Shown here one piece after another: positions 1-64,000 of a DNA stretch of 64,000 nucleotides. The DNA is from Halorientalis litorea (lineage in GTDB: Archaea; Halobacteriota; Halobacteria; Halobacteriales; Haloarculaceae), in the NCBI RefSeq assembly GCF_023028225.1, contig NZ_CP095482.1:124001-188000 (forward strand), read 5' to 3'. The notes beneath the pieces are model-generated. The model had not been told where the DNA came from. It made no database searches and was given only the letters and a program-made list of their open reading frames with translations. Position numbers and translations under genes: made by a program. The stretch's first letter is position 1, and each line of letters opens with the position of its first letter.

Positions 1-598
1 CGTCGGCGGGTCGCTGGCTGATGCCGACGATGCCGAGGCCGTGTTTGCGCCCGCGCTTCCCGATTTTGATGAGCATCTTCCCGCACTCGCCGACGCTGCC
101 CTTCTCGGGTATCCACTCGTGGCACTCCTCGACCAGCATGAGGAACGGCTGTTTCAGTTTCTTCTCCTTGGCGAACAGTTGTTTGGCGGTTTCGGTCAGG
201 AGTTCGCCAGCCACGTCCTCGTCGAGGAACGAGGACACGTCGAGGATGATGGGGACGTTCTGTTCGAGCGCGAGCGAGGCGATTTTCTCGGCGTGTTCCA
301 CCGTCACCTGGATGTCACACTCGTCGTCACCGCCGACGTGGAGTATCTCGTACTCCTCTTTGAGCCCGTAGTACTCGCCGTCGATGTCGACGATGAGGAT
401 GCCAAAGCCCGCATCGAGCAGTTTCTCGGCGACGACGCTCGCGGAGTTGGACTTGCCCGACCCGGACTTTCCGGTGATGAAGCCCCGTCCCGTCAGTATC
501 TCGACCACCGGTAGGTCGACGGCCGTGTCGGGTTGACTCCCCAGCGGCGGCCCGTCGCTCAGGTTCGCCACAGTGATACGCTCTGTCTCGTCTCCCAT
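1..598 (-). CDS. HerA/DUF87-type ATPase, C-terminal part beyond window
   Basis: Partial: the N-terminal 199 residues are present and the gene runs off the left edge. A Walker A loop (GKSGSGKSN) lies near residue 45, a Walker B strand (FLMLVEECHEW) near residue 165, and the stretch RGRKHGLGIVGISQRPAD follows. This combination is typical of the HerA/FtsK-like helicase clade and its DUF87 relatives, which form hexameric DNA pumps. Whether this is HerA itself, which works with NurA in break resection, or another DUF87 ATPase cannot be told from this half. The ATG start sits just downstream of a perfect 12-base palindrome. It is divergent from the next gene. Confidence 0.85.
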   Translation of the reverse strand, partial: MGDETERITVANLSDGPPLGSQPDTAVDLPVVEILTGRGFITGKSGSGKSNSASVVAEKLLDAGFGILIVDIDGEYYGLKEEYEILHVGGDDECDIQVTVEHAEKIASLALEQNVPIILDVSSFLDEDVAGELLTETAKQLFAKEKKLKQPFLMLVEECHEWIPEKGSVGECGKMLIKIGKRGRKHGLGIVGISQRPAD

Positions 599-609
599 AC
601 GTGGCCCAA

Positions 610-621
610 AGAGGTACCTCT
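610..621. promoter_or_regulatory. 12-base perfect palindrome upstream of the HerA-like gene
   Basis: AGAGGTACCTCT is a perfect dyad 12 bases before the start codon of the leftward ATPase gene, in the short gap between two divergent genes. Its position fits an operator at the transcript start, but no regulator is known for it. Confidence 0.35.
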
Positions 622-713
622 GCACACATAATCGTCAGTCAGCCACCTGTCAGACGAACGGTGACGAACTCGCCCGAACCGATTTGTCCGTCGGCGTCCA
701 AGTCGAAGGCGGA

Positions 714-1064
714 ATGCGCCGCTACGAAACCGTCGTCGAGGACGGCACCATCTACATCGACGCGCCGGACGGGCATCTCCCCGTCGGTGACCTCGACACG
801 GTTATCGACGCCGTCGGCGGGCACGCGTGGACCATCTCGTATGCCGACTGGGAACGCGAGCGATACGAGAACATGGACACCTCCGACGCCGGACTGACCG
901 TCGACGTGGTGGACATGATGGAGGCGATGACCCACACCGAGGCGTTCGTCGAGGCACTCGAGACACACCCGGCGGACGCACCCGAGGGAACGGACACGCT
1001 CTCGCCGCGACTCGGTCTGTTCGTGGGGAAACTGCTGTCGAACCTCGAAAACGGTCTCGACTGA
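714..1064 (+). CDS. conserved haloarchaeal hypothetical protein, 116 aa
   Basis: An acidic soluble protein with no recognised catalytic motif. It has an N-terminal beta-rich stretch (MRRYETVVEDGTIYI) and a helical C-terminal half. The ATG at 714 was chosen over an in-frame GTG at 573, which would overlap the divergent ATPase promoter and adds a non-acidic, unlikely extension. Its stop codon directly abuts the stop of the convergent DNA polymerase gene. Function unknown. Confidence 0.7.
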   Translation: MRRYETVVEDGTIYIDAPDGHLPVGDLDTVIDAVGGHAWTISYADWERERYENMDTSDAGLTVDVVDMMEAMTHTEAFVEALETHPADAPEGTDTLSPRLGLFVGKLLSNLENGLD

Positions 1065-2342
1065 CTACTCGAAGTCGGTGAGGGCCGTCTGACCGGACCG
1101 CTCGTCGGTCGTCCGTTCCTGCCCACCGTCCGCGAACTCTCCGAGCGAGCGGTTCTCCCGCGGTTCGTCGCGCCCCCAGCCGTCGAGGTCCGTCTGTTCG
1201 CCCGCCGGGAACGAGAGGTTCGACACGCGGACGCCGAGTTTCCGCACCTCTGCCTCCCGGAACTCTTCGAGCAAGTCGAGCGTCACCTCCCGCACGAGGG
1301 CAGGGTCCGAGACGGGGCCGGGTAGGGAGTCTGCGCGCGTGTTCACGTCGAACGGCGGCGTCACGACTTTGACGCCGATGGTGCGGTAAATCGCGCCCTC
1401 GCGCTCGGCCCGCTCTGCCACGTCCGCGGCGAGTGCCCGAACTCGGTCACGCTTGCGCTCGTGGTCGTCGGTCGCCTCGGTGAATGCCGACTCCCGCGAG
1501 AGGCTCTTCGGTTGCCCTTTCGGTTCGACCGACCGGTCGTCCTCGCCGCGGGCGTAGTTCCAGATTTCGCGGCCACGCTCGCCGAACCGCGATTCGAGGG
1601 TTTCGGGGTCGGCCGCGGCGAGGTCCCCGGCCGTCTCGATGTCCATCTCCCGGAGTTCGCGGGCCGTCACCGGGCCGACGTTGTGGACCTCGGACACGTC
1701 GAGCGGCGCGAGGAAACCGCGTACGTCGCCGGGTTCGACGACCACGAGGCCGTCGGGTTTGTCGTGGTCGCTGGCTATCTTGGCCGCACTCATCGTCGGC
1801 GCGACGCCGACGCTGACGGGGATGCCCACCTCGGCACGGATGCGGTCTTTGAGCGTCGCGGCGAATGACTCGGGGTCATCCCACCCGACAGTGTCCGTCA
1901 CGTCCAGATACGCCTCGTCCACGCTCACCTCGCGGACGGTGTCGGCCGTGTCGTGGAGAATCGCCTTCACCTCGGCGGCGACGGACTCGTAGTAGTCCAT
2001 GTCCACGGGCCGGTAGTGGCCCGCGTCCGTGGTCTCGGAGTCGGCGGCCGTCCCCGTCGCCTCGTCGGTGGCGTCTCCCGTTCCGGCCGCCCGGGGAAGC
2101 AAGTCGAGAGCCTCGGAGATAGCCATCGCGCTCTCGACGCCGTACGCTCGGGCTTCGTAACTGGCCGTCGCCACCGCACCGTGTGTCTCGCCGTCTTCGT
2201 ATCCCATTCCGACGACGAGGGGTTCGCCCCGCAGTGCCGGCTCCCGGAGGCGTTCGCAGGCCGCGTAGAAACAGTCCGCGTCGACGTGACAGACGACCTG
2301 TTGGCGGCCGTCGACTGTCACGCCCGGGAGCCGACTGTCCAT
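1065..2342 (-). CDS. dinB: Y-family DNA polymerase IV
   Basis: Translesion DNA polymerase of the DinB/Dbh/Dpo4 clade. The palm motifs HVDADCFYAACE (metal-binding Asp21; Phe25/Tyr26 at the steric-gate site) and SVDEAYLD (Asp142, Glu143) are intact. The thumb helix-hairpin-helix is visible around VHNVGPVTARELREM, and the little-finger domain follows. An acidic insertion of about 25 residues sits between the first and second palm motifs. The last eight residues, QTALTDFE, fit a PCNA-interacting box (Q-x-x-L-x-x-F), suggesting sliding-clamp recruitment. 425 residues is normal for haloarchaeal DinB. Confidence 0.95.
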   Translation of the reverse strand: MDSRLPGVTVDGRQQVVCHVDADCFYAACERLREPALRGEPLVVGMGYEDGETHGAVATASYEARAYGVESAMAISEALDLLPRAAGTGDATDEATGTAADSETTDAGHYRPVDMDYYESVAAEVKAILHDTADTVREVSVDEAYLDVTDTVGWDDPESFAATLKDRIRAEVGIPVSVGVAPTMSAAKIASDHDKPDGLVVVEPGDVRGFLAPLDVSEVHNVGPVTARELREMDIETAGDLAAADPETLESRFGERGREIWNYARGEDDRSVEPKGQPKSLSRESAFTEATDDHERKRDRVRALAADVAERAEREGAIYRTIGVKVVTPPFDVNTRADSLPGPVSDPALVREVTLDLLEEFREAEVRKLGVRVSNLSFPAGEQTDLDGWGRDEPRENRSLGEFADGGQERTTDERSGQTALTDFE

Positions 2343-2395
2343 GTGCGTCGCTACGCGGCCGCCCTACCTCAAAGTTCCTCCGACACGGCCCGTTG

Positions 2396-2926
2396 TCACC
2401 GCGGCGGCGTACCGCCGCCCGAGAGGAAGCGAGTCGGGCCGTCGATTCGGTCGAGGTTGTCGGCGATGGCGTTCCGCACGGCGTCGCTCGCGCCGTCGTG
2501 GAACCCGACGGCGACGACGGACTCGAACGGATGGGCCTCCAGTTGGCTCCGGGCCTCGAACAGGCGACCGTACCCGTCCGACCCCCACGCCACGTCGCTC
2601 GCGAAGACCATCTCCCGGAACGTTCGCCCGTAGTTGGCGCGGGCCTTCTCCGAGAGCGTGTCTAGCCGCTGGGCGATACTGGACCCGTCGCGGTGGAGCG
2701 CGAGCAGGAGGTCCGTCACGGGATAGGACTGGGCCGCCTCGATTTCGGGCGCGTACGCGCCCTGCACGGCGTCGAGAGTCGGCGGCCCGTCGGCACCCGT
2801 CGCAACCTCGTAAGCCAGTATCCGGGGGACGGCACCCTCGTAGAGGTGGGCGACGACGGCGGGTTCGAGGCCGCCCCCGAGCGGCGGTTCGGAGCCGACG
2901 TGTATCGTCGCGGTGAGGGTACTCAT
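2396..2926 (-). CDS. hypothetical protein coupled to the FAD-linked oxidase
   Basis: 176 residues with no recognised domain. The start ATG overlaps the TGA of the upstream FAD-linked oxidase in an ATGA arrangement, so the two are probably translationally coupled and work together. A longer open frame extends upstream, but it is antisense-like Arg-rich sequence inside the oxidase gene and was rejected. The protein begins with a beta-strand-like stretch (STLTATIHVG) and is otherwise helical. It may be an accessory or partner of the oxidase; this rests on gene order only. Confidence 0.75.
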   Translation of the reverse strand: MSTLTATIHVGSEPPLGGGLEPAVVAHLYEGAVPRILAYEVATGADGPPTLDAVQGAYAPEIEAAQSYPVTDLLLALHRDGSSIAQRLDTLSEKARANYGRTFREMVFASDVAWGSDGYGRLFEARSQLEAHPFESVVAVGFHDGASDAVRNAIADNLDRIDGPTRFLSGGGTPPR

Positions 2927-4569
2927 CGCTCGCCGCCCGTGGCGTCGGCGTCGAGCAACACACCGGGGTTCATCACGCCCGCCGGGTCCAGCGAGGACTT
3001 TGCGGATTCGAGGACGCGCCGGAACGCCGCGGGCGATTCGTCCGCGTAGTGGTCGCGGTGGAGGCGTCCGACGGCGTGGTGGTGGGTGATGGTACCACCG
3101 TACTCCTCGATGACATCCGAGGCCACCTGCTTGATGTCGCGCCACTGCTCCAGTTCGCGGCCCACGTCGGCGGGCGCGAGGAGCGTGTAGTAGGGCGCGG
3201 GACCGTCGGGGTAGACGTGCGTGAACCGCGTCGAGAGGAAGCCAGCCCCACATACGTCCTCCATCTCGTCCATCACCTGCGATTGTATTTCGGCGTGGAG
3301 GGTCGGGAACTGGTCCCACGTCACCGCCGTCTCGAAGGTGTCCACGATGACGCCCATGCTGACGAGTGCGTCGAACTTGTACGGCCCCTCGAAGAAGGCG
3401 GACCGCCAGTCGCCCTCCGTTCCGTCCCGGCCCTCGTCGCCTTCGTCGGAGAGATGCGGGCCCTCTGAACTGGGCGCGTCGTCGACAGTGCCGCCGTGGG
3501 TTTCGGTTATCTCGATTGCCCGCGAGAGGGCGTCGTCGACCGGATGGTCGACGGACTCGAACCCCAACACGAGGACGTGACTGCCGTCCATCGCCACCTC
3601 GTTGAGCATCGCTTCGTTGCGGTCGAGCAGGCGACAGTTCGCTGGAGAGAGTCGCGCCTGTACGATGTCGCGCGTCGCGGCGACAGCGGCGTCGAACTCC
3701 CGGAATTTCACGCTGGCGCGGGCGCGGTACGGCGGCCGTGGCTGGACGCGCATCCACGCCTCCGTGACGACGCCGAGAGCACCCTCAGACCCCAGCACGA
3801 GCCGGTTGGGGTCCGGTCCCGCGCCGGAGGCGGGGAGGCGGCGCGTCTCGAAGGAACCCGACGGAGTGACCATCCGAACGCTCTCGACGAAGTCGTCGAT
3901 GTGCGTGTACCGAGTGGCGAAGTGGCCGCCCGCCCGAGTCACAATCCACCCGCCCAGCGTCGAGAACTCGTAGGACTGGGGGTAGTGGCGCAGTTGCAGG
4001 TCGTACTCAGCGAGTTGGTCGTTGAGTTCCGGTCCCGTCGCCCCGGCTTGTATCAGTGCCGTGCGGGACGTCTCGTCCACCTCTAACACGCTGTCGAGGG
4101 CACGAACCGAGAGCGAGACGACGCCCGAGTACGCCGCGCCGTCGCCCCGCGGGTCGCACTCGACGCCGCCGACGACGCTCGTCCCGCCGCCGTAGGGGAC
4201 GACTGCGACGCGTTCGGCCGTCGCCCACGCGAGCACGTCCTCGATTTCGCCTTCGGTCTCGGGTTCGGCCACCGCGTCGGGTGCGGCGTCGAACTCGCCG
4301 TGGAAGCCGCGCACGATGTCGCGGTAGCCCCGGCCGTAGGTGTGCCGCACCCGGTCAACCGTGTCCGTCGAGACGATGCCCGAAAGTGATTCCGGGACGG
4401 TCAGCCGTGACTCGGGTATCGTCACGTCGTCGATGGTCGGCGGGTCCATCAGCGCGCGCTCGGGGAAGCCAAGCAGTGTCTCCACCTGTGACTTGAGTTC
4501 TCTGCGCTCGTCGTCGTCCGGGAACCGGTCGGCGTAGCCCCAGCCCCAGAAGCTCAACTCGTCGTCCAT
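2923..4569 (-). CDS. FAD-linked oxidase, alkylglycerone-phosphate-synthase-like
   Basis: 548-residue flavoprotein of the vanillyl-alcohol-oxidase fold. The N-terminus (FWGWGYADRFPDDDERRELKS) and the C-terminal His cluster (GGTITHHHAVG) resemble alkyldihydroxyacetone-phosphate synthase (AGPS). In between, PYGGGTSVVGG (near residue 125) is the FAD_binding_4 pyrophosphate loop and HYPQSYEFSTLGGW is typical of the family. Archaeal lipids use isoprenoid ethers made by GGGP synthase, so true AGPS activity is unlikely; a D-2-hydroxyacid or glycolate-type dehydrogenase is an alternative. Translationally coupled to the next gene. Confidence 0.85.
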   Translation of the reverse strand: MDDELSFWGWGYADRFPDDDERRELKSQVETLLGFPERALMDPPTIDDVTIPESRLTVPESLSGIVSTDTVDRVRHTYGRGYRDIVRGFHGEFDAAPDAVAEPETEGEIEDVLAWATAERVAVVPYGGGTSVVGGVECDPRGDGAAYSGVVSLSVRALDSVLEVDETSRTALIQAGATGPELNDQLAEYDLQLRHYPQSYEFSTLGGWIVTRAGGHFATRYTHIDDFVESVRMVTPSGSFETRRLPASGAGPDPNRLVLGSEGALGVVTEAWMRVQPRPPYRARASVKFREFDAAVAATRDIVQARLSPANCRLLDRNEAMLNEVAMDGSHVLVLGFESVDHPVDDALSRAIEITETHGGTVDDAPSSEGPHLSDEGDEGRDGTEGDWRSAFFEGPYKFDALVSMGVIVDTFETAVTWDQFPTLHAEIQSQVMDEMEDVCGAGFLSTRFTHVYPDGPAPYYTLLAPADVGRELEQWRDIKQVASDVIEEYGGTITHHHAVGRLHRDHYADESPAAFRRVLESAKSSLDPAGVMNPGVLLDADATGGER

Positions 4570-4790
4570 GCGGACCTACTGGGGCGACCAGCGGCAAAAC
4601 TGTTGTCGCGCTAGTACTGGTGTATCGAAATAAGGACCCGCTCTCGGCGGGACACAGTGTGGCTGGCCAGCCATGTGCCGAGAGCATCGCACGTTTCTTG
4701 GTCGATGCCAATTCCCGAGCGGTTACGACGGTCGTTCCCGTCGGGAACCCCTCGAACCGGGATTCCGTATGTGTGTTATTGTGTGCCACA

Positions 4791-5624
4791 CTAAACCCTT
4801 TCGGTTCCGGCGACCCCGAGCGAGAGCGTCGCACCGAGGACGCCGTAGCAGAGCCCCGCCGCGTGGGCGAAGACGTTCGTCACGCTCCCGTCGCCGACGA
4901 TATCGGCGGGGAACAGGACGACGACGAACGAACTCAACAAGAGGACAGCGAGGGACAACTGGACCGCATCACCGCCGAGTGCCTGCACGACGGTGTCCAC
5001 AGTCGGCCGACCACGCTCGCCGACGACGACCCACCCACAGACAGCCCACCCGACGGCGACGAGAGCGACGGTCGGTGCCGTGTACCGACCACCGTAGATA
5101 ACCGAGACTTCACCCAGAAGGAGCAACCAGACCGCCGCGCCGAGGTACCAGCCGGCACGTCGCCCGTACTCGACCCGGAGCGTGGCAACGAGCGCGACGA
5201 ACAGGAAGCCGACGAATCCCGCGGCGACGCCCGAGAAGCCACGCGTAACCGGGTCGAACCCGGTGAACTGCCAGCCGAGTATCGTGTAACTCGTCAGCCC
5301 CACGAGCGGCGGCAGAGCGACCAACAGACCGACGAACGTCCGCAGGAACCACTCGCGACTGCGCGCTCTGAGACAGAGACCGTAGGTTACGACCGCCGCG
5401 GTGAGATACCCCGAAGTGTTGTTTAGTAGGTGTGACGCGTCCACGTGGACGACGGTACTCGTGTAGAGTGCGGCCACGTCGAGCGTCCCGTGGTCGAAGG
5501 CCAACGTCGCTCGTTCGGCGGGCGAGACACCGACGTGGACGACGACGAGCAACGCGGCCACGGCCCCCACCGCCAGCAAATCGCGAACGACCGTCTCCCG
5601 TGCGTACCCGTACACGTCGGCCAT
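4791..5624 (-). CDS. rhomboid-family intramembrane serine protease
   Basis: 277-residue polytopic membrane protein with six to seven hydrophobic segments. Rhomboid hallmarks are HxxxN in HVDASHLLNNTSG, the nucleophile motif GFSG (Ser131) and a late-segment His254 (FAHAAGLCYG) completing the Ser-His dyad. The usual x in GxSG is Phe here. The ATG at 5624 is preferred over an in-frame TTG one codon earlier. It would cleave single-pass membrane proteins within the bilayer; the substrate is unknown. Transcribed alone. Confidence 0.85.
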   Translation of the reverse strand: MADVYGYARETVVRDLLAVGAVAALLVVVHVGVSPAERATLAFDHGTLDVAALYTSTVVHVDASHLLNNTSGYLTAAVVTYGLCLRARSREWFLRTFVGLLVALPPLVGLTSYTILGWQFTGFDPVTRGFSGVAAGFVGFLFVALVATLRVEYGRRAGWYLGAAVWLLLLGEVSVIYGGRYTAPTVALVAVGWAVCGWVVVGERGRPTVDTVVQALGGDAVQLSLAVLLLSSFVVVLFPADIVGDGSVTNVFAHAAGLCYGVLGATLSLGVAGTERV

Positions 5625-5684
5625 CAACCAGTATTTCTAGCCCCAGCGGCGAATATCCGTCGGTCGCGGGTGTGTCGCCGTCGC

Positions 5685-5978
5685 TCACTCCCGGCTGAAC
5701 ATCTCACCCTGTGCCTGCAACCGCGCCGCCGTCAACACGTCCTCGGCGGCCTCGGGCAGCGTGTAGCCGTCGAAGTGGTCCCGCATCGTCAACACGAGCG
5801 CGCCAACCATGTTCACGAGCGACAGGTTCGACGTGTCGCCGGCCGTGTGTGACCGGACGTTCATCTCGAACTCGTCGTCCAATGCCCCCTCCCGTTGGGT
5901 CACCAGTACGAACTTCTCGCCGGGTTCGAGTGCCTCTAACTCCGCTATCGCGTCTTCCCGTGGTTCGTCGATGTCCAT
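5685..5978 (-). CDS. haloarchaeal hypothetical protein, 97 aa
   Basis: Small acidic soluble protein (MDIDEPREDAIAELEALEPG...) with a mixed alpha/beta pattern and a helical C-terminus. The ATG at 5978 was chosen over an upstream in-frame TTG at 6011. It lies in the same direction as the rhomboid gene, 60 bases upstream of its start, so both may share a transcript. No function is recognised. Confidence 0.65.
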   Translation of the reverse strand: MDIDEPREDAIAELEALEPGEKFVLVTQREGALDDEFEMNVRSHTAGDTSNLSLVNMVGALVLTMRDHFDGYTLPEAAEDVLTAARLQAQGEMFSRE

Positions 5979-6076
5979 CTCCCCCGGTGCTACCGGTCGC
6001 TGTGGCTTCAAACTCCCGCCGCTATCGCGGCCACGTCACCACCACGTATTTTTGAATCGGCCCGGATAGCTCGTGT

Positions 6077-6562
6077 ATGAAGCGGAGACGGGTTCTCGCC
6101 GCGACGCTCGCGACCGTCGGGACGCTCGCCGGCTGCACCGGGACGGGAGACGACACTCCCGACGCGGCGGGTTCGGAAGGGGACGGCGAGAACACCGGGA
6201 ACACCGACGCGTCATCGACGCCCGAGACGACGCGGACATCCCGTTCCGTCGACGACGCCGCCGGGGTCGCCGGCGGTGGCGCGTCCGACAACACCGCACC
6301 ACCCAACGTGTTACTGTTCGCCACGCCCGCCGAGGACCGCCCGACGGCCGAAATCGTGGCGAGCGTGACACTCAACCGTGCTTCCAAGGTGAGTTTCGTC
6401 TACGAACCGAACCACTACACGGTGGGCACGTTCACCGAGAGCGGTGACCGTGTCATACATACTACCGACGACCACCCCTACATCGAGACCGGTGAAATGC
6501 TGACGCTGTACGCGTGGTGGGGGAACGAGCGTCACCAAATCGACCAGTTGATGGTGGGCTGA
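6077..6562 (+). CDS. secreted lipoprotein, hypothetical
   Basis: 161 residues. A basic N-terminus (MKRRR) and short hydrophobic stretch end in a lipobox (LAGC, Cys20), then comes an acidic Thr/Ser-rich linker of about 40 residues and a globular beta-rich domain (residues 70-161). The signal resembles haloarchaeal Tat-type lipoprotein signals but shows no full RRxFLK motif. It is probably anchored outside the membrane by a lipid on Cys20. Function unknown. Confidence 0.75.
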   Translation: MKRRRVLAATLATVGTLAGCTGTGDDTPDAAGSEGDGENTGNTDASSTPETTRTSRSVDDAAGVAGGGASDNTAPPNVLLFATPAEDRPTAEIVASVTLNRASKVSFVYEPNHYTVGTFTESGDRVIHTTDDHPYIETGEMLTLYAWWGNERHQIDQLMVG

Positions 6563-6717
6563 GACGCTTCGGGGCGAATTCACTCGAAACCAGACGTACC
6601 CAAGAGGCGAAGACTCTGATTTTATCGGGACGGTTCTCGACGTACAATCGTTCGTGAGTGGCAACAACGCAACTGCTACCTCGAAAACATATTCATGACT
6701 CTACCCCGGTAAGCCTC

Positions 6718-6734
6718 TCTTACGTTGGGTAAGA
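6718..6734. promoter_or_regulatory. inverted repeat just before a small membrane-protein gene
   Basis: TCTTAC and GTAAGA form a six-base inverted repeat with a five-base spacer, ending eight bases before the start codon at 6742. This is the position of an operator or 5'-leader hairpin. Confidence 0.35.
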
Positions 6735-6741
6735 CCTACCT

Positions 6742-6972
6742 ATGTCAGTAAAACAAAAACTGGAGGCGAACCAAGATGTCCTCGACCAAGTGGCCGGATT
6801 CACCGGCCTCGGATGGACTGCATCGGTACTCGGTTATTTGACTATTGTAATCGGTTACGGCAACACCCTCGTCACCAGTCCCCAGTCGCTCCTGTATCTG
6901 GGTGGCATACTGTTCGTAACGACGTTCGGACTGGACCGACTCGAAGAGACGTACCTCGATAAGACAGAGTAG
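6742..6972 (+). CDS. small two-segment membrane protein, 76 aa
   Basis: An amphipathic N-terminus (SVKQKLEANQDVLDQVAGFTG) leads into two hydrophobic segments, about residues 23-40 and 50-65, with a short charged tail. Codon use is less GC-biased than its neighbours. No family is recognised. It is preceded by a palindromic element that could be its operator. Confidence 0.65.
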   Translation: MSVKQKLEANQDVLDQVAGFTGLGWTASVLGYLTIVIGYGNTLVTSPQSLLYLGGILFVTTFGLDRLEETYLDKTE

Positions 6973-7067
6973 CGTCCGACACCACACGCGGGCGTGCGGC
7001 TATTGGTCCGACTCTGCGAAAACGCGCCGCTCGTGTAAGCGAACCGCCGAAAAAACGAAGATCGCTA

Positions 7068-7249
7068 TGGGGTCGGAGGGATTTGAACCCCCGATCTACT
7101 GATATCTCCGGTGTCGCGCCTCGGTACCCCAGAGGGTCATCAACACGACTGGTGATCAGCCAGCCGCTCAGTATATCAGTCTGGAGCTGTCGTCACCGAG
7201 CGCGAGTGCCTCTGGAGTCAGTCGCCTTCCCGGACTAGGCCACGACCCC
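7068..7249 (-). tRNA. tRNA-Trp (CCA) with a ~108-nt intron
   Basis: The acceptor stem GGGGTCG pairs with CGACCCC (discriminator A, no encoded CCA). The T arm contains GGTTCAAAT, and the anticodon stem ACTGA pairs with TCAGT around loop CTCCAGA with anticodon CCA. The loop is split after position 37. CTCC pairs with GGAG across the junction, leaving three-base bulges AGA and ATA: a canonical bulge-helix-bulge cut by archaeal EndA. The mature tRNA would be 74 nt. An intron in tRNA-Trp is typical of haloarchaea. Confidence 0.95.
7104..7211 (-). ncRNA. box C/D guide RNA inside the tRNA-Trp intron
   Basis: The intron carries C-like GTGACGA (7196-7190), D' CTGA (7171-7168), C' TTGATGA (7143-7137) and D-like CCGA (7124-7121). 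The guide before D' (ACTGATAT) pairs with ATATCAGT at the 3' junction; the fifth base upstream of D' faces U39. The guide before D (CCTCTGGGGT) pairs with ACTCCAGAGG, and its fifth base faces C34. This predicts 2'-O-methylation at Cm34 and Um39, matching what is known for the Haloferax volcanii intron. C and D boxes each deviate from consensus by one base. Confidence 0.9.
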
Positions 7250-7294
7250 TGCGTCTGCTCGTTAGTCGAAACCGCCTAAAGGAGTTACGGTTCC

Positions 7295-7522
7295 TCAGTC
7301 GCGGTCGGTCTCCGACCAGTCGCAGTCTTGGCACTTGAAGCCGGTCACGAACTCCGTGACGCTGGGCATGTAGCCGACGGCCAGCACGTCGCCGCCGCAG
7401 TCCGGGCACTCCCGGTCGGCGTCCTCGATGGCTTCGGCGTCCATCACGCTCTCTCCCTCTATCAGTTCGGCCAGCTTTCCGGGGGTAACCATCCGCCCCT
7501 GAACCACGCGGTTGTCGGCCAT
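7295..7522 (-). CDS. small zinc-ribbon protein, 75 aa
   Basis: Two CxxC pairs (CPDCGGDVL and KCQDCDW, about 20 residues apart) form a rubredoxin-like zinc ribbon after a helical N-terminus (MVTPGKLAELIEGE). The ATG at 7522 is preferred to an in-frame GTG three codons earlier. It resembles a small haloarchaeal family (probably DUF5795). It lies downstream of, and in the same direction as, the membrane protein gene and may be co-transcribed with it. Its partner, nucleic acid or protein, is unknown. Confidence 0.8.
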   Translation of the reverse strand: MADNRVVQGRMVTPGKLAELIEGESVMDAEAIEDADRECPDCGGDVLAVGYMPSVTEFVTGFKCQDCDWSETDRD

Positions 7523-7567
7523 ACGACTCACTGACGGACTCAGCGGCCTAAGTGTTCCCCTCCGGGG

Positions 7568-8446
7568 TCAGAGCCACGGGGCGCGGTCGTCCTCGGAGGG
7601 CGGGCCGACGATTTCGAGGTCGGGGTCGTCCTCCTCACCGTCGGTACCGGCGTCGCCGCCGTCGGTACGACTCGACCGGCCGAGGTCGGCGTCGTCCACG
7701 CGCTGTGCCAACCACGACTCCTCCGGGTCGAAGGCGAACAGGAACGACACGCCGAGGACGGCCAGCGCGAGCGGTGCGTTACCGGGGACGAGGCCGAACA
7801 ACCCCAGCGGGAGGACACCGAGTGCGACGGCACTCCCGAACCGGAAGCGGTCGATGTCGACGATTTCCCGGAGCCACGGCCCGAACACGGCCAAGTGGAG
7901 GGCGAACACGACGGCGACCAGCGCGGCCGCACCCGCCCGGAGCATCAGGTCGGGGTCGGCTCGCACGACGAACTCCGCGCCGGTGAGGTCGAGACTGGCG
8001 ACGAGGCCCAGGCTGACGATGACGGCCGGCCGGGGCAACACGTCGCCGATGCGCGCGCTCGCAGTCTGTGCGGCGACGGCGAGGATGACGAGGGCGGCGA
8101 ACCGCTCGAAGACGGCCAAGTTCACCAGTCCCTGTATCGTCGGCGCGAGTGCCGCCTCCGCGACTGCCCCCGTGACGACGACAGCCCCGACGGCGAGGAC
8201 GACTTTCACTTGCTCGCGGACGGTTCCGTCCATCTCGGCGAGGATGACCGCGACGGTGGCACTCCCGCCGAAGATGAGGAGGCCGACTTCGACGATACCG
8301 GTCGGACTCGAGAGGGCACCGGCGAGTACCAGTGCCGGAAAGATGCCGTCGAGCAACGGCAGGCACATCACCGTCGCCAGAAGCCGGGTCGACCCACCGA
8401 CCCGCTGCTCGATGCGGAGTGCGACCGGATGCTGTGACTGGCTCAT
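7568..8446 (-). CDS. haloarchaeal polytopic membrane protein (DUF5794-like)
   Basis: 292 residues with about seven hydrophobic segments between residues 20 and 240 and a long acidic, Asp/Glu-rich cytoplasmic tail (residues 245-292). No transporter or enzyme motif is recognised. Similar proteins are found next to the zinc-ribbon gene in other haloarchaea as far as I recall (DUF5794), but the function is not known. Confidence 0.75.
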   Translation of the reverse strand: MSQSQHPVALRIEQRVGGSTRLLATVMCLPLLDGIFPALVLAGALSSPTGIVEVGLLIFGGSATVAVILAEMDGTVREQVKVVLAVGAVVVTGAVAEAALAPTIQGLVNLAVFERFAALVILAVAAQTASARIGDVLPRPAVIVSLGLVASLDLTGAEFVVRADPDLMLRAGAAALVAVVFALHLAVFGPWLREIVDIDRFRFGSAVALGVLPLGLFGLVPGNAPLALAVLGVSFLFAFDPEESWLAQRVDDADLGRSSRTDGGDAGTDGEEDDPDLEIVGPPSEDDRAPWL

Positions 8447-8857
8447 CAGCGCGCGTGGCCGTCTCCCGTGGCCGATGGGTGGTCCGCGACTCGGTACCCG
8501 TGAGAACAGTGGGGTCCAAACGCGAACGGGTCCGCCGCCGTGAATGTGCGCGCGAAGCGATTTGTCTCGTCACCCGACGGCGACGGCTTGCTCGCGGCAC
8601 GCACACTCAGTTGGCTGGCGGAGTCCATACTAGTGACAAATATTGTCGGAAGTATAAACGTTGTGTGGGTGCCGTCCACACACGACAGGAACCATCCACA
8701 TCGAGGCATCATTCGTGGACGTTCTGTCGGTTCAATCGGCCACCGTGTTGCTTTCGTCAGAATATCGCCCGAACCAGACTCCGGAGGGCGCGTTCGTGAA
8801 AGTAGTCGAATCGGGGAATCTCGCAACGCTTTTGTCGCCCGGCCTACCACGATTTAC
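8447..8857. other. 411-base gene-free region upstream of guaB with two inverted repeats
   Basis: No credible gene is seen. The guaB frame stays open upstream to 8540, but that extension is Arg/Ser-rich and unlike IMPDH. Two dyads stand out: GACAA-ATA-TTGTC (8635-8647) and TGTGTGG-N7-CCACACA (8662-8682), with a TATA-like AGTATAAACG between them. A second promoter-like GCTTTTG lies at 8828-8834. The guaB gene may have both a distal regulated promoter and a proximal leaderless one. Confidence 0.5.
8828..8834 (+). promoter_or_regulatory. TATA-like element of guaB (GCTTTTG)
   Basis: GCTTTTG begins 30 bases before the guaB ATG. The same heptamer occurs 31 bases before the starts at 31689 and 56012, which supports both its promoter role and leaderless starts at these genes. 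Confidence 0.5.
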
Positions 8858-10339
8858 ATGGCGAACGACGAGTTCTTCTCGGAGAAACTCCGCGTCCCGG
8901 AAGCCCTGACGTTCGACGACGTACTGCTACGGCCGAAGGAGAGTCACATCGAACCCGACGAGGCGAACACGGAGACACGCGTCTCCCGCAACGTCACGCT
9001 CACTGTCCCGGTTCTCTCGGCGGCGATGGACACGGTCACCGAGTCCGACATGGCCATCGCGATGGCCCGTCACGGTGGTCTCGGCGTCCTCCACCGCAAC
9101 ATGACGGAAGAGGAGATGGCGGCCGAAATCGAGCGTGTCAAACGCGCCGACGAACTCATCATCCGCGACGTGGTGACCGCCCGACCCGACCAGACTGTTC
9201 GGGAAGTCGACGAGATGATGGACCGCCGCGGCGTCAGCGGCGCGCCCGTCGTCGACGAGGACGACCGAGTACTCGGCATCATCTCCGCGACCGACGTGCG
9301 CCCCTATCTGGAAGTCGGCGAACGCGACGAGGTGCGCGAGGCCATGACCGACGAGGTCATCACGGCCCCCGAGGACGTGACGCCCCGCGAGGCACTCGAA
9401 CTGATGTACGACCACAAAATCGAACGCGTCCCTGTCGTCGACGACGACGACCATCTCGTCGGGTTGGTCACGATGCAGGGCATCCTCCAGCGTCGCGAGT
9501 ACGACAGCGCGGCCCGCGACGAGAACGGGCGACTCCGCGCCGGTGCGGCCGTCGGCCCCTTCGAGGAAGAGCGAGCCGTCACCGCGGACGAGGCCGGTGC
9601 CGACGTGTTGTTCATCGACTGCGCACACGCACACAACCGCAACGTCATCGAGAGCGCGCGCGCCATCGCCGGGAGCGTCGACGCGGACGTGGTCGTCGGC
9701 AACATCGGGACGCGCGAGGCCGCCGAGGAAATCGCCGACTTCGCGGACGGCATGAAGGTCGGTATCGGCCCGGGGTCCATCTGTACCACCCGCGTCGTCA
9801 CGGGTGCCGGGATGCCCCAGATTACCGCCGTCTCGCAGGTCGCAGACGTGGCCCGGCAACACGATATCCCCGTCATCGCCGACGGCGGCATCCGCTACTC
9901 CGGCGACGCCATCAAGGCCATCGCCGCGGGTGCCGACGCCGTCATGCTCGGCTCGTACTTCGCCGGCACTGACGAAGCCCCCGGCCGCGTCGTCACGATG
10001 AACGGCAAGAAGTACAAACAGTACCGCGGCATGGGGAGCGTCGGCGCGATGAAATCCGGCGGCGGCGAGCGATACCTCAAGGACACTGACGACGAAGAAG
10101 AGGAGTTCGTCCCCGAAGGCGTCGAAGCGGCGACGCCGTACAAGGGCACGCTGGAGTCGGAACTCCACCAACTCGTCGGCGGAATGCAGAGCGGGATGGG
10201 CTACGTCGGAGCCGAAACCATCCCCGAATTCAAGGAGCGCGCGGAGTTCGTCCGCGTCTCCGGCGCGGGCCAACAGGAGAGCCACCCACACGACGTGGTC
10301 ATCACCGACGAAGCACCCAACTACAGCCCCGACCAGTAA
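8858..10339 (+). CDS. guaB: inosine-5'-monophosphate dehydrogenase
   Basis: Oxidises IMP to XMP with NAD+, the committed step to GMP. 493 residues, the usual length. The (beta/alpha)8 barrel is interrupted by two CBS domains (about residues 100-210). The catalytic loop GIGPGSICTTR places the nucleophile at Cys309, and the flap and C-terminal motifs (YRGMGSVGAM, GVEAATPYKG) are intact. The ATG at 8858 gives the normal N-terminus (SEKLRVPEALTFDDVLL) and follows a promoter-like GCTTTTG at the leaderless distance. Confidence 0.97.
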   Translation: MANDEFFSEKLRVPEALTFDDVLLRPKESHIEPDEANTETRVSRNVTLTVPVLSAAMDTVTESDMAIAMARHGGLGVLHRNMTEEEMAAEIERVKRADELIIRDVVTARPDQTVREVDEMMDRRGVSGAPVVDEDDRVLGIISATDVRPYLEVGERDEVREAMTDEVITAPEDVTPREALELMYDHKIERVPVVDDDDHLVGLVTMQGILQRREYDSAARDENGRLRAGAAVGPFEEERAVTADEAGADVLFIDCAHAHNRNVIESARAIAGSVDADVVVGNIGTREAAEEIADFADGMKVGIGPGSICTTRVVTGAGMPQITAVSQVADVARQHDIPVIADGGIRYSGDAIKAIAAGADAVMLGSYFAGTDEAPGRVVTMNGKKYKQYRGMGSVGAMKSGGGERYLKDTDDEEEEFVPEGVEAATPYKGTLESELHQLVGGMQSGMGYVGAETIPEFKERAEFVRVSGAGQQESHPHDVVITDEAPNYSPDQ

Positions 10340-11011
10340 TCAGTCGTTCGCGCGCGCCTTCTCGAAGCGACTCGCGGGCAATCTGAGTTCGTCCACACCG
10401 GGCAGGTGTTTGACGTTATAGACCACTTTCAGCTCGTCCGTCACCGGCGTGCTGGTACAGGACAGCCGAATGCCGCGTTCGAGCAAATCGTCCGGGAGGA
10501 TGTGGTCCGTCGGCGTCGGCATCTCCCCCTCGATGACCGCCACCGCGCAGTTCGTACACGCGCCGCCACGGCAGGCGTACGGCCACGCGTAGCCACAGTC
10601 CTCGGCGGCTTCGAGCAGTGAGTCGCTGGGGTCGACGGAAAACTCGCCGTAATCAACCTCGTCGAGGCCCGCGGCCGCCGCCCGGTCGAACAGGTCCTCG
10701 TCGTCGAGATTCCACCCGTGGTCGTCGAGCACTTCGTAGTTGAGGTACTCGACGTGTGGCCGGTCGTCGGCCGTCTCGTCGGTGGCGGGCCGCTCTCTGT
10801 CCGGGGTCTGTCGGCGCGGTGACTCGTCGTCGGCGTCCACCGGTTCGTACCCCTCCCGAATCCGCTCGTACGCCTGTTTGACGGCTTGGAACTCCTCTTT
10901 CGACCCCCCATGGTCGGGATGAGCGTCTTTCACCTGTCGTCTGTACGCCCGAACGACCTCCCGCTCGTCCGCGTCCGGGTCGAGTCCGAGTACGTCGTAG
11001 GGCGACGACAC
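10340..11011 (-). CDS. J-domain/2Fe-2S ferredoxin fusion protein
   Basis: 223 residues. An N-terminal J domain (residues 1-60, with HPD in KDAHPDHGG) is joined by an acidic linker to a halophilic plant-type [2Fe-2S] ferredoxin. The ferredoxin has the haloarchaeal acidic insertion (EYLNYEVLDDHGWNLDDEDLFDRAA) and cluster ligands in CRGGACTNC plus a later Cys (LSCTSTP). The GTG start is fixed by a TATA box 24-29 bases upstream. The J domain suggests docking to DnaK or a cluster-assembly chaperone system; electron-transfer partners are unknown. Confidence 0.92.
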   Translation of the reverse strand: MSSPYDVLGLDPDADEREVVRAYRRQVKDAHPDHGGSKEEFQAVKQAYERIREGYEPVDADDESPRRQTPDRERPATDETADDRPHVEYLNYEVLDDHGWNLDDEDLFDRAAAAGLDEVDYGEFSVDPSDSLLEAAEDCGYAWPYACRGGACTNCAVAVIEGEMPTPTDHILPDDLLERGIRLSCTSTPVTDELKVVYNVKHLPGVDELRLPASRFEKARAND

Positions 11012-11034
11012 GCCTGATAGTACGGCGAGACGGC

Positions 11035-11040
11035 TATAAA
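11035..11040 (-). promoter_or_regulatory. TATA box of the J-domain ferredoxin gene
   Basis: On the minus strand TTTATA lies 24-29 bases before the GTG at 11011. This places the transcript start at the start codon and decides the start against several upstream in-frame options. Confidence 0.6.
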
Positions 11041-11087
11041 TCCTCTTTTCTCGGCCCGATTTCACACGCCAGCGACTCGCGGAAAAA

Positions 11088-11162
11088 CGGGCTGGACGGG
11101 ATTTGAACCACGCGAAACGGTCGCTCACTTCGCTTACGCTGCGGCTTCCCTCGTTCAAATCC
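11088..11162 (-). repeat. tRNA 3'-end remnant forming an inverted repeat
   Basis: On the minus strand GGTTCAAATCCCGTCCAGCC continues to CCCG and a T run. This looks like the T-loop, T-stem and acceptor 3' end of a tRNA, but the T-stem does not close and no D or anticodon arm precedes it. GGATTTGAAC (11099-11108) is repeated inverted as GTTCAAATCC (11153-11162). Duplicated tRNA 3' ends are typical footprints of integrase att sites, so this may be a relic of an excised element beside tRNA-Lys. Confidence 0.5.
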
Positions 11163-11199
11163 TGTGGCGTTTTCACTGTTCACTTCGTTCGCAGGAGAA

Positions 11200-11273
11200 C
11201 GGGCCGGAAGGGATTTGAACCCTTGACCGACGGCTTAAGAGGCCGTCGCTCTGCCGGACTGAGCTACCGGCCC
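11200..11273 (-). tRNA. tRNA-Lys (CTT)
   Basis: 74-nt cloverleaf without intron: acceptor GGGCCGG/CCGGCCC, discriminator G, D arm GCTCAGTCCGGCAGAGC, anticodon stem ACGGC/GCCGT around loop CTCTTAA (anticodon CTT), T arm AGGGTTCAAATCCCT. No CCA is encoded. Confidence 0.95.
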
Positions 11274-11424
11274 GCACTTCTGGATTTGGTTGACCCACTC
11301 AAATACGTTTCCTTTCGGTCGGTCACGTAACCCCTCGTCGCTCGGTGTCCACGACATCTCGGGAAATAGGCCAGTAGAACGAACCACAACGCATATCGTT
11401 AGTTGCCAATACTATCCGCTCGGT

Positions 11425-12756
11425 ATGAAAGAATCACGACGACAGTTCCTGAAAACAAGTGCAGGGCTGGTCGGGACAGGTGCAGTGACGGCGATGGCGG
11501 GGTGCAGTCAGGTTCCAGTCATCGGGGGCGGTGGCAGTGGCGGGAACGACTTCTACCGGAACTGGATGTACGAGCCGGGGGAAGTCGTCGACGACAAGGA
11601 GCATTACCGGTTCAGGGCACTCCAGCCGTCGGCTATCGCGGAGAACGAGGACAGTTTCGACGACGACGGTTACGACGCCCTCGAATCGCAAGTCGAACGC
11701 CAATTCGAGGCCACTGATGTCGACTTCGAGGACATCGACCGGTACACCGCACTCGACAGTCGGCGAGTGACTATCGCTGAAGGGTCGTTCACCGCCGAGG
11801 ACGTACAGGACGAACTCGAAGATGAAGAGTTCGAGGAGGAGACAGAGACTGACAGCGGCTACACTGTTTACCTGAACGGGAGTCGCGGGGTCGCATTCGG
11901 TGTCAGCGAGGGTATCATCGTCCGTGCAAGCAGCGCGCCGTCGGACGACGCGGACGGCGAGGGTGAAATAGAGAGTGGGCCCCGTCCGGACATGCCGGTC
12001 GCAGCGGACCTCCGGTCTATCGGGTACGGCGAAGTCGTTCGTGGCCGATTGGACGAGGGCGACCCGGAGAGCACCGACTACTACGGCAACTACGAGCCGG
12101 TGACGTTCTCGGGCGGCGCGGGTGACGAAATCGAGATCACGATGCGGTCCGAGGACGACCCGCGGCTGATGCTGGTCGACCCCGATGGAAGCGTCGTCGC
12201 CGAGAACGACGACGACTACGACGTGGAGGGGACGTACAACTCCCAGCTCACCCACACGCTCGATTCCTCCGGTGAGTACACCATCGTCGCAACGAGTTAC
12301 AGCCGGTCGGCCACCTTCGAGTACACGCTCGAACTCCGCTTGCTGTACAGCCCCGTGGAGCTGGTCGACGCTGTCGAAACCGCCATCGGGACACAGTCCG
12401 ACGAGACGGACCGCTACGACGACGAAGTCGACCCCGCCAGCACGCTGTTCGACGGCCTCGGCGGCGGCGACATCGTCCACGGGCGAACGCTGGAGGCAGC
12501 CGAGGACGACGCCCCTGAGGGGGGCCGGTTCGATCACATGGTGGGTCGCGGGACGGCAATCTCCATCGATGGCGACACCTCGGAACTCCGGACGGTCGTC
12601 GTCTACGAGGAGGCCGACGACTTCGACGAGGGCAACATCGAGGACTGGACCGAAGAGGGGTCACAGTTCGACGACGTGGACGACATCGACATCAGCCAAA
12701 ACGAGAACACGGCGGTCATCACCGGGACCATCGACACGGACGACCTGAGCGGCTGA
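11425..12756 (+). CDS. Tat-exported lipoprotein with PPC-like domain
   Basis: 443 residues. The signal SRRQFLKTSAG is a strong twin-arginine motif, followed by lipobox MAGC. The mature protein is very acidic. Residues about 205-310 (YGEVVRGRLDEGD... DPRLMLVDPDGSVVAENDDD... GEYTIVATSY) match the bacterial pre-peptidase C-terminal (PPC) beta-sandwich often attached to secreted enzymes. No protease domain is present, so the role is probably surface binding. The ATG at 11425 gives a canonical signal; an in-frame upstream start was rejected. Confidence 0.85.
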   Translation: MKESRRQFLKTSAGLVGTGAVTAMAGCSQVPVIGGGGSGGNDFYRNWMYEPGEVVDDKEHYRFRALQPSAIAENEDSFDDDGYDALESQVERQFEATDVDFEDIDRYTALDSRRVTIAEGSFTAEDVQDELEDEEFEEETETDSGYTVYLNGSRGVAFGVSEGIIVRASSAPSDDADGEGEIESGPRPDMPVAADLRSIGYGEVVRGRLDEGDPESTDYYGNYEPVTFSGGAGDEIEITMRSEDDPRLMLVDPDGSVVAENDDDYDVEGTYNSQLTHTLDSSGEYTIVATSYSRSATFEYTLELRLLYSPVELVDAVETAIGTQSDETDRYDDEVDPASTLFDGLGGGDIVHGRTLEAAEDDAPEGGRFDHMVGRGTAISIDGDTSELRTVVVYEEADDFDEGNIEDWTEEGSQFDDVDDIDISQNENTAVITGTIDTDDLSG

Positions 12757-12825
12757 CCGCCCGCGCTTTTCGACTCGGGAGCAAAGAAGTTGATATAAGT
12801 GTCGTGGGACACGAGTTTCACAGAC

Positions 12826-14283
12826 ATGAGCAGCGGCATCACGATGGCCTCCATGTCCACGTACGCCATTCTCGGTTGTGGCAGCGTGGGGCACGCCGTC
12901 GCCGAGGAACTCGAAGCTGAGGGGAAAGACGTACTCATTCTCGACAGCGACGAGGGGCGCGTCGAAGCCCTCCGAGACCAGGACCTCGACGCCCGGACTG
13001 CGGACATCCGGGAGGCCGAGACGGCCGGAGAAGTGGCCGACCGCGATGTCGTCCTGATCCTCTCCTCGGACGTCGACGCGAACCTCGAGGCCGTCGAACA
13101 CATCCGAGACCGGGGTGACGAGCAGTTCATCGTCGCGCGCGCATCCGACCCCGTCTCGGCCGACGAACTCACCGAGGCCGGTGCCGACGTCGTCATCAAC
13201 CCCTCTGCGGTCATCTCTAACTCCGCACTCCGCGCGCTGGAAACGGGCGAACTGGAGTACAAGGCGGCCCAACTCGCGGACGTCATCGACGACACGGACA
13301 CCCGGATGGCGATTCTCATCCACCGGAGTCCCGACCCCGACTCCATCGCAAGTGCGGCAGCCCTGCGCCTCATCGCCGCGAGCCGTGACGTGGACGCCGA
13401 CATCATCTATCAGGGTGAAATCGGCCACCAAGAGAACCGTGCGTTCGTCAACCTCCTCGGACTGGAACTCGTCTCCGCGGCCGAAGCCGACTTCTCCGAG
13501 TACGACACGTTCGCCATGGTCGACCACGCGAAGGGCGGCGAACCCGAAATCGACCGGGAAGTCGACGTCATCATCGACCACTACGAACCCGACACCGAAC
13601 GCGACGCGCAGTTCATGGACGTGCGCCCGAACGTCTCGGCTACCTCGACCATCCTCACGAAGTACATCCAAGAACTCGACCTGAAACTCGACCAGAACGT
13701 GGCGACGGCACTACTCTACGGTATCCGTGCCGAGACGCTCGACTTCAAGCGGGACACGACGCCCGCGGACCTCACTGCCGCCGCGTATCTCTACCCCTTC
13801 GCGGACCACGACACGCTCGAACAAGTCGAGTCCCCCTCCATGTCGCCGGAGACGCTGGACGTGCTCGCGGAGGCCATCCGCAACCGCGAGGTGAAAGGGT
13901 CACACCTCATCTCGAATGCCGGGTTCATCCGCGACCGGGATGCCCTCTCGCAGGCCGCCCAGCACCTCCTGAATCTGGAGGGCATCACGACGACGGCGGT
14001 GTTCGCCATCGCGGACGACACCATCTACCTCGCCGCCCGCTCGAAGGACATCCGCATGGACATCGGCAACGTCCTCGAAGACGCCTTCGCCGACATGGGC
14101 GAGGCGGCAGGCCACTCGACCGACGCCAGTGCCGAGATACCGCTGGGTATCTTCACCGGTATCGAGACGGGCGGAGACAACCGCGACACACTGCTCGAAC
14201 TGACCGAGCAGGCCGTCAAGACGAAACTGTTCGCGGCGATGGGCGTCGAAGGAAGCGAGAGCGGCGGCAGTAACGGGAGTTAA
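12826..14283 (+). CDS. TrkA-N/DHH-DHHA1 phosphoesterase
   Basis: 485 residues. An N-terminal Rossmann domain of the TrkA-N/RCK type (YAILGCGSVGHAVAEELEAEG, then D at the end of strand 2) is fused to a DHH/DHHA1 phosphoesterase. DHH motifs are HRSPDPDSIASA, FAMVDHAK and IIDHYEPD; the C-terminal DHHA1 domain includes GGDNRD. Relatives act on oligonucleotides or cyclic di-AMP, and the RCK-like part would bind a nucleotide. A nucleotide-sensing phosphodiesterase is a reasonable inference. A TATA-like GATATAAG lies about 31 bases before the chosen ATG. Confidence 0.85.
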   Translation: MSSGITMASMSTYAILGCGSVGHAVAEELEAEGKDVLILDSDEGRVEALRDQDLDARTADIREAETAGEVADRDVVLILSSDVDANLEAVEHIRDRGDEQFIVARASDPVSADELTEAGADVVINPSAVISNSALRALETGELEYKAAQLADVIDDTDTRMAILIHRSPDPDSIASAAALRLIAASRDVDADIIYQGEIGHQENRAFVNLLGLELVSAAEADFSEYDTFAMVDHAKGGEPEIDREVDVIIDHYEPDTERDAQFMDVRPNVSATSTILTKYIQELDLKLDQNVATALLYGIRAETLDFKRDTTPADLTAAAYLYPFADHDTLEQVESPSMSPETLDVLAEAIRNREVKGSHLISNAGFIRDRDALSQAAQHLLNLEGITTTAVFAIADDTIYLAARSKDIRMDIGNVLEDAFADMGEAAGHSTDASAEIPLGIFTGIETGGDNRDTLLELTEQAVKTKLFAAMGVEGSESGGSNGS

Positions 14284-14299
14284 GAGAGGAACGGCGTCC

Positions 14300-14593
14300 T
14301 CAGGCCGCGACCTCTTCTTCCTCTTCTTCGGGTTCGTGCATGCGCTCGATGATGTCGCTGACAAGCACCACGTCACCCACGGCCTGTACCCAGTCGTACG
14401 GGACGATGACGCCGCGTGACCCGCGGGCGCGCTCGCCGAACAGGTCGTGGTTGACCTGGTGAATCGCCAGCCCCGTCACGGATACCTCGTCCAAGTCCAG
14501 TCGCACGTCCTCGACTTCGCCGACGAAGACGCCGTTACTCGAGTACACTTCCCGGCCCACGAGAGCCGTAATCTCCTGCGTTGGTCCGTCCAT
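14300..14593 (-). CDS. PRC-barrel domain protein, 97 aa
   Basis: A single PRC-barrel (residues 5-80: EITALVGREVYSSNGVFVGEVEDVRLDLDEVSVTGLAI, then VIVPYDWVQAVGDVVLV) with an acidic Glu-rich tail. PRC-barrels are small beta-barrels used in RNA processing (RimM) and photosynthetic reaction centres. Short archaeal ones are common and interact with RNA- or division-related proteins. Convergent with the DHH gene, 16 bases apart. Confidence 0.9.
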   Translation of the reverse strand: MDGPTQEITALVGREVYSSNGVFVGEVEDVRLDLDEVSVTGLAIHQVNHDLFGERARGSRGVIVPYDWVQAVGDVVLVSDIIERMHEPEEEEEEVAA

Positions 14594-14736
14594 ACACCAA
14601 TCTCAGCGTCCGTGCTCATTAACTTTTGGCAGTCGTCTGACGGGCGTCTGTCGGCTCTGCGGGCACAATTCGCAACGACGGACCGGTGGAGATAGGACGA
14701 TGCGTTCGTCACCCTTCACGAAGAGTGACATCGCGG

Positions 14737-15252
14737 ATGCCTTCCCTCGCCGACGCGTACTATCTCGTCGAGACGGTGGTACTCGCCCCGGGTATCGCGA
14801 GTCACGAAGCCGCGCACCTGCTCGCCTGTCGTGTCCTCGGTATCGAGACGGCCGGCGTGGCGATGCCGGACCTGTTCGCGCCGGACGTGGCACTCTCCCA
14901 CGAGCGTATCGAGTCGTTCCCGGCCGACGTCCTCGTCGCACTCGCACCGTTGCTGTGTAACTCCGTCCTCGCCCTCGCGGCGTTCACGCTCGCACCCGCC
15001 GTCGGAACGCCCGTCGTGGCGGTCCCCGCGTACTGGCTCGGGTGCTGTTTCGCGCTGACCGCGTTCCCGAGTGCCGGCGACACCGAGACGCTGTACGAGA
15101 CTGCCCGAAACCTCCCCCGACTGCTCCGGCCGGTCGGCTACCTCGTCGCCGCCCCATTGCGAGTGTTCACGGTTCTCCCGGGGTCGGCGGGTGTTGCCGG
15201 GTTCTTCTGGCTGCTCGTCCTGTTCGCCCTCGGGCGAACGGTCGCGGCGTGA
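14737..15252 (+). CDS. membrane metalloprotease-like protein (M50-like)
   Basis: 171 residues with four to five hydrophobic segments. HEAAH (His23, Glu24, His27) lies inside a hydrophobic segment, as in site-2/M50 intramembrane proteases. A possible third ligand lies in SAGDTETL. Shorter than typical M50 enzymes, with no PDZ domain. The ATG at 14737 was chosen; upstream in-frame starts add an Arg-rich tail. Its stop lies two bases from that of the convergent lut gene. Confidence 0.7.
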   Translation: MPSLADAYYLVETVVLAPGIASHEAAHLLACRVLGIETAGVAMPDLFAPDVALSHERIESFPADVLVALAPLLCNSVLALAAFTLAPAVGTPVVAVPAYWLGCCFALTAFPSAGDTETLYETARNLPRLLRPVGYLVAAPLRVFTVLPGSAGVAGFFWLLVLFALGRTVAA

Positions 15253-15254
15253 CC

Positions 15255-17441
15255 TTACCGGGGCGAGAGCAACTCCACGGGATGGGGCGTGTCGCGTTCG
15301 TAGAGGACGCCGAGTTGCTCCTGACAGGAGGTGCCACTCGCGACCAGTCGCTCGCCGTCCACGTCACCGAGGTCGTCGCGGAGGTGGTCGCCGACGTCCA
15401 CGCTGACCTCGTAGTACTCGCTCTTGTAGCCGAAACTACCCGCCATCCCGCAACACTCCACGTCGGAGGTGCGCACGTCGAATCCCGCGTCGTCGAGGAC
15501 TTCCTCGGTGTACTCCGCGAGTCCGAGCGTCCGCTGTTGGCAGTGGCTGTGGTACGCCACCGACGCTCCGTCGCCCGCGGCCAACGCGTCGGCGTCGGCT
15601 CCGTTGTCCAGCAGGCCGTAGACGTACTCCAGTATCTCGTAACTGTGCTCGGCGAGTCGCTCGTGGGACTGCTCGGGGAGTAGGTGGCTGTAGTCCTCCC
15701 GGAACATCGCGGCGTCGCTCGGTTCGACGACAACCACGTCTCGGCCGCGGTCGATGTGGTCCACCAGACTGCCGTGCACTGCTCGGGCCTGCTCGCGGGC
15801 CGTCTCTATCATCCCTTGGGAGAGCGGTGCGCGTCCGCTCTCGGGCACCTCGGGAATGTGGACGCGCACGTCCAGTGCTTCGAGGACGCGAACCGCGGCC
15901 TTGCCGCGCTCGGGGTCGAAGTAGTCGGTATAGAGGTCCGGGTACAGCACCACGTCGCGTTCGGCGTCGGTCACTTGCGACCCGCGTGCCCCGTACCACT
16001 CCCGGAGCGTCTCGGTCGCCAGTTCCGGCAGGTCACGCCGCGAGTCCACGCCCGCGACGCGTTCGAGCAGCCACCCCCCGGGCCGGGACTGTGCGACGGC
16101 GTTGGCCAGTTCCGGCGCGAGGCTTCCGACCTTCGCGAACGTCTCGACGTTGCCGAAGAACCGCTTCTGCAGGTCGAGTCCGGCGGGTTCCTCGTCCGGG
16201 GTCAGCCCCTCAACGAGGAAGTCGAAGTCGTCGGCGTCACCGCTCCGGTTCACCCGGTCCCGGACGACGGTGTTGACCCACGGGATGTCTATCTTGACGG
16301 GACACTTCGGCACACAGCGCGAACAGCCGGTACAGAGGTCGTTCATCTCGCCCGCGCTGTCGAGGCTGTGAACACCGGCTTCCCACCCGGTGCCGATGCC
16401 GCCAGTGTAGGTGTCGCCACCGAAGGCGTGGCCGCCGACGGACTGGAAGTTCGCGCAGGTGTTCGAGCAGGCCCCACAGCGGATACAGTACAGCGTCTCG
16501 CGCAGGTCCTCGTCTTCACGCATCCCCATCCGGCCGTTGTCGAGCAAGACGAGGTGGAACTCCCTGTCGTCGGCGTCGCCGAACTCGTCCGCCTCGAAGT
16601 CCGGGACGGGCGTGTCGACGGGTGGCGTGAGCAGGGAGACGTAGGACGTGATGTCCTGTCCCGTGCCGGTCCGGGAGATGAGTTCGGTGAACGGTTGCAG
16701 GTCCGCGAGACTCGGGACGAGTTTCTCGACGCCTGTGACGGCGATGTGGGTGTCCGGTGTCACCGCCGTCTTCCGGGCGTTCCCCTCGTTGGTGACCAGC
16801 ATCAGCGTCCCCGACTCCGCGACGACGAAGTTCGCGCCGGTCATGCCCACGTCGGCGTCGCGGATGTGCGCGCCGACGCGCTCGCGGGCGAACTCGGTGA
16901 GCTGGTGAGGGTCCCCGGTCAGTTCCTCGTCCAAGTCGAACTCGCGGTTGAACAACGCGGCGATGTCCTCGGGCGATTTGTGCATCGCGGGACCGATGAG
17001 GTGGGACGGGGCTTCGTCGGCGACTTGGATGACGAACTCCCCGAGGTCCGTCTCTCGGACCTCGTAGCCCGCGTCTTCGAGGTGGTCGTTGACCTCGATT
17101 TCCTCGGTGGTCATCGACTTCGACTTGACCAGTTTCTCGGCGTCCCGTGCGTCCATGATGGACTCGACGATACGGTTGGCGTCGGCCGCTGTCTGTGCGA
17201 TGTGGACCTGCCCGCCGTTCGCCTCCACGGCTTCCTGCACAGTGTCGATCAACTCGGGGAGGTTCTCGATGGCTCGCTCTTTGATGCCACGGGCGGCCTC
17301 GCGGCACGCCTCGTAGTCCTCGAACTGGGTGATGGCGTAGTCCGAGAGTTGGTTGACGGTCCGAGTGTGTTCGCCGACCGCCTCGCCGTCGGTTTCCATC
17401 AGCCGCCGGAGTTCGGCGGCCTTCTCGCGGCGGGAACTCAT
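15255..17441 (-). CDS. lutB: lactate utilisation iron-sulfur protein, LutB-LutA fusion
   Basis: 728 residues combining two subunits that are separate in Bacillus. The N-terminal LUD/LutB part (residues 1-300, TGANFVVAESGTLMLVTNEG) is followed by two 4Fe-4S motifs (CIRCGACSNTC near 325, CTGCSRCVPKCP near 375). The C-terminal CCG-type domains (YHSHCQQRTLG and VECCGMAGSFG) correspond to LutA. With the overlapping LutC gene it should form a membrane-associated L-lactate oxidase passing electrons to the quinone pool. Its ATG overlaps the lutC stop (ATGA). Confidence 0.9.
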   Translation of the reverse strand: MSSRREKAAELRRLMETDGEAVGEHTRTVNQLSDYAITQFEDYEACREAARGIKERAIENLPELIDTVQEAVEANGGQVHIAQTAADANRIVESIMDARDAEKLVKSKSMTTEEIEVNDHLEDAGYEVRETDLGEFVIQVADEAPSHLIGPAMHKSPEDIAALFNREFDLDEELTGDPHQLTEFARERVGAHIRDADVGMTGANFVVAESGTLMLVTNEGNARKTAVTPDTHIAVTGVEKLVPSLADLQPFTELISRTGTGQDITSYVSLLTPPVDTPVPDFEADEFGDADDREFHLVLLDNGRMGMREDEDLRETLYCIRCGACSNTCANFQSVGGHAFGGDTYTGGIGTGWEAGVHSLDSAGEMNDLCTGCSRCVPKCPVKIDIPWVNTVVRDRVNRSGDADDFDFLVEGLTPDEEPAGLDLQKRFFGNVETFAKVGSLAPELANAVAQSRPGGWLLERVAGVDSRRDLPELATETLREWYGARGSQVTDAERDVVLYPDLYTDYFDPERGKAAVRVLEALDVRVHIPEVPESGRAPLSQGMIETAREQARAVHGSLVDHIDRGRDVVVVEPSDAAMFREDYSHLLPEQSHERLAEHSYEILEYVYGLLDNGADADALAAGDGASVAYHSHCQQRTLGLAEYTEEVLDDAGFDVRTSDVECCGMAGSFGYKSEYYEVSVDVGDHLRDDLGDVDGERLVASGTSCQEQLGVLYERDTPHPVELLSPR

Positions 17442-17944
17442 CGGTCCTCCAGAATCACGACGTGTGTCTCGTGTGGGCCGTGGACGCCCTGCACGAGCGT
17501 GCCCATGTCCGCCGTCGCGCTCGCGCCGGTCGCCAGAATCTGCGTGTCACGGCCCGCCTCGAACTCCTCGCCGAGGCGGTCGTAGGCCTCGGGCATGCCC
17601 GCCACCACGTCGCTGGCCGCGACGACGGCGACGTGGGTCGGTGTGTAGAGCGAGACGAGTTCCTCGCCCGCGGAACCGGACGGAATCGTCACGGTGCCGT
17701 AGTCGGCGATGCCGACGCTGGCCGCCGTCACGCCCGTCGACGCGGCTTCGAGGTCACTGGGAGAGAACTCCGTTTCGACGCCAGTGTCGTCGAGCGTCAC
17801 ACCGTCGTACGGGAGTGGCGTCCCGAGAGCGGGGGCTTCGACGATGCCGGTAAGTGTCTCGGCGAACGCCGCCGCTGTCGTCGTGTGGGCTGTTGCGACA
17901 CCAGCCAGCGAGGACTCGAACGTAGAAAGCAGGTCCGTACTCAT
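17438..17944 (-). CDS. lutC: LUD-domain protein LutC
   Basis: 168 residues ending in the LUD signature TGASATADMGTLVQGVHGPHETHVVIL. It is the first gene of the lut operon and overlaps the LutB-LutA fusion by four bases. It is shorter than bacterial LutC (about 240 residues), mainly at the N-terminus. The ATG is preceded on the minus strand by an AT-rich TATA-like stretch about 30 bases upstream. Confidence 0.88.
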   Translation of the reverse strand: MSTDLLSTFESSLAGVATAHTTTAAAFAETLTGIVEAPALGTPLPYDGVTLDDTGVETEFSPSDLEAASTGVTAASVGIADYGTVTIPSGSAGEELVSLYTPTHVAVVAASDVVAGMPEAYDRLGEEFEAGRDTQILATGASATADMGTLVQGVHGPHETHVVILEDR

Positions 17945-18100
17945 GTATCTCTGTCCCACGGACCACGACCATATTTCTCTTTCCACGGCTGGCAACCGTC
18001 TGACGTTTCTGTCGGCTACGACTGGCTTCGAAAAAACGCCCTTAGCTCGCGTTTCAGTGGGGTGCGAGCCGTATTCAGTGCCTGAAAGTGCTAGGCCCTG

Positions 18101-18108
18101 TTTATATT
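18101..18108 (+). promoter_or_regulatory. TATA box for the gene at 18131
   Basis: TTTATATT is centred 27 bases before the ATG, predicting a leaderless or near-leaderless transcript. Confidence 0.55.
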
Positions 18109-18130
18109 GATAGGGTGTGTATCCGCCCGT

Positions 18131-18427
18131 ATGGGAGCAGAAAGTGCTGACGTGTACATCCTCAGACCGGACGAGGACGCTAGCGAAGACGACGAACCGT
18201 GGGTCAATCCGCGACCGGCGAGCGATGTCGTCCGGCAGGAACTCGAGGAGCGCGTCGACATCGACGAAGACGACTTCGACGACCTCTCGGCGTACGTGGA
18301 CCTCGACGACATCGCCGCCGTCGTCGACACGAACACCGACGAGGAGTCGGTCACCTTCGACGTGAACGACCACGAGGTGACGGTCCACGAGTCCGGAGCG
18401 GTCGCCGTCGACGAGTCGACAGACTGA
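18131..18427 (+). CDS. acidic haloarchaeal hypothetical protein, 98 aa
   Basis: A short, very acidic protein (many DD/ED pairs) with a predicted helix around DVVRQELEERVDIDEDDF and a beta-rich C-terminus (TFDVNDHEVTVHESGAVAV). No known domain. Convergent with the DCC-family gene, with one base between the stops. A clear TATA box supports the start. Confidence 0.7.
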   Translation: MGAESADVYILRPDEDASEDDEPWVNPRPASDVVRQELEERVDIDEDDFDDLSAYVDLDDIAAVVDTNTDEESVTFDVNDHEVTVHESGAVAVDESTD

Positions 18428-18428
18428 C

Positions 18429-18863
18429 TCAGGCGTCCGCGAGCGGCCCGCGACTCGCCGCCGCCGAGAGGTTGCTGTAACGCTCCCGGGCCGTCTCGGT
18501 GAGGTCGTACACGTCGTGGTACGGGTCGGGGTCACGACCCCGACCGCTCGCGAGTCCGACGACTGACGCGATTTTCTCGTAGTTGTCCCTGACGAGACCG
18601 CTCAGCGTCCCGGGCATCCCGGCGCGGTCGCTCAGTTCTCGGGCCGCCTCCCGGCCGGCGTAGACGGCGTCATCGGACGGGTCGACGAGGAACATGGCGA
18701 AGGGTTCGGCGTCGAACTGCGCATCGAGGAACGGCGGGACGCTGTCGTCGTACCACGAGATGGCGGCGATGTCGTCGAGTCGCTTCAGGGCCGTCGCCGC
18801 GACGGAACAGTACGGGCACTCACCGTCGTATATCAACACGGCGTCGAACTCGGGGCGGGACAC
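18429..18863 (-). CDS. DCC-family thiol-disulfide oxidoreductase-like protein
   Basis: 144 residues. The N-terminal motif YDGECPYC (Cys17, Cys20) is the DxxCxxC signature of the DUF393/DCC family, a thioredoxin-fold group. The GTG start is supported by a TATA-like GTTTTTACC about 25 bases upstream on the minus strand. It lies divergently from the thioredoxin gene, sharing one intergenic region, which suggests related roles in thiol redox control. Confidence 0.82.
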   Translation of the reverse strand: MSRPEFDAVLIYDGECPYCSVAATALKRLDDIAAISWYDDSVPPFLDAQFDAEPFAMFLVDPSDDAVYAGREAARELSDRAGMPGTLSGLVRDNYEKIASVVGLASGRGRDPDPYHDVYDLTETARERYSNLSAAASRGPLADA

Positions 18864-18960
18864 ATACAGACTAAGGTCTCAGCGGTAAAAACAGGCACGC
18901 CTCTTGACACGGCTCCGCTGCCAGCGCGCTCGTGCGCAGACCAGTCACACCACCGACGAG

Positions 18961-18970
18961 ATTAATATAC
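18961..18970 (+). promoter_or_regulatory. TATA element of the thioredoxin gene
   Basis: ATTAATATAC is centred about 25 bases before the ATG, predicting a leaderless transcript. Confidence 0.5.
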
Positions 18971-18990
18971 CACGGAGCGTATTCCGGTGT

Positions 18991-19392
18991 ATGAGCGACG
19001 CAAGCGACGGAAACGACGTAGAGGAGATACGCGAGCAGAAAAAGGAGGAGCTGAAGCAGAAACTCGCGGACGACTCTACCGACGAGCCAGTTCACGTCGG
19101 GAGTGCCGACGAGTTCGCCCGAGAGACTGCCGAGGGTGTCGTTCTCGTCGACTTCCACGCCGACTGGTGTGGTCCGTGCCAGATGCTCGAACCGACCGTC
19201 GAGGCACTCGCCGCCGAGACGGACGCGACGGTACTGAAAGTGGATGTCGACCAACACCAGCAACTCGCCGGGCAGTACCAAGTGCAGGGCGTCCCGACGC
19301 TACTCCTGTTCGCGGACGGTGAACCAGTCGAACGCGTCGTCGGTGTCAAGGACAAGGACACGCTCGCGGGCCTCGTCGGCCAGTACACCTGA
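18991..19392 (+). CDS. trxA: thioredoxin
   Basis: 133 residues: a charged N-terminal helix of about 40 residues, then a thioredoxin fold with active site WCGPC and the cis-Pro loop QGVPTLLLF. The extended helical N-terminus is common in haloarchaeal thioredoxins. It reduces protein disulfides in the cytosol. The start ATG follows a TATA element at the leaderless distance; a longer frame upstream was not used. Confidence 0.93.
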   Translation: MSDASDGNDVEEIREQKKEELKQKLADDSTDEPVHVGSADEFARETAEGVVLVDFHADWCGPCQMLEPTVEALAAETDATVLKVDVDQHQQLAGQYQVQGVPTLLLFADGEPVERVVGVKDKDTLAGLVGQYT

Positions 19393-19431
19393 ACGATAGG
19401 GACGGGTTGTCGGGGTATCGTGTCGGCTCGT

Positions 19432-20190
19432 TCAGTTCGCCGTATTCTCCCGCTCGCTCCCTGCGAGCATGTATCGGCTGTATCGACCCCACACAGCGGA
19501 GAGTGCGTTCGAGACGTTCAGCACCAGCACGAGCGCGACGAGTCCGGCGAGCGAGACAGCAACTGCGCCCGGGAGCGTGTCGACCTGCCACGACGTTATC
19601 TGGACGACTGTATCGATACCGACCGCCAGTTCGTTCCACGGAATCAACAGTGACGGCGTCAGCTGAACTGGTTCAGAAAGCTGAATCCCAACGGTTACGC
19701 CGGGTTCGTCGTAGTAGAGCGGCGTGGCGAGAAAGACGGCACACAGTATGAGCGGGACACCGAGGAGGACGAACACCAGCGTCCCGAAAGCGAACTTGCT
19801 GAGAAGATACACGAGCGACTTCCAGACCGTCAAGTCGGTCGCCAGACCGAGTATCCGGTCGCGCGGCGGCCCGTCGTAGAGATAGGGGTGAGACGGGGCC
19901 TCGATTTCCACGTCCAGAAACCGAGCGGTAACAGCGAGTTCGAAGCGGCCAGCGACAAGTGTTAGCAGGTGGGTTACAATCAGCAAAGGGATACCGACGG
20001 CGACGACGACCAAACCGGTACTGACCGAGTATGCAGTGACGAAGACGGTGAAGTACAGAAGCCCGAGCGGAAACGACAGAGCGATATACGCCAGATTTCC
20101 GTACGTCTGGAGCCGAAGTGGCGCGGTTACCACGGACCGGGCCGATGGAAATCTCGAGGCGACTCCCCGCGATTGCACGTCCGCCGTCAT
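19432..20190 (-). CDS. sensor-domain membrane protein
   Basis: 252 residues with four to six hydrophobic segments arranged as two pairs around a central loop. It belongs to the putative Sensor family (PF13796 type), seen in haloarchaea and actinobacteria, often linked to signalling proteins. It has no kinase domain. The protein at 21386 shares its layout and the stretch (Q)TY-x-(S/N)LAY-x(3)-FPLG, so the two are paralogues flanking a small regulatory cluster. Confidence 0.78.
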   Translation of the reverse strand: MTADVQSRGVASRFPSARSVVTAPLRLQTYGNLAYIALSFPLGLLYFTVFVTAYSVSTGLVVVAVGIPLLIVTHLLTLVAGRFELAVTARFLDVEIEAPSHPYLYDGPPRDRILGLATDLTVWKSLVYLLSKFAFGTLVFVLLGVPLILCAVFLATPLYYDEPGVTVGIQLSEPVQLTPSLLIPWNELAVGIDTVVQITSWQVDTLPGAVAVSLAGLVALVLVLNVSNALSAVWGRYSRYMLAGSERENTAN

Positions 20191-20354
20191 TTATCGTCTA
20201 GTTGCACGCGGCCGTGAAATAAAAACGCGGCCCAGCGTCTCAACCTCTGCAACAGTACCCACGGTGCCTTGTTCCCTCGACAGGGACGAGACGGTATGCA
20301 GTGTGCTACGAACTGGTCGGCTTTTTGTGACGCGCGGGGCAATGCAACGGCACG

Positions 20355-20708
20355 ATGAGCGAGGGCGACGGCGAGGACGTACTGACGGTCCTCGACGACG
20401 ACTACGCCAAGGAGATACTTGTCCAGACGTACGTCCAGCCTCGCTCAGCCCGTCGGCTCGCCGAGCACTGTGACGCCTCGCGGTCGACTATCTACCGACG
20501 CATCGAACGGCTACAGACACACGACCTGCTCGAAACGCGTCAAGAAATCGACCCCGATGGCCATCACCGTGAGGTGTACGCCACGAGCCTCCAGCGTGTC
20601 ACGGTCGAGTTGACCGACGACGGGTACGACGTGACCATCGACCGTGCCCGGGAGGACGCGGCAAGTCGGTTCACGAGACTTTACGAGGAATTCACGGGGG
20701 AATCATGA
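20355..20708 (+). CDS. winged-helix transcriptional regulator
   Basis: 117 residues. An ArsR/TrmB-like helix-turn-helix covers residues about 20-70 (PRSARRLAEHCDASRSTIYRRIERLQTHDLLE), followed by a wing and a C-terminal helix. It heads a tight cluster: its stop overlaps the start of the next gene (ATGA), which overlaps the third in the same way. This suggests a regulator paired with two small membrane proteins that may sense a signal for it. Ligand and targets are unknown. Confidence 0.85.
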   Translation: MSEGDGEDVLTVLDDDYAKEILVQTYVQPRSARRLAEHCDASRSTIYRRIERLQTHDLLETRQEIDPDGHHREVYATSLQRVTVELTDDGYDVTIDRAREDAASRFTRLYEEFTGES

Positions 20709-21034
20709 CCGGCAACGGCGTCCTCGCGGCCGGTAACGTCACCGCGACCGGTGGGTCGACTGCAGTCACGCTACTCGCCATCCTCCTGTTCGGCGTGTCG
20801 CTCGTACTCGCAGTCCTCGTGACCTACCACTTCGTGCAGGGGTACCGTCGAACCGGCCGTCGACCCATGCTCTGGCTCGCTGTGGGGCTGTTCTTGCTGA
20901 CCGCCGCACCGATGTTCGTCAGGTTCGTGGCTGGCAACGCCGACGTGATGACGGGCGATGCACGACGGCTACTCGTCGCCCTGATCGAGTTGTGTGGCCT
21001 GCTGACCGTACTCTGCGTCGTGTATGACCCATGA
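20705..21034 (+). CDS. small membrane protein in HTH cluster, 109 aa
   Basis: Three hydrophobic segments (about residues 20-45, 55-75 and 87-105) and a short loop with RRTGRRP. It has ATGA overlaps with both the upstream HTH gene and the downstream membrane gene, so co-translation is likely. No recognised family motif. Similar HTH-plus-small-membrane-protein clusters occur in haloarchaea, so a membrane-sensing role is plausible but unproven. Confidence 0.7.
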   Translation: MTGNGVLAAGNVTATGGSTAVTLLAILLFGVSLVLAVLVTYHFVQGYRRTGRRPMLWLAVGLFLLTAAPMFVRFVAGNADVMTGDARRLLVALIELCGLLTVLCVVYDP

Positions 21035-21300
21035 TAGAGACACTCGCAAACATCGCTTGGACGGTCAACGCCGTCGTCGGACTGTTCGTCACGGTTCTCG
21101 CCTTCAGAGGGTATCGGCAGAACGACAGCAGTGTCATGCTCGCGCTGGCTATCGCCATCGCAGCGATTACGGTCGTTCCGTTCGTCGTCAGAGAACTGCT
21201 CGCTCCGCTGTTCGCCCTGACTGACGCGCAGGCTATCGTAGGGCTCCTCCTCGCACACACGGTTGGGCTGGTTGCTATCTACCGGACGTTCCAGAACTAA
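21031..21300 (+). CDS. small membrane protein in HTH cluster, 89 aa
   Basis: Three hydrophobic segments (MIETLANIAWTVNAVVGLFVTVLAF, LALAIAIAAITVVPFVV, AIVGLLLAHTVGLVAIY). Its layout is close to that of the preceding protein, with a basic first loop (RGYRQND versus QGYRRTGRR), so the two may be diverged duplicates forming a heterodimer. Translation is coupled through an ATGA overlap. Confidence 0.7.
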   Translation: MIETLANIAWTVNAVVGLFVTVLAFRGYRQNDSSVMLALAIAIAAITVVPFVVRELLAPLFALTDAQAIVGLLLAHTVGLVAIYRTFQN

Positions 21301-21385
21301 TACTTATATCTTGGGTCAGTGTTGTCGGGCTATGGACGCTGGATTCCGTTATACGTCTCTGTAGGCACCATATCGAATTGTAACG

Positions 21386-22126
21386 ATGGCACGAACCGTC
21401 GCATCTGACAGACCGATTACGGACAGTCTCCGAGGCTTCTTCGGGGTTCCCTTCCGGGGACAGACCTACCGGAGCCTCGCGTACCTGCTGTTGGCGTTCC
21501 CGCTCGGCATCGCATACTTCGCCGCCGTCACTGCCGGCGTCGCTACCGGGTTCGGGTTGCTCGTCACACTCGTCGGCCTCCCAATCTTGGTGGTGACGCT
21601 GTACGGTGCGACGCTGATTGCTGGGTTCGAGGCAGCACTCGCTCGGCACCTGCTCGGGATCGACGCGCCAGCACCCGAGTCGCTCAGGTCTAACGAGGAC
21701 AGTTCTGACGATACCACGCTCAGCGTGGACGCCCTCCTCGACTGGACGCGGCGGATGCTGACTGCCCCGACGACGTGGACAGCACTCGTCCTCGTCGGCG
21801 TGAAATTTACATTCGGCATCGCCGCGTTTACCGTCCTGACCGTCGCAGTGACGCTCTCACTGGTCCTCCTGGCCGCCCCGCTCGCTGTGGCCACTGACCT
21901 CCCGATTCAGACCTATACAGAGACGGACGGTTTCGTCATCGGCACGGTCAGTAACGGGGAACCGCTCTGGGTCGTGAACACGCTCCCGGAGGCTGCCGGT
22001 GTTGCTCTCGCCGGCGTGTTCGCGGCACTCGTCACGCTCCATCTCGTCAACGGACTCGCGAAGTTCGGTGGCATCTCGACGGCCGCGCTGCTCGACGTGA
22101 GCGGTACCGACCGAACGCCGGACTAA
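21386..22126 (+). CDS. sensor-domain membrane protein
   Basis: 246 residues, a paralogue of the protein at 19432: an N-terminal segment (RGQTYRSLAYLLLAFPLGIAYF), paired hydrophobic helices, a hydrophilic loop rich in Ser/Asp (residues 95-115), then two more helix pairs. Same putative Sensor family. It follows the HTH/membrane cluster in the same direction after an 85-base gap, so it may have its own promoter. Confidence 0.75.
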   Translation: MARTVASDRPITDSLRGFFGVPFRGQTYRSLAYLLLAFPLGIAYFAAVTAGVATGFGLLVTLVGLPILVVTLYGATLIAGFEAALARHLLGIDAPAPESLRSNEDSSDDTTLSVDALLDWTRRMLTAPTTWTALVLVGVKFTFGIAAFTVLTVAVTLSLVLLAAPLAVATDLPIQTYTETDGFVIGTVSNGEPLWVVNTLPEAAGVALAGVFAALVTLHLVNGLAKFGGISTAALLDVSGTDRTPD

Positions 22127-22188
22127 TCACGACTGTGGTCGTCCAATTCCGACAGTGACGCGACCGTTTTCTTCACCACTACCCATAG

Positions 22189-22196
22189 CTTTATAA
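22189..22196 (+). promoter_or_regulatory. TATA box of the biotin operon
   Basis: CTTTATAA is centred 27 bases before the GTG of bioB, predicting a leaderless operon transcript and supporting that start. Confidence 0.6.
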
Positions 22197-22219
22197 TCTC
22201 GTCAACCAACTACTTCGTT

Positions 22220-23347
22220 GTGGTTTACGAGACCGGCAACACGACGATAGACGACGCCGTCGAGCGGTTGATGGCGGGCGAACGGCTCGACCGCCGCGAC
22301 GGACTCGCGCTCGTTGCACAGCCGGTCGAGGAACTCGCCGTCGCCGCCGACTACGTGCGCTCGCAGTTCGGCGACGACACCGTGGACGCCTGTTCCATCG
22401 TGAACGCGAAGGCGGGCAACTGCGCCGAGGACTGTGGGTTCTGTGCGCAGTCGGTCCACTTCGACACCGGCATCGACACGTACGGGTTCCTCGACCCGGA
22501 AGAGATACTCGACGCCGCGAAACGGGCCGAGCGCGACGGTGCCCAGCGGTTCGGCATCGTCGTCGCCGAAAAAGGCGTCTCGAAAGAACAACGACCCGAC
22601 GAGTGGGCAGACGTCATCCGCGCCATCCGCCTCGTCCGGGACGAGACAGACGTGGAAGTCGACGCTTCACTCGGTATTCTCACCGAGGAGGAGGCGAGCA
22701 TTCTCGCCGACGAGGGTATCAATCACTACAATCACAACATCGAGACTTCGCCTCGGTTCTTCCCGGAAATCGTCGAGACCCACTCCTTCGAGGACCGGGT
22801 ACGGACCCTCGAAGTCGCCAAGAACGCGGGGATGGACCTCTGTGCCGGCGTCATCCTCGGGATGGGCGAGACGCCGACGGACCGCGTGGACGCGGCCATC
22901 GCGCTCCAGGACATCGGCGTCTCATCGCTCCCGGTGAACATCTTGAACCCCGTCGCCGGGACAGACCTCGGGGACCGACTCGGCGAGTCGGCGGACATCT
23001 CCACCGAGGAGATAATTGGGACGATAGCGGTGTACCGCCTGCTCCACCCCGAGGCACGGGTGCGGCTGACGGGCGGGCGCGAGGTCAACCTCGACGCGGA
23101 CGAACAACACCTGCCGTTCGAGGCGGGTGCCGACGGCATCCTGACCGGGGACTACCTCACCACGTCGGGCCAGGACCCCGGCGACGACATCGCGGCGATG
23201 GAGGAGGCCGGACTGGAGCCGAACATGGACGCGAACGAGTTCGACAAGGAGGCGGTCAAGGCCCGGGCCGAGGACGGCCCGACCGGCGACGGAACCGTCG
23301 AGACGGCGGCGGGGACCGCGACGAGCAACGCGGAACTGGACGACTAA
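22220..23347 (+). CDS. bioB: biotin synthase
   Basis: Radical-SAM enzyme that inserts sulfur into dethiobiotin. 375 residues. The CxxxCxxC motif is in GNCAEDCGFCAQS, and NIETSPRFFP plus later TIM-barrel motifs are intact. The C-terminus carries an acidic haloarchaeal extension of about 40 residues. The GTG start is supported by the TATA box. It is the first gene of bioB-bioU-bioF-bioD, with 17 bases to the next gene. Confidence 0.96.
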   Translation: MVYETGNTTIDDAVERLMAGERLDRRDGLALVAQPVEELAVAADYVRSQFGDDTVDACSIVNAKAGNCAEDCGFCAQSVHFDTGIDTYGFLDPEEILDAAKRAERDGAQRFGIVVAEKGVSKEQRPDEWADVIRAIRLVRDETDVEVDASLGILTEEEASILADEGINHYNHNIETSPRFFPEIVETHSFEDRVRTLEVAKNAGMDLCAGVILGMGETPTDRVDAAIALQDIGVSSLPVNILNPVAGTDLGDRLGESADISTEEIIGTIAVYRLLHPEARVRLTGGREVNLDADEQHLPFEAGADGILTGDYLTTSGQDPGDDIAAMEEAGLEPNMDANEFDKEAVKARAEDGPTGDGTVETAAGTATSNAELDD

Positions 23348-23364
23348 ACGAACGCTTTCGATAC

Positions 23365-24411
23365 ATGAACGACATCAACTTCGCGGTACTGGGAACCGGT
23401 GGCATCGGCAGACGGACGCTCGAAGTCTCACAGGACAAAGCGGCACTCACACCCGTCGCGGCGTGTGACCGCCACGGCGTCGCCGTCGACCACGGTGGCC
23501 TCGACGTGGACGAACTGCTCGCCGCGACGGAGGGCAACATCGCGAGCGACGGCGGCACCGCGACGGTCGACCCCGACGACGGCATCAAACAGACCGGCGA
23601 GGACGCGGGCGTCGCGGCCTCGGCACAGGCCGACCCGACGGACGCGCCCATCGAGGCGATTATCGAGGAGAGCGACCGTATCGACGCGGTACTGCTCGCA
23701 CTCCCGAACTTCGAGCACGACTTCATCCCCGGCGTCGCCGACCGCTTCGCCGAGGCGGGCTACGAGGGCGTCCTCGTGGACGTACTCAAGCGGTCGCGTG
23801 TCATCGGGATGCTGGACGAGAAGACGGAACGGTTCGAGTCGGAAGGAATCACCTTCGTCTGCGGTGCGGGTGCGACCCCGGGATTCCTGACCGGGGCGGC
23901 CGCACTCGCCGCACAGTCGTTCGTCGACGTCGAGGAGGTCGAGATTCACTGGGGCGTCGGCCTCAAGTCGGGGTACGAGGACAACCGCGGCACCGTCCGT
24001 GAGGACATCGCCCACCTCCCGGGGTACGATATCGAGGACGCACGGGAGATGAGCGACGCCGAAATCGAGGCGGTCATCGACGACCACGACGGGGTCATCG
24101 AATTCGAGGACATGGAACACGCCGACGACGTGCTGTTGGAGCGGGCAGGTATCTGCGACGCCGAGGACGTGACCGTGGGCGGCGTTCTCGACGTAACCAG
24201 CGACGAGAAGCCGACGACGACCACCGTCCGCGTGACGGGCCGAACCTTCGACGGCGAGACGGGCACGAACACCTTCCAGTTGGACGACGCGACGAGCATG
24301 GAGGCGAACGTCAACGGCCCGGCACTGGGCTATCTCACGGCCGGCGTCCGCCGAAACCGCGCCGGAGAGTACGGCGTGTTCGGCCCCGCGGACCTGATGC
24401 CGGGCTTTTAG
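23365..24411 (+). CDS. bioU: BioU-type (S)-8-amino-7-oxononanoate synthase, suicide enzyme
   Basis: 348 residues with an N-terminal Rossmann fold (FAVLGTGGIGRRTLE). It sits exactly between bioB and bioF, where a step converting KAPA to DAPA is needed, and no bioA is present. BioU, described in cyanobacteria with haloarchaeal homologues, is a dehydrogenase-like single-turnover protein that donates the amino group of its own lysine. The best candidate here is Lys142 in GVLVDVLKRSRVIGML. Identification rests on fold, context and recollection of the family; a saccharopine- or homoserine-dehydrogenase-like oxidoreductase is the alternative. The next ATG follows its stop directly. Confidence 0.82.
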   Translation: MNDINFAVLGTGGIGRRTLEVSQDKAALTPVAACDRHGVAVDHGGLDVDELLAATEGNIASDGGTATVDPDDGIKQTGEDAGVAASAQADPTDAPIEAIIEESDRIDAVLLALPNFEHDFIPGVADRFAEAGYEGVLVDVLKRSRVIGMLDEKTERFESEGITFVCGAGATPGFLTGAAALAAQSFVDVEEVEIHWGVGLKSGYEDNRGTVREDIAHLPGYDIEDAREMSDAEIEAVIDDHDGVIEFEDMEHADDVLLERAGICDAEDVTVGGVLDVTSDEKPTTTTVRVTGRTFDGETGTNTFQLDDATSMEANVNGPALGYLTAGVRRNRAGEYGVFGPADLMPGF

Positions 24412-25665
24412 ATGTCCGGCGAGGCCGACGGGGGAGCAGACACGCCCCGGGACCGGACCCCGGACCGCGGCTTCGACCCGGCCGGTCGGCTCGCGGCGCG
24501 AGCGCGTGACGACTTGCGGCGTGACCTCACACCCGTCGAACGCGTCGCAGCCCGGAGTCGGCTGGCCGAAGACCCGGGTAGCGATCCTATTACCTTCGAC
24601 GGTGACGAGCGCGTCGTCTTCGCCGCGAACAACTACCTCGGGCTGGCGGGCGAAGAGCGCGTCCGGGCGGCCGCCGCCGAAGCGGCCAGCGACGTGGGCA
24701 CCGGTGCGGGTGCGAGCCGTCTGATTACGGGCGATACGCCGGCCCACCGCGAACTGGAGCGGGAACTCGCCGACGCCAAGGGAACCGAGCGCGCGCTGGC
24801 GTTTTCCTCGGGGTACGCGACGAACGTCGGGACTATCACGGCACTCGACCCCGACGTGATTATCTCGGACGAGTTGAACCACGCGAGTATCGTCGACGCC
24901 TGCCGACTCACGGACGCGGAGACGTACGTCTACGACCACTGTGACCCCACAGACCTGCGGGCGACGATGCGAGAGCGGTCACGCGAGGCGACGGGCGAGG
25001 AGTCGTGGCTCGTCGTCACCGATTCGGTGTTCAGTATGGACGGCGACGTGGCCTCCCTCGCCGCAATCTGTGACGCCGTCGAGGAGTTCGGCGCGTGGTT
25101 GATGATCGACGAGGCACACGCCACGGGCCTCTACGCAGACGGCGGCGGTGTCGTCCAGCGTGAGGGCCTCGCCGACCGTGTCCACGTCCAGATGGGGACG
25201 CTCTCGAAGGCACTCGGGAGTCAGGGTGGCTACGTCGCGGGAAGTGCGACGCTGATAGAACACCTCCTCAACGCCGCACGCTCGTTCGTCTTCTCGACGG
25301 GACTCGCACCGCCGTCGGCCGCCGCGGCGCGGGCGGCACTTCGCGTCGCCCGCGAGGACGAGCGTCGCCGCGAGCAACTGTGGGAGAACGTCGCCCGTCT
25401 CCGCGACGGCCTCGAAGCCATCGGCTACGACGTGTGGGGCGAGACGCAGATTCTCCCCGTCGTCGTCGGAGACCGAGAGCGGACGATGGCACTCGGCGAC
25501 ACCCTCGACGACCACGGTATCGTCGCACCGGGTATCCGTCCGCCGACGGTTCCCGAGGGGACCAGCCGAATCCGCGTCGCTCCGATGGCGACACACACCG
25601 AGGAAGACATACAGCGGTGTCTCGACGCCTTCCGCGCCGCGGGTGAGGAGTTGGACCTCGTATGA
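24412..25665 (+). CDS. bioF: 8-amino-7-oxononanoate synthase
   Basis: PLP enzyme condensing alanine with a pimeloyl thioester to KAPA. 417 residues. The conserved AANNYLGLAG, GTGAGASRLITG, DELNHASI, DEAHATG and the Schiff-base lysine in GTLSKALGS (Lys266) are all present. A haloarchaeal N-terminal extension of about 30 acidic/Arg-rich residues precedes the fold. It is directly joined to bioU upstream and overlaps bioD by four bases (ATGA). Confidence 0.95.
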   Translation: MSGEADGGADTPRDRTPDRGFDPAGRLAARARDDLRRDLTPVERVAARSRLAEDPGSDPITFDGDERVVFAANNYLGLAGEERVRAAAAEAASDVGTGAGASRLITGDTPAHRELERELADAKGTERALAFSSGYATNVGTITALDPDVIISDELNHASIVDACRLTDAETYVYDHCDPTDLRATMRERSREATGEESWLVVTDSVFSMDGDVASLAAICDAVEEFGAWLMIDEAHATGLYADGGGVVQREGLADRVHVQMGTLSKALGSQGGYVAGSATLIEHLLNAARSFVFSTGLAPPSAAAARAALRVAREDERRREQLWENVARLRDGLEAIGYDVWGETQILPVVVGDRERTMALGDTLDDHGIVAPGIRPPTVPEGTSRIRVAPMATHTEEDIQRCLDAFRAAGEELDLV

Positions 25666-26330
25666 CCGACGACGGAGGTATTGCCGTTGTGGGAACCGGC
25701 ACGGGTGTCGGCAAGACCGTCGTCACCGCAGGTCTCGTCGGCGTTCTCCGGGAGGACGGCGTCGACGCCCGCGCGGTGAAACCCTGTCAAACCGGCCACC
25801 CGCCCGACGACGACGCGGCGTTCGTCGCCACGGCCTGTGGGACGGAGGCGGCCGCGACCTGTCTGGCGCGGTTAGAACCGCCGCTTGCCCCGGCAGTCGC
25901 CGCCGAGCAGGCCGGTGCGGACCTCTCCTACCAGCGACTCCGCGACGGCTGTGAGCGCCAACTCGCCGCCGCCGAGACGGGTCTCGTGGAGGGCATCGGC
26001 GGTCTCCGGGTACCGCTCGCGGATGGCCACGAGGTTCTGGATTTGGTGGCCGACCTCGACGTGTCCGCGGTGGTCGTCGCGCGCTCGGGACTGGGGACGC
26101 TGAATCACACCACACTAACCGTCGACGCGCTCCGACGGCAGAACGTGCCCGTCCGCGGCATCGTCCTCAACAGGTACGGGGGGGCCTCGACCGCCGAGCG
26201 AACGAACCCGGCGGTACTGGAACGGATGACCGACCTGTCGGTCCATACGCTTCCCGAGACAGACCTCACCGACCCGTGTGCGGCCGTCGATGCCGTGGCG
26301 GACCACCTCCCACGGTCGCTGGTCCGTTGA
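25662..26330 (+). CDS. bioD: dethiobiotin synthetase
   Basis: ATP-dependent carboxylation of DAPA to dethiobiotin. 222 residues, normal length. The P-loop GTGTGVGKT begins near residue 11, the substrate-binding VKPCQTG follows, and EGIGGLRVPL corresponds to the conserved EGAGG. Last gene of the operon; convergent with the Pta-like gene behind two strong hairpins. No gene for making the pimeloyl precursor is in the window. Confidence 0.95.
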   Translation: MTDDGGIAVVGTGTGVGKTVVTAGLVGVLREDGVDARAVKPCQTGHPPDDDAAFVATACGTEAAATCLARLEPPLAPAVAAEQAGADLSYQRLRDGCERQLAAAETGLVEGIGGLRVPLADGHEVLDLVADLDVSAVVVARSGLGTLNHTTLTVDALRRQNVPVRGIVLNRYGGASTAERTNPAVLERMTDLSVHTLPETDLTDPCAAVDAVADHLPRSLVR

Positions 26331-26399
26331 GTGTCGTCACTACAGACCTGTTTCTGCACGGGAGAACGACGGGACACCGGCCGGTCTTCCAAAGGGGTA

Positions 26400-26417
26400 C
26401 CGGGGGGTTGCCCCCGG
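26400..26417. terminator. GC hairpin after the biotin operon
   Basis: CCGGGGG-GTTG-CCCCCGG is a perfect seven-base-pair stem with a four-base loop, located between the convergent bioD and Pta-like genes. It could end either transcript or stabilise the 3' ends. Confidence 0.5.
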
Positions 26418-26430
26418 CGTGTGACACTAC

Positions 26431-26446
26431 GGAGCCGAATGGCTCC
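26431..26446. terminator. second hairpin between convergent genes
   Basis: GGAGCC-GAAT-GGCTCC, a six-base-pair stem 13 bases beyond the first hairpin. Together they form a double-hairpin boundary. Confidence 0.4.
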
Positions 26447-26497
26447 ATCATCACTATGGGCCGAACCAAGATAAGTCTGTTCTGAGAGCCGTGTGGC

Positions 26498-27565
26498 TCA
26501 CTCCGAGAGGGCGACGAGTGCGTCGAGGTCCGCGGCGTCCGCGAGCAACTCGCCCATCCGCGCGACGGAGTCGGCGTCCTGTGTCCGGCCGCCGCCGATG
26601 ACGGACTCGACGCGGTCGATGGTGGTCCGGGTGTTGGCACCGAGGAGGAGGACCGGCTTCCCGGCGTCCTCGGCGCGGCCGATGACCGCACCCGTGGGAC
26701 GGTGGCCGCCGCTCAGGACCAGACAGCGCACGCCGCTGGCTTCGAGGGCGGCAGTCTGGATATCCGGGCGGTCGCCACCGGTGACGACGGCGGCGTCGCG
26801 GGTCCGGCGGAATCCCGAGAGTGCCGCGTCCCGTCCCATCGCGCCGACGAGGAACCGCTCGACGAACCCGTCGGTGGGGGCGTCCGTCGTCAGCACCTCC
26901 GCGCCGAGTTCGGCGGCGAGTTCGCCGACGGTTACCCCGGCGAGTTCCCTGACCGTCGGGAGCGCGCCGAACACGGGCACCCCTCGTCCTTCGAGGAACG
27001 GAATCACGTCCTCGGTGAGTTGGTCGAAGTCAGCGTCCGCGACGCTGTTGAACAGGACGCCACCGAGGCGGTCACCGAAGGCGTCGGCGGCCGCGAGCAC
27101 GTCGTCCACGTCCCGCGGGTCGTCGTACTCGCTCACCAAGAGGACCGAGGCGTCCAATACGTCGGCCACGTCCGGGTCGGTCAGGTCCACGATGCCACCC
27201 GTCGTGTACACGTCAGCACCCTCGACGACCACGAAGTCGTTGCCGTCGGCTATCGCGCCGTAACTCTCGACGACGCGGTCCCGCAGTGCGGTCGGGTCCT
27301 CGCGGCCGCGGATGGCGTCCTCCACGAACGTCGGCGAGTAGACGACCGGTTCCATCTCGTGGGTCTCGGTGTCGAGGTCGAGAACCTCACGCGCCAACAG
27401 CGGGTCGCGGTCGAGCGTCTTGCCGACTGCGCTCTGGAGCTGGGTGCCGCGTGGTTTCATGTAGCCGACCGACCGGCCGCGGTCGGCGGCGTGACGGGCC
27501 AGCGCGAGCGCGACGGCCGTCTTGCCTGTACTCTCGGTGGTCGAACTGACGAGTATCGGGTTCAT
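26498..27565 (-). CDS. phosphotransacetylase-family (BioD-like + DRTGG) protein
   Basis: 355 residues. The N-terminal BioD/CobB-type P-loop NTPase domain (SSTTESTGKTAVALALA, residues 6-22; up to about 215) is followed by a DRTGG-type domain (about 220-330). This layout equals the N-terminal regulatory part of bacterial phosphotransacetylases but lacks the catalytic PTA domain. Its start overlaps the stop of the ADP-forming acetate-CoA ligase (ATGA), so it is likely an accessory or nucleotide-sensing regulator of that enzyme. Confidence 0.85.
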   Translation of the reverse strand: MNPILVSSTTESTGKTAVALALARHAADRGRSVGYMKPRGTQLQSAVGKTLDRDPLLAREVLDLDTETHEMEPVVYSPTFVEDAIRGREDPTALRDRVVESYGAIADGNDFVVVEGADVYTTGGIVDLTDPDVADVLDASVLLVSEYDDPRDVDDVLAAADAFGDRLGGVLFNSVADADFDQLTEDVIPFLEGRGVPVFGALPTVRELAGVTVGELAAELGAEVLTTDAPTDGFVERFLVGAMGRDAALSGFRRTRDAAVVTGGDRPDIQTAALEASGVRCLVLSGGHRPTGAVIGRAEDAGKPVLLLGANTRTTIDRVESVIGGGRTQDADSVARMGELLADAADLDALVALSE

Positions 27566-29670
27566 AGCTCCTCCTTGTCGATGGTGAGTCGCACGTCCAC
27601 TGCTCGAACGCCGTCGGGCGTCGCCACGAGCGGGTTGATGTCCAGTTCCAGTATCGCGGGAAAGTCCGTCACGAGTTGGGAGAGTCGCTGAATCGTCTCC
27701 ACGATGGCGTCCTCGGCGACCGGTTCGCGGCCGCGTGCCCCCCGAAGGAGCGGCGCGGACTCGATGTCGTCGACCATCGACGCCGCCTCGCTCTCACTGA
27801 CCGGCGCGACGCGGACGGTGGTGTCTTCGAGGACTTCGACGAAGATGCCGCCGAGTCCGAACAACACCAGCGGGCCGAACTGCGGGTCGCGGTTCGTCCC
27901 GACGATGGTCTCCGTAGCGTCGTCGAGGGGCAGTTGTTCCTGCACTTGGACGCCCAGCACCCTCGCGTCGGACTGGTAGTTGCGCGCCCGCGCAACGAGG
28001 TCCTCGTACGTATCGCGCACCGCCTCGGGCGTGACGCCGACTTCGACGCCGCCGATGTCGGACTTGTGCAGGATGTCGGGGCTGACGATTTTCATCACGA
28101 CTTCACCCGCGTCGCCCGCGACCCGCTCGGCGGCTTCGCGTGCCGCATCGGGGCTGTCGACCACCTCGCCGTCGGGCGTCGGAATCCCGTACGCGTCCAG
28201 CAGGTCCATCGCTTCGACGCCGAGGCGGTTCGTGTTGCGGTCGGCCGCCGCCCGAAGTATCTCTCGGGCGCGTTCGCGGTCCACGTCGAACGTCGTGGGT
28301 GCCGCGTACTCGCATGCCTGTATCTCGCGGTACTCACGCAGGACGTCGAGGCTGTCGACGGCGCGAGCGGGGTCGAAGTACGTCGGGATGCCGGCCTCGC
28401 TCAGCATCGCCCGCGCGGCCCGCGTGGAGTCCCCGCCCATCAGCGACGCCGCGACGGGAAGACCGTGTTCATCCTGTAACTCGACCGTCGCGGCGGCCAA
28501 CTCCTCGAAGGAGAGGGTCGCGGTCGGACAGGCCAGCACGACTGCCGCGCCGACGTTCGGGTCCCCGAGCGCGATGTCGATTGCCTCGGCGAACCGTTCC
28601 GTGTCGGCGTCGCCGATGACGTCGATGGGGTTGTAGATGTTCGCCCCGTCGGGGAGTGCCTCGCCGAGGGCGTCGAGCGTCCCGTCGGTGAACGACGCCA
28701 TCGAGAGGGCCGTGTCGCCGATGGCGTCGGTGGTCATCACGCCCGGGCCGCCCGCGTTCGTGACGACGGCCACCGAGTCGTTCTCGGGGAGCGGTTGCCC
28801 GGAGAGGATGCCGGCGTAGTCGAACAACTCTTGGACGGTGTCGACACGGACGACGCCCGCCTGGTCGAACCCGGCCTCGTAGGCGCGTTCGCTCCCGGCC
28901 ATCGTCCCCGTGTGGGAGGCGGCGGCCGAGGCTCCGGCCTCGGTGCGTCCGGACTTGACCAGCACGATAGGCGTGTCGTCGGTCACCTCGCGTGCGGCCT
29001 CGATGAACGACGGGCCGTCCGCGATACCTTCGAGGTAGCCCAGAATCACGTCCGTCTCCGGGTCGTCGCCCCACTCGGCGACGAAATCACTCTCGTCCAA
29101 GACGGCCTTGTTGCCCAGCGACACCACGTCACGGAAGCCGATGTCGCGGTCGTTGGCCCAGTCCAGCACCGCCGTGATGAACGCGCCGGACTGGCTCATG
29201 AAGGAAATCGGACCGGGTTGGGCACTCTCGGGGCCGAACGTGGCGTTCATCCCCACGGCCGTGCTCATCACGCCGAGGCTGTTCGGGCCGACGAGGTCGA
29301 GGTCGTACTCCTCGGCGACGGCCCGGAGTTCACGCTCGCGGGCCGCGCCCTCGCTGCCGGCCTCGCTGAACCCGGCGGTGATGACGACGACGGTGTCGAT
29401 ACCGGCCTCGCCACAGTCCGTCACGGCGTCGACGGCGATGTCGGCCGGGACGACGACGATGGCCACGTCCACCGTGCCGGGGACGGACTGCACGTCGTCG
29501 TAACAGTCCAATCCGAGGACCGTTCCGGCGTTCGGGTTGACGGGGACAACCGACCCCGAGAACTCGTCGCGGAGGTTGCTCGTAATAGCGTGACCGACGG
29601 ACCCCGACCGGTCCGTGGCACCGATGACCGCAACGCGGTCGGGGGCAAACAGGGAAGCGAGCCGTCCCAT
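27562..29670 (-). CDS. acd: acetate-CoA ligase (ADP-forming), fused subunits
   Basis: 702 residues carrying the CoA-binding Rossmann domain (VAVIGATDRSGSVG), succinyl-CoA-ligase-like domains and a C-terminal ATP-grasp domain. The phosphorylated His is His253 in SHTGTMAGS. It converts acetyl-CoA, ADP and phosphate to acetate, ATP and CoA, the main acetate-forming route in haloarchaea. Alpha and beta parts are fused, as usual for this group. Other acyl-CoAs may also be used. Confidence 0.93.
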   Translation of the reverse strand: MGRLASLFAPDRVAVIGATDRSGSVGHAITSNLRDEFSGSVVPVNPNAGTVLGLDCYDDVQSVPGTVDVAIVVVPADIAVDAVTDCGEAGIDTVVVITAGFSEAGSEGAARERELRAVAEEYDLDLVGPNSLGVMSTAVGMNATFGPESAQPGPISFMSQSGAFITAVLDWANDRDIGFRDVVSLGNKAVLDESDFVAEWGDDPETDVILGYLEGIADGPSFIEAAREVTDDTPIVLVKSGRTEAGASAAASHTGTMAGSERAYEAGFDQAGVVRVDTVQELFDYAGILSGQPLPENDSVAVVTNAGGPGVMTTDAIGDTALSMASFTDGTLDALGEALPDGANIYNPIDVIGDADTERFAEAIDIALGDPNVGAAVVLACPTATLSFEELAAATVELQDEHGLPVAASLMGGDSTRAARAMLSEAGIPTYFDPARAVDSLDVLREYREIQACEYAAPTTFDVDRERAREILRAAADRNTNRLGVEAMDLLDAYGIPTPDGEVVDSPDAAREAAERVAGDAGEVVMKIVSPDILHKSDIGGVEVGVTPEAVRDTYEDLVARARNYQSDARVLGVQVQEQLPLDDATETIVGTNRDPQFGPLVLFGLGGIFVEVLEDTTVRVAPVSESEAASMVDDIESAPLLRGARGREPVAEDAIVETIQRLSQLVTDFPAILELDINPLVATPDGVRAVDVRLTIDKEEL

Positions 29671-29696
29671 CGTCCGATGGTTCGACGACCGCCCGA

Positions 29697-30302
29697 TTAT
29701 AGTTGGGGGTTCGCCTCGACGAGTCGCGTCTCGCCCGCCCGCACGCGGTCACCCATTTCCACGGCGAGGTCGGTTCGGTCGATTCCCGGGGGGAGGACCA
29801 CGTCGACGCGACTGCTGAAGGAGATGTGGCCGACGCGCTCGCCGCGAGCGAGGGTGTCGCCCGCTCTAACGTAGGGATGGGTGCGTCGGGCGACGGCCCC
29901 CGCGATGAGTGTCACCGTGTGGTCCTCGAACTCGATGTGACACTTCTCGTTGCGGTCCGCGGCCTTGCTGAACGCGGGCCAGTGGCCGCCGGGCGAGTGT
30001 GTCACCGACTGGACGGTCCCGCCCAGCGGTGCGCGGTTGACGTGGACGTTCGAGAGGCCCATGAACACGCCGACGCGGAGTCCGTCGTCCTCCTCGCGCA
30101 CGACGGAGACTTTGCCGTCGGCCGGCGCGAGCAGGCCGCTCTCGGGAACACTGCGGTCGGGGTCGCGGTGGAAGCCGACGACGGCGACGCTTCCGAGGAG
30201 CGCGAGCGTTCCCGCGAGCAGCGAGAGCGGCAAGAGCAGGATACCCACGAGTGCGGCTGGGGCCGCGTACCGCCACGTCCCGGGCGCGATGGGAACGTCC
30301 AT
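29697..30302 (-). CDS. asd: archaetidylserine decarboxylase-like protein
   Basis: 201-residue membrane enzyme of the short (PSD-B/Asd) decarboxylase family: an N-terminal double hydrophobic segment, FHRDPDR, LLAPADGKVS, GVFMGLSNVHVNRAP and the C-terminal HISFSSRVDVVLP. The pyruvoyl-forming site is normally Gly-Ser (FGS); here it reads Phe-Ser-Ser. It may still self-cleave before the second Ser or could be impaired. The expected role is archaetidylethanolamine synthesis, which in haloarchaea is also tied to the archaeosortase/ArtA lipid-anchoring pathway. Confidence 0.88.
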   Translation of the reverse strand: MDVPIAPGTWRYAAPAALVGILLLPLSLLAGTLALLGSVAVVGFHRDPDRSVPESGLLAPADGKVSVVREEDDGLRVGVFMGLSNVHVNRAPLGGTVQSVTHSPGGHWPAFSKAADRNEKCHIEFEDHTVTLIAGAVARRTHPYVRAGDTLARGERVGHISFSSRVDVVLPPGIDRTDLAVEMGDRVRAGETRLVEANPQL

Positions 30303-30386
30303 ACCCGCGAGTACGGAGCGTGGCGAATGAACCTATCGGCTCACCCGCCGCCGGGATTATGACCGGCCGCCGCGTATCCCGTCCCT

Positions 30387-30764
30387 ATGACCGACGAGGC
30401 GGACCTACTGGCCCCGTTCGACGACGAGGCCATCGAGCGCGTGGCTGGCAAACACGACGTGACGGCCGACGAACTCCGGGAGTTGCTCCGTCGGCACCAG
30501 CGTCAAGCACGCGAGAACCCCGGCGTCGAGGACATCGTCTACGAGTGGCGGTCCCAGTTCCACGGCGACCCCTTGCTCCACCGGACGGAGGAAGCGTACT
30601 ACCTCCGCCTGCGTGACCACGTGTGGGACGAGTTCGCGGACGCACTCGACATCCCCGAGACGGCCCTGTTCGCGCTCTTAGATGTACACGCCGACCAAAC
30701 GCGGCGGGATACCGGGGCAGGAACCCGTGACGGTGAGCAACTGATGATACTCGGCCGGGAATGA
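30387..30764 (+). CDS. haloarchaeal hypothetical protein, 125 aa
   Basis: Acidic, all-helical protein with a helix rich in Arg/Gln (ELLRRHQRQARENPGVEDIVYEWR) and a Tyr-rich stretch (EEAYYLRLRDHVWDEFA). It resembles haloarchaeal proteins of unknown function. Divergent from the decarboxylase gene. Nothing in the sequence suggests a catalytic site. Confidence 0.7.
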   Translation: MTDEADLLAPFDDEAIERVAGKHDVTADELRELLRRHQRQARENPGVEDIVYEWRSQFHGDPLLHRTEEAYYLRLRDHVWDEFADALDIPETALFALLDVHADQTRRDTGAGTRDGEQLMILGRE

Positions 30765-30810
30765 CCTCGGTACCACTTGCCACGGACACCTGCTAAATAC
30801 ACCACAATAT

Positions 30811-30824
30811 TTTTGCTATCCTAA
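30811..30824. promoter_or_regulatory. degenerate iron box upstream of dpsA
   Basis: TTTTG-CTAT-CCTAA keeps the right half of the TTAGG-N4-CCTAA palindrome but only part of the left. It lies about 25 bases upstream of the dpsA TATA box, a position more suited to activation than to repression. Confidence 0.35.
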
Positions 30825-30847
30825 AAATTTATTTCTGAGTGCAAAAG

Positions 30848-30854
30848 CTTATAT
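30848..30854 (+). promoter_or_regulatory. TATA box of dpsA
   Basis: CTTATAT lies about 30 bases before the ATG, in an unusually AT-rich stretch for this genome. Confidence 0.55.
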
Positions 30855-30880
30855 CACTACGGAACCATAGTTGAGACGAG

Positions 30881-31426
30881 ATGAGCACAGAGAAAACCGT
30901 CCGCAAGCAGTCCGGTGAGGTAGAAGACAACGAACTCCGACTCGACCGCGAGAAGTCCAAGGAAATCGTCGAGGCCCTCAACGACGACCTCGCGGATTCG
31001 TACACGCTGTACCACCAGCTTCGGAAGCACCACTGGAACGTCGAAGGTGCGGAGTTCCGTGACCTCCACATCTTCCTCGGCGAGGCAGCCGAGAACACCG
31101 AAGCCGCGGCCGACGAGATAGCCGAACGGTTGCAGGCACTCGGGGGCGCGCCGGTCTCCAGTATGCCGAACCTCGCGGAGCGGTCGACGGTCGAACCCGA
31201 AGACAGCAACGTCTACGCCATCCGGGAATCCCTCCGCAACGACCTCGCGATGTACGGCGACGTCATCGAGAGCCTCCGCGAACACGTCGAACTCGCCACG
31301 GAACTGGGCGACCACGCGACAGCCCAGATTCTCCGTGACATCCTCGTCCAGACAGAGGAAGACGCCCACCACATCGAACACTACCTCGAAGACGACACGC
31401 TGGTCGCAGAGACCAGCAACGAGTAG
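30881..31426 (+). CDS. dpsA: DNA-protecting ferritin-like protein DpsA
   Basis: 181-residue Dps-family ferritin. It forms a 12-subunit shell that oxidises Fe(II) and stores iron while limiting Fenton damage. The ferroxidase motif LYHQLRKHHWNVEGAEFRDLHIFLGE and a second helix with HATAQILRDILVQTEEDAHHIE are intact. A 25-residue acidic N-terminal extension is typical of halophilic DpsA. Its promoter is AT-rich with a degenerate iron box; the next, convergent gene carries a perfect one. Confidence 0.95.
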   Translation: MSTEKTVRKQSGEVEDNELRLDREKSKEIVEALNDDLADSYTLYHQLRKHHWNVEGAEFRDLHIFLGEAAENTEAAADEIAERLQALGGAPVSSMPNLAERSTVEPEDSNVYAIRESLRNDLAMYGDVIESLREHVELATELGDHATAQILRDILVQTEEDAHHIEHYLEDDTLVAETSNE

Positions 31427-31429
31427 GCG

Positions 31430-31591
31430 TTACCGGTAGCAGTCGACCGTCAGGTCGGTCGCAATCCACCCATCAGTATTCCCTTCTTCGGTAAACACAC
31501 GTCGGTCAGCGGCCGCTCTGTGACAGTTGATGACCGGCGTGTCCTCCTCGTCGTCGGCGTCGGGGCCCACCGTGGTCGGGGCGTGACTCAT
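31430..31591 (-). CDS. 53-residue conserved-type small protein with iron-box promoter
   Basis: A short frame beginning MSHAPTTVGPDADDEEDT and ending NTDGWIATDLTVDCYR, TAA stop. The ending W-I-A-T-D-x-T-V resembles small haloarchaeal proteins of unknown function. Support for reality: acidic N-terminus, ATG 10 bases from a perfect iron box, a TATA-like TTTTAATTTTA about 26 bases upstream on the minus strand, and a stop only three bases from the convergent dpsA stop. It is probably made when iron is low. Confidence 0.72.
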   Translation of the reverse strand: MSHAPTTVGPDADDEEDTPVINCHRAAADRRVFTEEGNTDGWIATDLTVDCYR

Positions 31592-31600
31592 CGATAGAAC

Positions 31601-31614
31601 TTAGGCCACCCTAA
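31601..31614. promoter_or_regulatory. iron box, promoter of the 53-residue gene
   Basis: TTAGG-CCAC-CCTAA, a perfect match to the repeated palindrome. On the minus strand it sits between the TATA-like stretch and the ATG, a repressor position for a DtxR-family regulator (Idr/SirR type). Confidence 0.8.
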
Positions 31615-31657
31615 AATTAAAAGGATTTCGGTCGGCCTAGAGTTCGGACGGGAGTGT

Positions 31658-31664
31658 GCTTTTG
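31658..31664 (+). promoter_or_regulatory. TATA-like element GCTTTTG
   Basis: It begins 31 bases before the ATG at 31689, the same heptamer and distance as at guaB and at the kinase gene start at 56012. Confidence 0.45.
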
Positions 31665-31688
31665 ACCCGACGGCCCCAAGCCGACCAC

Positions 31689-32249
31689 ATGAGTGACGCT
31701 TCGGGCGAGGTATCGCTCGCTCGGTTGGCGACGGACCTCGCACACTCGCTCCGTGACCTCCAGCGAGAACTCGACGACGGCCCGGGACGGCCGCGGCCGC
31801 CGACCCCACGGGAACTGCTCAGGTTCACCGACGAGGTGGCGATTCCCGCGCTCATCCTCGTGTTGGAGACGAACATCCGGGCACTCCGCCTCCTGCAGCG
31901 CGCACTCCGGTTCGCGGAGGGGCGAGACACGCGACCGTCTGGGGGGTCGAGCGAGGTCAAAGACCGGGCGATAGCACTGAGTCAGACGACGCTCGACCGC
32001 CTCGACGGTGTCCTCGCGGACGCACAGGACGCTATCGAGGGGCAACCACCGGACGAGGAGTCACGGGAACTGTTGGACGAAGCGCGTGACCTCCGCGCCG
32101 AGATAGACGACCGACTCGCCGCGGAGCGGTCGGACACGGCGTCCGCCGCGGCGACACCGGCCGAGACGGACAGCGACCCGGTGCCCGTCGACGTTGACTC
32201 GGAACTCCAGTCGCTCAAAGACGACCTCGACGACGCCGACGACGGATAG
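31689..32249 (+). CDS. haloarchaeal hypothetical protein with coiled-coil, 186 aa
   Basis: Helical, acidic protein. The N-terminal half has amphipathic helices (LARLATDLAHSLRDLQRELDD, IPALILVLETNIRALRLLQRALRF); the C-terminal half is Asp/Glu-rich coiled-coil and low-complexity sequence (residues 130-186). No domain is recognised. The ATG at 31689 is supported by GCTTTTG at the leaderless distance. Confidence 0.7.
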   Translation: MSDASGEVSLARLATDLAHSLRDLQRELDDGPGRPRPPTPRELLRFTDEVAIPALILVLETNIRALRLLQRALRFAEGRDTRPSGGSSEVKDRAIALSQTTLDRLDGVLADAQDAIEGQPPDEESRELLDEARDLRAEIDDRLAAERSDTASAAATPAETDSDPVPVDVDSELQSLKDDLDDADDG

Positions 32250-32337
32250 GCTACGAGCGAACGGCGGCCCCAGGCCCCCGCGACGCCTTCACGGGGATGG
32301 CAAGTTCTTTTTAACAGTTCGTGGAAGGAACGAATCC

Positions 32338-32817
32338 ATGCCGGGAGAGGGTACGACGGGGGAGACACGGGTCGAACTGTACGCGCGAGAAGAGTTACCG
32401 TCGGTGGCGGAACGACGGTACGAGCAGGTCGTCGACCGTCTCCGTGACCTCGCAGCCACGGGCCACGTCGCCGCGGTCGACACTCACACGTGGCCGAAGA
32501 CAGTCCCCGAGCGGAGCGGTGACCGGGAGTCCGACCGCTACGAGCGGTTCGTGGCGTGGGCCGACGAGCGAGCGGTTTCGCTCACTCCATTCTTCGAGAC
32601 GCGCCAGTGTTACGCCTCGGAAACGGGTGAGACGGGGACGCGCCTCGTCCTCCCCGCACTCTGTCTCGCCGTCTACCGCGACGGCGACCTCGGGTGTGTC
32701 TACCCGCACTCGACGAACGACGGGTCCCGGTCGGTGATGGACGGCCTGCGGGCTATCGAGTCTGCACACCGGGGTTCCACCGCCCACCGCGACTCCGCGC
32801 GAACCGGGAGCGACTGA
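32338..32817 (+). CDS. haloarchaeal uncharacterised protein, tandem paralogue A
   Basis: 159 residues. Begins with RVELYAREELPS-type sequence, a helix (RYEQVVDRLRDLAATG), a WPKTVP strand and a C-terminal strand LCLAVYRDGDLGCVYPHS. It shares this plan with the next gene, so the two arose by duplication. Members are often annotated as HTH-like proteins in haloarchaea, but no convincing DNA-binding motif is visible. The chosen ATG follows a T-rich promoter-like stretch (TTCTTTTTAAC). Confidence 0.75.
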   Translation: MPGEGTTGETRVELYAREELPSVAERRYEQVVDRLRDLAATGHVAAVDTHTWPKTVPERSGDRESDRYERFVAWADERAVSLTPFFETRQCYASETGETGTRLVLPALCLAVYRDGDLGCVYPHSTNDGSRSVMDGLRAIESAHRGSTAHRDSARTGSD

Positions 32818-32911
32818 CAGTCCCGACCGGTCGGTCCGTGGTGTCGAAGCCGACCAGTGCGTGACACGTTCACAAACAGCTAAGCCGTTCGGGTGCGTTC
32901 CGGACACCGTA

Positions 32912-33364
32912 ATGACCCGACGCGTGGAGCTGTATCTCCGTGAGTCCGCCCCGCACGCCGCGCGCCAGTCCCAACTGACCGTCCTCGGGCGGTTGCGTGC
33001 GTTGGCCGAGGCGGCGGTCGTCGACGAGGTGACTGTCACGACGTGGGCACACAGAGTCGACAGCACGGAACCTGTGCCGAGTCCCGCCAGCACCACACAC
33101 GAGGCCTTCGAGGAGTGGGCGTCCCAAGGCGGCGTGTCCCTCGGCCCCGCCTTCGACAGCCACGACTGCCACTCGGCGTTCACCGGTTCCCACTATCGCA
33201 CGACAGTCTACCCCGTGATGTGTGTGGCCGTCTACGAGGACGACGACCTAGTGGAAGTGTACCCCCACTCCCGCAACGGTCGGTCGGTGAGCGTCCTCGA
33301 CGGACTGGCGATGTTCGAGTGTCCCGACGGCGCGCACACGACCGACACGACGACGGTTCCCTGA
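32912..33364 (+). CDS. haloarchaeal uncharacterised protein, tandem paralogue B
   Basis: 150 residues, similar over its length to the preceding protein: RRVELYLRESAP, VLGRLRALAEAAVVDEVTVTTW, a middle stretch with VSLGPAF and C-terminal MCVAVYEDDDLVEVYPHSRNGRSVSVLDGL. Both keep a Cys in the middle region and a Cys before the last strand pair. The 94-base gap to the first copy may hold a separate promoter. Confidence 0.72.
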   Translation: MTRRVELYLRESAPHAARQSQLTVLGRLRALAEAAVVDEVTVTTWAHRVDSTEPVPSPASTTHEAFEEWASQGGVSLGPAFDSHDCHSAFTGSHYRTTVYPVMCVAVYEDDDLVEVYPHSRNGRSVSVLDGLAMFECPDGAHTTDTTTVP

Positions 33365-33446
33365 GCCGAGAGGACGTGTCCGACCCCAGACTGTTGCTCA
33401 CACCGTTCTCGTCTTCGCTCCGAACTGACTGCTCGTGCCGCCACCC

Positions 33447-33815
33447 TCACTGTGTCAGTTCGAAGCGATACCCGTCCCACGCTTGGTCTGCATCTTCCGG
33501 TTTGAGGCCGACGCCCGGTTCCCGGAGCTGCTCGGCGTAGACGGGCCGGACCTCGTCACCGGTCGCCACGTCGTCCTCGGCGACGACTTGCCCGATGGCC
33601 CTGACCGTCTCGCCCTCGACTTCGAACTCGACGATGGCGAGCGTGTTCGGCTCCCTGACTCCGGGCGGGGTCGCGGTACTCTCCGTCCACGTAACCACTT
33701 CGGCGGTGTACTCGCTGAGGTCGACGGTGCCGGTCGGTTCCTCGCCACATTCCGGGCAGAGCGTGTGTGTCGGATACGTGACGTGGCCGTTCGGACAGCG
33801 GTCCGCCTCCATCAT
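33447..33815 (-). CDS. bktB2: Zn-ribbon/OB-fold (DUF35) beta-ketothiolase small subunit
   Basis: 122 residues: an N-terminal zinc ribbon (CPNGH and CPECG, residues 7-25) and an OB-fold typical of DUF35 proteins that bridge thiolases and channel acyl-CoA. Its ATG overlaps the stop of the thiolase gene (ATGA). Haloarchaeal beta-ketothiolases of the PhaA/BktB type have a catalytic alpha and an OB-fold beta subunit; this pair matches that arrangement. The symbol is tentative; the pair could serve fatty acid degradation instead. Confidence 0.8.
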   Translation of the reverse strand: MMEADRCPNGHVTYPTHTLCPECGEEPTGTVDLSEYTAEVVTWTESTATPPGVREPNTLAIVEFEVEGETVRAIGQVVAEDDVATGDEVRPVYAEQLREPGVGLKPEDADQAWDGYRFELTQ

Positions 33816-34969
33816 CGTGCCGCCTCCATGATGGTGGTGATGACGCAGTTGCCGAACCCACCGACGTTACAGGCCAGTCCGGTGTCGGCGTCGACCTGTC
33901 GCGCGCCGGCCTCGCCGGTCAACTGCTCGTATATCTCGTAGCCCTGTGCGACGCCGCTGGCCCCGAGCGGGTGCCCCTTCGACTTGAGGCCGCCCGAGGT
34001 GTTGATGGGCAGTTCGCCGTCCCGCTCCGTCCGGCCGTCTTCGACCTGTTCCCACGCTCGCCCCTTCTCCGCAAAGTCCAGCCCCTCCATCTGGAGGAAC
34101 TCGAGGATAGTGAACATGTCGTGGAGTTCCGCCACGTCCACGTCGTCTGGGCCGAGTCCAGCCATCTCGTAGGCCTCTTGACCGGAGTCGACGACGCCGC
34201 CCATCGTCGTCGGGTCCTCGCGTTCGTGGACGACGTGGGTATCCGTCGCGCCGCCGACGCCCGAGACGACGACGTACTCGTCTGTGTACTCCTCGGCCAC
34301 CTCGACGGGACAGAACATGAGCGCGGAACTCCCGTCGGTGATGGGACAGAAGTCGTACAGCCTGAGCGGGTCCGCGATGATGGGACTCTCGAGGGCTTTC
34401 TCCTCGCTTATCTCCTTCTGGAACTGCGCCTTGGGGTTGTCGACGCCGTTGCGGTGGTTCTTGACGGCCACCTTCGCCAGACTCTCCCGGGGTGCATCGA
34501 ACCGTTCGAGGTAGTGCCGGGCGGTCATCCCCGCGAAGGAGGGGAGTGTGACGCCGTGTTTGTACTCCGCGGGGTGCGTGATGGACGCGATGATGTCCGT
34601 CGCGCCGCCGGTCCCCTTGTGGGTCATCTTTTCGCCGCCGACGAGGAGGGTCATGTCGCTGGCTCCGGAGCGAATCGACTGCCACGCGGCGTAGATGCCC
34701 GCGCCGCCGCTGGAACTGGTCTGGTCGACCCGCTGGCTGTACGCGGGAAGCAGTGCGAGGTCGTGGGCGAGGGCGTTCATGATGCCCGTCTGTCCCTCGA
34801 ACTCGCCGCTTGCCATGTTCGATACGTAGACGTGTTCGACTGTGTCTGGCGCGACACCGGCGTCGTCGAGACACTCCGTGCCGGCCTGCGCGAGCAGTTC
34901 GCGTATCCACGCGTCGCGCTGGCCGAACTTCGTCATCGACCCGCCGATGATTGCCACGTCCCTGTCCAT
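33812..34969 (-). CDS. bktB1: beta-ketothiolase large subunit, Ser-type
   Basis: 385-residue thiolase of the SCP-x-like archaeal branch. The nucleophile site, normally Cys in ACASGG, reads TSSSGG, so Ser85 takes the cysteine position. His283 (HDMF) and His333 (KGHPLGASG) are present, as is a C-terminal Cys region. A Ser-His-His triad has been reported for the haloarchaeal BktB alpha subunit, so the substitution is probably functional. The coupled OB-fold subunit follows. It would condense acetyl-CoA with acetyl- or propionyl-CoA, or run in the degradative direction. Confidence 0.85.
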   Translation of the reverse strand: MDRDVAIIGGSMTKFGQRDAWIRELLAQAGTECLDDAGVAPDTVEHVYVSNMASGEFEGQTGIMNALAHDLALLPAYSQRVDQTSSSGGAGIYAAWQSIRSGASDMTLLVGGEKMTHKGTGGATDIIASITHPAEYKHGVTLPSFAGMTARHYLERFDAPRESLAKVAVKNHRNGVDNPKAQFQKEISEEKALESPIIADPLRLYDFCPITDGSSALMFCPVEVAEEYTDEYVVVSGVGGATDTHVVHEREDPTTMGGVVDSGQEAYEMAGLGPDDVDVAELHDMFTILEFLQMEGLDFAEKGRAWEQVEDGRTERDGELPINTSGGLKSKGHPLGASGVAQGYEIYEQLTGEAGARQVDADTGLACNVGGFGNCVITTIMEAAR

Positions 34970-35015
34970 ACCCAGAGTCCCACGGGCGGTACCGTAAAAC
35001 TGGCTGTGGCGGCAG

Positions 35016-36140
35016 TCAAACGTCCCCGGCGACGATGTCCGCGACCCGCTGTCGCTCGAACAGGTCCCCCTCGGCACCGTACAGTTGGCGTGCCGCGCGT
35101 TCCGTGACGACGAGGTTCGTGATAGGCCCCTGATACAGCGGGCCGCCGCGGTAGACGTCGCCGTTCTGGACCGCCGTCAGGTCGCTCGCAGTGTCGTCGC
35201 TCTCCATGAACGAGACGACGGTGTCCTCGAACTCTCCGGCCGTCTTCGCCTCGTGACCACGAATCATGAGTACGTCGGGGTCGACATCCAGCAGCGTCTC
35301 GTAGTCGATTCGCCCGCGGTTCTCGTGGAAGTCGCGGACGTTCGTTCGCGCCAGCGCGTCCCGTACGCCGAGGTCACGCCACTGCTTGAAACTGGTCCCG
35401 TCGCCGACGAGGTACGGTGAGAACTGCTCGGGTTCGTTCGCCGGTTGCGGCCACAGCACCGCGACTGACGGGCGGTCACTCTCCGGCGGGCGAACCGCCT
35501 CGACGTTCGACTGAAACGTCTCGTGGAGGTCCGCGAACGCTTCGTACCGCTCCTCGCGCTGGAAGACGGCGGCCAGTTTCTCGAACGCCTCGTACAGCGT
35601 GTAGTACTCGTAGTCGTGCCACTCGTACCCACGGGAGAAGATGCTGTTGCCGAAGAAGGGCGTCCCTGCCTCGCGGACCTGCTCTATTTTCCCCGCGTCC
35701 CAGTTGTCGCTCCGGTTGGGGATGAAGTTCGGGTCCATCACGAACACGTCGCTCTCCTCGCCCAGCGCGAGGAACTGTTCGAGGTCGAGACCACCCTCCC
35801 ACAGCGACACCATGTCGCTCTTGTCGACGCTGACGCCCGGTATCTCGTCGTAGTACTGGGTGTGATAGCGCGAGGTCAGGTACAGACCCTCCGGCGGTTC
35901 GACGCCGAGCGCGGCACCCATGTCCGCCCAACTCCCGTTGTTCGCGACCCACGTCTGGGGGGTGTCGTCGAACTCGACGGAGCCGACCGGTGCCATCGTC
36001 ACCGAGTAGCTGTTTGTGCCGTCGTCAGTCGTAGGCTCGTCGGATTCGGACCCCTCCGAACAGCCAGCGACCGCACCCAGTCCGGCGACTGCCGCACTCG
36101 TCTTCAGTACCGTCCGTCTCGTGTGTGTTCCGTCGCTCAT
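35016..36140 (-). CDS. siderophore/cobalamin-type ABC substrate-binding lipoprotein
   Basis: 374 residues. Twin-arginine signal (THTRRTVLKTSA), lipobox VAGC, then a class-III periplasmic-binding fold of the FepB/BtuF type (VAVLWPQPANEPEQFSPYLVGDGTSF, VDPDVLMIRGHE, YQGPITNLVVTERAARQLYG). The ATG at 36140 was chosen over an in-frame TTG one codon before. A perfect iron box lies seven bases upstream, so the ligand is probably a ferric siderophore. It follows the permease gene, each gene having its own iron box. Confidence 0.9.
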   Translation of the reverse strand: MSDGTHTRRTVLKTSAAVAGLGAVAGCSEGSESDEPTTDDGTNSYSVTMAPVGSVEFDDTPQTWVANNGSWADMGAALGVEPPEGLYLTSRYHTQYYDEIPGVSVDKSDMVSLWEGGLDLEQFLALGEESDVFVMDPNFIPNRSDNWDAGKIEQVREAGTPFFGNSIFSRGYEWHDYEYYTLYEAFEKLAAVFQREERYEAFADLHETFQSNVEAVRPPESDRPSVAVLWPQPANEPEQFSPYLVGDGTSFKQWRDLGVRDALARTNVRDFHENRGRIDYETLLDVDPDVLMIRGHEAKTAGEFEDTVVSFMESDDTASDLTAVQNGDVYRGGPLYQGPITNLVVTERAARQLYGAEGDLFERQRVADIVAGDV

Positions 36141-36146
36141 CAATTT

Positions 36147-36160
36147 TTAGGCCAGCCTAA
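36147..36160. promoter_or_regulatory. iron box, promoter of the binding-protein gene
   Basis: TTAGG-CCAG-CCTAA, extended by A/T to a 20-base dyad. On the minus strand a TATA-like TTTTATATTTT precedes it, so a bound repressor would block the start site. Confidence 0.85.
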
Positions 36161-36194
36161 AAATATAAAACCGTTCCGAATCTCAGTGACGGGG

Positions 36195-37304
36195 TCACAG
36201 TTCGCCCATCGACTGCTGTTTGCGCATCAGATAGAGGAAGTACGGACCGCCGAGCAGTCCCGTGACGATGCCGACCGGAATCTGTGCGGGCCGCAACGCG
36301 AGGCGCGCGCCAACGTCCGCGGCGACCATCAGTGCCGGACCGGCGAACAGGCACCCCACCATCAGCCGCCGGTAGTCGGTGCCGACGACGTTGCGCACGA
36401 TGTGGGGGACGACGAGGCCGAAGAAACTGACGATGCCCGCGACGGCGATGGCGGCACTGGCCGCGAGGATGCCGACGCCCGACAGCAGCAGTCTGGTCCG
36501 CTCCACCCGCATCCCGAGCGAGCGGGCCGTCGTCTCGCCGAGCAACAGGACGTTCAGTTGCCGCGCGCCGACGAGGGCCAACACGATTGCGAGGGCGGCG
36601 GCGGGCGTCGCGATGCGGACCTGTTCCCACCCGACACCGGTCAGCGAGCCAGTCAGCCACGCGATGGCCGACTGGACGACGCCGATGTCGTCCGCGAGGA
36701 AGTACACGCCCCGCTGGAGGGAATGAAACACCATGTTGACGATGACGCCCGCGAGGACGAGCCGAACCGGACTCGTGCCGTCTTTCCACGCGATGAGGTA
36801 CGTTATCAGGAAGGCGACGGCTCCGCCGAGCGCGGCGAGAAACGGGAGGAACGGCGTGAGGCCGCTAAAGACGACGAGCGTGGCGAGGACGGCGAACCCT
36901 GCTCCGCGACTCACACCGAGAATGAATGGGCTGGCCAGTTCGTTTCGGGTGACGGCTTGGAAGATGGCTCCGGAGATAGCGAGTGCCGCCCCGGCGACGA
37001 CGCCGACGATGACACGCGGCATCCGAACGGTCCAGACGACGAGCGTCCGCGTGTCGAGCGACGGGAGGTCCCCGCCGAGGAGGAACGCGGACCACACGGC
37101 CGGGTCGAAGAGTACGTCGGCGTCGAACACCGCACGGAGTACCTCCATCCGCGTCATCTCGTAGGACCCGAACCTGACCTGTACGAGCCCGGCGACGACA
37201 GTGACCAGCAGACAAGCGAGACAGAACGCGACGAGCGAGCCGGAGAGCCACTCGAACCGCGTCACCGACTCGGGCCGCGACGCGACATCCGACGAGCGTG
37301 CCAT
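36195..37304 (-). CDS. FecCD/BtuC-family ABC permease
   Basis: 369 residues with about ten transmembrane segments. Family motifs RMPRVIVGVVAGAALAISGAIFQAVTRNELASPFILGVSRGAGF and FFGLVVPHIVRNVVGTDYRR (coupling region) are clear. It imports ferric siderophores or corrinoids with the ATPase upstream and the binding protein downstream. The ATG at 37304 lies five bases from an iron box; a longer in-frame extension through the box was rejected. Confidence 0.93.
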   Translation of the reverse strand: MARSSDVASRPESVTRFEWLSGSLVAFCLACLLVTVVAGLVQVRFGSYEMTRMEVLRAVFDADVLFDPAVWSAFLLGGDLPSLDTRTLVVWTVRMPRVIVGVVAGAALAISGAIFQAVTRNELASPFILGVSRGAGFAVLATLVVFSGLTPFLPFLAALGGAVAFLITYLIAWKDGTSPVRLVLAGVIVNMVFHSLQRGVYFLADDIGVVQSAIAWLTGSLTGVGWEQVRIATPAAALAIVLALVGARQLNVLLLGETTARSLGMRVERTRLLLSGVGILAASAAIAVAGIVSFFGLVVPHIVRNVVGTDYRRLMVGCLFAGPALMVAADVGARLALRPAQIPVGIVTGLLGGPYFLYLMRKQQSMGEL

Positions 37305-37308
37305 TGTT

Positions 37309-37322
37309 TTAGGTTGGCCTAA
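37309..37322. promoter_or_regulatory. iron box, promoter of the FecCD permease gene
   Basis: TTAGG-TTGG-CCTAA, perfect half-sites, directly before the permease start and overlapping its probable TATA region. Confidence 0.85.
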
Positions 37323-37398
37323 AATATCGGATACGTGTTTCGGTTCGCCGGTCCGGGTTCGGCGTCGCCGTTCGACCCCGAACTGGCCCGCTCGCCGG

Positions 37399-38235
37399 TC
37401 ACAGCGGTCGTTTGGGGACGACTCGCATCTCGTCGCCGGTGGAGACGGCCGCGTCGACACCGAACACGTCCGCGAGGAGGTCCTCTGTGACGACCGCGTC
37501 CGGCGGTCCCCAGTCGTACACCGACCCGTCCTGGAGCGCGACGACGTAGTCGGCGAAGCGGGCCGCCTGTTCGATGTCGTGGAGGACGACGCCGACGGTC
37601 ACGTCGTCGTCCTCGTTCAGCGTGCGCACCACGTCGAGGACCCGCAGTTGGTGACGCACGTCGAGGAACGTCGTCGGTTCGTCGAGCAACAGCACGTCCG
37701 TCTCCTGTGCGAGTGCCATCGCTATCCAGACGAGTTGCTTCTGTCCGCCGCTCAGACTCCCCACTTCGCTATCTCTGATGTGGTCGACACCGGCCATGTC
37801 GATGGCCCGCTCGACGGCCGCACTGTCTTCCTCGGTGACGGAATCGAAGTAGCCGCGGTGTGGATATCGGCCGTGGTACACCAAGTCCTCGACGGTCAGC
37901 CCGTCGGGACACTCGTTCTCCTGTGAAAGATGACCCAGTTCGCGCGCGAACGCCCGGGCGTCGTAGGTCCCCACCTCGCGCCCGTCGAGGACGATGCGGC
38001 CCGCGTCCGGGCCGAGGTGCCGGGCGATTGTCCTGAGCAGGGTACTCTTGCCGCTCCCGTTCGGCCCGACGAGGGCCGTAATCTCGCCCCGCGGGAGGTC
38101 GAAGCGGCCGCACTCGACCACCGGGTCGGCCGCGGCCGAGTAACTGACCGTCACGTCCTCGACGTGGACGTGGCTCTCGGCGTGGGCCGTCTCGGCGTCC
38201 CGACGGTCCCGGCGCGCCGGGCTGTCGGACCTCAC
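37399..38235 (-). CDS. FecE/BtuD-family ABC ATPase
   Basis: About 278 residues. Walker A GPNGSGKST, Q-loop region (HLSQENECPDGLTVEDLVYHGRYPH), signature LSGGQ, Walker B VLLLDEPT and H-switch LHDI are all present. It energises the siderophore/cobalamin-type importer formed with the next two genes. The start is uncertain: no in-frame ATG exists; GTG at 38235 or 38265 are candidates. A 16-codon ATG frame (38282-38232) overlaps the 38235 GTG with its TGA and may act as a leader. Confidence 0.9.
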   Translation of the reverse strand: MRSDSPARRDRRDAETAHAESHVHVEDVTVSYSAAADPVVECGRFDLPRGEITALVGPNGSGKSTLLRTIARHLGPDAGRIVLDGREVGTYDARAFARELGHLSQENECPDGLTVEDLVYHGRYPHRGYFDSVTEEDSAAVERAIDMAGVDHIRDSEVGSLSGGQKQLVWIAMALAQETDVLLLDEPTTFLDVRHQLRVLDVVRTLNEDDDVTVGVVLHDIEQAARFADYVVALQDGSVYDWGPPDAVVTEDLLADVFGVDAAVSTGDEMRVVPKRPL

Positions 38236-38282
38236 GGTGCCGACACCCCGACACGTCGTCGGCACACTCGCCGCCCGTTCAT
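38232..38282 (-). CDS. possible 16-residue leader peptide before the ABC ATPase
   Basis: ATG AAC ... CCG TGA encodes MNGRRVCRRRVGVSAP. Its ATG lies 12 bases past the iron box on the minus strand, about where transcription should start. Its TGA overlaps a GTG in the ATPase frame. It could couple translation into the ATPase gene or be a chance frame; relatives would have to keep it. Confidence 0.25.
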   Translation of the reverse strand: MNGRRVCRRRVGVSAP

Positions 38283-38293
38283 ACCGCCTTGTT

Positions 38294-38307
38294 TTAGGCA
38301 ACCCTAA
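38294..38307. promoter_or_regulatory. iron box between the ABC ATPase and YqcI-family genes
   Basis: TTAGG-CAAC-CCTAA, perfect half-sites. It lies 59 or 29 bases before the two candidate ATPase starts and 118 bases before the divergent gene, so it mainly marks the ATPase promoter. Confidence 0.82.
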
Positions 38308-38424
38308 TTCAATCCTTCGGACCGCGCGCCGCCCCGGCGAATGGCTCCGTGGGAGAGGCCGAGCGACGCCCCGGCTCCGGTCGAAACCTCAACGTTCAAG
38401 CCGCGCTGTCCCTTCACGGTTGAT

Positions 38425-39228
38425 ATGAACGAGGACCGATTGCAGGTCCTGTACGACCAGTCGACGGTGGCGGCGCGAGCCGACTCTGGCGCGTGGCCCG
38501 ACTGGGCCGTCGCACACTGGGAGACGTTCCGGGAGGCATTGACTGGCGAACACGAGGGGTCGCCGTTCCCGTGCTTCTTCGGCGTCGAGTCCGTCGAGAA
38601 CGGCGACCCGCTGTACACCGTGGTCCCGTCGATGACGGACAAGGACGCCTTGCTCCGGTTCCGCGACGTACTACTCGAGTACCTCGACACCTACCGTGAC
38701 CACGCCGAACAGGCGTCGCTGGTCACGTTCTTCAAGCCGCCCGAACGCGACCTGACAGAAGCCGAGTATCACGAGCGACTGTGGCACGTTCTGCAGTTCC
38801 TCCACGTCCACGACCCGGAGCCGTGGCCAGAGGAGATTCCGACCGACACCGACGACACCGAGTGGGAGTTCTCCTTCGGCGGCGAGCCGATGTTTCCGAC
38901 CTGTCGCGCACCGTTCTACGACACGTACCACAGCCGGTACTGCCCCATCGGGCTGGAAATCACGTTCCAGCCCCGGACGCTGTTCGAGGGCATCACCCAC
39001 GACACCGAGGCCGGACAGCAGGCCCGCGAGGTGATCCACGACCGGTTGTCGGACTACGACGGCGTCTGCCCACACGCCGACATCGGCGACTACGGCGTCG
39101 ACCACGAGTGGCCTCAGTACATGCTCACCGAGGACGAAGCCCAGTCCCCCGACGAGTGCCCCATCAACGTGACCCGCGACCACCCCAAAGCCACGCGGAC
39201 ACTCCCCGAGGACCATGCCGCCGATTGA
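38425..39228 (+). CDS. YqcI/YcgG-family protein
   Basis: 267 residues matching the YqcI/YcgG family: a conserved N-terminal CFFGVES, central [25 protein letters not shown] and [42 protein letters not shown]. Characterised members (DcsA, GntA) are heme-dependent N-oxygenases acting on arginine-type substrates. A heme or N-hydroxylation role is possible, and its place beside a siderophore importer is suggestive, but the substrate is unknown. The ATG at 38425 drops a non-conserved N-terminal stretch. It overlaps the next gene by 14 bases. Confidence 0.85.
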
Positions 39229-39796
39229 GGAGCGGACCGTCACCCTCCCGGAGCGTGCGGCCCTGTTGCTCGTGGACTTCCAACGGGGGTTCAGCGACCC
39301 TACGTGGGGCGAGCGCAACAACCCGGCGGCCGAGACACGGGCGCGGGACCTACTCGGTGCGTGGCGCGAGACGGCCCGGCCGGTCGTCCACGTCCGCCAC
39401 GACTCGACCGAACCGGACTCGCCGCTCCGGCGGTCGGAACCAGGCTTCGCCTTCCGTGAGGGCCTCGAACCCGTGGCCGGTGAGTCGGTCGTCACGAAGT
39501 CGGTCAACGGCGCGTTCGTCGGGACCGACCTCGAATCACAACTCCGTGACGGCGGCATCGACACGCTCGTCGTCGCTGGGTTGACCACCGACCACTGCGT
39601 TTCGACCACGACCCGGATGGCCGAGAACCGGGGGTTCGACGTGCTGGTCGTCGCCGACGCCACCGCGACTTTCGACCGGGCGTTCGACGGCGAGTCGATG
39701 CCCGCCGATGCCGTCCACCGGTCGGCACTGGCCCACCTCGACGGCGAGTTCGCCACCGTCGTGGACGCACGGACCGTTCTCGACGCGCTTCAGTGA
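39215..39796 (+). CDS. isochorismatase-family hydrolase
   Basis: 193-residue cysteine hydrolase. The catalytic Asp is in LLVDFQRGF, the Lys in TKSVNGAF and the Cys in [15 protein letters not shown]. The family includes isochorismatases (catechol siderophores), nicotinamidases and other amidases; sequence alone does not choose among them. Co-transcribed with the YqcI-family gene, which it overlaps. Confidence 0.88.
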
Positions 39797-39804
39797 GCGA
39801 GCGG

Positions 39805-40191
39805 TCAGTCCCCGTCATCGTCGCGCCCGACGCGGGCGAGCGGTGCGAGCGGGTTGCCCACCCCCGCGAGGAGACAGCCGAGTACCGCGAGGTAGGTCAG
39901 TAACCCCCAGACGAGTACCCACGGGAGCCATCGGAGAGTGAATGCGGCGAGGACGCCAGCCACGAGGACGGCGGCCGCGGCAGTCACGGCCACGCCCGGC
40001 CGGTTCCAGAGCGTCAGTAGCCGGTCGGGATACCGCAGGAAGGCGAGTTCGAGTCCCACGGCACCGCCGACGCCGCCGACCACGGCACCGGGATGCAGGG
40101 CGGCACTCGTCCGGCCGGTCACGGTCGTGACAGTCAGGACAGCGAGGAGGGCACAGACTGCCAGTACTCCGTCGCGGTGGCGCGGGTCCAT
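39805..40191 (-). CDS. small haloarchaeal membrane protein, 128 aa
   Basis: Four hydrophobic segments (about residues 8-25, 35-50, 65-82 and 85-110), short loops and an acidic tail (RVGRDDDGD). No family motif is recognised. It lies downstream of pccX in the same direction. Confidence 0.68.
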   Translation of the reverse strand: MDPRHRDGVLAVCALLAVLTVTTVTGRTSAALHPGAVVGGVGGAVGLELAFLRYPDRLLTLWNRPGVAVTAAAAVLVAGVLAAFTLRWLPWVLVWGLLTYLAVLGCLLAGVGNPLAPLARVGRDDDGD

Positions 40192-40234
40192 CGTCCGTCG
40201 CTACGACCGCCGGGGTGAAACGGGCACCGCCGGG

Positions 40235-40525
40235 TCAGTGCCGACGGGCCGCCGCCCGCCACTCGTCGCCGCGTTCCACCGCTCGCGGGCGGTCACGTGG
40301 CCGTTGTCCGACCGACGTCAACCGCCCGGCGAAGGCCCACGGGTCCACCGTCGCCGGTTCGTCTCCGCCGCTGTCGGCCGCCCGGGCACGGTCGGTGAGG
40401 TGCGCGCCGATGGCTACCGCGACTGCGGTGGCCTCCTCGGGCGTGGCCGTCTCACGGGTCGCCCGTTCGACGCGGTTGAGGATGTCGTCGAGGGACACCT
40501 CCACGATGTCGGCGTCGTCGGTCAT
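40235..40525 (-). CDS. pccX: propionyl-CoA carboxylase small subunit PccX
   Basis: 96 residues: VEVSLDDILNRVERATRETATPEEATAVAVAIGAHLTDR followed by a Pro/Arg-rich tail ending near a Trp. This matches the small third subunit of haloarchaeal propionyl-CoA carboxylase, encoded directly after pccB. Its ATG overlaps the pccB stop (ATGA). The biotinylated subunit PccA is not in the window. Confidence 0.82.
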   Translation of the reverse strand: MTDDADIVEVSLDDILNRVERATRETATPEEATAVAVAIGAHLTDRARAADSGGDEPATVDPWAFAGRLTSVGQRPRDRPRAVERGDEWRAAARRH

Positions 40526-42099
40526 AGTGGGATGTTGCCGTGGTCTTTCGGTGGCGTGTCCTCACGCTTGCGCCGGAGCAAGTCCAAGTCGTCGACGAGA
40601 CGAGAGCGCGTCTCCGCGGGGTCGATGACGTCGTCGATGTAACCGCGTTTCGCCGGGCCGTAGGGGTGGGCGAACTCCTCGCGGAACTCGTCCATGAGTT
40701 CCTGCCGCCGGGCGTCCGGGTCGTCGGCCTCGGCGATTTCGTTCCGGAAGAGGATGTTGACCGCACCGCGCGGCCCGAGTACCGCCATCTCCGCGCCGGG
40801 CCACGCGTAGTTCACGTCCGACCCCAGCATCTTCGAGGACATGACGATGTAGGCCCCGCCGTAGGCCTTGCGCACGACGACTGACATGAGGGGGACCGTC
40901 GCCTCGGCGTAGGCGTAGATGAGTTTCGCGCCCCGGCGGATGATGCCGTTGTGTTCCTGTTCGGTCCCGGGCATGAACCCCGGCACGTCGACGAGCGTCA
41001 GCACCGGGACGTTGAACGCGTCACAGGTCCGGACGAACCGGGCGGCCTTCTCGGAGGCGTCGATGTCCAAGGTTCCGGCTGAGACGCGCGGTTGGTTGGC
41101 GACGACGCCGACGACGTGGCCGTCGAGGCGGCCGAACCCGGTCACCACGTTGCGCGCCCACCCGTCGTGTGTCTCGAAGAACGAGTCCTCGTCGACGACG
41201 CGCCCGATGACCTCGGTCATGTCGTAGGGCTTGCGTGGTTCCGCGGGCACGATGTCGGTCAACCCGTCACACGAGCGGTCGGGGTCGTCCCACGGCGAGA
41301 CACGCGGCGGGTCCTCCATGTTGTTCTGCGGGAGGTACGACAGCAGGCGGCGGATGTCGTCCAGTGCCGCCTCCTCCGACTCGGCGGCGAAGTGTGCGAC
41401 GCCCGAGCGAGTCGCGTGCGTCTGCGCACCGCCGAGTTCGGCCTTCGACACCTGCTCGCCGGTGACCGTCTCGATGACGTCCGGCCCCGTGATGAACATG
41501 TGGCTCGTGTCCTCGACCATGAAGGTGAAATCGGTCAGCGCGGGCGAGTACGTCGCACCGCCCGCACACGGCCCCATGATGGCCGATATCTGGGGCACGA
41601 GGCCCGACGCCTGCGTGTTCCGCTGGAATATCTTGGCGAAGCCGACCAGCGAGTCGACCCCCTCCTGAATGCGCGCGCCGCCGGAGTCGTTCAGGCCGAC
41701 GACGGGCACCCCGTTCTCGATGGCCTTGTCCATCACCTTGCAAATCTTGTCGGCGACGACTTCGCCGACGCTCCCGCCCAGCACGGTGAAGTCGTGGGCG
41801 AAGACGAACACCTTCCGGCCGTCCACCTCGCCGTAGCCCGTGACCACTGCGTCGCCCGGGAACTGCTTCTCGTCCATCCCGAACGACTGTGCGCGGTGTT
41901 CGACGAACGGGTCGAGTTCCTCGAACGTGCCGTCGTCCAGCAGGTAGTCGACCCGCTCTCGGGCGGTCAGTTTCCCCTTCTCGTGTTGGCGTTCGATGCG
42001 CGCCTCGCCGCCGCCCAGTTCCGCCGCCGCTCGCCGCCGTCGCAACTCCTCGACGGGCGATTCGTCGGTCGGTTCGTCGGACTCTTCCTGCCGGCTCAT
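40522..42099 (-). CDS. pccB: propionyl-CoA carboxylase carboxyltransferase subunit
   Basis: 525-residue carboxyltransferase: RERVDYLLDDGTFEELDPFV, oxyanion loops GLNDSGGARIQEGVDSL and the C-terminal GFMPGTEQEHNGIIRRGAKLIYAYAEATVP with MSSKMLGSDVNYAWPGAEMAVLGPRGAV. It moves CO2 from biotin to propionyl- or acetyl-CoA, feeding the methylmalonyl-CoA route or, in reverse balance, controlling propionyl-CoA for PHBV. Start one base beyond the PhaB-like stop; coupled to pccX. Confidence 0.95.
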   Translation of the reverse strand: MSRQEESDEPTDESPVEELRRRRAAAELGGGEARIERQHEKGKLTARERVDYLLDDGTFEELDPFVEHRAQSFGMDEKQFPGDAVVTGYGEVDGRKVFVFAHDFTVLGGSVGEVVADKICKVMDKAIENGVPVVGLNDSGGARIQEGVDSLVGFAKIFQRNTQASGLVPQISAIMGPCAGGATYSPALTDFTFMVEDTSHMFITGPDVIETVTGEQVSKAELGGAQTHATRSGVAHFAAESEEAALDDIRRLLSYLPQNNMEDPPRVSPWDDPDRSCDGLTDIVPAEPRKPYDMTEVIGRVVDEDSFFETHDGWARNVVTGFGRLDGHVVGVVANQPRVSAGTLDIDASEKAARFVRTCDAFNVPVLTLVDVPGFMPGTEQEHNGIIRRGAKLIYAYAEATVPLMSVVVRKAYGGAYIVMSSKMLGSDVNYAWPGAEMAVLGPRGAVNILFRNEIAEADDPDARRQELMDEFREEFAHPYGPAKRGYIDDVIDPAETRSRLVDDLDLLRRKREDTPPKDHGNIPL

Positions 42100-42100
42100 A

Positions 42101-42844
42101 CTACCACTCCATGCCGCCGTTGACGGCGAGAATCTGGCCGGTCATGTAGCTGGAGTCGGGGCCGGCGAGGAAGCGGACGATGCCGGCGACGTCGTCGACG
42201 GTGGCGAAGCGGTTGAGGGGGATGCGGTCGAGTATCTTCTGCTGGACGCGTTCGGGCACTTCCTCGAGCATGTCCGTCTCGACGAACCCCGGCGCGACGC
42301 AGTTGGCTGTCGACCCCGTGCTGGCCAGTTCCAGCGCGAGCGTCCGAGTGAATCCGAACAGCCCCGACTTCGTCGTCGCGTAGTTGGCCTGCCCGTAGTT
42401 CCCCTGCTGGCCCACCACCGAGGAAATGTTGATGAGCCGGCCGTCGTCGGCTGTTTTGAGGTCCTCGAAGAAGGCGTTGGTCGTGTTGTAGACGCCGCCG
42501 AGGTTCACGTCGATGACCCGCTCCCAGTCCTCTTTGGTCATGTTCTCGAACTTCTTGTCGAGGGTGATGCCGGCGTTGTTCACCAACACGTCGGTACGCC
42601 CGTAGATATCCGTAACGCGGTCGGCCATCGCCTCGACTTCCTGCACCTCGGACACGTCCGCCTGTACCGGCACTGCCGACCCGCCCGCACGCTCTATCTC
42701 GTCCGCCACGTCGTTGGCGGCGGCCTCCGAAGACCGATAGTTGACCACCACGTCGGCACCGTGTCTCCCGAGTTCCTCCGCGATACCCCGTCCGATACCG
42801 CGCGACGCGCCGGTCACCACGCAGGTCTGATTTTCGAGCATCAT
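42101..42844 (-). CDS. phaB: acetoacetyl-CoA / 3-oxoacyl reductase (PhaB/FabG-like)
   Basis: 247-residue short-chain dehydrogenase. TGASRGIGRG (cofactor loop), NNAGIT, catalytic Ser-Tyr-Lys (ISSVVGQQGNYGQANYATTK) and VAPGFVETDM. High similarity is expected to both FabG and PhaB; haloarchaea lack bacterial fatty-acid synthesis, and the gene sits before pccB-pccX, so reduction of acetoacetyl-CoA for PHA is favoured. The ATG at 42844 was chosen over an upstream TTG. Confidence 0.88.
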   Translation of the reverse strand: MMLENQTCVVTGASRGIGRGIAEELGRHGADVVVNYRSSEAAANDVADEIERAGGSAVPVQADVSEVQEVEAMADRVTDIYGRTDVLVNNAGITLDKKFENMTKEDWERVIDVNLGGVYNTTNAFFEDLKTADDGRLINISSVVGQQGNYGQANYATTKSGLFGFTRTLALELASTGSTANCVAPGFVETDMLEEVPERVQQKILDRIPLNRFATVDDVAGIVRFLAGPDSSYMTGQILAVNGGMEW

Positions 42845-43046
42845 AGTTGTCGGTGAGGGCAATCTCCGACAGTGGGAACCGTTCGGCGTCCGCGCGAACC
42901 GTCGGATGGTGGCCCTCCTCCTCGTCTAAGACGCCCCCACACGCAACAATAATAGTTGCCCTTAAACCGAGTTTCTCGACTTCGCTAGTGTATAAGGGAC
43001 TTACGAGAGCGGAACGGTCGTTCGTGGTTACGAAGCGACAGTCACT

Positions 43047-43060
43047 TTAGGGTGGCCTAA
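43047..43060. promoter_or_regulatory. iron box before the RGP-family gene
   Basis: TTAGG-GTGG-CCTAA, perfect half-sites, ending 17 bases before the ATG at 43077. Confidence 0.82.
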
Positions 43061-43076
43061 AGAACGGCAGGTACGC

Positions 43077-44246
43077 ATGATGCAGGACACCTGTCTGGTG
43101 GTCCCGACCATCAGAGAGTACGAGTGTCTCAGGACGTACTTCGAGAACGCCCGGACACACGGCTTCGACTTGGACCGTCTGCACGTCGTCCTCGTCACCG
43201 AGGACTTCTGTGACACCGACGCGATGGCCGCGATGCTCGACGACGAGGGTGTCGACGGCCGCGTCTTCGACGGGACGGCCCGGGAGGCGTGGTTCGGCGA
43301 GCAGGGCATCCCCGAGTACAGCCACCTGATTCCCGAGGCGAGTCACGCACAGACGAGTTTCGGCCTGCTCTACACGTGGGCCAACGACTTCGAGTACTGC
43401 GTCTTCCTCGACGACGACACGCTCCCCCACCCCGACTACGACTTCTTCGGCACGCACTTCCAGAACCTCGCACACGAAGGCGAGATAGAGCGCGTCCGCT
43501 CGGACGAGCAGTGGGTAAACGTCCTCTACCAGAACGCCGAGGAACACGGCCTCTATCCGCGGGGATACCCCTACAGCGCGATGGACGAGACGGTGGAGAC
43601 GGACACCACGAAAGTCACCGACGTGGTGGCCTCCCAAGGCCTCTGGACGAACGTCCCGGACCTTGACGCGGTGCGCATCCTGATGGACGGCGACTTGCAG
43701 GGACAAGCCCAGACCCGGACGAGTACCGAGGACTTCGACGGGAACTTCGTCGCGGGTGAGGGCAATTACCTCACCGTCTGCTCGATGAACCTCGCCTTCC
43801 GCCGGGAGGTCATCCCCGCGTTCTACCAGTTGCCGATGGACGACAACGAGTGGGACGTGGGTCGGTTCGACGACATCTGGAGCGGCCTGTTCCTCAAGCG
43901 GGCCTGCGACGTGCTGGACAAGCACATCGTGAACGGCGACCCGCTCTGTGAGCACAACAAGGCCCCCCGCTCGACCTTCTCGGACCTCACCAACGAAGTC
44001 CACGGGCTGGAGTGCAACGAACACGTCTGGGAAGTCATCGACGACGTGGGTGCGGACGCCGACACGTTCGCGGGCGTGTTCACGGCGATGGCCGACGCGC
44101 TCGCCGAAGGTGACTTCTCGGACTACGAGAACGGCGCGTTCCTCAACTACTGCGGCGAGTACATGCAGGACTGGCTCGCCTGCATCGAGGAACTGGAACC
44201 CGGCACGGTGCCCGACACGGCGACGGCGGCCACCGCGGACGACTGA
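43077..44246 (+). CDS. RGP / UDP-arabinopyranose-mutase-like protein
   Basis: 389 residues resembling reversibly glycosylated polypeptides (alpha-1,4-glucan-protein synthase family, GT75): the N-terminal strand LVVPTIREYECLRTYFENA, metal-binding DDD in YCVFLDDDTLPHPDYDFF and a second half with FVAGEGNYLTVCSMNLAFRREVIPAFYQL and RFDDIWSGLFLKRACD. Plant members interconvert UDP-arabinose forms. In an archaeon it may make or move a sugar for surface glycans. A perfect iron box precedes it. Confidence 0.78.
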   Translation: MMQDTCLVVPTIREYECLRTYFENARTHGFDLDRLHVVLVTEDFCDTDAMAAMLDDEGVDGRVFDGTAREAWFGEQGIPEYSHLIPEASHAQTSFGLLYTWANDFEYCVFLDDDTLPHPDYDFFGTHFQNLAHEGEIERVRSDEQWVNVLYQNAEEHGLYPRGYPYSAMDETVETDTTKVTDVVASQGLWTNVPDLDAVRILMDGDLQGQAQTRTSTEDFDGNFVAGEGNYLTVCSMNLAFRREVIPAFYQLPMDDNEWDVGRFDDIWSGLFLKRACDVLDKHIVNGDPLCEHNKAPRSTFSDLTNEVHGLECNEHVWEVIDDVGADADTFAGVFTAMADALAEGDFSDYENGAFLNYCGEYMQDWLACIEELEPGTVPDTATAATADD

Positions 44247-44265
44247 ACCGGCAACGTTAAGTGTT

Positions 44266-44279
44266 TTAGGCAGACCTAA
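44266..44279. promoter_or_regulatory. iron box of the ferric ABC operon
   Basis: TTAGG-CAGA-CCTAA, perfect half-sites, ending nine bases before the ATG at 44288. Confidence 0.87.
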
Positions 44280-44287
44280 ATCCAACC

Positions 44288-45457
44288 ATGAACGACGACA
44301 GACGGACGACGGGGCGGGGCGTATCGCGCAGACGGCTACTACAGGCGGGCGGTGTCGTGACGGCGGGGTCGCTCGCGGGGTGTGGCGGACTCTTGGGCAC
44401 CGGTACCGACGGCGAGAGCGACGGTGACGGGAGCGGTGACCAACCGCCGTGGTACGGGTCCGGCCCGGGCGCGTTCGAGGAGCGCGGGACACCCGGCGGC
44501 ACGTCGATGGACGAGATGCCGGACCTGAGCGGGACGATAAACGTCTACTCGGGCCGCGGAGAGGGGCTGGTCGGTGATCTCGTCTCGTATCTGGAGAATC
44601 GCTATCCCGACCTCACCGTGAACCCGACTTACGACAGCGCGACGAACCTCGCCCGGCGAATCCAGACGGAGGGCGAGAACACGCCGGCGGACGTGTTCTA
44701 CTCGGTGAACGCGGGCGCGCTCGGCTTCGTCGACGAGGAGGGCTACACCGAGACGCTGACCGACGACACCACCTCGCTGGTCGCCGAGCAGTTCCGCGCG
44801 AACGACGGTGGGTGGACCGGGACGTCCGGGCGCGCACGGACGGTACCGTACAACACGGATACGCTGTCTGCCTCGGACGTGCCCGACAGCATCATGTCGT
44901 TCCCCGACCTGAGCCAGTACTCGGGCCAAATCGGGTGGGCACCGACGTACTCGTCGTTTCAGGCGTTCGTGACGGCCATGCGGATTCTGGAGGGCGAGGA
45001 CGCGACCCGGCAGTGGCTGTCGGGGATGCAGGACCTGAACGTCCAGGAGTACAACGACGAGTTCGCCGTCGCGCAGGCGGTTGCCGACGGAGAACTCGCG
45101 ATGGGCTTTACCAACCACTACTACATCCAGCGCGTGCTGGCCGGCCAACCGAACGCGTCCGTCGCGACGGCGTTCACCTCCGGCGACGCCGGGAGCATCT
45201 TCAACGTGGCAGGTGCCGCTCGCATCAATGCTTCCGGGCAGTCGGAGATGGCCGACCTGTTCGTGCGACACCTCCTGTCCTCGGAGGCACAGGAGTACTT
45301 CGCGATTCGGACCTTCGAGTACCCGCTCGTCGAGGGCGTCGACCCGGTCGGGAGCCTCCCGTCCATCGGCGAGTTGGACGTACCGAACATCAGCCTCTCG
45401 CAGTTGTCGGACCTCGAATCGACGGTCACATTACTCCGGGACGAGGGTATCCTCTGA
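44288..45457 (+). CDS. ferric iron ABC transporter substrate-binding lipoprotein
   Basis: 389 residues. Twin-arginine signal (SRRRLLQAGG), lipobox LAGC, a Gly/Asp-rich linker, then an FbpA/FutA-type fold: LSGTINVYSGRGEGLVGDLVSYLENRYPDL, ADVFYSVNAGALGFVDEEG and a Tyr-rich NHYYIQRVLAGQP region, where tyrosines usually bind Fe(III). First gene of an iron-boxed operon that continues through permease, ATPase and a membrane glycosyltransferase. Confidence 0.9.
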   Translation: MNDDRRTTGRGVSRRRLLQAGGVVTAGSLAGCGGLLGTGTDGESDGDGSGDQPPWYGSGPGAFEERGTPGGTSMDEMPDLSGTINVYSGRGEGLVGDLVSYLENRYPDLTVNPTYDSATNLARRIQTEGENTPADVFYSVNAGALGFVDEEGYTETLTDDTTSLVAEQFRANDGGWTGTSGRARTVPYNTDTLSASDVPDSIMSFPDLSQYSGQIGWAPTYSSFQAFVTAMRILEGEDATRQWLSGMQDLNVQEYNDEFAVAQAVADGELAMGFTNHYYIQRVLAGQPNASVATAFTSGDAGSIFNVAGAARINASGQSEMADLFVRHLLSSEAQEYFAIRTFEYPLVEGVDPVGSLPSIGELDVPNISLSQLSDLESTVTLLRDEGIL

Positions 45458-45464
45458 CGGAGAC

Positions 45465-47102
45465 ATGGCAGGAGCGACCGGCACCGAGCGGACGGACGAG
45501 GCGGGTGCGGAGCAGCGGACACGCTCGCTCGGTCTGACACTACTCGCTGGGACCATCGCCGTACTAGTTCTCCTGCCGCTCTCGTGGTTGTTCATCGCAG
45601 CCGGGCAGGTCGGTCTGTCCAACGCCGCGGACTTGCTCTTTCGCTCGCGGACGGCGACGGTGGTCGTCAACAGTTTCCTGATGACTGGCACGATAACCGC
45701 CGTTTCCGTCCTGCTCGCAGTTCCGATGGCGTATCTCACCGTCCGCACGGACCTCCCGTTCCGTCGCTTTTTCACCGTCGCGCTCGCGCTCCCGCTCGTC
45801 GTCCCCAGTTACCTCGGGGCGTTCGCGTTCGTGTCGGCGTTCAGTCCGCGGGGCGAGTTCCAGACGCTGCTCGCGCCGCTCGGCATCGAGTCCATCCCGA
45901 GCATCTACGGGTTCCAAGGAGCGGCGTTCATCATCACCCTGTACACGTACCCGTACGTGTTCATCACGACGCGGGCGGCGTTGAAGTCCCTCGATACGAC
46001 GCTCGTGGACGCGGCCCGGACGCTGGAACACACGCGCTGGGAGGCGTTCAAGCGGGTGACGTGGCCACAGATTCGGCCCGCCGTGGCCGCCGGTGCCCTC
46101 CTCGTGGCCCTCTACGCGCTGTCGGATTTCGGCACGCCCCAGATAATGCGATACGACGTTTTCACACGCGTTATTTACGTCGAGTTCAACTCCTTCGGAC
46201 AAGGACAGAACATGGCCGCCCTCCTCTCCCTCCAGTTGGTCGCCGTCACGGCCTTCATCCTCGCCGTCGAGTCGCGGGTCCGCGGCGGTGCGCGCATCGA
46301 CACGGAAGGGGGCTACGCGAGCGGTGACGAGGCGTCCGTCCACCTCGGCCGCTGGCGGTGGGTCGCGGCCGCCGCCTGTGCCCTCGTCGCGGGCGTCGCC
46401 CTCGTCGTCCCCCTCGCCATTCTCGGCCTGTGGGCCGTCCGCGGGAGTACGAGCGCGGTCAACTACTCCGTCGACCTCGTAGGTATGAGCCTCAACTCCA
46501 TCGGCGTCTCCGTCGCCGCGGCACTCGTCGCGGCACTCGCCGGTCTCCCGGTTGCGTACCTCGCCGCGCGCCGGGACTCGTGGCTGACGAACCTCTTCGA
46601 GCGCGCCACGTACGTCGGCTACGCCGTCCCGGGCGTCGTCCTCGGCCTCGCGTTGGTGTTTCTCGGCTCGCAGTATGGCGGCGCGCTCTACCGGCAGGGC
46701 CTGATTGCGTTTCCCTTGCTCGTGTTCGCCTACGTCGTCCGGTTCCTCCCGCAGGCCGTCGGGTCGACGCGAGCGGGGTTCCTGCAGGTCAGTCCCGCGC
46801 TCCCGGAGGCCGCCCGGACGCTCGGCCGGTCTCCGCTGTCGACGTTCCGGTCGGTTACGCTCCCGCTTGTCGCGCCGGGACTGCTGGCGGGTGCGGCACT
46901 CGTCTTCCTGACGACGATGAAGGAACTCCCGGCGACGCTCCTGCTCCGGCCGCCGGGGTTCGACACGCTCGTGACCGGCATCTGGCGCGCACAGCGGTCC
47001 TTCGAGTTCGGGAAGGCCGCCGTCCCGGCCATCCTCCTGCTCGTCGTGTCCGCCGTCTCGATGCTCATCATCCTCAAAGCGGAGGGATACGATGTCGAAT
47101 AG
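45465..47102 (+). CDS. ferric iron ABC permease (FbpB-type, two permease halves)
   Basis: 545 residues with about twelve transmembrane segments, two fused BPD permease units. Each has an EAA loop (DAARTLEHTRWEAFKRVTWPQIRPA and EAARTLGRSPLSTFRSVTLPLVAPG). Typical of SfuB/FbpB. The ATG at 45465 was selected, seven bases after the binding-protein stop. It overlaps the ATPase gene by 11 bases. Confidence 0.92.
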   Translation: MAGATGTERTDEAGAEQRTRSLGLTLLAGTIAVLVLLPLSWLFIAAGQVGLSNAADLLFRSRTATVVVNSFLMTGTITAVSVLLAVPMAYLTVRTDLPFRRFFTVALALPLVVPSYLGAFAFVSAFSPRGEFQTLLAPLGIESIPSIYGFQGAAFIITLYTYPYVFITTRAALKSLDTTLVDAARTLEHTRWEAFKRVTWPQIRPAVAAGALLVALYALSDFGTPQIMRYDVFTRVIYVEFNSFGQGQNMAALLSLQLVAVTAFILAVESRVRGGARIDTEGGYASGDEASVHLGRWRWVAAAACALVAGVALVVPLAILGLWAVRGSTSAVNYSVDLVGMSLNSIGVSVAAALVAALAGLPVAYLAARRDSWLTNLFERATYVGYAVPGVVLGLALVFLGSQYGGALYRQGLIAFPLLVFAYVVRFLPQAVGSTRAGFLQVSPALPEAARTLGRSPLSTFRSVTLPLVAPGLLAGAALVFLTTMKELPATLLLRPPGFDTLVTGIWRAQRSFEFGKAAVPAILLLVVSAVSMLIILKAEGYDVE

Positions 47103-48237
47103 CACACTCGACCGACCCGACGGAGAGACGCAGACGGTCACGGACCCGGTGTTGGAACTCGACGGCGTCGAGAAGTACTTCGGTGACGTGTGCGTCATCG
47201 ACAGTCTCGACCTCACAGTCCGGGAGGGGGAACTGTTGACCCTGCTCGGTCCCTCGGGGTGTGGGAAGACGACCACGCTTCGACTCATCGCGGGCCTCGA
47301 ACGCCTCGACGGCGGCGTCGTGCGACTCCGCGGCGAGGACGTGGCGGGCACTGGGACGTTCCTGCCGCCGGAGGAGCGAGACGTGGGCGTCGTCTTTCAG
47401 GAGTTCGCGCTGTTCCCCCACAAGACGGCCGCCGAGAACGTCGCCTTCGGACTCACGGACCGGCCAGCGGCGGAACGGGAGGCGCGCGTGCAGGAACTGC
47501 TCGAACTCGTCGGCCTGACCGAACACGCCGACCAGTACCCCGAAGAACTCTCGGGCGGGCAACAACAGCGCGTCGCACTGGCTCGGTCGCTCGCGCCCGA
47601 GCCGTCGGTCCTCCTGCTTGACGAACCGTTCTCGAATCTCGACGTGGACCTCCGGGTCGAGATGCGCCAAGAGGTCCGGCGCATCATCAAGCGTACCGGC
47701 GTCACGGCAGTCTCCGTGACTCACGACCAAGAGGAAGCGATGTCCATCAGCGACCGCGTGGCCGTGATGCGGGCCGGGAACGTCGAACAGGTCGGCACGC
47801 CGGAGGAAGTGTTCCAGAACCCCAAGTCCCGATTCGTCGCGACGTTCCTCGGCCACGCGAGTTTCGTCTCGGGACACGTCGCGGGCGACACCGTGGAGAC
47901 GGGCATCGGGACGCTCCGGCGCGCGCAGGTCAACGGCCTCGCCGAGGCCTACGACGGGTCGGACATCGACGTGCTGGTTCGCCCCGACGACCTGCAGGCC
48001 AGCCCCGCCGACGGCGAGGCCGAGGGAACCGTCGTCGACAGGCGGTTCCACGGCCCGACAGTTCTCTACCGGGTCGAACTCGACAGCGGCGACGTGGTCG
48101 GCTGTATGCACAACCACGCGGACGACCTGCAACTCGACAGCCGCGTCGACGTGGAGATAGCGGCGGACCACGACCTCGCGTGGTTCCCCCGCGGCGCGCG
48201 TCGCGTGGTGGACGGCGGCCACGACGACGATGCGTGA
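47092..48237 (+). CDS. ferric iron ABC transporter ATPase (FbpC-type)
   Basis: 381 residues. Walker A GPSGCGKTT, signature LSGGQQQR, Walker B VLLLDEPFSNLD, H-loop THDQEEA and a C-terminal TOBE-like domain (VLVRPDDLQASPADGEAEG). It energises the Fe(III) importer. It overlaps both neighbours by a few bases, so the glycosyltransferase behind it is very likely on the same transcript. Confidence 0.94.
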   Translation: MSNSTLDRPDGETQTVTDPVLELDGVEKYFGDVCVIDSLDLTVREGELLTLLGPSGCGKTTTLRLIAGLERLDGGVVRLRGEDVAGTGTFLPPEERDVGVVFQEFALFPHKTAAENVAFGLTDRPAAEREARVQELLELVGLTEHADQYPEELSGGQQQRVALARSLAPEPSVLLLDEPFSNLDVDLRVEMRQEVRRIIKRTGVTAVSVTHDQEEAMSISDRVAVMRAGNVEQVGTPEEVFQNPKSRFVATFLGHASFVSGHVAGDTVETGIGTLRRAQVNGLAEAYDGSDIDVLVRPDDLQASPADGEAEGTVVDRRFHGPTVLYRVELDSGDVVGCMHNHADDLQLDSRVDVEIAADHDLAWFPRGARRVVDGGHDDDA

Positions 48238-50365
48238 CCGGCGACGGCGGGCCGCGCTGGTCGCACTCGCCGCGCTCTCGGGTATCGTCGTCTTCTGGCT
48301 CGCCGCCGACCTCTTCGCACATTACTCCTCGAACCACGACGAGGGCGTCTACCTCCAGCAGGCACAGCTACTGCTCGACGGGCAACTCTGGATGCAGCCC
48401 GCGATTCCCGACGCCGTCCACCCGTGGTTCTTCGTCGAGGACGCCGGACGCCTCTATCCCAAGTACACGCCCGTCCCGGCGGGGATGTTCGCGCTCGGGG
48501 TGGCCGTCGGCGTCCCGCGGCTGTCGCTCGCGCTCGTCGCTGCAGGGAGCGTCGCGCTGGTCGGCCTCGTGACCGAGGAGGCGTTCGACGACCGGGTCGG
48601 ACTGCTCGCGGCCGGCCTGTTCGCCGCCTCGCCGCTGTTCCTGCTGGATTCCGCGGTGTTCCTCCCCTACGCGCCGACGACGCTGTTGAACCTGCTGTTC
48701 GCGCTGGGTTACCTGCGGGCGTGCCGGGCCGACACCTCGACCCGCCACCGCACGTACGCCGCCCTCGCGGGGGGTGCCGTCGGCCTCGCCTTCTTCGCGC
48801 GACCGTACACCGCCGTCCTGTTCGCCGCACCGTTCGTCGGCCACGCGCTGGCCGTCCTCGCCGTCGATTGGCGGCGCGGCGGGGGAGCCGTCCTCGGCAT
48901 CAGCAGGAGTGTACTGGAACGCTACGCGCTCATCGCTGGTCTGGGCCTCGCGGGTGTCGGTGTCTCGCTCGCGTACAACGCCGTCGTGACGGGCGACCCA
49001 CTCGTCTTCCCGTATCAGGCCTTCGCGCCGCAGGACGGCCCCGGCTTCGGCGTGCGGCGCATTCTCGGCTACGAGCGCGAGTACACTCCCGCGCTCGCGC
49101 TCCGGGCTAACGCCGAGGTGTTGTGGGTCCTGCTGACTCGCTGGGTCGTGGCCGGACCGGTCGGGTCGCTCGCCGCCGGTGTCGGCCTGCTAGTCGCCGC
49201 CAGCCGCGCGGTGCGTGCGGTGGGCGTCTCGGTACCGCACCCGGATGACCTCGGCGACCACGGCGCGCGGGCACTGCTGGCTGGCCTGTTGGTCAGCGTT
49301 CCGGTGGGGAACGTCTTCTTCTGGGGGAACCTGAACGTCCTCGCCGCGCTGGACGTGCCCGACGACGGACTCGTCTCGCTGCTCGGCCCGTTCTACCACT
49401 TCGACCTCCTCGTCCCCGTCGCGGCGTTCGGCGCGTTCGGGGTTCTCACGGTCGGTGACTGGCTCCGGTCGGTCGTTGCCAACAGGTGGTCGGCTGGCAC
49501 GGGCCGGGCCGTCGTCGCAGGGGTCCTCGTCGCCGTGATTCTCGTCGCGGGCGTCGCACAGGCCGCCGCACTCACAGGACCGGTCGAACGGAACCGCGCG
49601 TACACAGACCGGTACGAGCAGGCCTACGAACCGTTCGCGGACCGAACGTTCGAGGACGCACTCGTGTTCGTGCCGACGCCGTACGGCGAGTGGCTGAACC
49701 ACCCGTTCCAGTCGCTCCGCAACGACCCCGAACTCGACGGCCCGGCAGTGTACGCACTCGACAGAAGTCCCGGCGAGAACTTCGCGGTTCTGGACACCTA
49801 CGACGACCGCACCCCGTACCGCTACACCTACCGGGGGGCGTGGAATCCGAACGTCGAGGCGTCGCGGGACCCCATCGTGGCGACTGTCGAACCGCTCCAA
49901 GTGGCCCGCGGTGACCGGCACCGAGTCACGTTCACCGTGGGTCGCGTCGTCGGAGCCGAGAGCGCGACGGTCCGACTCGCGAGTTCCGAGGTGGCCGTCC
50001 AGTACGGCGTCGAACGACTCCCCGACCGCAACCTCACCGTGGAGTGGACCGTCACGCCGGGCCAGGCACGCGTGAACGAGTCGAACCTCCGGGGCTACAG
50101 CGAGGAGTCAGTCGTCCGGTTCGAGAACGCTACAGACCTCTCGCTCGCCGTCACGTTCACGCAGGCCGGCGGGTCGACGGTGACCTACAGGCAGGAACTG
50201 ACCGTCGAGCGGACCGACGATGCCGTCCGCGTCGTCTGGCCGCCCGAAACCACGGTCTGCCGTCTCGTCGCCGACTGCGGACGCGAGGGGACGTACGTCG
50301 ACGGTGCGGAGGGGTACGTCGGCGGCGTGTCCGTCGCGGAGAACCTGACGACTCACTCGCCGTAG
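48230..50365 (+). CDS. membrane glycosyltransferase, GT39-like, in the ferric ABC operon
   Basis: 711 residues: about ten to twelve transmembrane helices (residues 8-450), an acidic first external loop (NHDEGVYLQQAQLLLDGQL) typical of polyprenyl-phosphate-sugar-dependent GT-C enzymes, then a large extracellular beta-rich domain (460-711). It probably moves a sugar from a lipid carrier to a surface protein or lipid. Its start overlaps the ATPase gene by eight bases, an unusual partner for an iron importer. The 3' end overlaps the convergent DUF3179 gene by 13 bases. Confidence 0.8.
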   Translation: MRDRRRRAALVALAALSGIVVFWLAADLFAHYSSNHDEGVYLQQAQLLLDGQLWMQPAIPDAVHPWFFVEDAGRLYPKYTPVPAGMFALGVAVGVPRLSLALVAAGSVALVGLVTEEAFDDRVGLLAAGLFAASPLFLLDSAVFLPYAPTTLLNLLFALGYLRACRADTSTRHRTYAALAGGAVGLAFFARPYTAVLFAAPFVGHALAVLAVDWRRGGGAVLGISRSVLERYALIAGLGLAGVGVSLAYNAVVTGDPLVFPYQAFAPQDGPGFGVRRILGYEREYTPALALRANAEVLWVLLTRWVVAGPVGSLAAGVGLLVAASRAVRAVGVSVPHPDDLGDHGARALLAGLLVSVPVGNVFFWGNLNVLAALDVPDDGLVSLLGPFYHFDLLVPVAAFGAFGVLTVGDWLRSVVANRWSAGTGRAVVAGVLVAVILVAGVAQAAALTGPVERNRAYTDRYEQAYEPFADRTFEDALVFVPTPYGEWLNHPFQSLRNDPELDGPAVYALDRSPGENFAVLDTYDDRTPYRYTYRGAWNPNVEASRDPIVATVEPLQVARGDRHRVTFTVGRVVGAESATVRLASSEVAVQYGVERLPDRNLTVEWTVTPGQARVNESNLRGYSEESVVRFENATDLSLAVTFTQAGGSTVTYRQELTVERTDDAVRVVWPPETTVCRLVADCGREGTYVDGAEGYVGGVSVAENLTTHSP

Positions 50366-51483
50366 ACGCCGGTATCGGGGTTGAATTCGGCCCACGCGAA
50401 CCAGAACAGTGGCGACCGGTCGTTTGCTCGGGAGAGCCTCCGGCCCTCGTACGGGCCGTCGACTGCCTCGCCGGAGACGACACGCCAGCGCGACCCGCCT
50501 GCGGCGAGGAAGGCATCGTCCTCGGCGGCGGCGAACGCCAGTGACTCGCCGTCGACGCGCCTGTCGTAGGCCACGAGCGACCCCCCGGGGTCGGTGGTGA
50601 CGACGACGGGCAGGTCGCCGACGCTGTCGGTAACGATGCCCGCCGACTCGACTCTGTCGAGCGGGTAGGCCCTCGCCGCGTCGGCCGTCGAGACGCCGAC
50701 GACGACAGTTTTCGGGTGGAGTCTGTCGTCGGCGTTGTTGTCGCTCCCCGTGATGCCGACCCGGCGAATCTCGTCGTAGTTCTCGTACGGGTCGCGTGCG
50801 TAGTTGCGAGCGCGTGCGTCGGTGATGGTCCCGGATTCGGGCGGGGGGAGGAGGACGCGGGTCTCCGGGTGGTCGCCGCGCCACGCACCCCACGTGGTGA
50901 GTGACGACGGGACGAGCGTCAGGTCGGCCCCGGTTTGGGGACCGTTGATGGCCGTCGCCGCGATTTGGCTCCAGAGACTCTCCGTCGCCTCGTCGTACAT
51001 CACGAGGTCGGACCGCCAGAGATACCCCGACACGCCGAAGTCCGTCGGTTCGCCCGCGACGAACCGCTCGGCGACGACGCCGCTCCCACAGAGCGGGCAG
51101 TAGGTGACCAGCAACGGCCCGCCGAACTCGTCGTTGACGACTTCGTGCCAGTTGAGAACCGCGAGGGGGTACGCCCGGGCCTCGCCGTTCCGGGTGACAC
51201 CGAGTACCTCGGCGTCGTCGTCGAGTGAGAAATCGGTGGTCTGCCAGTCGTCGCCGAATGCAGGGTCCGTAATCGCGGGAATCGCGTCTTTCGGCGCGCC
51301 GCGTTGCAGTTCGTCACGAGCGATGGGTAGCGAGCGGTCCAGCACCGTCGGTGCTGGCGTCCCGTCCGTCGCCGGGTCGCCGGTTCCAGCTTCCTCACCG
51401 CCACCCGTCAGTTCAGAGGTACACCCCGCCAGCCCGGCGGCCGAGAGCGTCCCGATGCTCGCGAGCAACGTACGTCGGTTCAT
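50353..51483 (-). CDS. DUF3179-family secreted lipoprotein
   Basis: 376 residues. A short signal (MNRRTLLASIGTLSAAGLAGC) with Tat-like RR and a lipobox, then a DUF3179 domain: AYPLAVLNWHEVVNDEFGGPLLVTYCPLCGSG, YDEATESLWSQIAATAINGPQ and a repeat-like second half. The paired Cys in YCPLCGSG is conserved in the family; a metal or redox role has been guessed but not shown. The ATG at 51483 was chosen to give the signal peptide. Confidence 0.85.
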   Translation of the reverse strand: MNRRTLLASIGTLSAAGLAGCTSELTGGGEEAGTGDPATDGTPAPTVLDRSLPIARDELQRGAPKDAIPAITDPAFGDDWQTTDFSLDDDAEVLGVTRNGEARAYPLAVLNWHEVVNDEFGGPLLVTYCPLCGSGVVAERFVAGEPTDFGVSGYLWRSDLVMYDEATESLWSQIAATAINGPQTGADLTLVPSSLTTWGAWRGDHPETRVLLPPPESGTITDARARNYARDPYENYDEIRRVGITGSDNNADDRLHPKTVVVGVSTADAARAYPLDRVESAGIVTDSVGDLPVVVTTDPGGSLVAYDRRVDGESLAFAAAEDDAFLAAGGSRWRVVSGEAVDGPYEGRRLSRANDRSPLFWFAWAEFNPDTGVYGE

Positions 51484-51547
51484 GGGGCACGGTAACAGAC
51501 GGAGGTATAAACTGACTCGCCGCTTTCGCGCGCCGTGACCACAGCCG

Positions 51548-52264
51548 TTAGCGGAGGCGTTCTTCGAGACAGACTTTGACGATGGACTTCCCGATAGCGA
51601 GGCCGCCCTGAATCGGGTCCAGTGTCGTCTCTCCCGCTCGCTCGCCGTACTCGATAGGCAGTTCACAGACATCGTACTCACGCATCAGCGGCCGGAGGAG
51701 CAACTCCGCCGAGAGGCCGGTGTTCTCTGTCCACTCGATTTTCTGGACGAGTTCCTGCCGGTAGGCCCGCATCCCGGTGGTCGTGTCGTGGATGCGGCGG
51801 CCTGTGAGCGCGCTGGCCACCGCGGCGAAGGCGCGGTTACCGAGTCGGTTGAACCCCGGCATCGTCTCGGCCCCCCAGTAGAGGCGGTCACCGCTGACCA
51901 CATCGTAGCCGTCGTTGATTCGGTCGAGGAAGTCGGGCAGTCGGTCCATCGGGTACGTGTCGTCACAGTCCGTGGTGACGACGACCGGTCGGTCGGCCGC
52001 GAGGACTGCCGCACGCACGGCGACGCCGTAGCCCTGCGGTTCCTGTTCGATGACCCGTGCCCCGTGGTCGCGGGCGATTTCTGCGGTCCGGTCACTCGAC
52101 CCGTCGACACAGACTACCGAGGCCCGCCCGTCGGTAACCCGGTCGATGTCGTCGAGAACCGTCCCGATTGCCGCCTCCTCGTTGTACGTCCCCATGACGA
52201 CACTCACGTCGTCGAAGGTGTACTCGTCACCTGTCACCGGTTCCGCCGCAGTCGCGTCACTCAT
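51548..52264 (-). CDS. GT2 glycosyltransferase, dolichyl-phosphate-mannose-synthase-like
   Basis: 238 residues. DVSVVMGTYNEEAAIGTVLDDI, VVCVDGSSDRTAEIA, the metal-binding TTDCDDTYPMDRLPDFL and IEYGERAGETTLDP are typical of DPM1-like GT2 enzymes that charge polyprenyl phosphate with a sugar. It lacks C-terminal membrane helices. A near-perfect iron box lies 35 bases upstream, and it converges on the GT39-like gene that could use its product. Confidence 0.88.
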   Translation of the reverse strand: MSDATAAEPVTGDEYTFDDVSVVMGTYNEEAAIGTVLDDIDRVTDGRASVVCVDGSSDRTAEIARDHGARVIEQEPQGYGVAVRAAVLAADRPVVVTTDCDDTYPMDRLPDFLDRINDGYDVVSGDRLYWGAETMPGFNRLGNRAFAAVASALTGRRIHDTTTGMRAYRQELVQKIEWTENTGLSAELLLRPLMREYDVCELPIEYGERAGETTLDPIQGGLAIGKSIVKVCLEERLR

Positions 52265-52298
52265 CGTATGCCCGTCGTCACTGGCACCTCTTGAGTTT

Positions 52299-52312
52299 TT
52301 AGGTTCGCCAAA
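52299..52312. promoter_or_regulatory. near-match iron box before the GT2 gene
   Basis: TTAGG-TTCG-CCAAA, one base off the palindrome in the right half, inside a T/A-rich surround like the good sites. Confidence 0.5.
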
Positions 52313-52665
52313 ATCAGAGTCGCGGATGCAACGGCCGGCAGGAGTGTCAACACACAGTTACGACAACCCGAAGCCCAGGGCGAGTTTCAGTATAGCGGTA
52401 TGTGGTTTACGTGTTCGCTCTGCGTCGGGACAGCGGCCCCAGTAGGGTATTGTTTCGTAACCCCAAGAGTACTGTAACTCAGTACGACTGGGAAAACGGG
52501 GGTGAACGTCCGCCGCAGTGTTTCACCCGGACTTCGTGCTGTCGCTCGAACCCGAGTGGCATCGAGGTGGACCAATCGAACTCGGTGGACAACAGTCGTT
52601 CTGTATAGCGGCCTGTCCCGTGCGAAACCGCTGTGATACCACCGGGTCTCGTTATCACGGTCAGT

Positions 52666-52753
52666 TACGAGGTCGATTTGCTAACCTCTCGTACAGCCAC
52701 AAACGGAGATGAACGCCTGTCTATCGCTCCGTTTCAACCTGTAGCTAGGCGTT
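52666..52753 (+). ncRNA. candidate structured RNA with an H-type pseudoknot
   Basis: Stem 1 is AAACGGAG (52701-52708) with CTCCGTTT (52727-52734), eight perfect pairs. Stem 2 is AACGCCT (52712-52718) with AGGCGTT (52747-52753), seven perfect pairs. They interleave with loops of 3, 8 and 12 bases. A bulged hairpin (TACGAGGT with ACCTCTCGTA) sits just upstream. Strand is not certain. No known RNA family was recognised. Confidence 0.3.
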
Positions 52754-53310
52754 GAATGTCCCGAACACTCTACCAGCCGGGCATCAGCTGGCCAGACAGC
52801 GACGAGACGCCGGCCCACGTCGCTGATCGAAGTGCCACTCTGTCGAAGCCCCCGTACAGACTGACAGCGGGGCCGTAGCGGGGCAGGCAGTGACTCCGCT
52901 TTTTATTCTCGCCTCTCGTCGGGAGGAGAGTCGTCGCGTTCCGCGACCCGACGCACAATAGGCGCGAGTAGCGTCACCCACGAGCTACGGACCCTCAAGC
53001 CAACCGCCGAGGACAAACTCCAGTCTAGCAGTGCCGCGCGGGCAGACGCACCGACACACCGAGGCGTGACGGATGCCAACCTACGAACCCGGCGGACGAC
53101 ACGCCACGCTTCGAAGGGTATCGGACCAGATTGCCGGCAAACGAGAGGGTGTATTTTATCGACGTATTTGGTACTACACTGTCTGGCTACACGAGAATAT
53201 CCGCCCCCATTTGAATGAGTGCGGCAAATTGTGGTTTCACACTGGTCGATAAGTTCTTTTATCCATCTATTTGGGGATAAGTTGAAGTGGCTGCCGTTCG
53301 ACCGCCCGGT

Positions 53311-53703
53311 ATGGGTAGTGACGGCGCGGAGACGGAGCGAGTCGCGGTCAAGACGTACGTCCCGGCTTACCAGAAGGCCGAGTGGGAGGCACACGCAACG
53401 GACCTAGACATGAGCCAGAGCGAGTTCGTTCGGACGATGGTACAGGCTGGCAGGCGGGGGTTCTCGATAAACCCGGAAGAGATGGAAGATTCGGACGCTG
53501 ACCCTGGGGGTCAGCCCCTCGAAGACCGTGTTCTCGACATCCTCCGCGACCGGGGGCCACAGGCGTGGGACGACCTGCGCGCTGCGGTGACCGAGGGGAT
53601 AGAGGACCGACTGGACGAGGTGCTGACGGACCTACAGGACCAGAACGAGATTCGATACAGCGGCCGCGACGGCGGCTACACGCTCGCGGGTGAGAACGCG
53701 TGA
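53311..53703 (+). CDS. DUF5805-like protein paired with a Xer recombinase
   Basis: 130 residues. The N-terminal half (AVKTYVPAYQKAEWEAHATDLDMSQSEFVRTMVQAGRRGF) resembles a ribbon-helix-helix/CopG-like DNA-binding unit. The C-terminal half (LEDRVLDILRDRGPQAWDDLRAAVTEGIEDRLDEVLTDLQDQNEIRYSGRDGGYTL) is a winged helix. The stop overlaps the GTG start of the tyrosine recombinase, implying a fixed partnership, possibly as a site-recognition or directionality factor. Confidence 0.8.
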   Translation: MGSDGAETERVAVKTYVPAYQKAEWEAHATDLDMSQSEFVRTMVQAGRRGFSINPEEMEDSDADPGGQPLEDRVLDILRDRGPQAWDDLRAAVTEGIEDRLDEVLTDLQDQNEIRYSGRDGGYTLAGENA

Positions 53704-54749
53704 GTACGGACCGAGCGGCGGCGAGCAGTAACGACGCGATAGACCGATTCCTCGAAGAGTTGACTTTCCACGGGAAGACCGAACGAACCCGTGCCGCCTA
53801 CGAACGGGTCCTCAGGCGGTTCGAGGCCTTCCTCGCGGACCCGGCGGCGAATCCAGCTGACAGGGCACTCCCACCCGACGCGGCCGGACGACGGGAGTGT
53901 ATGGCGTGGATACATACGCTCCGCGGTGACCTCGAACCCAGCACCGTCGCCACGTACGCCGCGTATCTCCACCGCTTTTACGCGTACATGACCGAGGTCG
54001 GTGAGTTCGACAACAACCCGATGACAGTCGTCCGCGAGGAGATGGACGAACGCATCGACACCGACCCGACACGGCGAGAGATAGCCGTCCCTGAGATGCG
54101 CGAGTTCGTCGCCAGACTGACCCATCCGCTGGACCGCGCACTCGTCGTCACGCTCCTGAAGACCGGGATGCGTGTCGGGGAACTCTGCAATCTCGACCTG
54201 CGGGACGTGACGATGACGGGGAATTTCGGGGCGTACGACCTCGGTGGGCGGGCGCAACTCGACGGCCGCGGAGACTCGCTGTACGTCGCGAGCGACATCG
54301 CGCGTGGGGACGCCATCAACGGCGAGGACCGAACCGCCGCGAACAAACGAAAGCGCGGCACCGTCGTCCCAGTCGACGACGAACTCGCCGTCGTCCTCCG
54401 TGAGTGGCTCGCAATCCGACCGAACGCAGTCTCACCGGCTGAGCCGCTGTTCTGTAGCACCGGGGACGAGTGGGGACAGCGCGTGACGCCCTCGATGGTC
54501 CGGTCGCGGGTGAAAGACCACGCCGAAGCAGTCGGCTGGTACCGCACGGGTGGTGGCCCGGCAGAGAACGTCACACCCCACTACTTCCGGCACTTCTTCA
54601 CGACACACCTCCGGGACAGAACCGGGGACCGTGGTATCGTCAAGTACCTCCGCGGCGACGTCGCCGACGACATCATCGACACCTACACGCACAACTGGGG
54701 CACCCGGGTTCGGGACACGTACGAACGACACATCTACGAGTTGCTGTAG
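53700..54749 (+). CDS. XerC/D-like tyrosine recombinase
   Basis: 349 residues: an N-terminal SAM-like core-binding domain (15-115) and a C-terminal catalytic domain. Active-site residues are Arg158 (KTGMRVGEL), Lys near 217-219 (KRKRG), His294 and Arg297 (HYFRHFFTTHL) and the nucleophile Tyr329 (DTYTHNW). The usual LGH histidine is replaced by Asp320 in YLRGD. GTG start, coupled by GTGA overlap to the DUF5805-like gene. A housekeeping chromosome-resolution role is more likely than a mobile one, as no element borders are seen. Confidence 0.88.
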   Translation: MSTDRAAASSNDAIDRFLEELTFHGKTERTRAAYERVLRRFEAFLADPAANPADRALPPDAAGRRECMAWIHTLRGDLEPSTVATYAAYLHRFYAYMTEVGEFDNNPMTVVREEMDERIDTDPTRREIAVPEMREFVARLTHPLDRALVVTLLKTGMRVGELCNLDLRDVTMTGNFGAYDLGGRAQLDGRGDSLYVASDIARGDAINGEDRTAANKRKRGTVVPVDDELAVVLREWLAIRPNAVSPAEPLFCSTGDEWGQRVTPSMVRSRVKDHAEAVGWYRTGGGPAENVTPHYFRHFFTTHLRDRTGDRGIVKYLRGDVADDIIDTYTHNWGTRVRDTYERHIYELL

Positions 54750-54753
54750 CGGG

Positions 54754-54759
54754 TTTTTT
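54754..54759 (+). terminator. T-run terminator after the Xer-like gene
   Basis: Six T residues start five bases after the stop codon. A T run alone acts as an archaeal terminator. Confidence 0.5.
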
Positions 54760-54903
54760 GCTGAATCTCGTGACACGTCTCGTGAACTTCGCGTGTGACC
54801 ACGAGCGGATGGCGTTCTATACCGGACTAGTAAATCTTATATCGCTATATCAAATCCGACCCAGCTCGCAACCACACTGGACGTGGAGGATTCCGGTTGT
54901 AGA

Positions 54904-54925
54904 CCGTGAGCGTCCCGTCTCACGG
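54904..54925. promoter_or_regulatory. inverted repeat upstream of the ribokinase gene
   Basis: CCGTGAG-N8-CTCACGG, a perfect seven-base dyad about 90 bases before the ATG. A smaller CCCCA/TGGG dyad follows at about 54931-54944. Candidate operator for the sugar kinase genes. Confidence 0.4.
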
Positions 54926-55014
54926 GTGGTCCCCAGTCCGTGGGAAGTCACGATACACAGAAGTACCTCCGAGACACCGAACTGAGTGTCGCAAGCAGGG
55001 CGACGGGAGCACGT

Positions 55015-55959
55015 ATGTCACAGGTCCTCAGTCTCGGAAGCGTCAACGTCGATAGCGTCCACACAATCACGCGCGCGGAACGGGAGTCCCTCGAAGACCG
55101 GTACGAGTGGTTTCCCGACCGTGGGGAGACGGTCGAGGTCGATTCAGTCCCGTCGGGGTTCGGGGACGACCCGGACGAGGTACGCCACGGGGGAAAAGGC
55201 GCGAATCAAGCCGTCGCCACAGCACACGCGGCCGCCGCGGCGACGCTGCTCGGCCGCGTCGGCCCCGACCACGACGAGTTCGGTGTCCTCTCCGCCCTCG
55301 AAGGGGACGATGTCGACACGTCGCGTATCGGTATCGCCTCGGTACCGACCGGAACTGCCTTCGTGTTCGTCGGCCCGGCAGGCGACAACAGCATCGTCCT
55401 CCGGCCGGGGGCCAACAGCACCGTTGACGAGTCCTACATCGACGAGCAGTACGAGACGATACTGGCGGCCGACTGCCTCCTCCTCCAGAACGAGATTCCG
55501 GTCGAACCGGTCGCCGCGTTGCTCGCCGACCTCGCGGACGAGCCGGACCGACCGACCGTCTTCCTCGACCCGGCACCCGCCGCGGGAGCCGAGCGACTCC
55601 TCGGGCACGGCGTCGTGGATTATCTCACCCCGAACGAGACGGAGTACGAGACACTCAGGCCGTACCTCGACGCCTTCGACGGCACCCTCGTCCGCAAACG
55701 TGGCGAGGGCGACGTGATAGTCGAGGGAGAACAGGCGTTCACCGTCACACCCCCGGCCGTCGAGGTGGCCGACACCACAGGTGCCGGTGACGTGCTCAAC
55801 GGGTTCCTCGCTGCCCGAATCGCGGACGGAGCTTCGGTCCGTGCGGCCGTCGAAACGGCCGTCGTCGCGGGGTCGCTCTCGACGCGGGCAGTCGGTGCAC
55901 GCGGTGCCGTCCCGACGCTGTCGGCGGTTCGGTCGTTCCAAGCGTCGACCGACACCTGA
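55015..55959 (+). CDS. ribokinase-like PfkB sugar kinase
   Basis: 314 residues of the PfkB family. The N-terminal glycine motif HGGKGANQAVATAHAAA and the C-terminal catalytic motif DTTGAGDVLNGFLAA (catalytic Asp) are intact. VLSLGSVNVDSV is the usual first strand. An insertion of about 20 residues follows strand 1 (ITRAERESLEDRYEWFPDRG). It phosphorylates ribose or a related sugar or nucleoside. The ATG at 55015 was chosen. A second PfkB kinase follows after 52 bases. Confidence 0.88.
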   Translation: MSQVLSLGSVNVDSVHTITRAERESLEDRYEWFPDRGETVEVDSVPSGFGDDPDEVRHGGKGANQAVATAHAAAAATLLGRVGPDHDEFGVLSALEGDDVDTSRIGIASVPTGTAFVFVGPAGDNSIVLRPGANSTVDESYIDEQYETILAADCLLLQNEIPVEPVAALLADLADEPDRPTVFLDPAPAAGAERLLGHGVVDYLTPNETEYETLRPYLDAFDGTLVRKRGEGDVIVEGEQAFTVTPPAVEVADTTGAGDVLNGFLAARIADGASVRAAVETAVVAGSLSTRAVGARGAVPTLSAVRSFQASTDT

Positions 55960-55980
55960 CCGGAGCATCGGAAGGGGGAT

Positions 55981-55987
55981 GCTTTTG
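55981..55987 (+). promoter_or_regulatory. TATA-like element GCTTTTG
   Basis: It begins 31 bases before the GTG at 56012, the same heptamer and distance as at guaB and 31689. It favours the GTG over an ATG at 55979. Confidence 0.45.
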
Positions 55988-56011
55988 CCCGCCAACTGCC
56001 AAGCAGTCGGC

Positions 56012-57025
56012 GTGCCGTACGAACGTCTTGGTCGCCGTCTCGCCGATGCACCGTCGCCGACGCTCTCGACGCTGCCGGACGGGAGCGTCGACCGGTACTG
56101 TCAACTCTCGGCGGGTGCCGTCGGGCCACTCGAGACGCGTGAAGCGTTGGGTCGGGAGCTACTGCGTGGGGACCACTCGTCCTTTCACATCCGCGTCGAA
56201 TCGACCGAACCCGGCGGGCAGGCGGTGAACGCGGCCCAGCAACTCCACGCCCTCGGGAGCGAGGTGACGTGTTACGGGCACCTCGACGCGCCAGTGTTCG
56301 CGCAGTTGCCCTTCGAGACAGTCTCGATGGGTGAACCCGCGCTGGTCGACGCGTTCAATTTCCGGGACAGCGACGTGATGTTCGTCGAGCAAGCCGGACT
56401 CCCGGCGTGGACTCTCGAAGACCTGCGGGACGTGGCTACCCTCCCGGCGGTTTTCGACGTGGACGCTGTCTGCTGTAGTAACTGGATATCGTTCCCACAC
56501 ATGGGGGAGGCCTTCCACCGTCTCGGGACGATGGACCTCCCGCGGGTGCCGTTCGTGTTCGACCCCGGCGACATCGTCGGGTCGACACCCGAGGAAGTCG
56601 ACGCGCTCCACGACGCGCTGACTGCACTGCAGAGGACCTTCGACGTGGTGTTGAACGCGAACCGCCAGGAAGTGGGCGCGCTCGCGGGGACACTCGACGC
56701 CGGAGCGGACGACGCCGACCGCCTCGCGGCAATTCGCTCGGCGACCGGCATCGAGGCGGCCGTGATGCACGCTCCCGAGGAGGCCATCGCGGTGACGACC
56801 ACCCAGCGGGCACGCGTCGAGAACTGCCCGGTCGACCAACCGCGTCGTCACACCGGCGGTGGCGACCACTTCACCGGAGGGGTGGGGTACGCACTCGCCA
56901 ACGGTTGGGACTGGGACCTCGCGCTCGCCTGTGGCAACGTCTGTGCCAGCCACTACGTCACGGCGGGTGAGACAGGGACAGTCGAGGACGTGCGGCGAGT
57001 CAGTCGCACCACTGCAGACACGTGA
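56012..57025 (+). CDS. PfkB-family carbohydrate kinase
   Basis: 337 residues. PfkB fold with a variant catalytic motif, RRHTGGGDHFTGGVGYAL, where TGGGDHF replaces TGAGDxF; the catalytic Asp is kept. The first glycine motif reads EPGGQAVNAAQQLHALG. Substrate unknown. GTG start favoured by a promoter-like GCTTTTG; an ATG at 55979 would add 11 residues. It follows a ribokinase-like gene, so both may serve one pentose or nucleoside pathway. Confidence 0.8.
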   Translation: MPYERLGRRLADAPSPTLSTLPDGSVDRYCQLSAGAVGPLETREALGRELLRGDHSSFHIRVESTEPGGQAVNAAQQLHALGSEVTCYGHLDAPVFAQLPFETVSMGEPALVDAFNFRDSDVMFVEQAGLPAWTLEDLRDVATLPAVFDVDAVCCSNWISFPHMGEAFHRLGTMDLPRVPFVFDPGDIVGSTPEEVDALHDALTALQRTFDVVLNANRQEVGALAGTLDAGADDADRLAAIRSATGIEAAVMHAPEEAIAVTTTQRARVENCPVDQPRRHTGGGDHFTGGVGYALANGWDWDLALACGNVCASHYVTAGETGTVEDVRRVSRTTADT

Positions 57026-57054
57026 ACCGCGACGCCAGCCGACAGTTCTCGGAG

Positions 57055-57957
57055 TTACAGCGACGCGGCCGTCAGTTCCGTCTCGGTGTCGGCGAGGAGA
57101 GAGTCGGCAACCCGTTCGGCCGCGTCGGTGGTCTCGGCGGCGTTCTCTAGGAGGACCGTCTCGCTCGGGAACAGCCGTTCACCCAGTTCGAGGCCGTGGT
57201 CGTGGGCCGTCGACCCGGTGACTGTCAGGTAGACGCCGACACCGGTCTCGGCGATAGCCGCCTCCTCGGGCCCGCCGTTCCGGGGATAGACGAACTCGAT
57301 GCCGGCGAGCGCGTCGGTGCCGAGGACCGCCTCGACGAGGCGTTCGTACCGCGGAGAGATACAGAGCGGCCCCTCGTAGGCGTCGACAAACGAGCGCGTG
57401 AGGTCGCGGTCCAACCGACGCCGTTGGTCGGGTGTCGCCAACAGCGTGTGCCAGACCGTATCCCCGAGGCCCGACACGAGGCGCACGTCGGTGTCGTGGG
57501 GGTCGATGCGGTCGTTCACGTCACCCAGACTGCGCAACGGGTCGGGGGTGAGTTCGACCACCTCTTCGAGCACGAGGTCGGCACTGTCGAAGCCGAGTGC
57601 GAACTCGTGTTTGCGGAGCGCGCGGAACGGTTCCTCCCGGCCGACGAGTTGCACAGCCACGTCGTCGACGGGGATGGTCACGCTGTCGAACACGATGCGC
57701 CGGGGGAACCCCTCCCGTTCGTCGCGGAGCAGCGTGTACTCCGGATGCTGCGGGTCGCCGTGGTCCGAGTACTCGGCGAGGCGGTCGTACACGTCGCCCT
57801 CGGCGGACTGGTTGCCCTTCGTGACGGCCTTCTCGAACCGGAGCGTCGAGATGATTTCGTCCGCGAGTGCGGTCGTTCCGGTCCGGTCCGCGATGCGTTC
57901 GAGGACGGCCTCGAGTGGCCGGCCCTTCCGCGGGACGGCGACCCGCACAGTAGTCAT
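57055..57957 (-). CDS. HisG-like (ATP-phosphoribosyltransferase-fold) protein
   Basis: 300 residues. The N-terminus (VRVAVPRKGRPLEAVLERIA) and several later blocks (FALGFDSADLVLEEVVEL, ISPRYERLVEAVLG, TVTGSTAHDHGLELGERLFPSETVLLENAAE) follow the HisG pattern. The PRPP-binding strand usually containing VD (as in ADAIVDLVSTG) reads GVGVYLTVTGST, so a key Asp is missing. It may be a binding-protein-like relative or an enzyme with changed substrate. Convergent with the kinase pair. Confidence 0.65.
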   Translation of the reverse strand: MTTVRVAVPRKGRPLEAVLERIADRTGTTALADEIISTLRFEKAVTKGNQSAEGDVYDRLAEYSDHGDPQHPEYTLLRDEREGFPRRIVFDSVTIPVDDVAVQLVGREEPFRALRKHEFALGFDSADLVLEEVVELTPDPLRSLGDVNDRIDPHDTDVRLVSGLGDTVWHTLLATPDQRRRLDRDLTRSFVDAYEGPLCISPRYERLVEAVLGTDALAGIEFVYPRNGGPEEAAIAETGVGVYLTVTGSTAHDHGLELGERLFPSETVLLENAAETTDAAERVADSLLADTETELTAASL

Positions 57958-58011
57958 TGCCAGAGCACAGAGGGTCCGAAAGTAAAACCGGTCCGGTTTC
58001 GGCCGGGCGCG

Positions 58012-59259
58012 TCAGTTCCCGCCGAGGACGTTCCCCAGTTGGTCGCGCCACTCTTGGAGGTCTTCGAGGTCGGATTCGAGGTCGTCGAGTCGGTCCCCGA
58101 GGTTGTCCACGTCGCCCAAGTCACCTTCGAGGTCCGAGACGTCGTCGTCGAGGTCCTTGATGTCGCCCTTCAGCGACTGCACGTCGTCCTCGATGGTCCC
58201 GACGGTGTCGTCGAGGCCGTCGACTTGCTGGTTGTTGTCGTCGATGTCGCTCTGGACCGAACGCATCTGCTCCTGTATCCCGTCGAGTTGAGACTGCACG
58301 TCCTCGATGAGGTCCTGCCCGGTTCCGTTGTCTTCGAGGAACTCCTCGAGCGCGTCGATGTACGCTTCGAGGTCGCTCACGTCGGTCTGGAGGCTCTCGA
58401 TGCGGGCGTCGACCGCACCGTTCGTCCCGCCGCCGAGGTCGAGTTCGTCCGCCAACAGTTCGAGGTCGTCGTCCGCGACCTCACCGGCACGAATCTCGTC
58501 CGCGAGCGTGGCCGCCACGCTTTCGACGGACGCCGACCCGTTCGTCGCCGTCTTGGGACCGTCGGCAGTCTCGCTCCCGGCCTCGGTTTCCGCCTCGTCG
58601 TCTGCGTCCTCGTCGGCGTCCTCGGCCGCCGTCCCCTCGTCCTCCTCGTCGGCTTCTTCTTCGTCTGCGTCCCCTTCGCTCTCGTCGGCATCCTCGGCCG
58701 CCGTCTCCTCGTCCTCCTCGTCGGCTTCTTCTTCGTCTGCGTCCCCCTCGTCGTTCGGGTCCGCGAGGTCGAGTGTCCCGATGTCGTCGTCGCCGTCCTC
58801 GTCGTCGTCCAGTCCCGGTACGGAGTCGGTGTCGCCAGAGATGACGTCACGGACCACGTCGCTGCTGGTGCCGACCACGTCGTCATCGTCGTCGAGCGGC
58901 GGGTCGACCGACTCTATCGTCGGTTCGGTGAGGAACTGCTCGACGTTGTCCGTCCCAGTCGCGCGGATACCGTAGACAGTCGTGTACTGTTCGTCGGCCT
59001 CGATTTCCCGCTCGAACGTAATTTCGTCGTCGTCGATCGTCCAGAATTCGCTCCCGTACTCGGGGTGGAATCCCAAGTCCTCGACGGCAACGTCCTCCGG
59101 TACGTCGTCGGTCAACGTCACCGTCACCGCCTCGGACCGCTCGGAGTTGATGCGGAACGCGATGGCGGGAACGGGGAACGCGTCGGCCTCGAACGTCTTG
59201 ATGACGGTCACGCCGTCCGAGGCGACGGTCACCTCCTCGTAGTTCTGTGATTCGCTCAT
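58012..59259 (-). CDS. acidic coiled-coil protein with tandem repeat
   Basis: 415 residues in three parts: an N-terminal beta-rich domain (1-110, EVTVASDGVTVIKTFEADAFPVPAIAFRINS), a hyper-acidic linker (120-235) with a 24-residue tandem repeat, and a C-terminal coiled coil (260-410) with regular heptads. No signal peptide or membrane segment. Possibly a structural or scaffold protein of the cytoplasm; function unknown. The ATG at 59259 was chosen. Its promoter lies in an AT-rich gap shared with nothing else. Confidence 0.75.
   Translation of the reverse strand: MSESQNYEEVTVASDGVTVIKTFEADAFPVPAIAFRINSERSEAVTVTLTDDVPEDVAVEDLGFHPEYGSEFWTIDDDEITFEREIEADEQYTTVYGIRATGTDNVEQFLTEPTIESVDPPLDDDDDVVGTSSDVVRDVISGDTDSVPGLDDDEDGDDDIGTLDLADPNDEGDADEEEADEEDEETAAEDADESEGDADEEEADEEDEGTAAEDADEDADDEAETEAGSETADGPKTATNGSASVESVAATLADEIRAGEVADDDLELLADELDLGGGTNGAVDARIESLQTDVSDLEAYIDALEEFLEDNGTGQDLIEDVQSQLDGIQEQMRSVQSDIDDNNQQVDGLDDTVGTIEDDVQSLKGDIKDLDDDVSDLEGDLGDVDNLGDRLDDLESDLEDLQEWRDQLGNVLGGN
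58616..58753 (-). repeat. 72-base imperfect tandem repeat in the acidic linker
   Basis: Two copies of a unit encoding EGDADEEEADEEDE(E/G)TAAEDADE, starting 72 bases apart and nearly identical at the DNA level. This indicates a recent duplication within the gene. Confidence 0.8.
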
Positions 59260-59366
59260 GCGTACACTTCCGGCTACCAATGGTATTAAACCTACGTCCG
59301 TGTCATTTGATAACAATTAATTTGCGCTTACCCGCCACGCGCCGGACGGGCACGGGACGCCTGTCT

Positions 59367-60200
59367 TCAGACCGAGACGTGGTCGCCGATTTCGACGATT
59401 TCTAGCCGTTCCGGGAACTCGAAGCTTCGAGTGTGGTCGTGGAGTGCGGTCGGGTCAGCGGTCAACCCCTTCCACATATCCCAGTGGGTCGGGAGCAGAC
59501 GGTCGAGTCGTAGTTGTCGCGCGGCGTCGACGACTTCACCCTCGTCGCTGTACCACTTGGTGTATTTCGGCTCGCGCGTCTCCTTGTCCGGGATTGTCCC
59601 GGCGGACCCGAACGCGAGGACACCGAGGTCGATGTCGTACTCCCTCCCGATGCGTTCGAACTCCTCGCTCGGTCGCGCGTCGCCCCCGTGGAAGAACGTT
59701 CCTGCGGGGTGTTCGAAGACGTAGGACACCGGGTCGATAGCGTCGGGGTCGTTGGCCGCCTCGACGTGGACGGTGAACGAGCCGAGTTCGAAGGACTCGC
59801 CGGGCGCGACACGGTGGAACTGCTCGTCGGAGACGGCCCACTCGTCGGTCCAGTCCTCCTCTTCCGCCACGGAGACGGACGCGTCGGGGCCGACGAAATC
59901 CGCACCCGTCTCCGCGAGAATCGGTGCCTGACTCGGCCCGTGAACGTGGTCCGTGTGTTCGTGCGTGGCGAGGACGGCGTCGGCGTCCCGAACGTCCGTC
60001 GGGTCGAAGGGGACGGGAATCATCCGGACGGTTCGCGGCGGGTCGCCCGTTCCGAGGTACGGGTCGATGTAGACGGTAGTGTCGTCGTCGGCCTTCAGCA
60101 CGAATCCGTTACAGCCCAGATACCAGAGGGTCACGCCGTCGGGACTGGCGTCGGCGACGGCCGCCGGGAGCCACTCGTCCCAGTCGCTCTCGATGGACAT
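59367..60200 (-). CDS. MBL-fold metal-dependent hydrolase, UlaG-like
   Basis: 277 residues. The metallo-beta-lactamase motif THEHTDHVHG (about residues 79-88), an upstream IDPYLG strand, GGDARPSEEFERIG and C-terminal LLPTHWDMWKG place it near L-ascorbate-6-phosphate lactonase (UlaG) and related broad hydrolases. The actual substrate is unknown. Confidence 0.87.
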   Translation of the reverse strand: MSIESDWDEWLPAAVADASPDGVTLWYLGCNGFVLKADDDTTVYIDPYLGTGDPPRTVRMIPVPFDPTDVRDADAVLATHEHTDHVHGPSQAPILAETGADFVGPDASVSVAEEEDWTDEWAVSDEQFHRVAPGESFELGSFTVHVEAANDPDAIDPVSYVFEHPAGTFFHGGDARPSEEFERIGREYDIDLGVLAFGSAGTIPDKETREPKYTKWYSDEGEVVDAARQLRLDRLLPTHWDMWKGLTADPTALHDHTRSFEFPERLEIVEIGDHVSV

Positions 60201-60240
60201 GGCCCGGTGTGGACGCGGCGGAGAGAAAGGGGTTACGAGT

Positions 60241-60636
60241 TCAGTCCTCGCAACAGCCGCCGGCCTTCTGGCCGAAGTCCAGCGCGAGCGGCGCGGAAAT
60301 CTGCTCGTTTATCTCCTGCAGGCGGAGTTCGAGTTCGTTCTGTGCCTGCAGGAACTCGGCCATGACGGGGATGTCGTGGAGTTGCTCCTGCTTCGCCTGC
60401 AGTTCCCGGAGGTCCTCTTGGGTGGCGTCGCCCGTCTGCCGGGCGAGCATGAACTCCTCGCGGAACTCCTCGAACTCCTGGACTTTCTCCTGTGCCTCGG
60501 CGTCGTTCTCGACGGCCGCCTTCTTCTCGACGAACTCCTGATAGGCGGGCATGTCGGCGATTGCCTCGCCGAGTTGGGCACTCAACTGGTCGACGGTCGA
60601 CTCCGCGGCGTCCGCGGCTTCCGTGTCGATACTCAT
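60241..60636 (-). CDS. YlbF/YmcA-family protein
   Basis: 131-residue helical protein (QLGEAIADMPAYQEFVEKKAAVENDAEAQEKVQEFEEFREEF) matching YlbF/YmcA, which in Bacillus forms a complex controlling RNA maturation by RNase Y. It ends in GGCCED, a Cys pair that could bind metal or an Fe-S cluster, as Bacillus YlbF and YmcA complexes do. The ATG at 60636 was chosen over a GTG one codon earlier. Confidence 0.85.
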   Translation of the reverse strand: MSIDTEAADAAESTVDQLSAQLGEAIADMPAYQEFVEKKAAVENDAEAQEKVQEFEEFREEFMLARQTGDATQEDLRELQAKQEQLHDIPVMAEFLQAQNELELRLQEINEQISAPLALDFGQKAGGCCED

Positions 60637-60776
60637 CACTGTCAGGTTAGGACTACAGCGTTTTCAACTTGCCGAACGCGAAAATCGGGTTCGGAGCGGG
60701 CGAGACCGGGCGATGGCAGGCGAGGTGGGTCGCAGAAACGTCGGCGTTTTACGCCGCGAGCGGATACGGAGAGGCA

Positions 60777-61832
60777 ATGAGTCAGGATTCGGCTGACGAC
60801 CGTTCGGAAGGGGACCTCCGAAACACGGGCCTCTCGCTGAAACACGACCGGGAGTGGGACTACGAACTCGACCGCATCACCGAAGCCGTCGAGGAACGCG
60901 ACGCAGAGACGGTTGGGTTACAGTTCCCCGAGGGGCTGAAACGCCGCGCGCGGCCGGTCACGGACGACTTGCGCGAACTGCTGGACGACGACGTGACCGT
61001 CATGACCTCCGGACAGCCCTGTTACGGCGCGTGTGACCTCGACACCTTCCTCATGCGCCGGACCGACGTGTTCGTCCACTTCGGGCACTCCCCGATGAAG
61101 GAGTCGGACAAGATCATCTACGTGCCGCTGTTCTCGAACGTCGAGGTCACGCCCATCATGGAGTCGGCCCTCGACGACCTCTCGGACCCCGCGGACGACC
61201 CCGCCGTGGGACTCGTGACGACGGCCCAGCACATGAACCAATTCGAGAAGATGCGCGAGTGGTTGGAGGACCGCGGCTACGAGGTCCACACCCGCCGCGG
61301 CGACGACCGACTGACCCACGAGGGACAGGTACTCGGCTGTAACTACGCAAGCGCGGACGTGGACGCCGACCAGATTCTGTACGTCGGCGGCGGGAAGTTC
61401 CACCCCCTCGGGTTGGCGATGGAACACCCGGACAAACACGTCGTCATCGCCGACCCCGTCAACAACGCCGTCACCATCGCCGACCCGGAGAAGTTCCTGA
61501 AACAGCGATACGGCGCGGTCCACCGTGCGATGGATGCCGAGGAGTGGGGCGTCATCTTCTGTACGAAAATCGGTCAGGGCCGCTGGGACCAGGCTCAGGA
61601 GATAATCGACAACAACGACAACGCCTACCTCGTCACGATGGACGAGGTGACGCCCGACCGCCTGACGAACTTCGGGTTCGACGCCTACGTCAACACCGGG
61701 TGTCCGCGCATCACCACCGACGACGGCCCGCAGTTCAAACAGCCGATGCTCACGCCCGGCGAGTACGAAATCGCCATCGGCGAGAAACCGCTGGAGGAAC
61801 TCTCCTTCGACACCTTCCACGGGACGTGGTGA
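60777..61832 (+). CDS. dph2: diphthamide biosynthesis enzyme Dph2
   Basis: 351 residues. A non-canonical radical-SAM [4Fe-4S] enzyme that transfers the 3-amino-3-carboxypropyl group to a histidine of elongation factor 2. Cluster cysteines are Cys82 (GQPCYGACD), Cys188 (VLGCNYA) and Cys309 (NTGCPRI). The ATG at 60777 gives the usual haloarchaeal start with an acidic N-terminus. Confidence 0.95.
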   Translation: MSQDSADDRSEGDLRNTGLSLKHDREWDYELDRITEAVEERDAETVGLQFPEGLKRRARPVTDDLRELLDDDVTVMTSGQPCYGACDLDTFLMRRTDVFVHFGHSPMKESDKIIYVPLFSNVEVTPIMESALDDLSDPADDPAVGLVTTAQHMNQFEKMREWLEDRGYEVHTRRGDDRLTHEGQVLGCNYASADVDADQILYVGGGKFHPLGLAMEHPDKHVVIADPVNNAVTIADPEKFLKQRYGAVHRAMDAEEWGVIFCTKIGQGRWDQAQEIIDNNDNAYLVTMDEVTPDRLTNFGFDAYVNTGCPRITTDDGPQFKQPMLTPGEYEIAIGEKPLEELSFDTFHGTW

Positions 61833-61859
61833 GGACACCGGCGTCGGGCCGTCCGACCG

Positions 61860-62210
61860 CTACCCCTCGACGTGTCGCTCGAATAGCCTGACGTTCCAGA
61901 CGTTCGCCTTCCAGACGGCGTCGAACAGCGTCCCGAGCACCGGGACCGACCCACAGACGTAGTCGACACCGACGAGCGAGAGCATTACGGCGACGGTGCG
62001 GAGCGGAACACCGGCGCGCACTGCCTCGAAGACGACGTACAGCGAGAGTGCTGTCGCGACGGTGTCCCCGGCGACAGGGAGGATTCCCAGTATCGGGTCG
62101 AGGCCGACGCGGTAGTTCACGACTGGGATTTCGACGGCACTGTCGAGTAGGGTGGCCGCGTCGCGGGCGCGTTCGAGTGCGGCCGCGCTCGCGTGGTCGG
62201 GAGTCGACAT
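61860..62210 (-). CDS. DUF4112 membrane protein
   Basis: 116 residues. The DUF4112 signature RVGLDPILGILPVAGDTVATALSLYVVFEAVRAGVP, then GSVPVLGTLFDAVWKANVWNVRLFERH. Two to three hydrophobic segments. The ATG at 62210 was chosen. Function unknown; widely conserved in bacteria and haloarchaea. Confidence 0.85.
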   Translation of the reverse strand: MSTPDHASAAALERARDAATLLDSAVEIPVVNYRVGLDPILGILPVAGDTVATALSLYVVFEAVRAGVPLRTVAVMLSLVGVDYVCGSVPVLGTLFDAVWKANVWNVRLFERHVEG

Positions 62211-62251
62211 GCGCCGACGTTCCACGCCGACCGACAAAACCGCTGGCCTTC

Positions 62252-63193
62252 TCACTCGGCGAAGGCGTCCTGCAGGTCGGCACCGATTTTCTCGACGGCG
62301 TCGGCACCCGCGTCTATCATGTCGGACATGCTGACGAAGCCGTGAATCATGTCCTCGTAGTGGTAGTGGTCGACGGGAACGTCGTCCTCGGCGAGGCGCT
62401 CGGCGTAGGCTTGCCCCTCGTCGCGGAGCGGGTCGAAACCGGCGGTCACGACACTCGCCGGGGGCGTGTCAGAGAGGTCGTTGGCGAGCAGCGGCGAGAA
62501 GTACTCGTTCCGGAGGTGCAGGTCGTCGTCGACGTAACAGTCGAGGAACCACTCCATGCCGGGCGTCTCGAGGAAGTACCCCTCGGCGTTCTCCTCGTAG
62601 GAGTCGAAGTCGTGGACTGCGGGGGACGCGAGGGCGGGATAGAGGAGCAACTGGTGCTGGATGTCGGGGCCGTCGCGGTCCTGTCCCATCAACGTCGTCG
62701 CGGCGGTGAGGTTCCCCCCGGCGGAGTCGCCGCCGACTGCGATGCGGTCGGAATCGAGGTCGACGTGGGCACCGTTCTCCGCGATCCACTCGACGGCGGC
62801 GTAGGCGTCGTAGACCGGCGCGGGGAAGGAGTGTTCGGGAGCCAGACGGTAGTCGACGGAGAGGACGGCGCACTCGCCCGCGTTCGCCAACTCGCGACAG
62901 AGCGCGTCGTGTGTCTCGATGTTTCCGAGGACGAACCCGCCGCCGTGGAAGTACACGAGCGTCGGGTGCGGTCCCTCCCCCTCGGGGTAGTACGTCCGGA
63001 CCGGGAGCGGCCCCTCCGGCCCCTGAATCTCGAAGTTCCGCACGTCGGCCACGTCGGGCGCGTCCCGGAGCGTGGCGACGTTCTCGAACTGCTCGCGGGC
63101 ATCCGCGACCGAGAGCGCGTACACCGGCGGAATCGGCTGGCTGTCGATGATGTTGAGGAGGTTCTGTGCGTGTGGATGGGGTTCGTCTGCCAT
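62252..63193 (-). CDS. alpha/beta hydrolase, hormone-sensitive-lipase family
   Basis: 313 residues. The oxyanion motif HGGGFV, nucleophile elbow GDSAGG, and the acid and His in FDPLRDEG and MIHGFVSM form a complete HSL/esterase triad. It hydrolyses short-chain esters in the cytosol. The ATG at 63193 was chosen; it is divergent from the methyltransferase gene. Confidence 0.93.
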   Translation of the reverse strand: MADEPHPHAQNLLNIIDSQPIPPVYALSVADAREQFENVATLRDAPDVADVRNFEIQGPEGPLPVRTYYPEGEGPHPTLVYFHGGGFVLGNIETHDALCRELANAGECAVLSVDYRLAPEHSFPAPVYDAYAAVEWIAENGAHVDLDSDRIAVGGDSAGGNLTAATTLMGQDRDGPDIQHQLLLYPALASPAVHDFDSYEENAEGYFLETPGMEWFLDCYVDDDLHLRNEYFSPLLANDLSDTPPASVVTAGFDPLRDEGQAYAERLAEDDVPVDHYHYEDMIHGFVSMSDMIDAGADAVEKIGADLQDAFAE

Positions 63194-63367
63194 AATTCCC
63201 CAGTCGCGCGGGGGGAACTTAATGGCCCCAACCCCGATAATTACCACCAAGCATTAGCGAAGATTTTTGTATTCTTGGCAGATATGTACACGTGTCATGG
63301 ACAGCCACAGAGCGGGCGGTCACCGGCCGTGTCGCGACGGGCGAACGACTGCGGGGGAGGGCAGCGC

Positions 63368-63991
63368 ATGAGCACGAAGAGTGCCCTCGCACAGCAGTTG
63401 GCCATCGTCGCGGGGTTCGAGGACCCGACCGTCTCGCTGGAGCAGTACCGGACGCCGCCGGAACTCGCGGCGACGCTCGTTCACACGGCAGACCTCCACG
63501 AGGACATCGCCGACCGGACCGTCCTCGATTTAGGCTGTGGGACAGGGATGCTCGCACTCGCTGCCGCGCTCCGCGGGCCGACGCGCGTCGTCGGCCTCGA
63601 CATCGACCCCGCACCGCTCGCGACGGCGCGTGAGAACGAGCGCAAGGTGGCCTCCACGACGGACGTGGGGTGGGTTCGCGGCGACGCGACACGCGTACCA
63701 CTCGCCCCCGACGACCCCACGACAGTCGTGATGAACCCCCCGTTCGGGGCACAGTCCGACAACGAACACGCCGACAGAGAGTTCCTCGGGACGGCCGCCG
63801 ATATCGCGGACGTATCCTACTCGATTCACAACCGTGGGAGTGTCGAGTTCGTCGAGGCGTTCGCGGCCGACAACGGCGGCGAGGTGACACACGCCTTCGA
63901 GGCGGCCTTCGACCTGCCACACCAGTTCGAACACCACACCGAGGCGACCCGGACAGTCGACGCCGAAGTGTTCCGCATCGCGTGGCGTTAG
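63368..63991 (+). CDS. METTL5-like RNA N6-adenine methyltransferase
   Basis: 207 residues. SAM-binding motif LDLGCGTGMLALAA, acidic end of strand 2 (GLDIDPAPL) and the N6-adenine catalytic motif NPPFGAQ. This matches archaeal METTL5-like enzymes, whose eukaryotic homologue makes m6A in 18S rRNA. The ATG at 63368 was chosen; a long upstream open frame is antisense to the esterase gene. The stop lies nine bases from the window edge. Confidence 0.9.
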   Translation: MSTKSALAQQLAIVAGFEDPTVSLEQYRTPPELAATLVHTADLHEDIADRTVLDLGCGTGMLALAAALRGPTRVVGLDIDPAPLATARENERKVASTTDVGWVRGDATRVPLAPDDPTTVVMNPPFGAQSDNEHADREFLGTAADIADVSYSIHNRGSVEFVEAFAADNGGEVTHAFEAAFDLPHQFEHHTEATRTVDAEVFRIAWR

Positions 63992-64000
63992 TCGCTGTTC

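Follow-up and report, generated by a model that had tools for sequence, protein, structure and literature searches.

The mechanism of BioU, the protein of Synechocystis that takes over the KAPA/AON to DAPA/DAN step of biotin synthesis from BioA, has been described (PMC12915131, PMC7133116). For archaea, a 2018 survey of 31 Halobacteria genomes detected bioF in 18, bioD in 14 and bioB in 19 of them, with bioA in none, and called the complete archaeal biotin pathway unknown (PMC6138646). In bacteria, the operator of BirA follows the consensus TTGTAAACC-N14/15-GGTTTACAA (PMC545781).

We analysed a window of 64,000 nt from Halorientalis litorea (contig NZ_CP095482.1, positions 124,001 to 188,000; all coordinates below are counted from the first base of this window) and found a locus that is very probably a four-gene biotin operon with BioU in the place of BioA, Lys142 as the amino donor and probable repression by BirA. 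A sequence-only reading of the locus had already proposed BioU in a biotin operon; this proposal proved correct and is well supported, and it concerns a known enzyme family, not a new kind of system. To it, our genome comparisons add an apparent order-wide absence of bioA, a strict coupling of bioD to bioU and a conserved candidate BirA operator over the start codon.

Organisation of the biotin operon

The four genes lie on the same strand and span window positions 22220–26330. The first, bioB (22220..23347, + strand), encodes a biotin synthase of 375 aa (TIGR00433, 334.8 bits, cut-off 225), and the last, bioD (25662..26330, +), a dethiobiotin synthase of 222 aa (TIGR00347, 119 bits, cut-off 83.3), both above their NCBIfam equivalog cut-offs. 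The product of bioF (24412..25665, +), an 8-amino-7-oxononanoate synthase of 417 aa, has TIGR00858 as its best family and with 417.3 bits falls about 9 bits under the cut-off of 426.45. Between bioB and bioF lies bioU (23365..24411, +), encoding a 348-aa protein with an NAD(P)-type dehydrogenase fold, assigned by phmmer, NF047886 and an AlphaFold model.

The order of bioB, a dehydrogenase-like gene, bioF and bioD given by the sequence-only reading was confirmed by the family profiles, and its description of the four genes as coupled or nearly so agrees with the gaps: 17 nt between bioB and bioU, 0 nt between bioU and bioF (TAG followed directly by ATG) and a 4-nt overlap (ATGA) between bioF and bioD. 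The corresponding medians in Halobacteriales loci are 24, 21 and −4 nt. The same gene order was found again in most of ~105 other fetched Halobacteriales loci, indicating that the arrangement is not due to chance.

Several genomes depart from this layout. Genome G250 carries two bioB–bioU copies (L003 on contig C6 and L078 on contig C11), one in a full operon and the other without adjacent bioF and bioD. Three genomes have a gene of ~200 aa between bioU and bioF (L103:5177-5857, L104 and L113), and a search with the L103 copy returned no Pfam match. The main bioU of G262 is broken across reading frames, and a second, divergent bioB (46% identical) is present at L239:5950-6864.

Identity of the second gene

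Sequence comparison and the predicted structure converge on BioU. The window protein shares 46% identity with Synechocystis Slr0355 over 316 alignment columns, and a phmmer search against the PDB returned Slr0355/BioU entries only, with an E-value of 1.9e-82 to 6ir4. The AlphaFold model (pLDDT 82.8) had the five BioU crystal entries as its best PDB matches (TM 0.88/0.93), the next fold scoring ~0.5. The glycines of the Rossmann glycine-rich loop GTGGIG (residues 10–15; 23392..23409, +) are conserved across 189 BioU proteins.

The predicted sacrificial amino donor, Lys142 (codon at 23788..23790, +), had been placed in a DVLKRSR context from the sequence alone, and correctly so: it aligns with Synechocystis Lys124, in a column that holds Lys in 6ir4 and Ala in 6itd and 6k37, the entries titled K124A. 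His252 (codon at 24118..24120, +) is the equivalent of Synechocystis His233, the residue mutated in 6k38 (H233A); its column is conserved in at least 98% of the 189 proteins and invariant in a set of 25.

NF047886, the NCBIfam equivalog model of BioU, scored the window protein at 331.6 bits, under its cut-off of 600, and the 10 haloarchaeal genomes with a match all stayed below that value. The haloarchaeal branch thus seems to fall outside this cut-off, which is a threshold for annotation; the predicted fold and the aligned residue that define the chemistry are both present in the window protein. By every test applied except this cut-off, alignments and structural model alike identify the second protein as BioU.

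The donor lysine is kept in all 189 aligned proteins (108/108 haloarchaeal and 81/81 cyanobacterial), and VLKRSR is invariant across the 108 haloarchaeal ones. This conservation bears on the possibility that the haloarchaeal homologue is a multi-turnover enzyme, with the amine of the lysine regenerated or a free amino donor (e.g., lysine) used instead. Within the literature examined, single turnover is established only for the cyanobacterial enzyme, the haloarchaeal proteins are just ~43–47% identical to it, and residues 57–80 of the window protein form an insertion that AlphaFold predicted poorly. However, an enzyme with a free donor could do without a conserved lysine, and we regard multiple turnover as quite unlikely.

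Large plasmids of Haloferax larsenii, Natronococcus occultus, Natrinema and Haladaptatus also carry the gene. Seven such plasmid records were retrieved (H1–H7), and the label given to BioU in them is still “transcriptional regulator” or “hypothetical protein”; the cut-off of the reference model misses the haloarchaeal proteins as well. A search of the literature for haloarchaeal BioU found no paper within the literature searched. Weak BioU-like matches in five further genomes (G149, G248, G291, G078 and G096) were rejected: of the five, two were scanned (L115 and L118) and proved nearer to carboxynorspermidine synthase than to BioU. A weak match in G171 was also rejected, as it is a homoserine dehydrogenase.

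Absence of bioA and distribution of bioU in Halobacteriales

A normal bioA elsewhere in the genome would speak against BioU carrying the step, and a search with TIGR00508 found none over the cut-off in the H. litorea genome (99.94% complete), the best match scoring 250 bits against the required 405. The same cut-off was reached in none of 293 Halobacteriales genomes, in agreement with the published table (0 of 31; PMC6138646). With bioF, bioD and bioB present and bioA over the cut-off absent, the genome has the gene content of a bioA replacement.

It could nevertheless be argued that the true BioA is one of the five class-III aminotransferases of the genome, all of which match the bioA model, and that the second gene has another role. 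Two related genomes, both from one genus, do have a class-III aminotransferase between bioU and bioF, on the opposite strand (L056:5108-6430 and L097); its relative in the H. litorea genome is located elsewhere (L034). Against this, one of the five passes the argD model and one a hemL-type model, the operon itself contains bioU and no aminotransferase, and every genome with bioD has bioU, all of which makes a hidden BioA highly improbable. The remaining three class-III aminotransferases match broad aminotransferase families, below the cut-off.

The distribution of the genes points in the same direction as the replacement of BioA by BioU. Among the 293 genomes, bioU was found in 108, bioB in 127 and bioD in 106, and every one of the 106 bioD genomes also carries bioU. 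Only two bioU genomes gave no bioD match, one being an assembly that is 71% complete and the other having bioD split in two. Likewise, bioB accompanies bioU in 107 of 108 genomes (Fisher p = 6e-58, without correction for relatedness). This distribution indicates that BioU closes, across Halobacteriales, the gap that the 2018 survey left at bioA in the biotin synthesis of Halobacteria.

Of the genomes with bioB, 20 lack bioU, and their pathways look broken: in 16 there is no bioF close to bioB, four retain bioB–bioF, and bioD is present in none. Two of the four bioB–bioF genomes, G243 and G273, contain bioU remnants between the two genes, and a third genome, G169, has a truncated bioU behind bioB (remnant positions L120:3999-4182, L122 near 4000-4130 and L114:3959-4228). 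Since all three are without a bioD match, the biotin pathway appears to be decaying there.

Promoter and candidate BirA operator

Upstream of bioB, the sequence contains a TATA-like box, TTTATAAT (22190..22197, +), centred ~26 nt before the GTG start codon, and a comparison of 109 loci shows conserved BRE/TATA columns at −38/−37, −34/−33 and −29 to −26. This spacing implies a leaderless transcript beginning at or near the GTG at 22220. It fits the leaderless promoter of the sequence-only reading, which had overlooked a palindrome over the bioB start. This palindrome, GTCAACC-N14-GGTTTAC (22201..22228, no strand assigned), sits between the TATA box and bioB codon 3, with its right half-site within codons 1–3 (GTG GTT TAC). 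Its half-sites and N14 spacing match the published bacterial BirA consensus (PMC545781).

The arrangement is highly constrained. A half-site GTnAACn lies exactly 19 nt before the bioB start in 103 of 109 loci, with its partner GGTTnAC running from gene base 3, and each alternative offset occurs in at most two of the 109. A scan of the H. litorea genome with GTNAACC-N12-17-GGTTNAC matched three places, namely the bioB start, the region before bioY and the interior of an ORF, compared with a chance expectation of ~1 place (our own estimate from 12 fixed bases) and zero matches for a reversed-pattern control. The second of these, the only other intergenic copy in the genome, is located just upstream of bioY (biotin uptake) and an ABC ATPase gene.

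An alternative explanation would be that the palindrome reflects the conservation of promoter and coding sequence and not a BirA operator, as the right half-site overlaps the conserved bioB N-terminus MVYETGN, with TATA elements nearby. Yet codon 2 of bioB is GTT in ~105 of 109 loci, while across the four genes GTT encodes valine at just 7 of 120 positions, which argues that the coding half-site is conserved as DNA. The left half-site is non-coding and as conserved as the right one, another copy of the palindrome stands before bioY, and both half-sites and spacing fit the BirA consensus; we consider the alternative explanation unlikely. On the strength of the motif match, the palindrome is likely a control element and a candidate BirA operator.

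The genome encodes a single BirA of 315 aa with an N-terminal HTH_11 domain followed by BPL_LplA_LipB and BPL_C, and its gene is located near a biotin carboxylase/carrier gene. Among 17 loci of genomes that have bioB and lack bioU, 15 also retain the site. About 15 haloarchaeal genomes keep bioB alone (L222–L238), mostly with the BirA-like site, as would be expected if they used external dethiobiotin. In two divergent genomes, G037 and G025 (L110 and L111), GTTAAC/GTCAAC half-sites upstream of bioB are closer together and lack the usual start-codon overlap, and the operator layout may have changed there.

Source of the pimeloyl precursor

The sequence-only reading had noted no pimeloyl-forming gene nearby, and the search of the whole genome extended this: BioW was absent, and BioC was absent over its cut-off, with methyltransferases matching far below it. 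BioW is a 6-carboxyhexanoate-CoA ligase. In one divergent haloarchaeon, G011, a bioW gene lies between bioB and bioU (L109:2892-3662; PF03744, 3.2e-66), giving a complete pimelate-to-biotin operon bioB–bioW–bioU–bioF–bioD; none of the other fetched loci contained bioW.

An ADP-forming acyl-CoA synthetase and a DRTGG protein encoded next to the operon (26498–29670) were considered as makers of pimeloyl-CoA and provide only a weak lead. This neighbourhood accompanies the bio operon only in the window’s family of genomes, on the opposite strand and convergent to it, and the best family matches are 4-hydroxybutyrate- and acetate-CoA ligases, leaving it a weak candidate for pimelate activation.

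These results bear on whether the operon serves salvage of external pimelate, KAPA or DAPA in place of de novo synthesis, a reading that is compatible with the identification of BioU. In its favour, the genome encodes no BioW, no BioC over the cut-off and nothing else upstream of BioF, and two loci with long flanking sequence contain bioB–bioU without adjacent bioF and bioD. However, the related archaeon with bioW has the whole route from pimelate, and biotin prototrophy is recorded for Natronomonas pharaonis, which carries at least three putative biotin genes (PMC3403918). Bacterial pimeloyl genes are moreover highly diverse, and the lack of a known one therefore says little. Salvage is thus a possibility of some weight, though not the reading that we favour. 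With a BioY-type biotin transporter encoded as well, and no pimeloyl-forming enzyme recognised in the genome, any de novo biotin flux is putative.

Proposed pathway and its regulation

In the pathway that we propose, BioF would supply 8-amino-7-oxononanoate, which BioU would join to the side-chain amine of Lys142 in an NAD(P)H-dependent reaction. The conjugate would capture CO2, and NAD(P)+-driven release would yield DAN-carbamate and leave Lys142 deaminated, each BioU polypeptide probably being spent once. Ring closure by BioD and sulphur insertion by BioB would follow. Both the chemistry and the single turnover are probably shared with Synechocystis BioU, by analogy with which they are assigned; the same chemistry is the best reading because the donor lysine, the histidine and the fold are conserved.

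A protein consumed once per biotin in a four-gene operon had raised a question of economy, which could plausibly be answered by BirA repressing the operon whenever biotin is abundant. Since the palindrome lies between the TATA box and codon 3, a repressor bound there could block initiation. BirA carrying biotinyl-AMP would probably bind and repress at this palindrome over the leaderless bioB start, and BioU would then likely be produced only when BirA senses a shortage of biotin. The candidate operator makes the affordability of a single-use enzyme directly testable in a genetically tractable group.

Codon adaptation was also considered as a sign of high demand for BioU and was rejected. Relative to a ribosomal-protein reference, bioU exceeded bioF in 61 of 70 loci; this gap disappeared once amino-acid composition was controlled for and related loci were pooled into groups (12 of 21, p = 0.63). 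A residual contrast, with bioU and bioB above bioD, is confounded with operon position.

On balance, we lean slightly towards a wider scheme in which biotinyl-AMP-bound BirA acts on the leaderless start and on bioY, the supply of BioU matches the need for biotin, and most haloarchaea possess an unrecognised pimeloyl-thioester enzyme. If true, it would amount to an archaeal biotin pathway with a consumable enzyme run on demand.

Comparison with known systems

BioA (the DAPA aminotransferase, TIGR00508) acts at the same pathway step as that assigned to BioU; unlike BioU, it is a PLP aminotransferase of unrelated fold, with no representative over the cut-off in the 293 Halobacteriales genomes. 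The next-closest PDB folds, meso-diaminopimelate dehydrogenase (1dap) and archaeal L-lysine dehydrogenase (3abi), are similar at a TM of ~0.5, but share only ~14–18% identity and are ordinary catalytic dehydrogenases.

The regulatory features resemble the bacterial BirA regulon in their half-sites and spacing, in the presence of sites at both the biosynthesis operon and bioY, and in a single BirA that combines an N-terminal HTH with biotin ligase domains. They differ from it in the archaeal TATA promoter and in the position of the right half-site within the start of a probably leaderless bioB. The title of Rodionov et al. 2002 reportedly names archaeal BirA signals.

Overall, the closest known system is BioU of Synechocystis sp. 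PCC 6803 (Slr0355; PDB 6ir4, 6k36, 6itd, 6k37 and 6k38), with which the window protein shares the predicted fold, the donor lysine, the equivalent of His233, the Rossmann glycines and the assigned role in the stead of bioA beside BioF, BioD and BioB. The haloarchaeal protein differs in a longer variable insertion at approximately residues 55–90 and in overall sequence (46% identity over the 316 columns), and, in contrast to the cyanobacterial system, its gene is located in a bioB–bioU–bioF–bioD operon.
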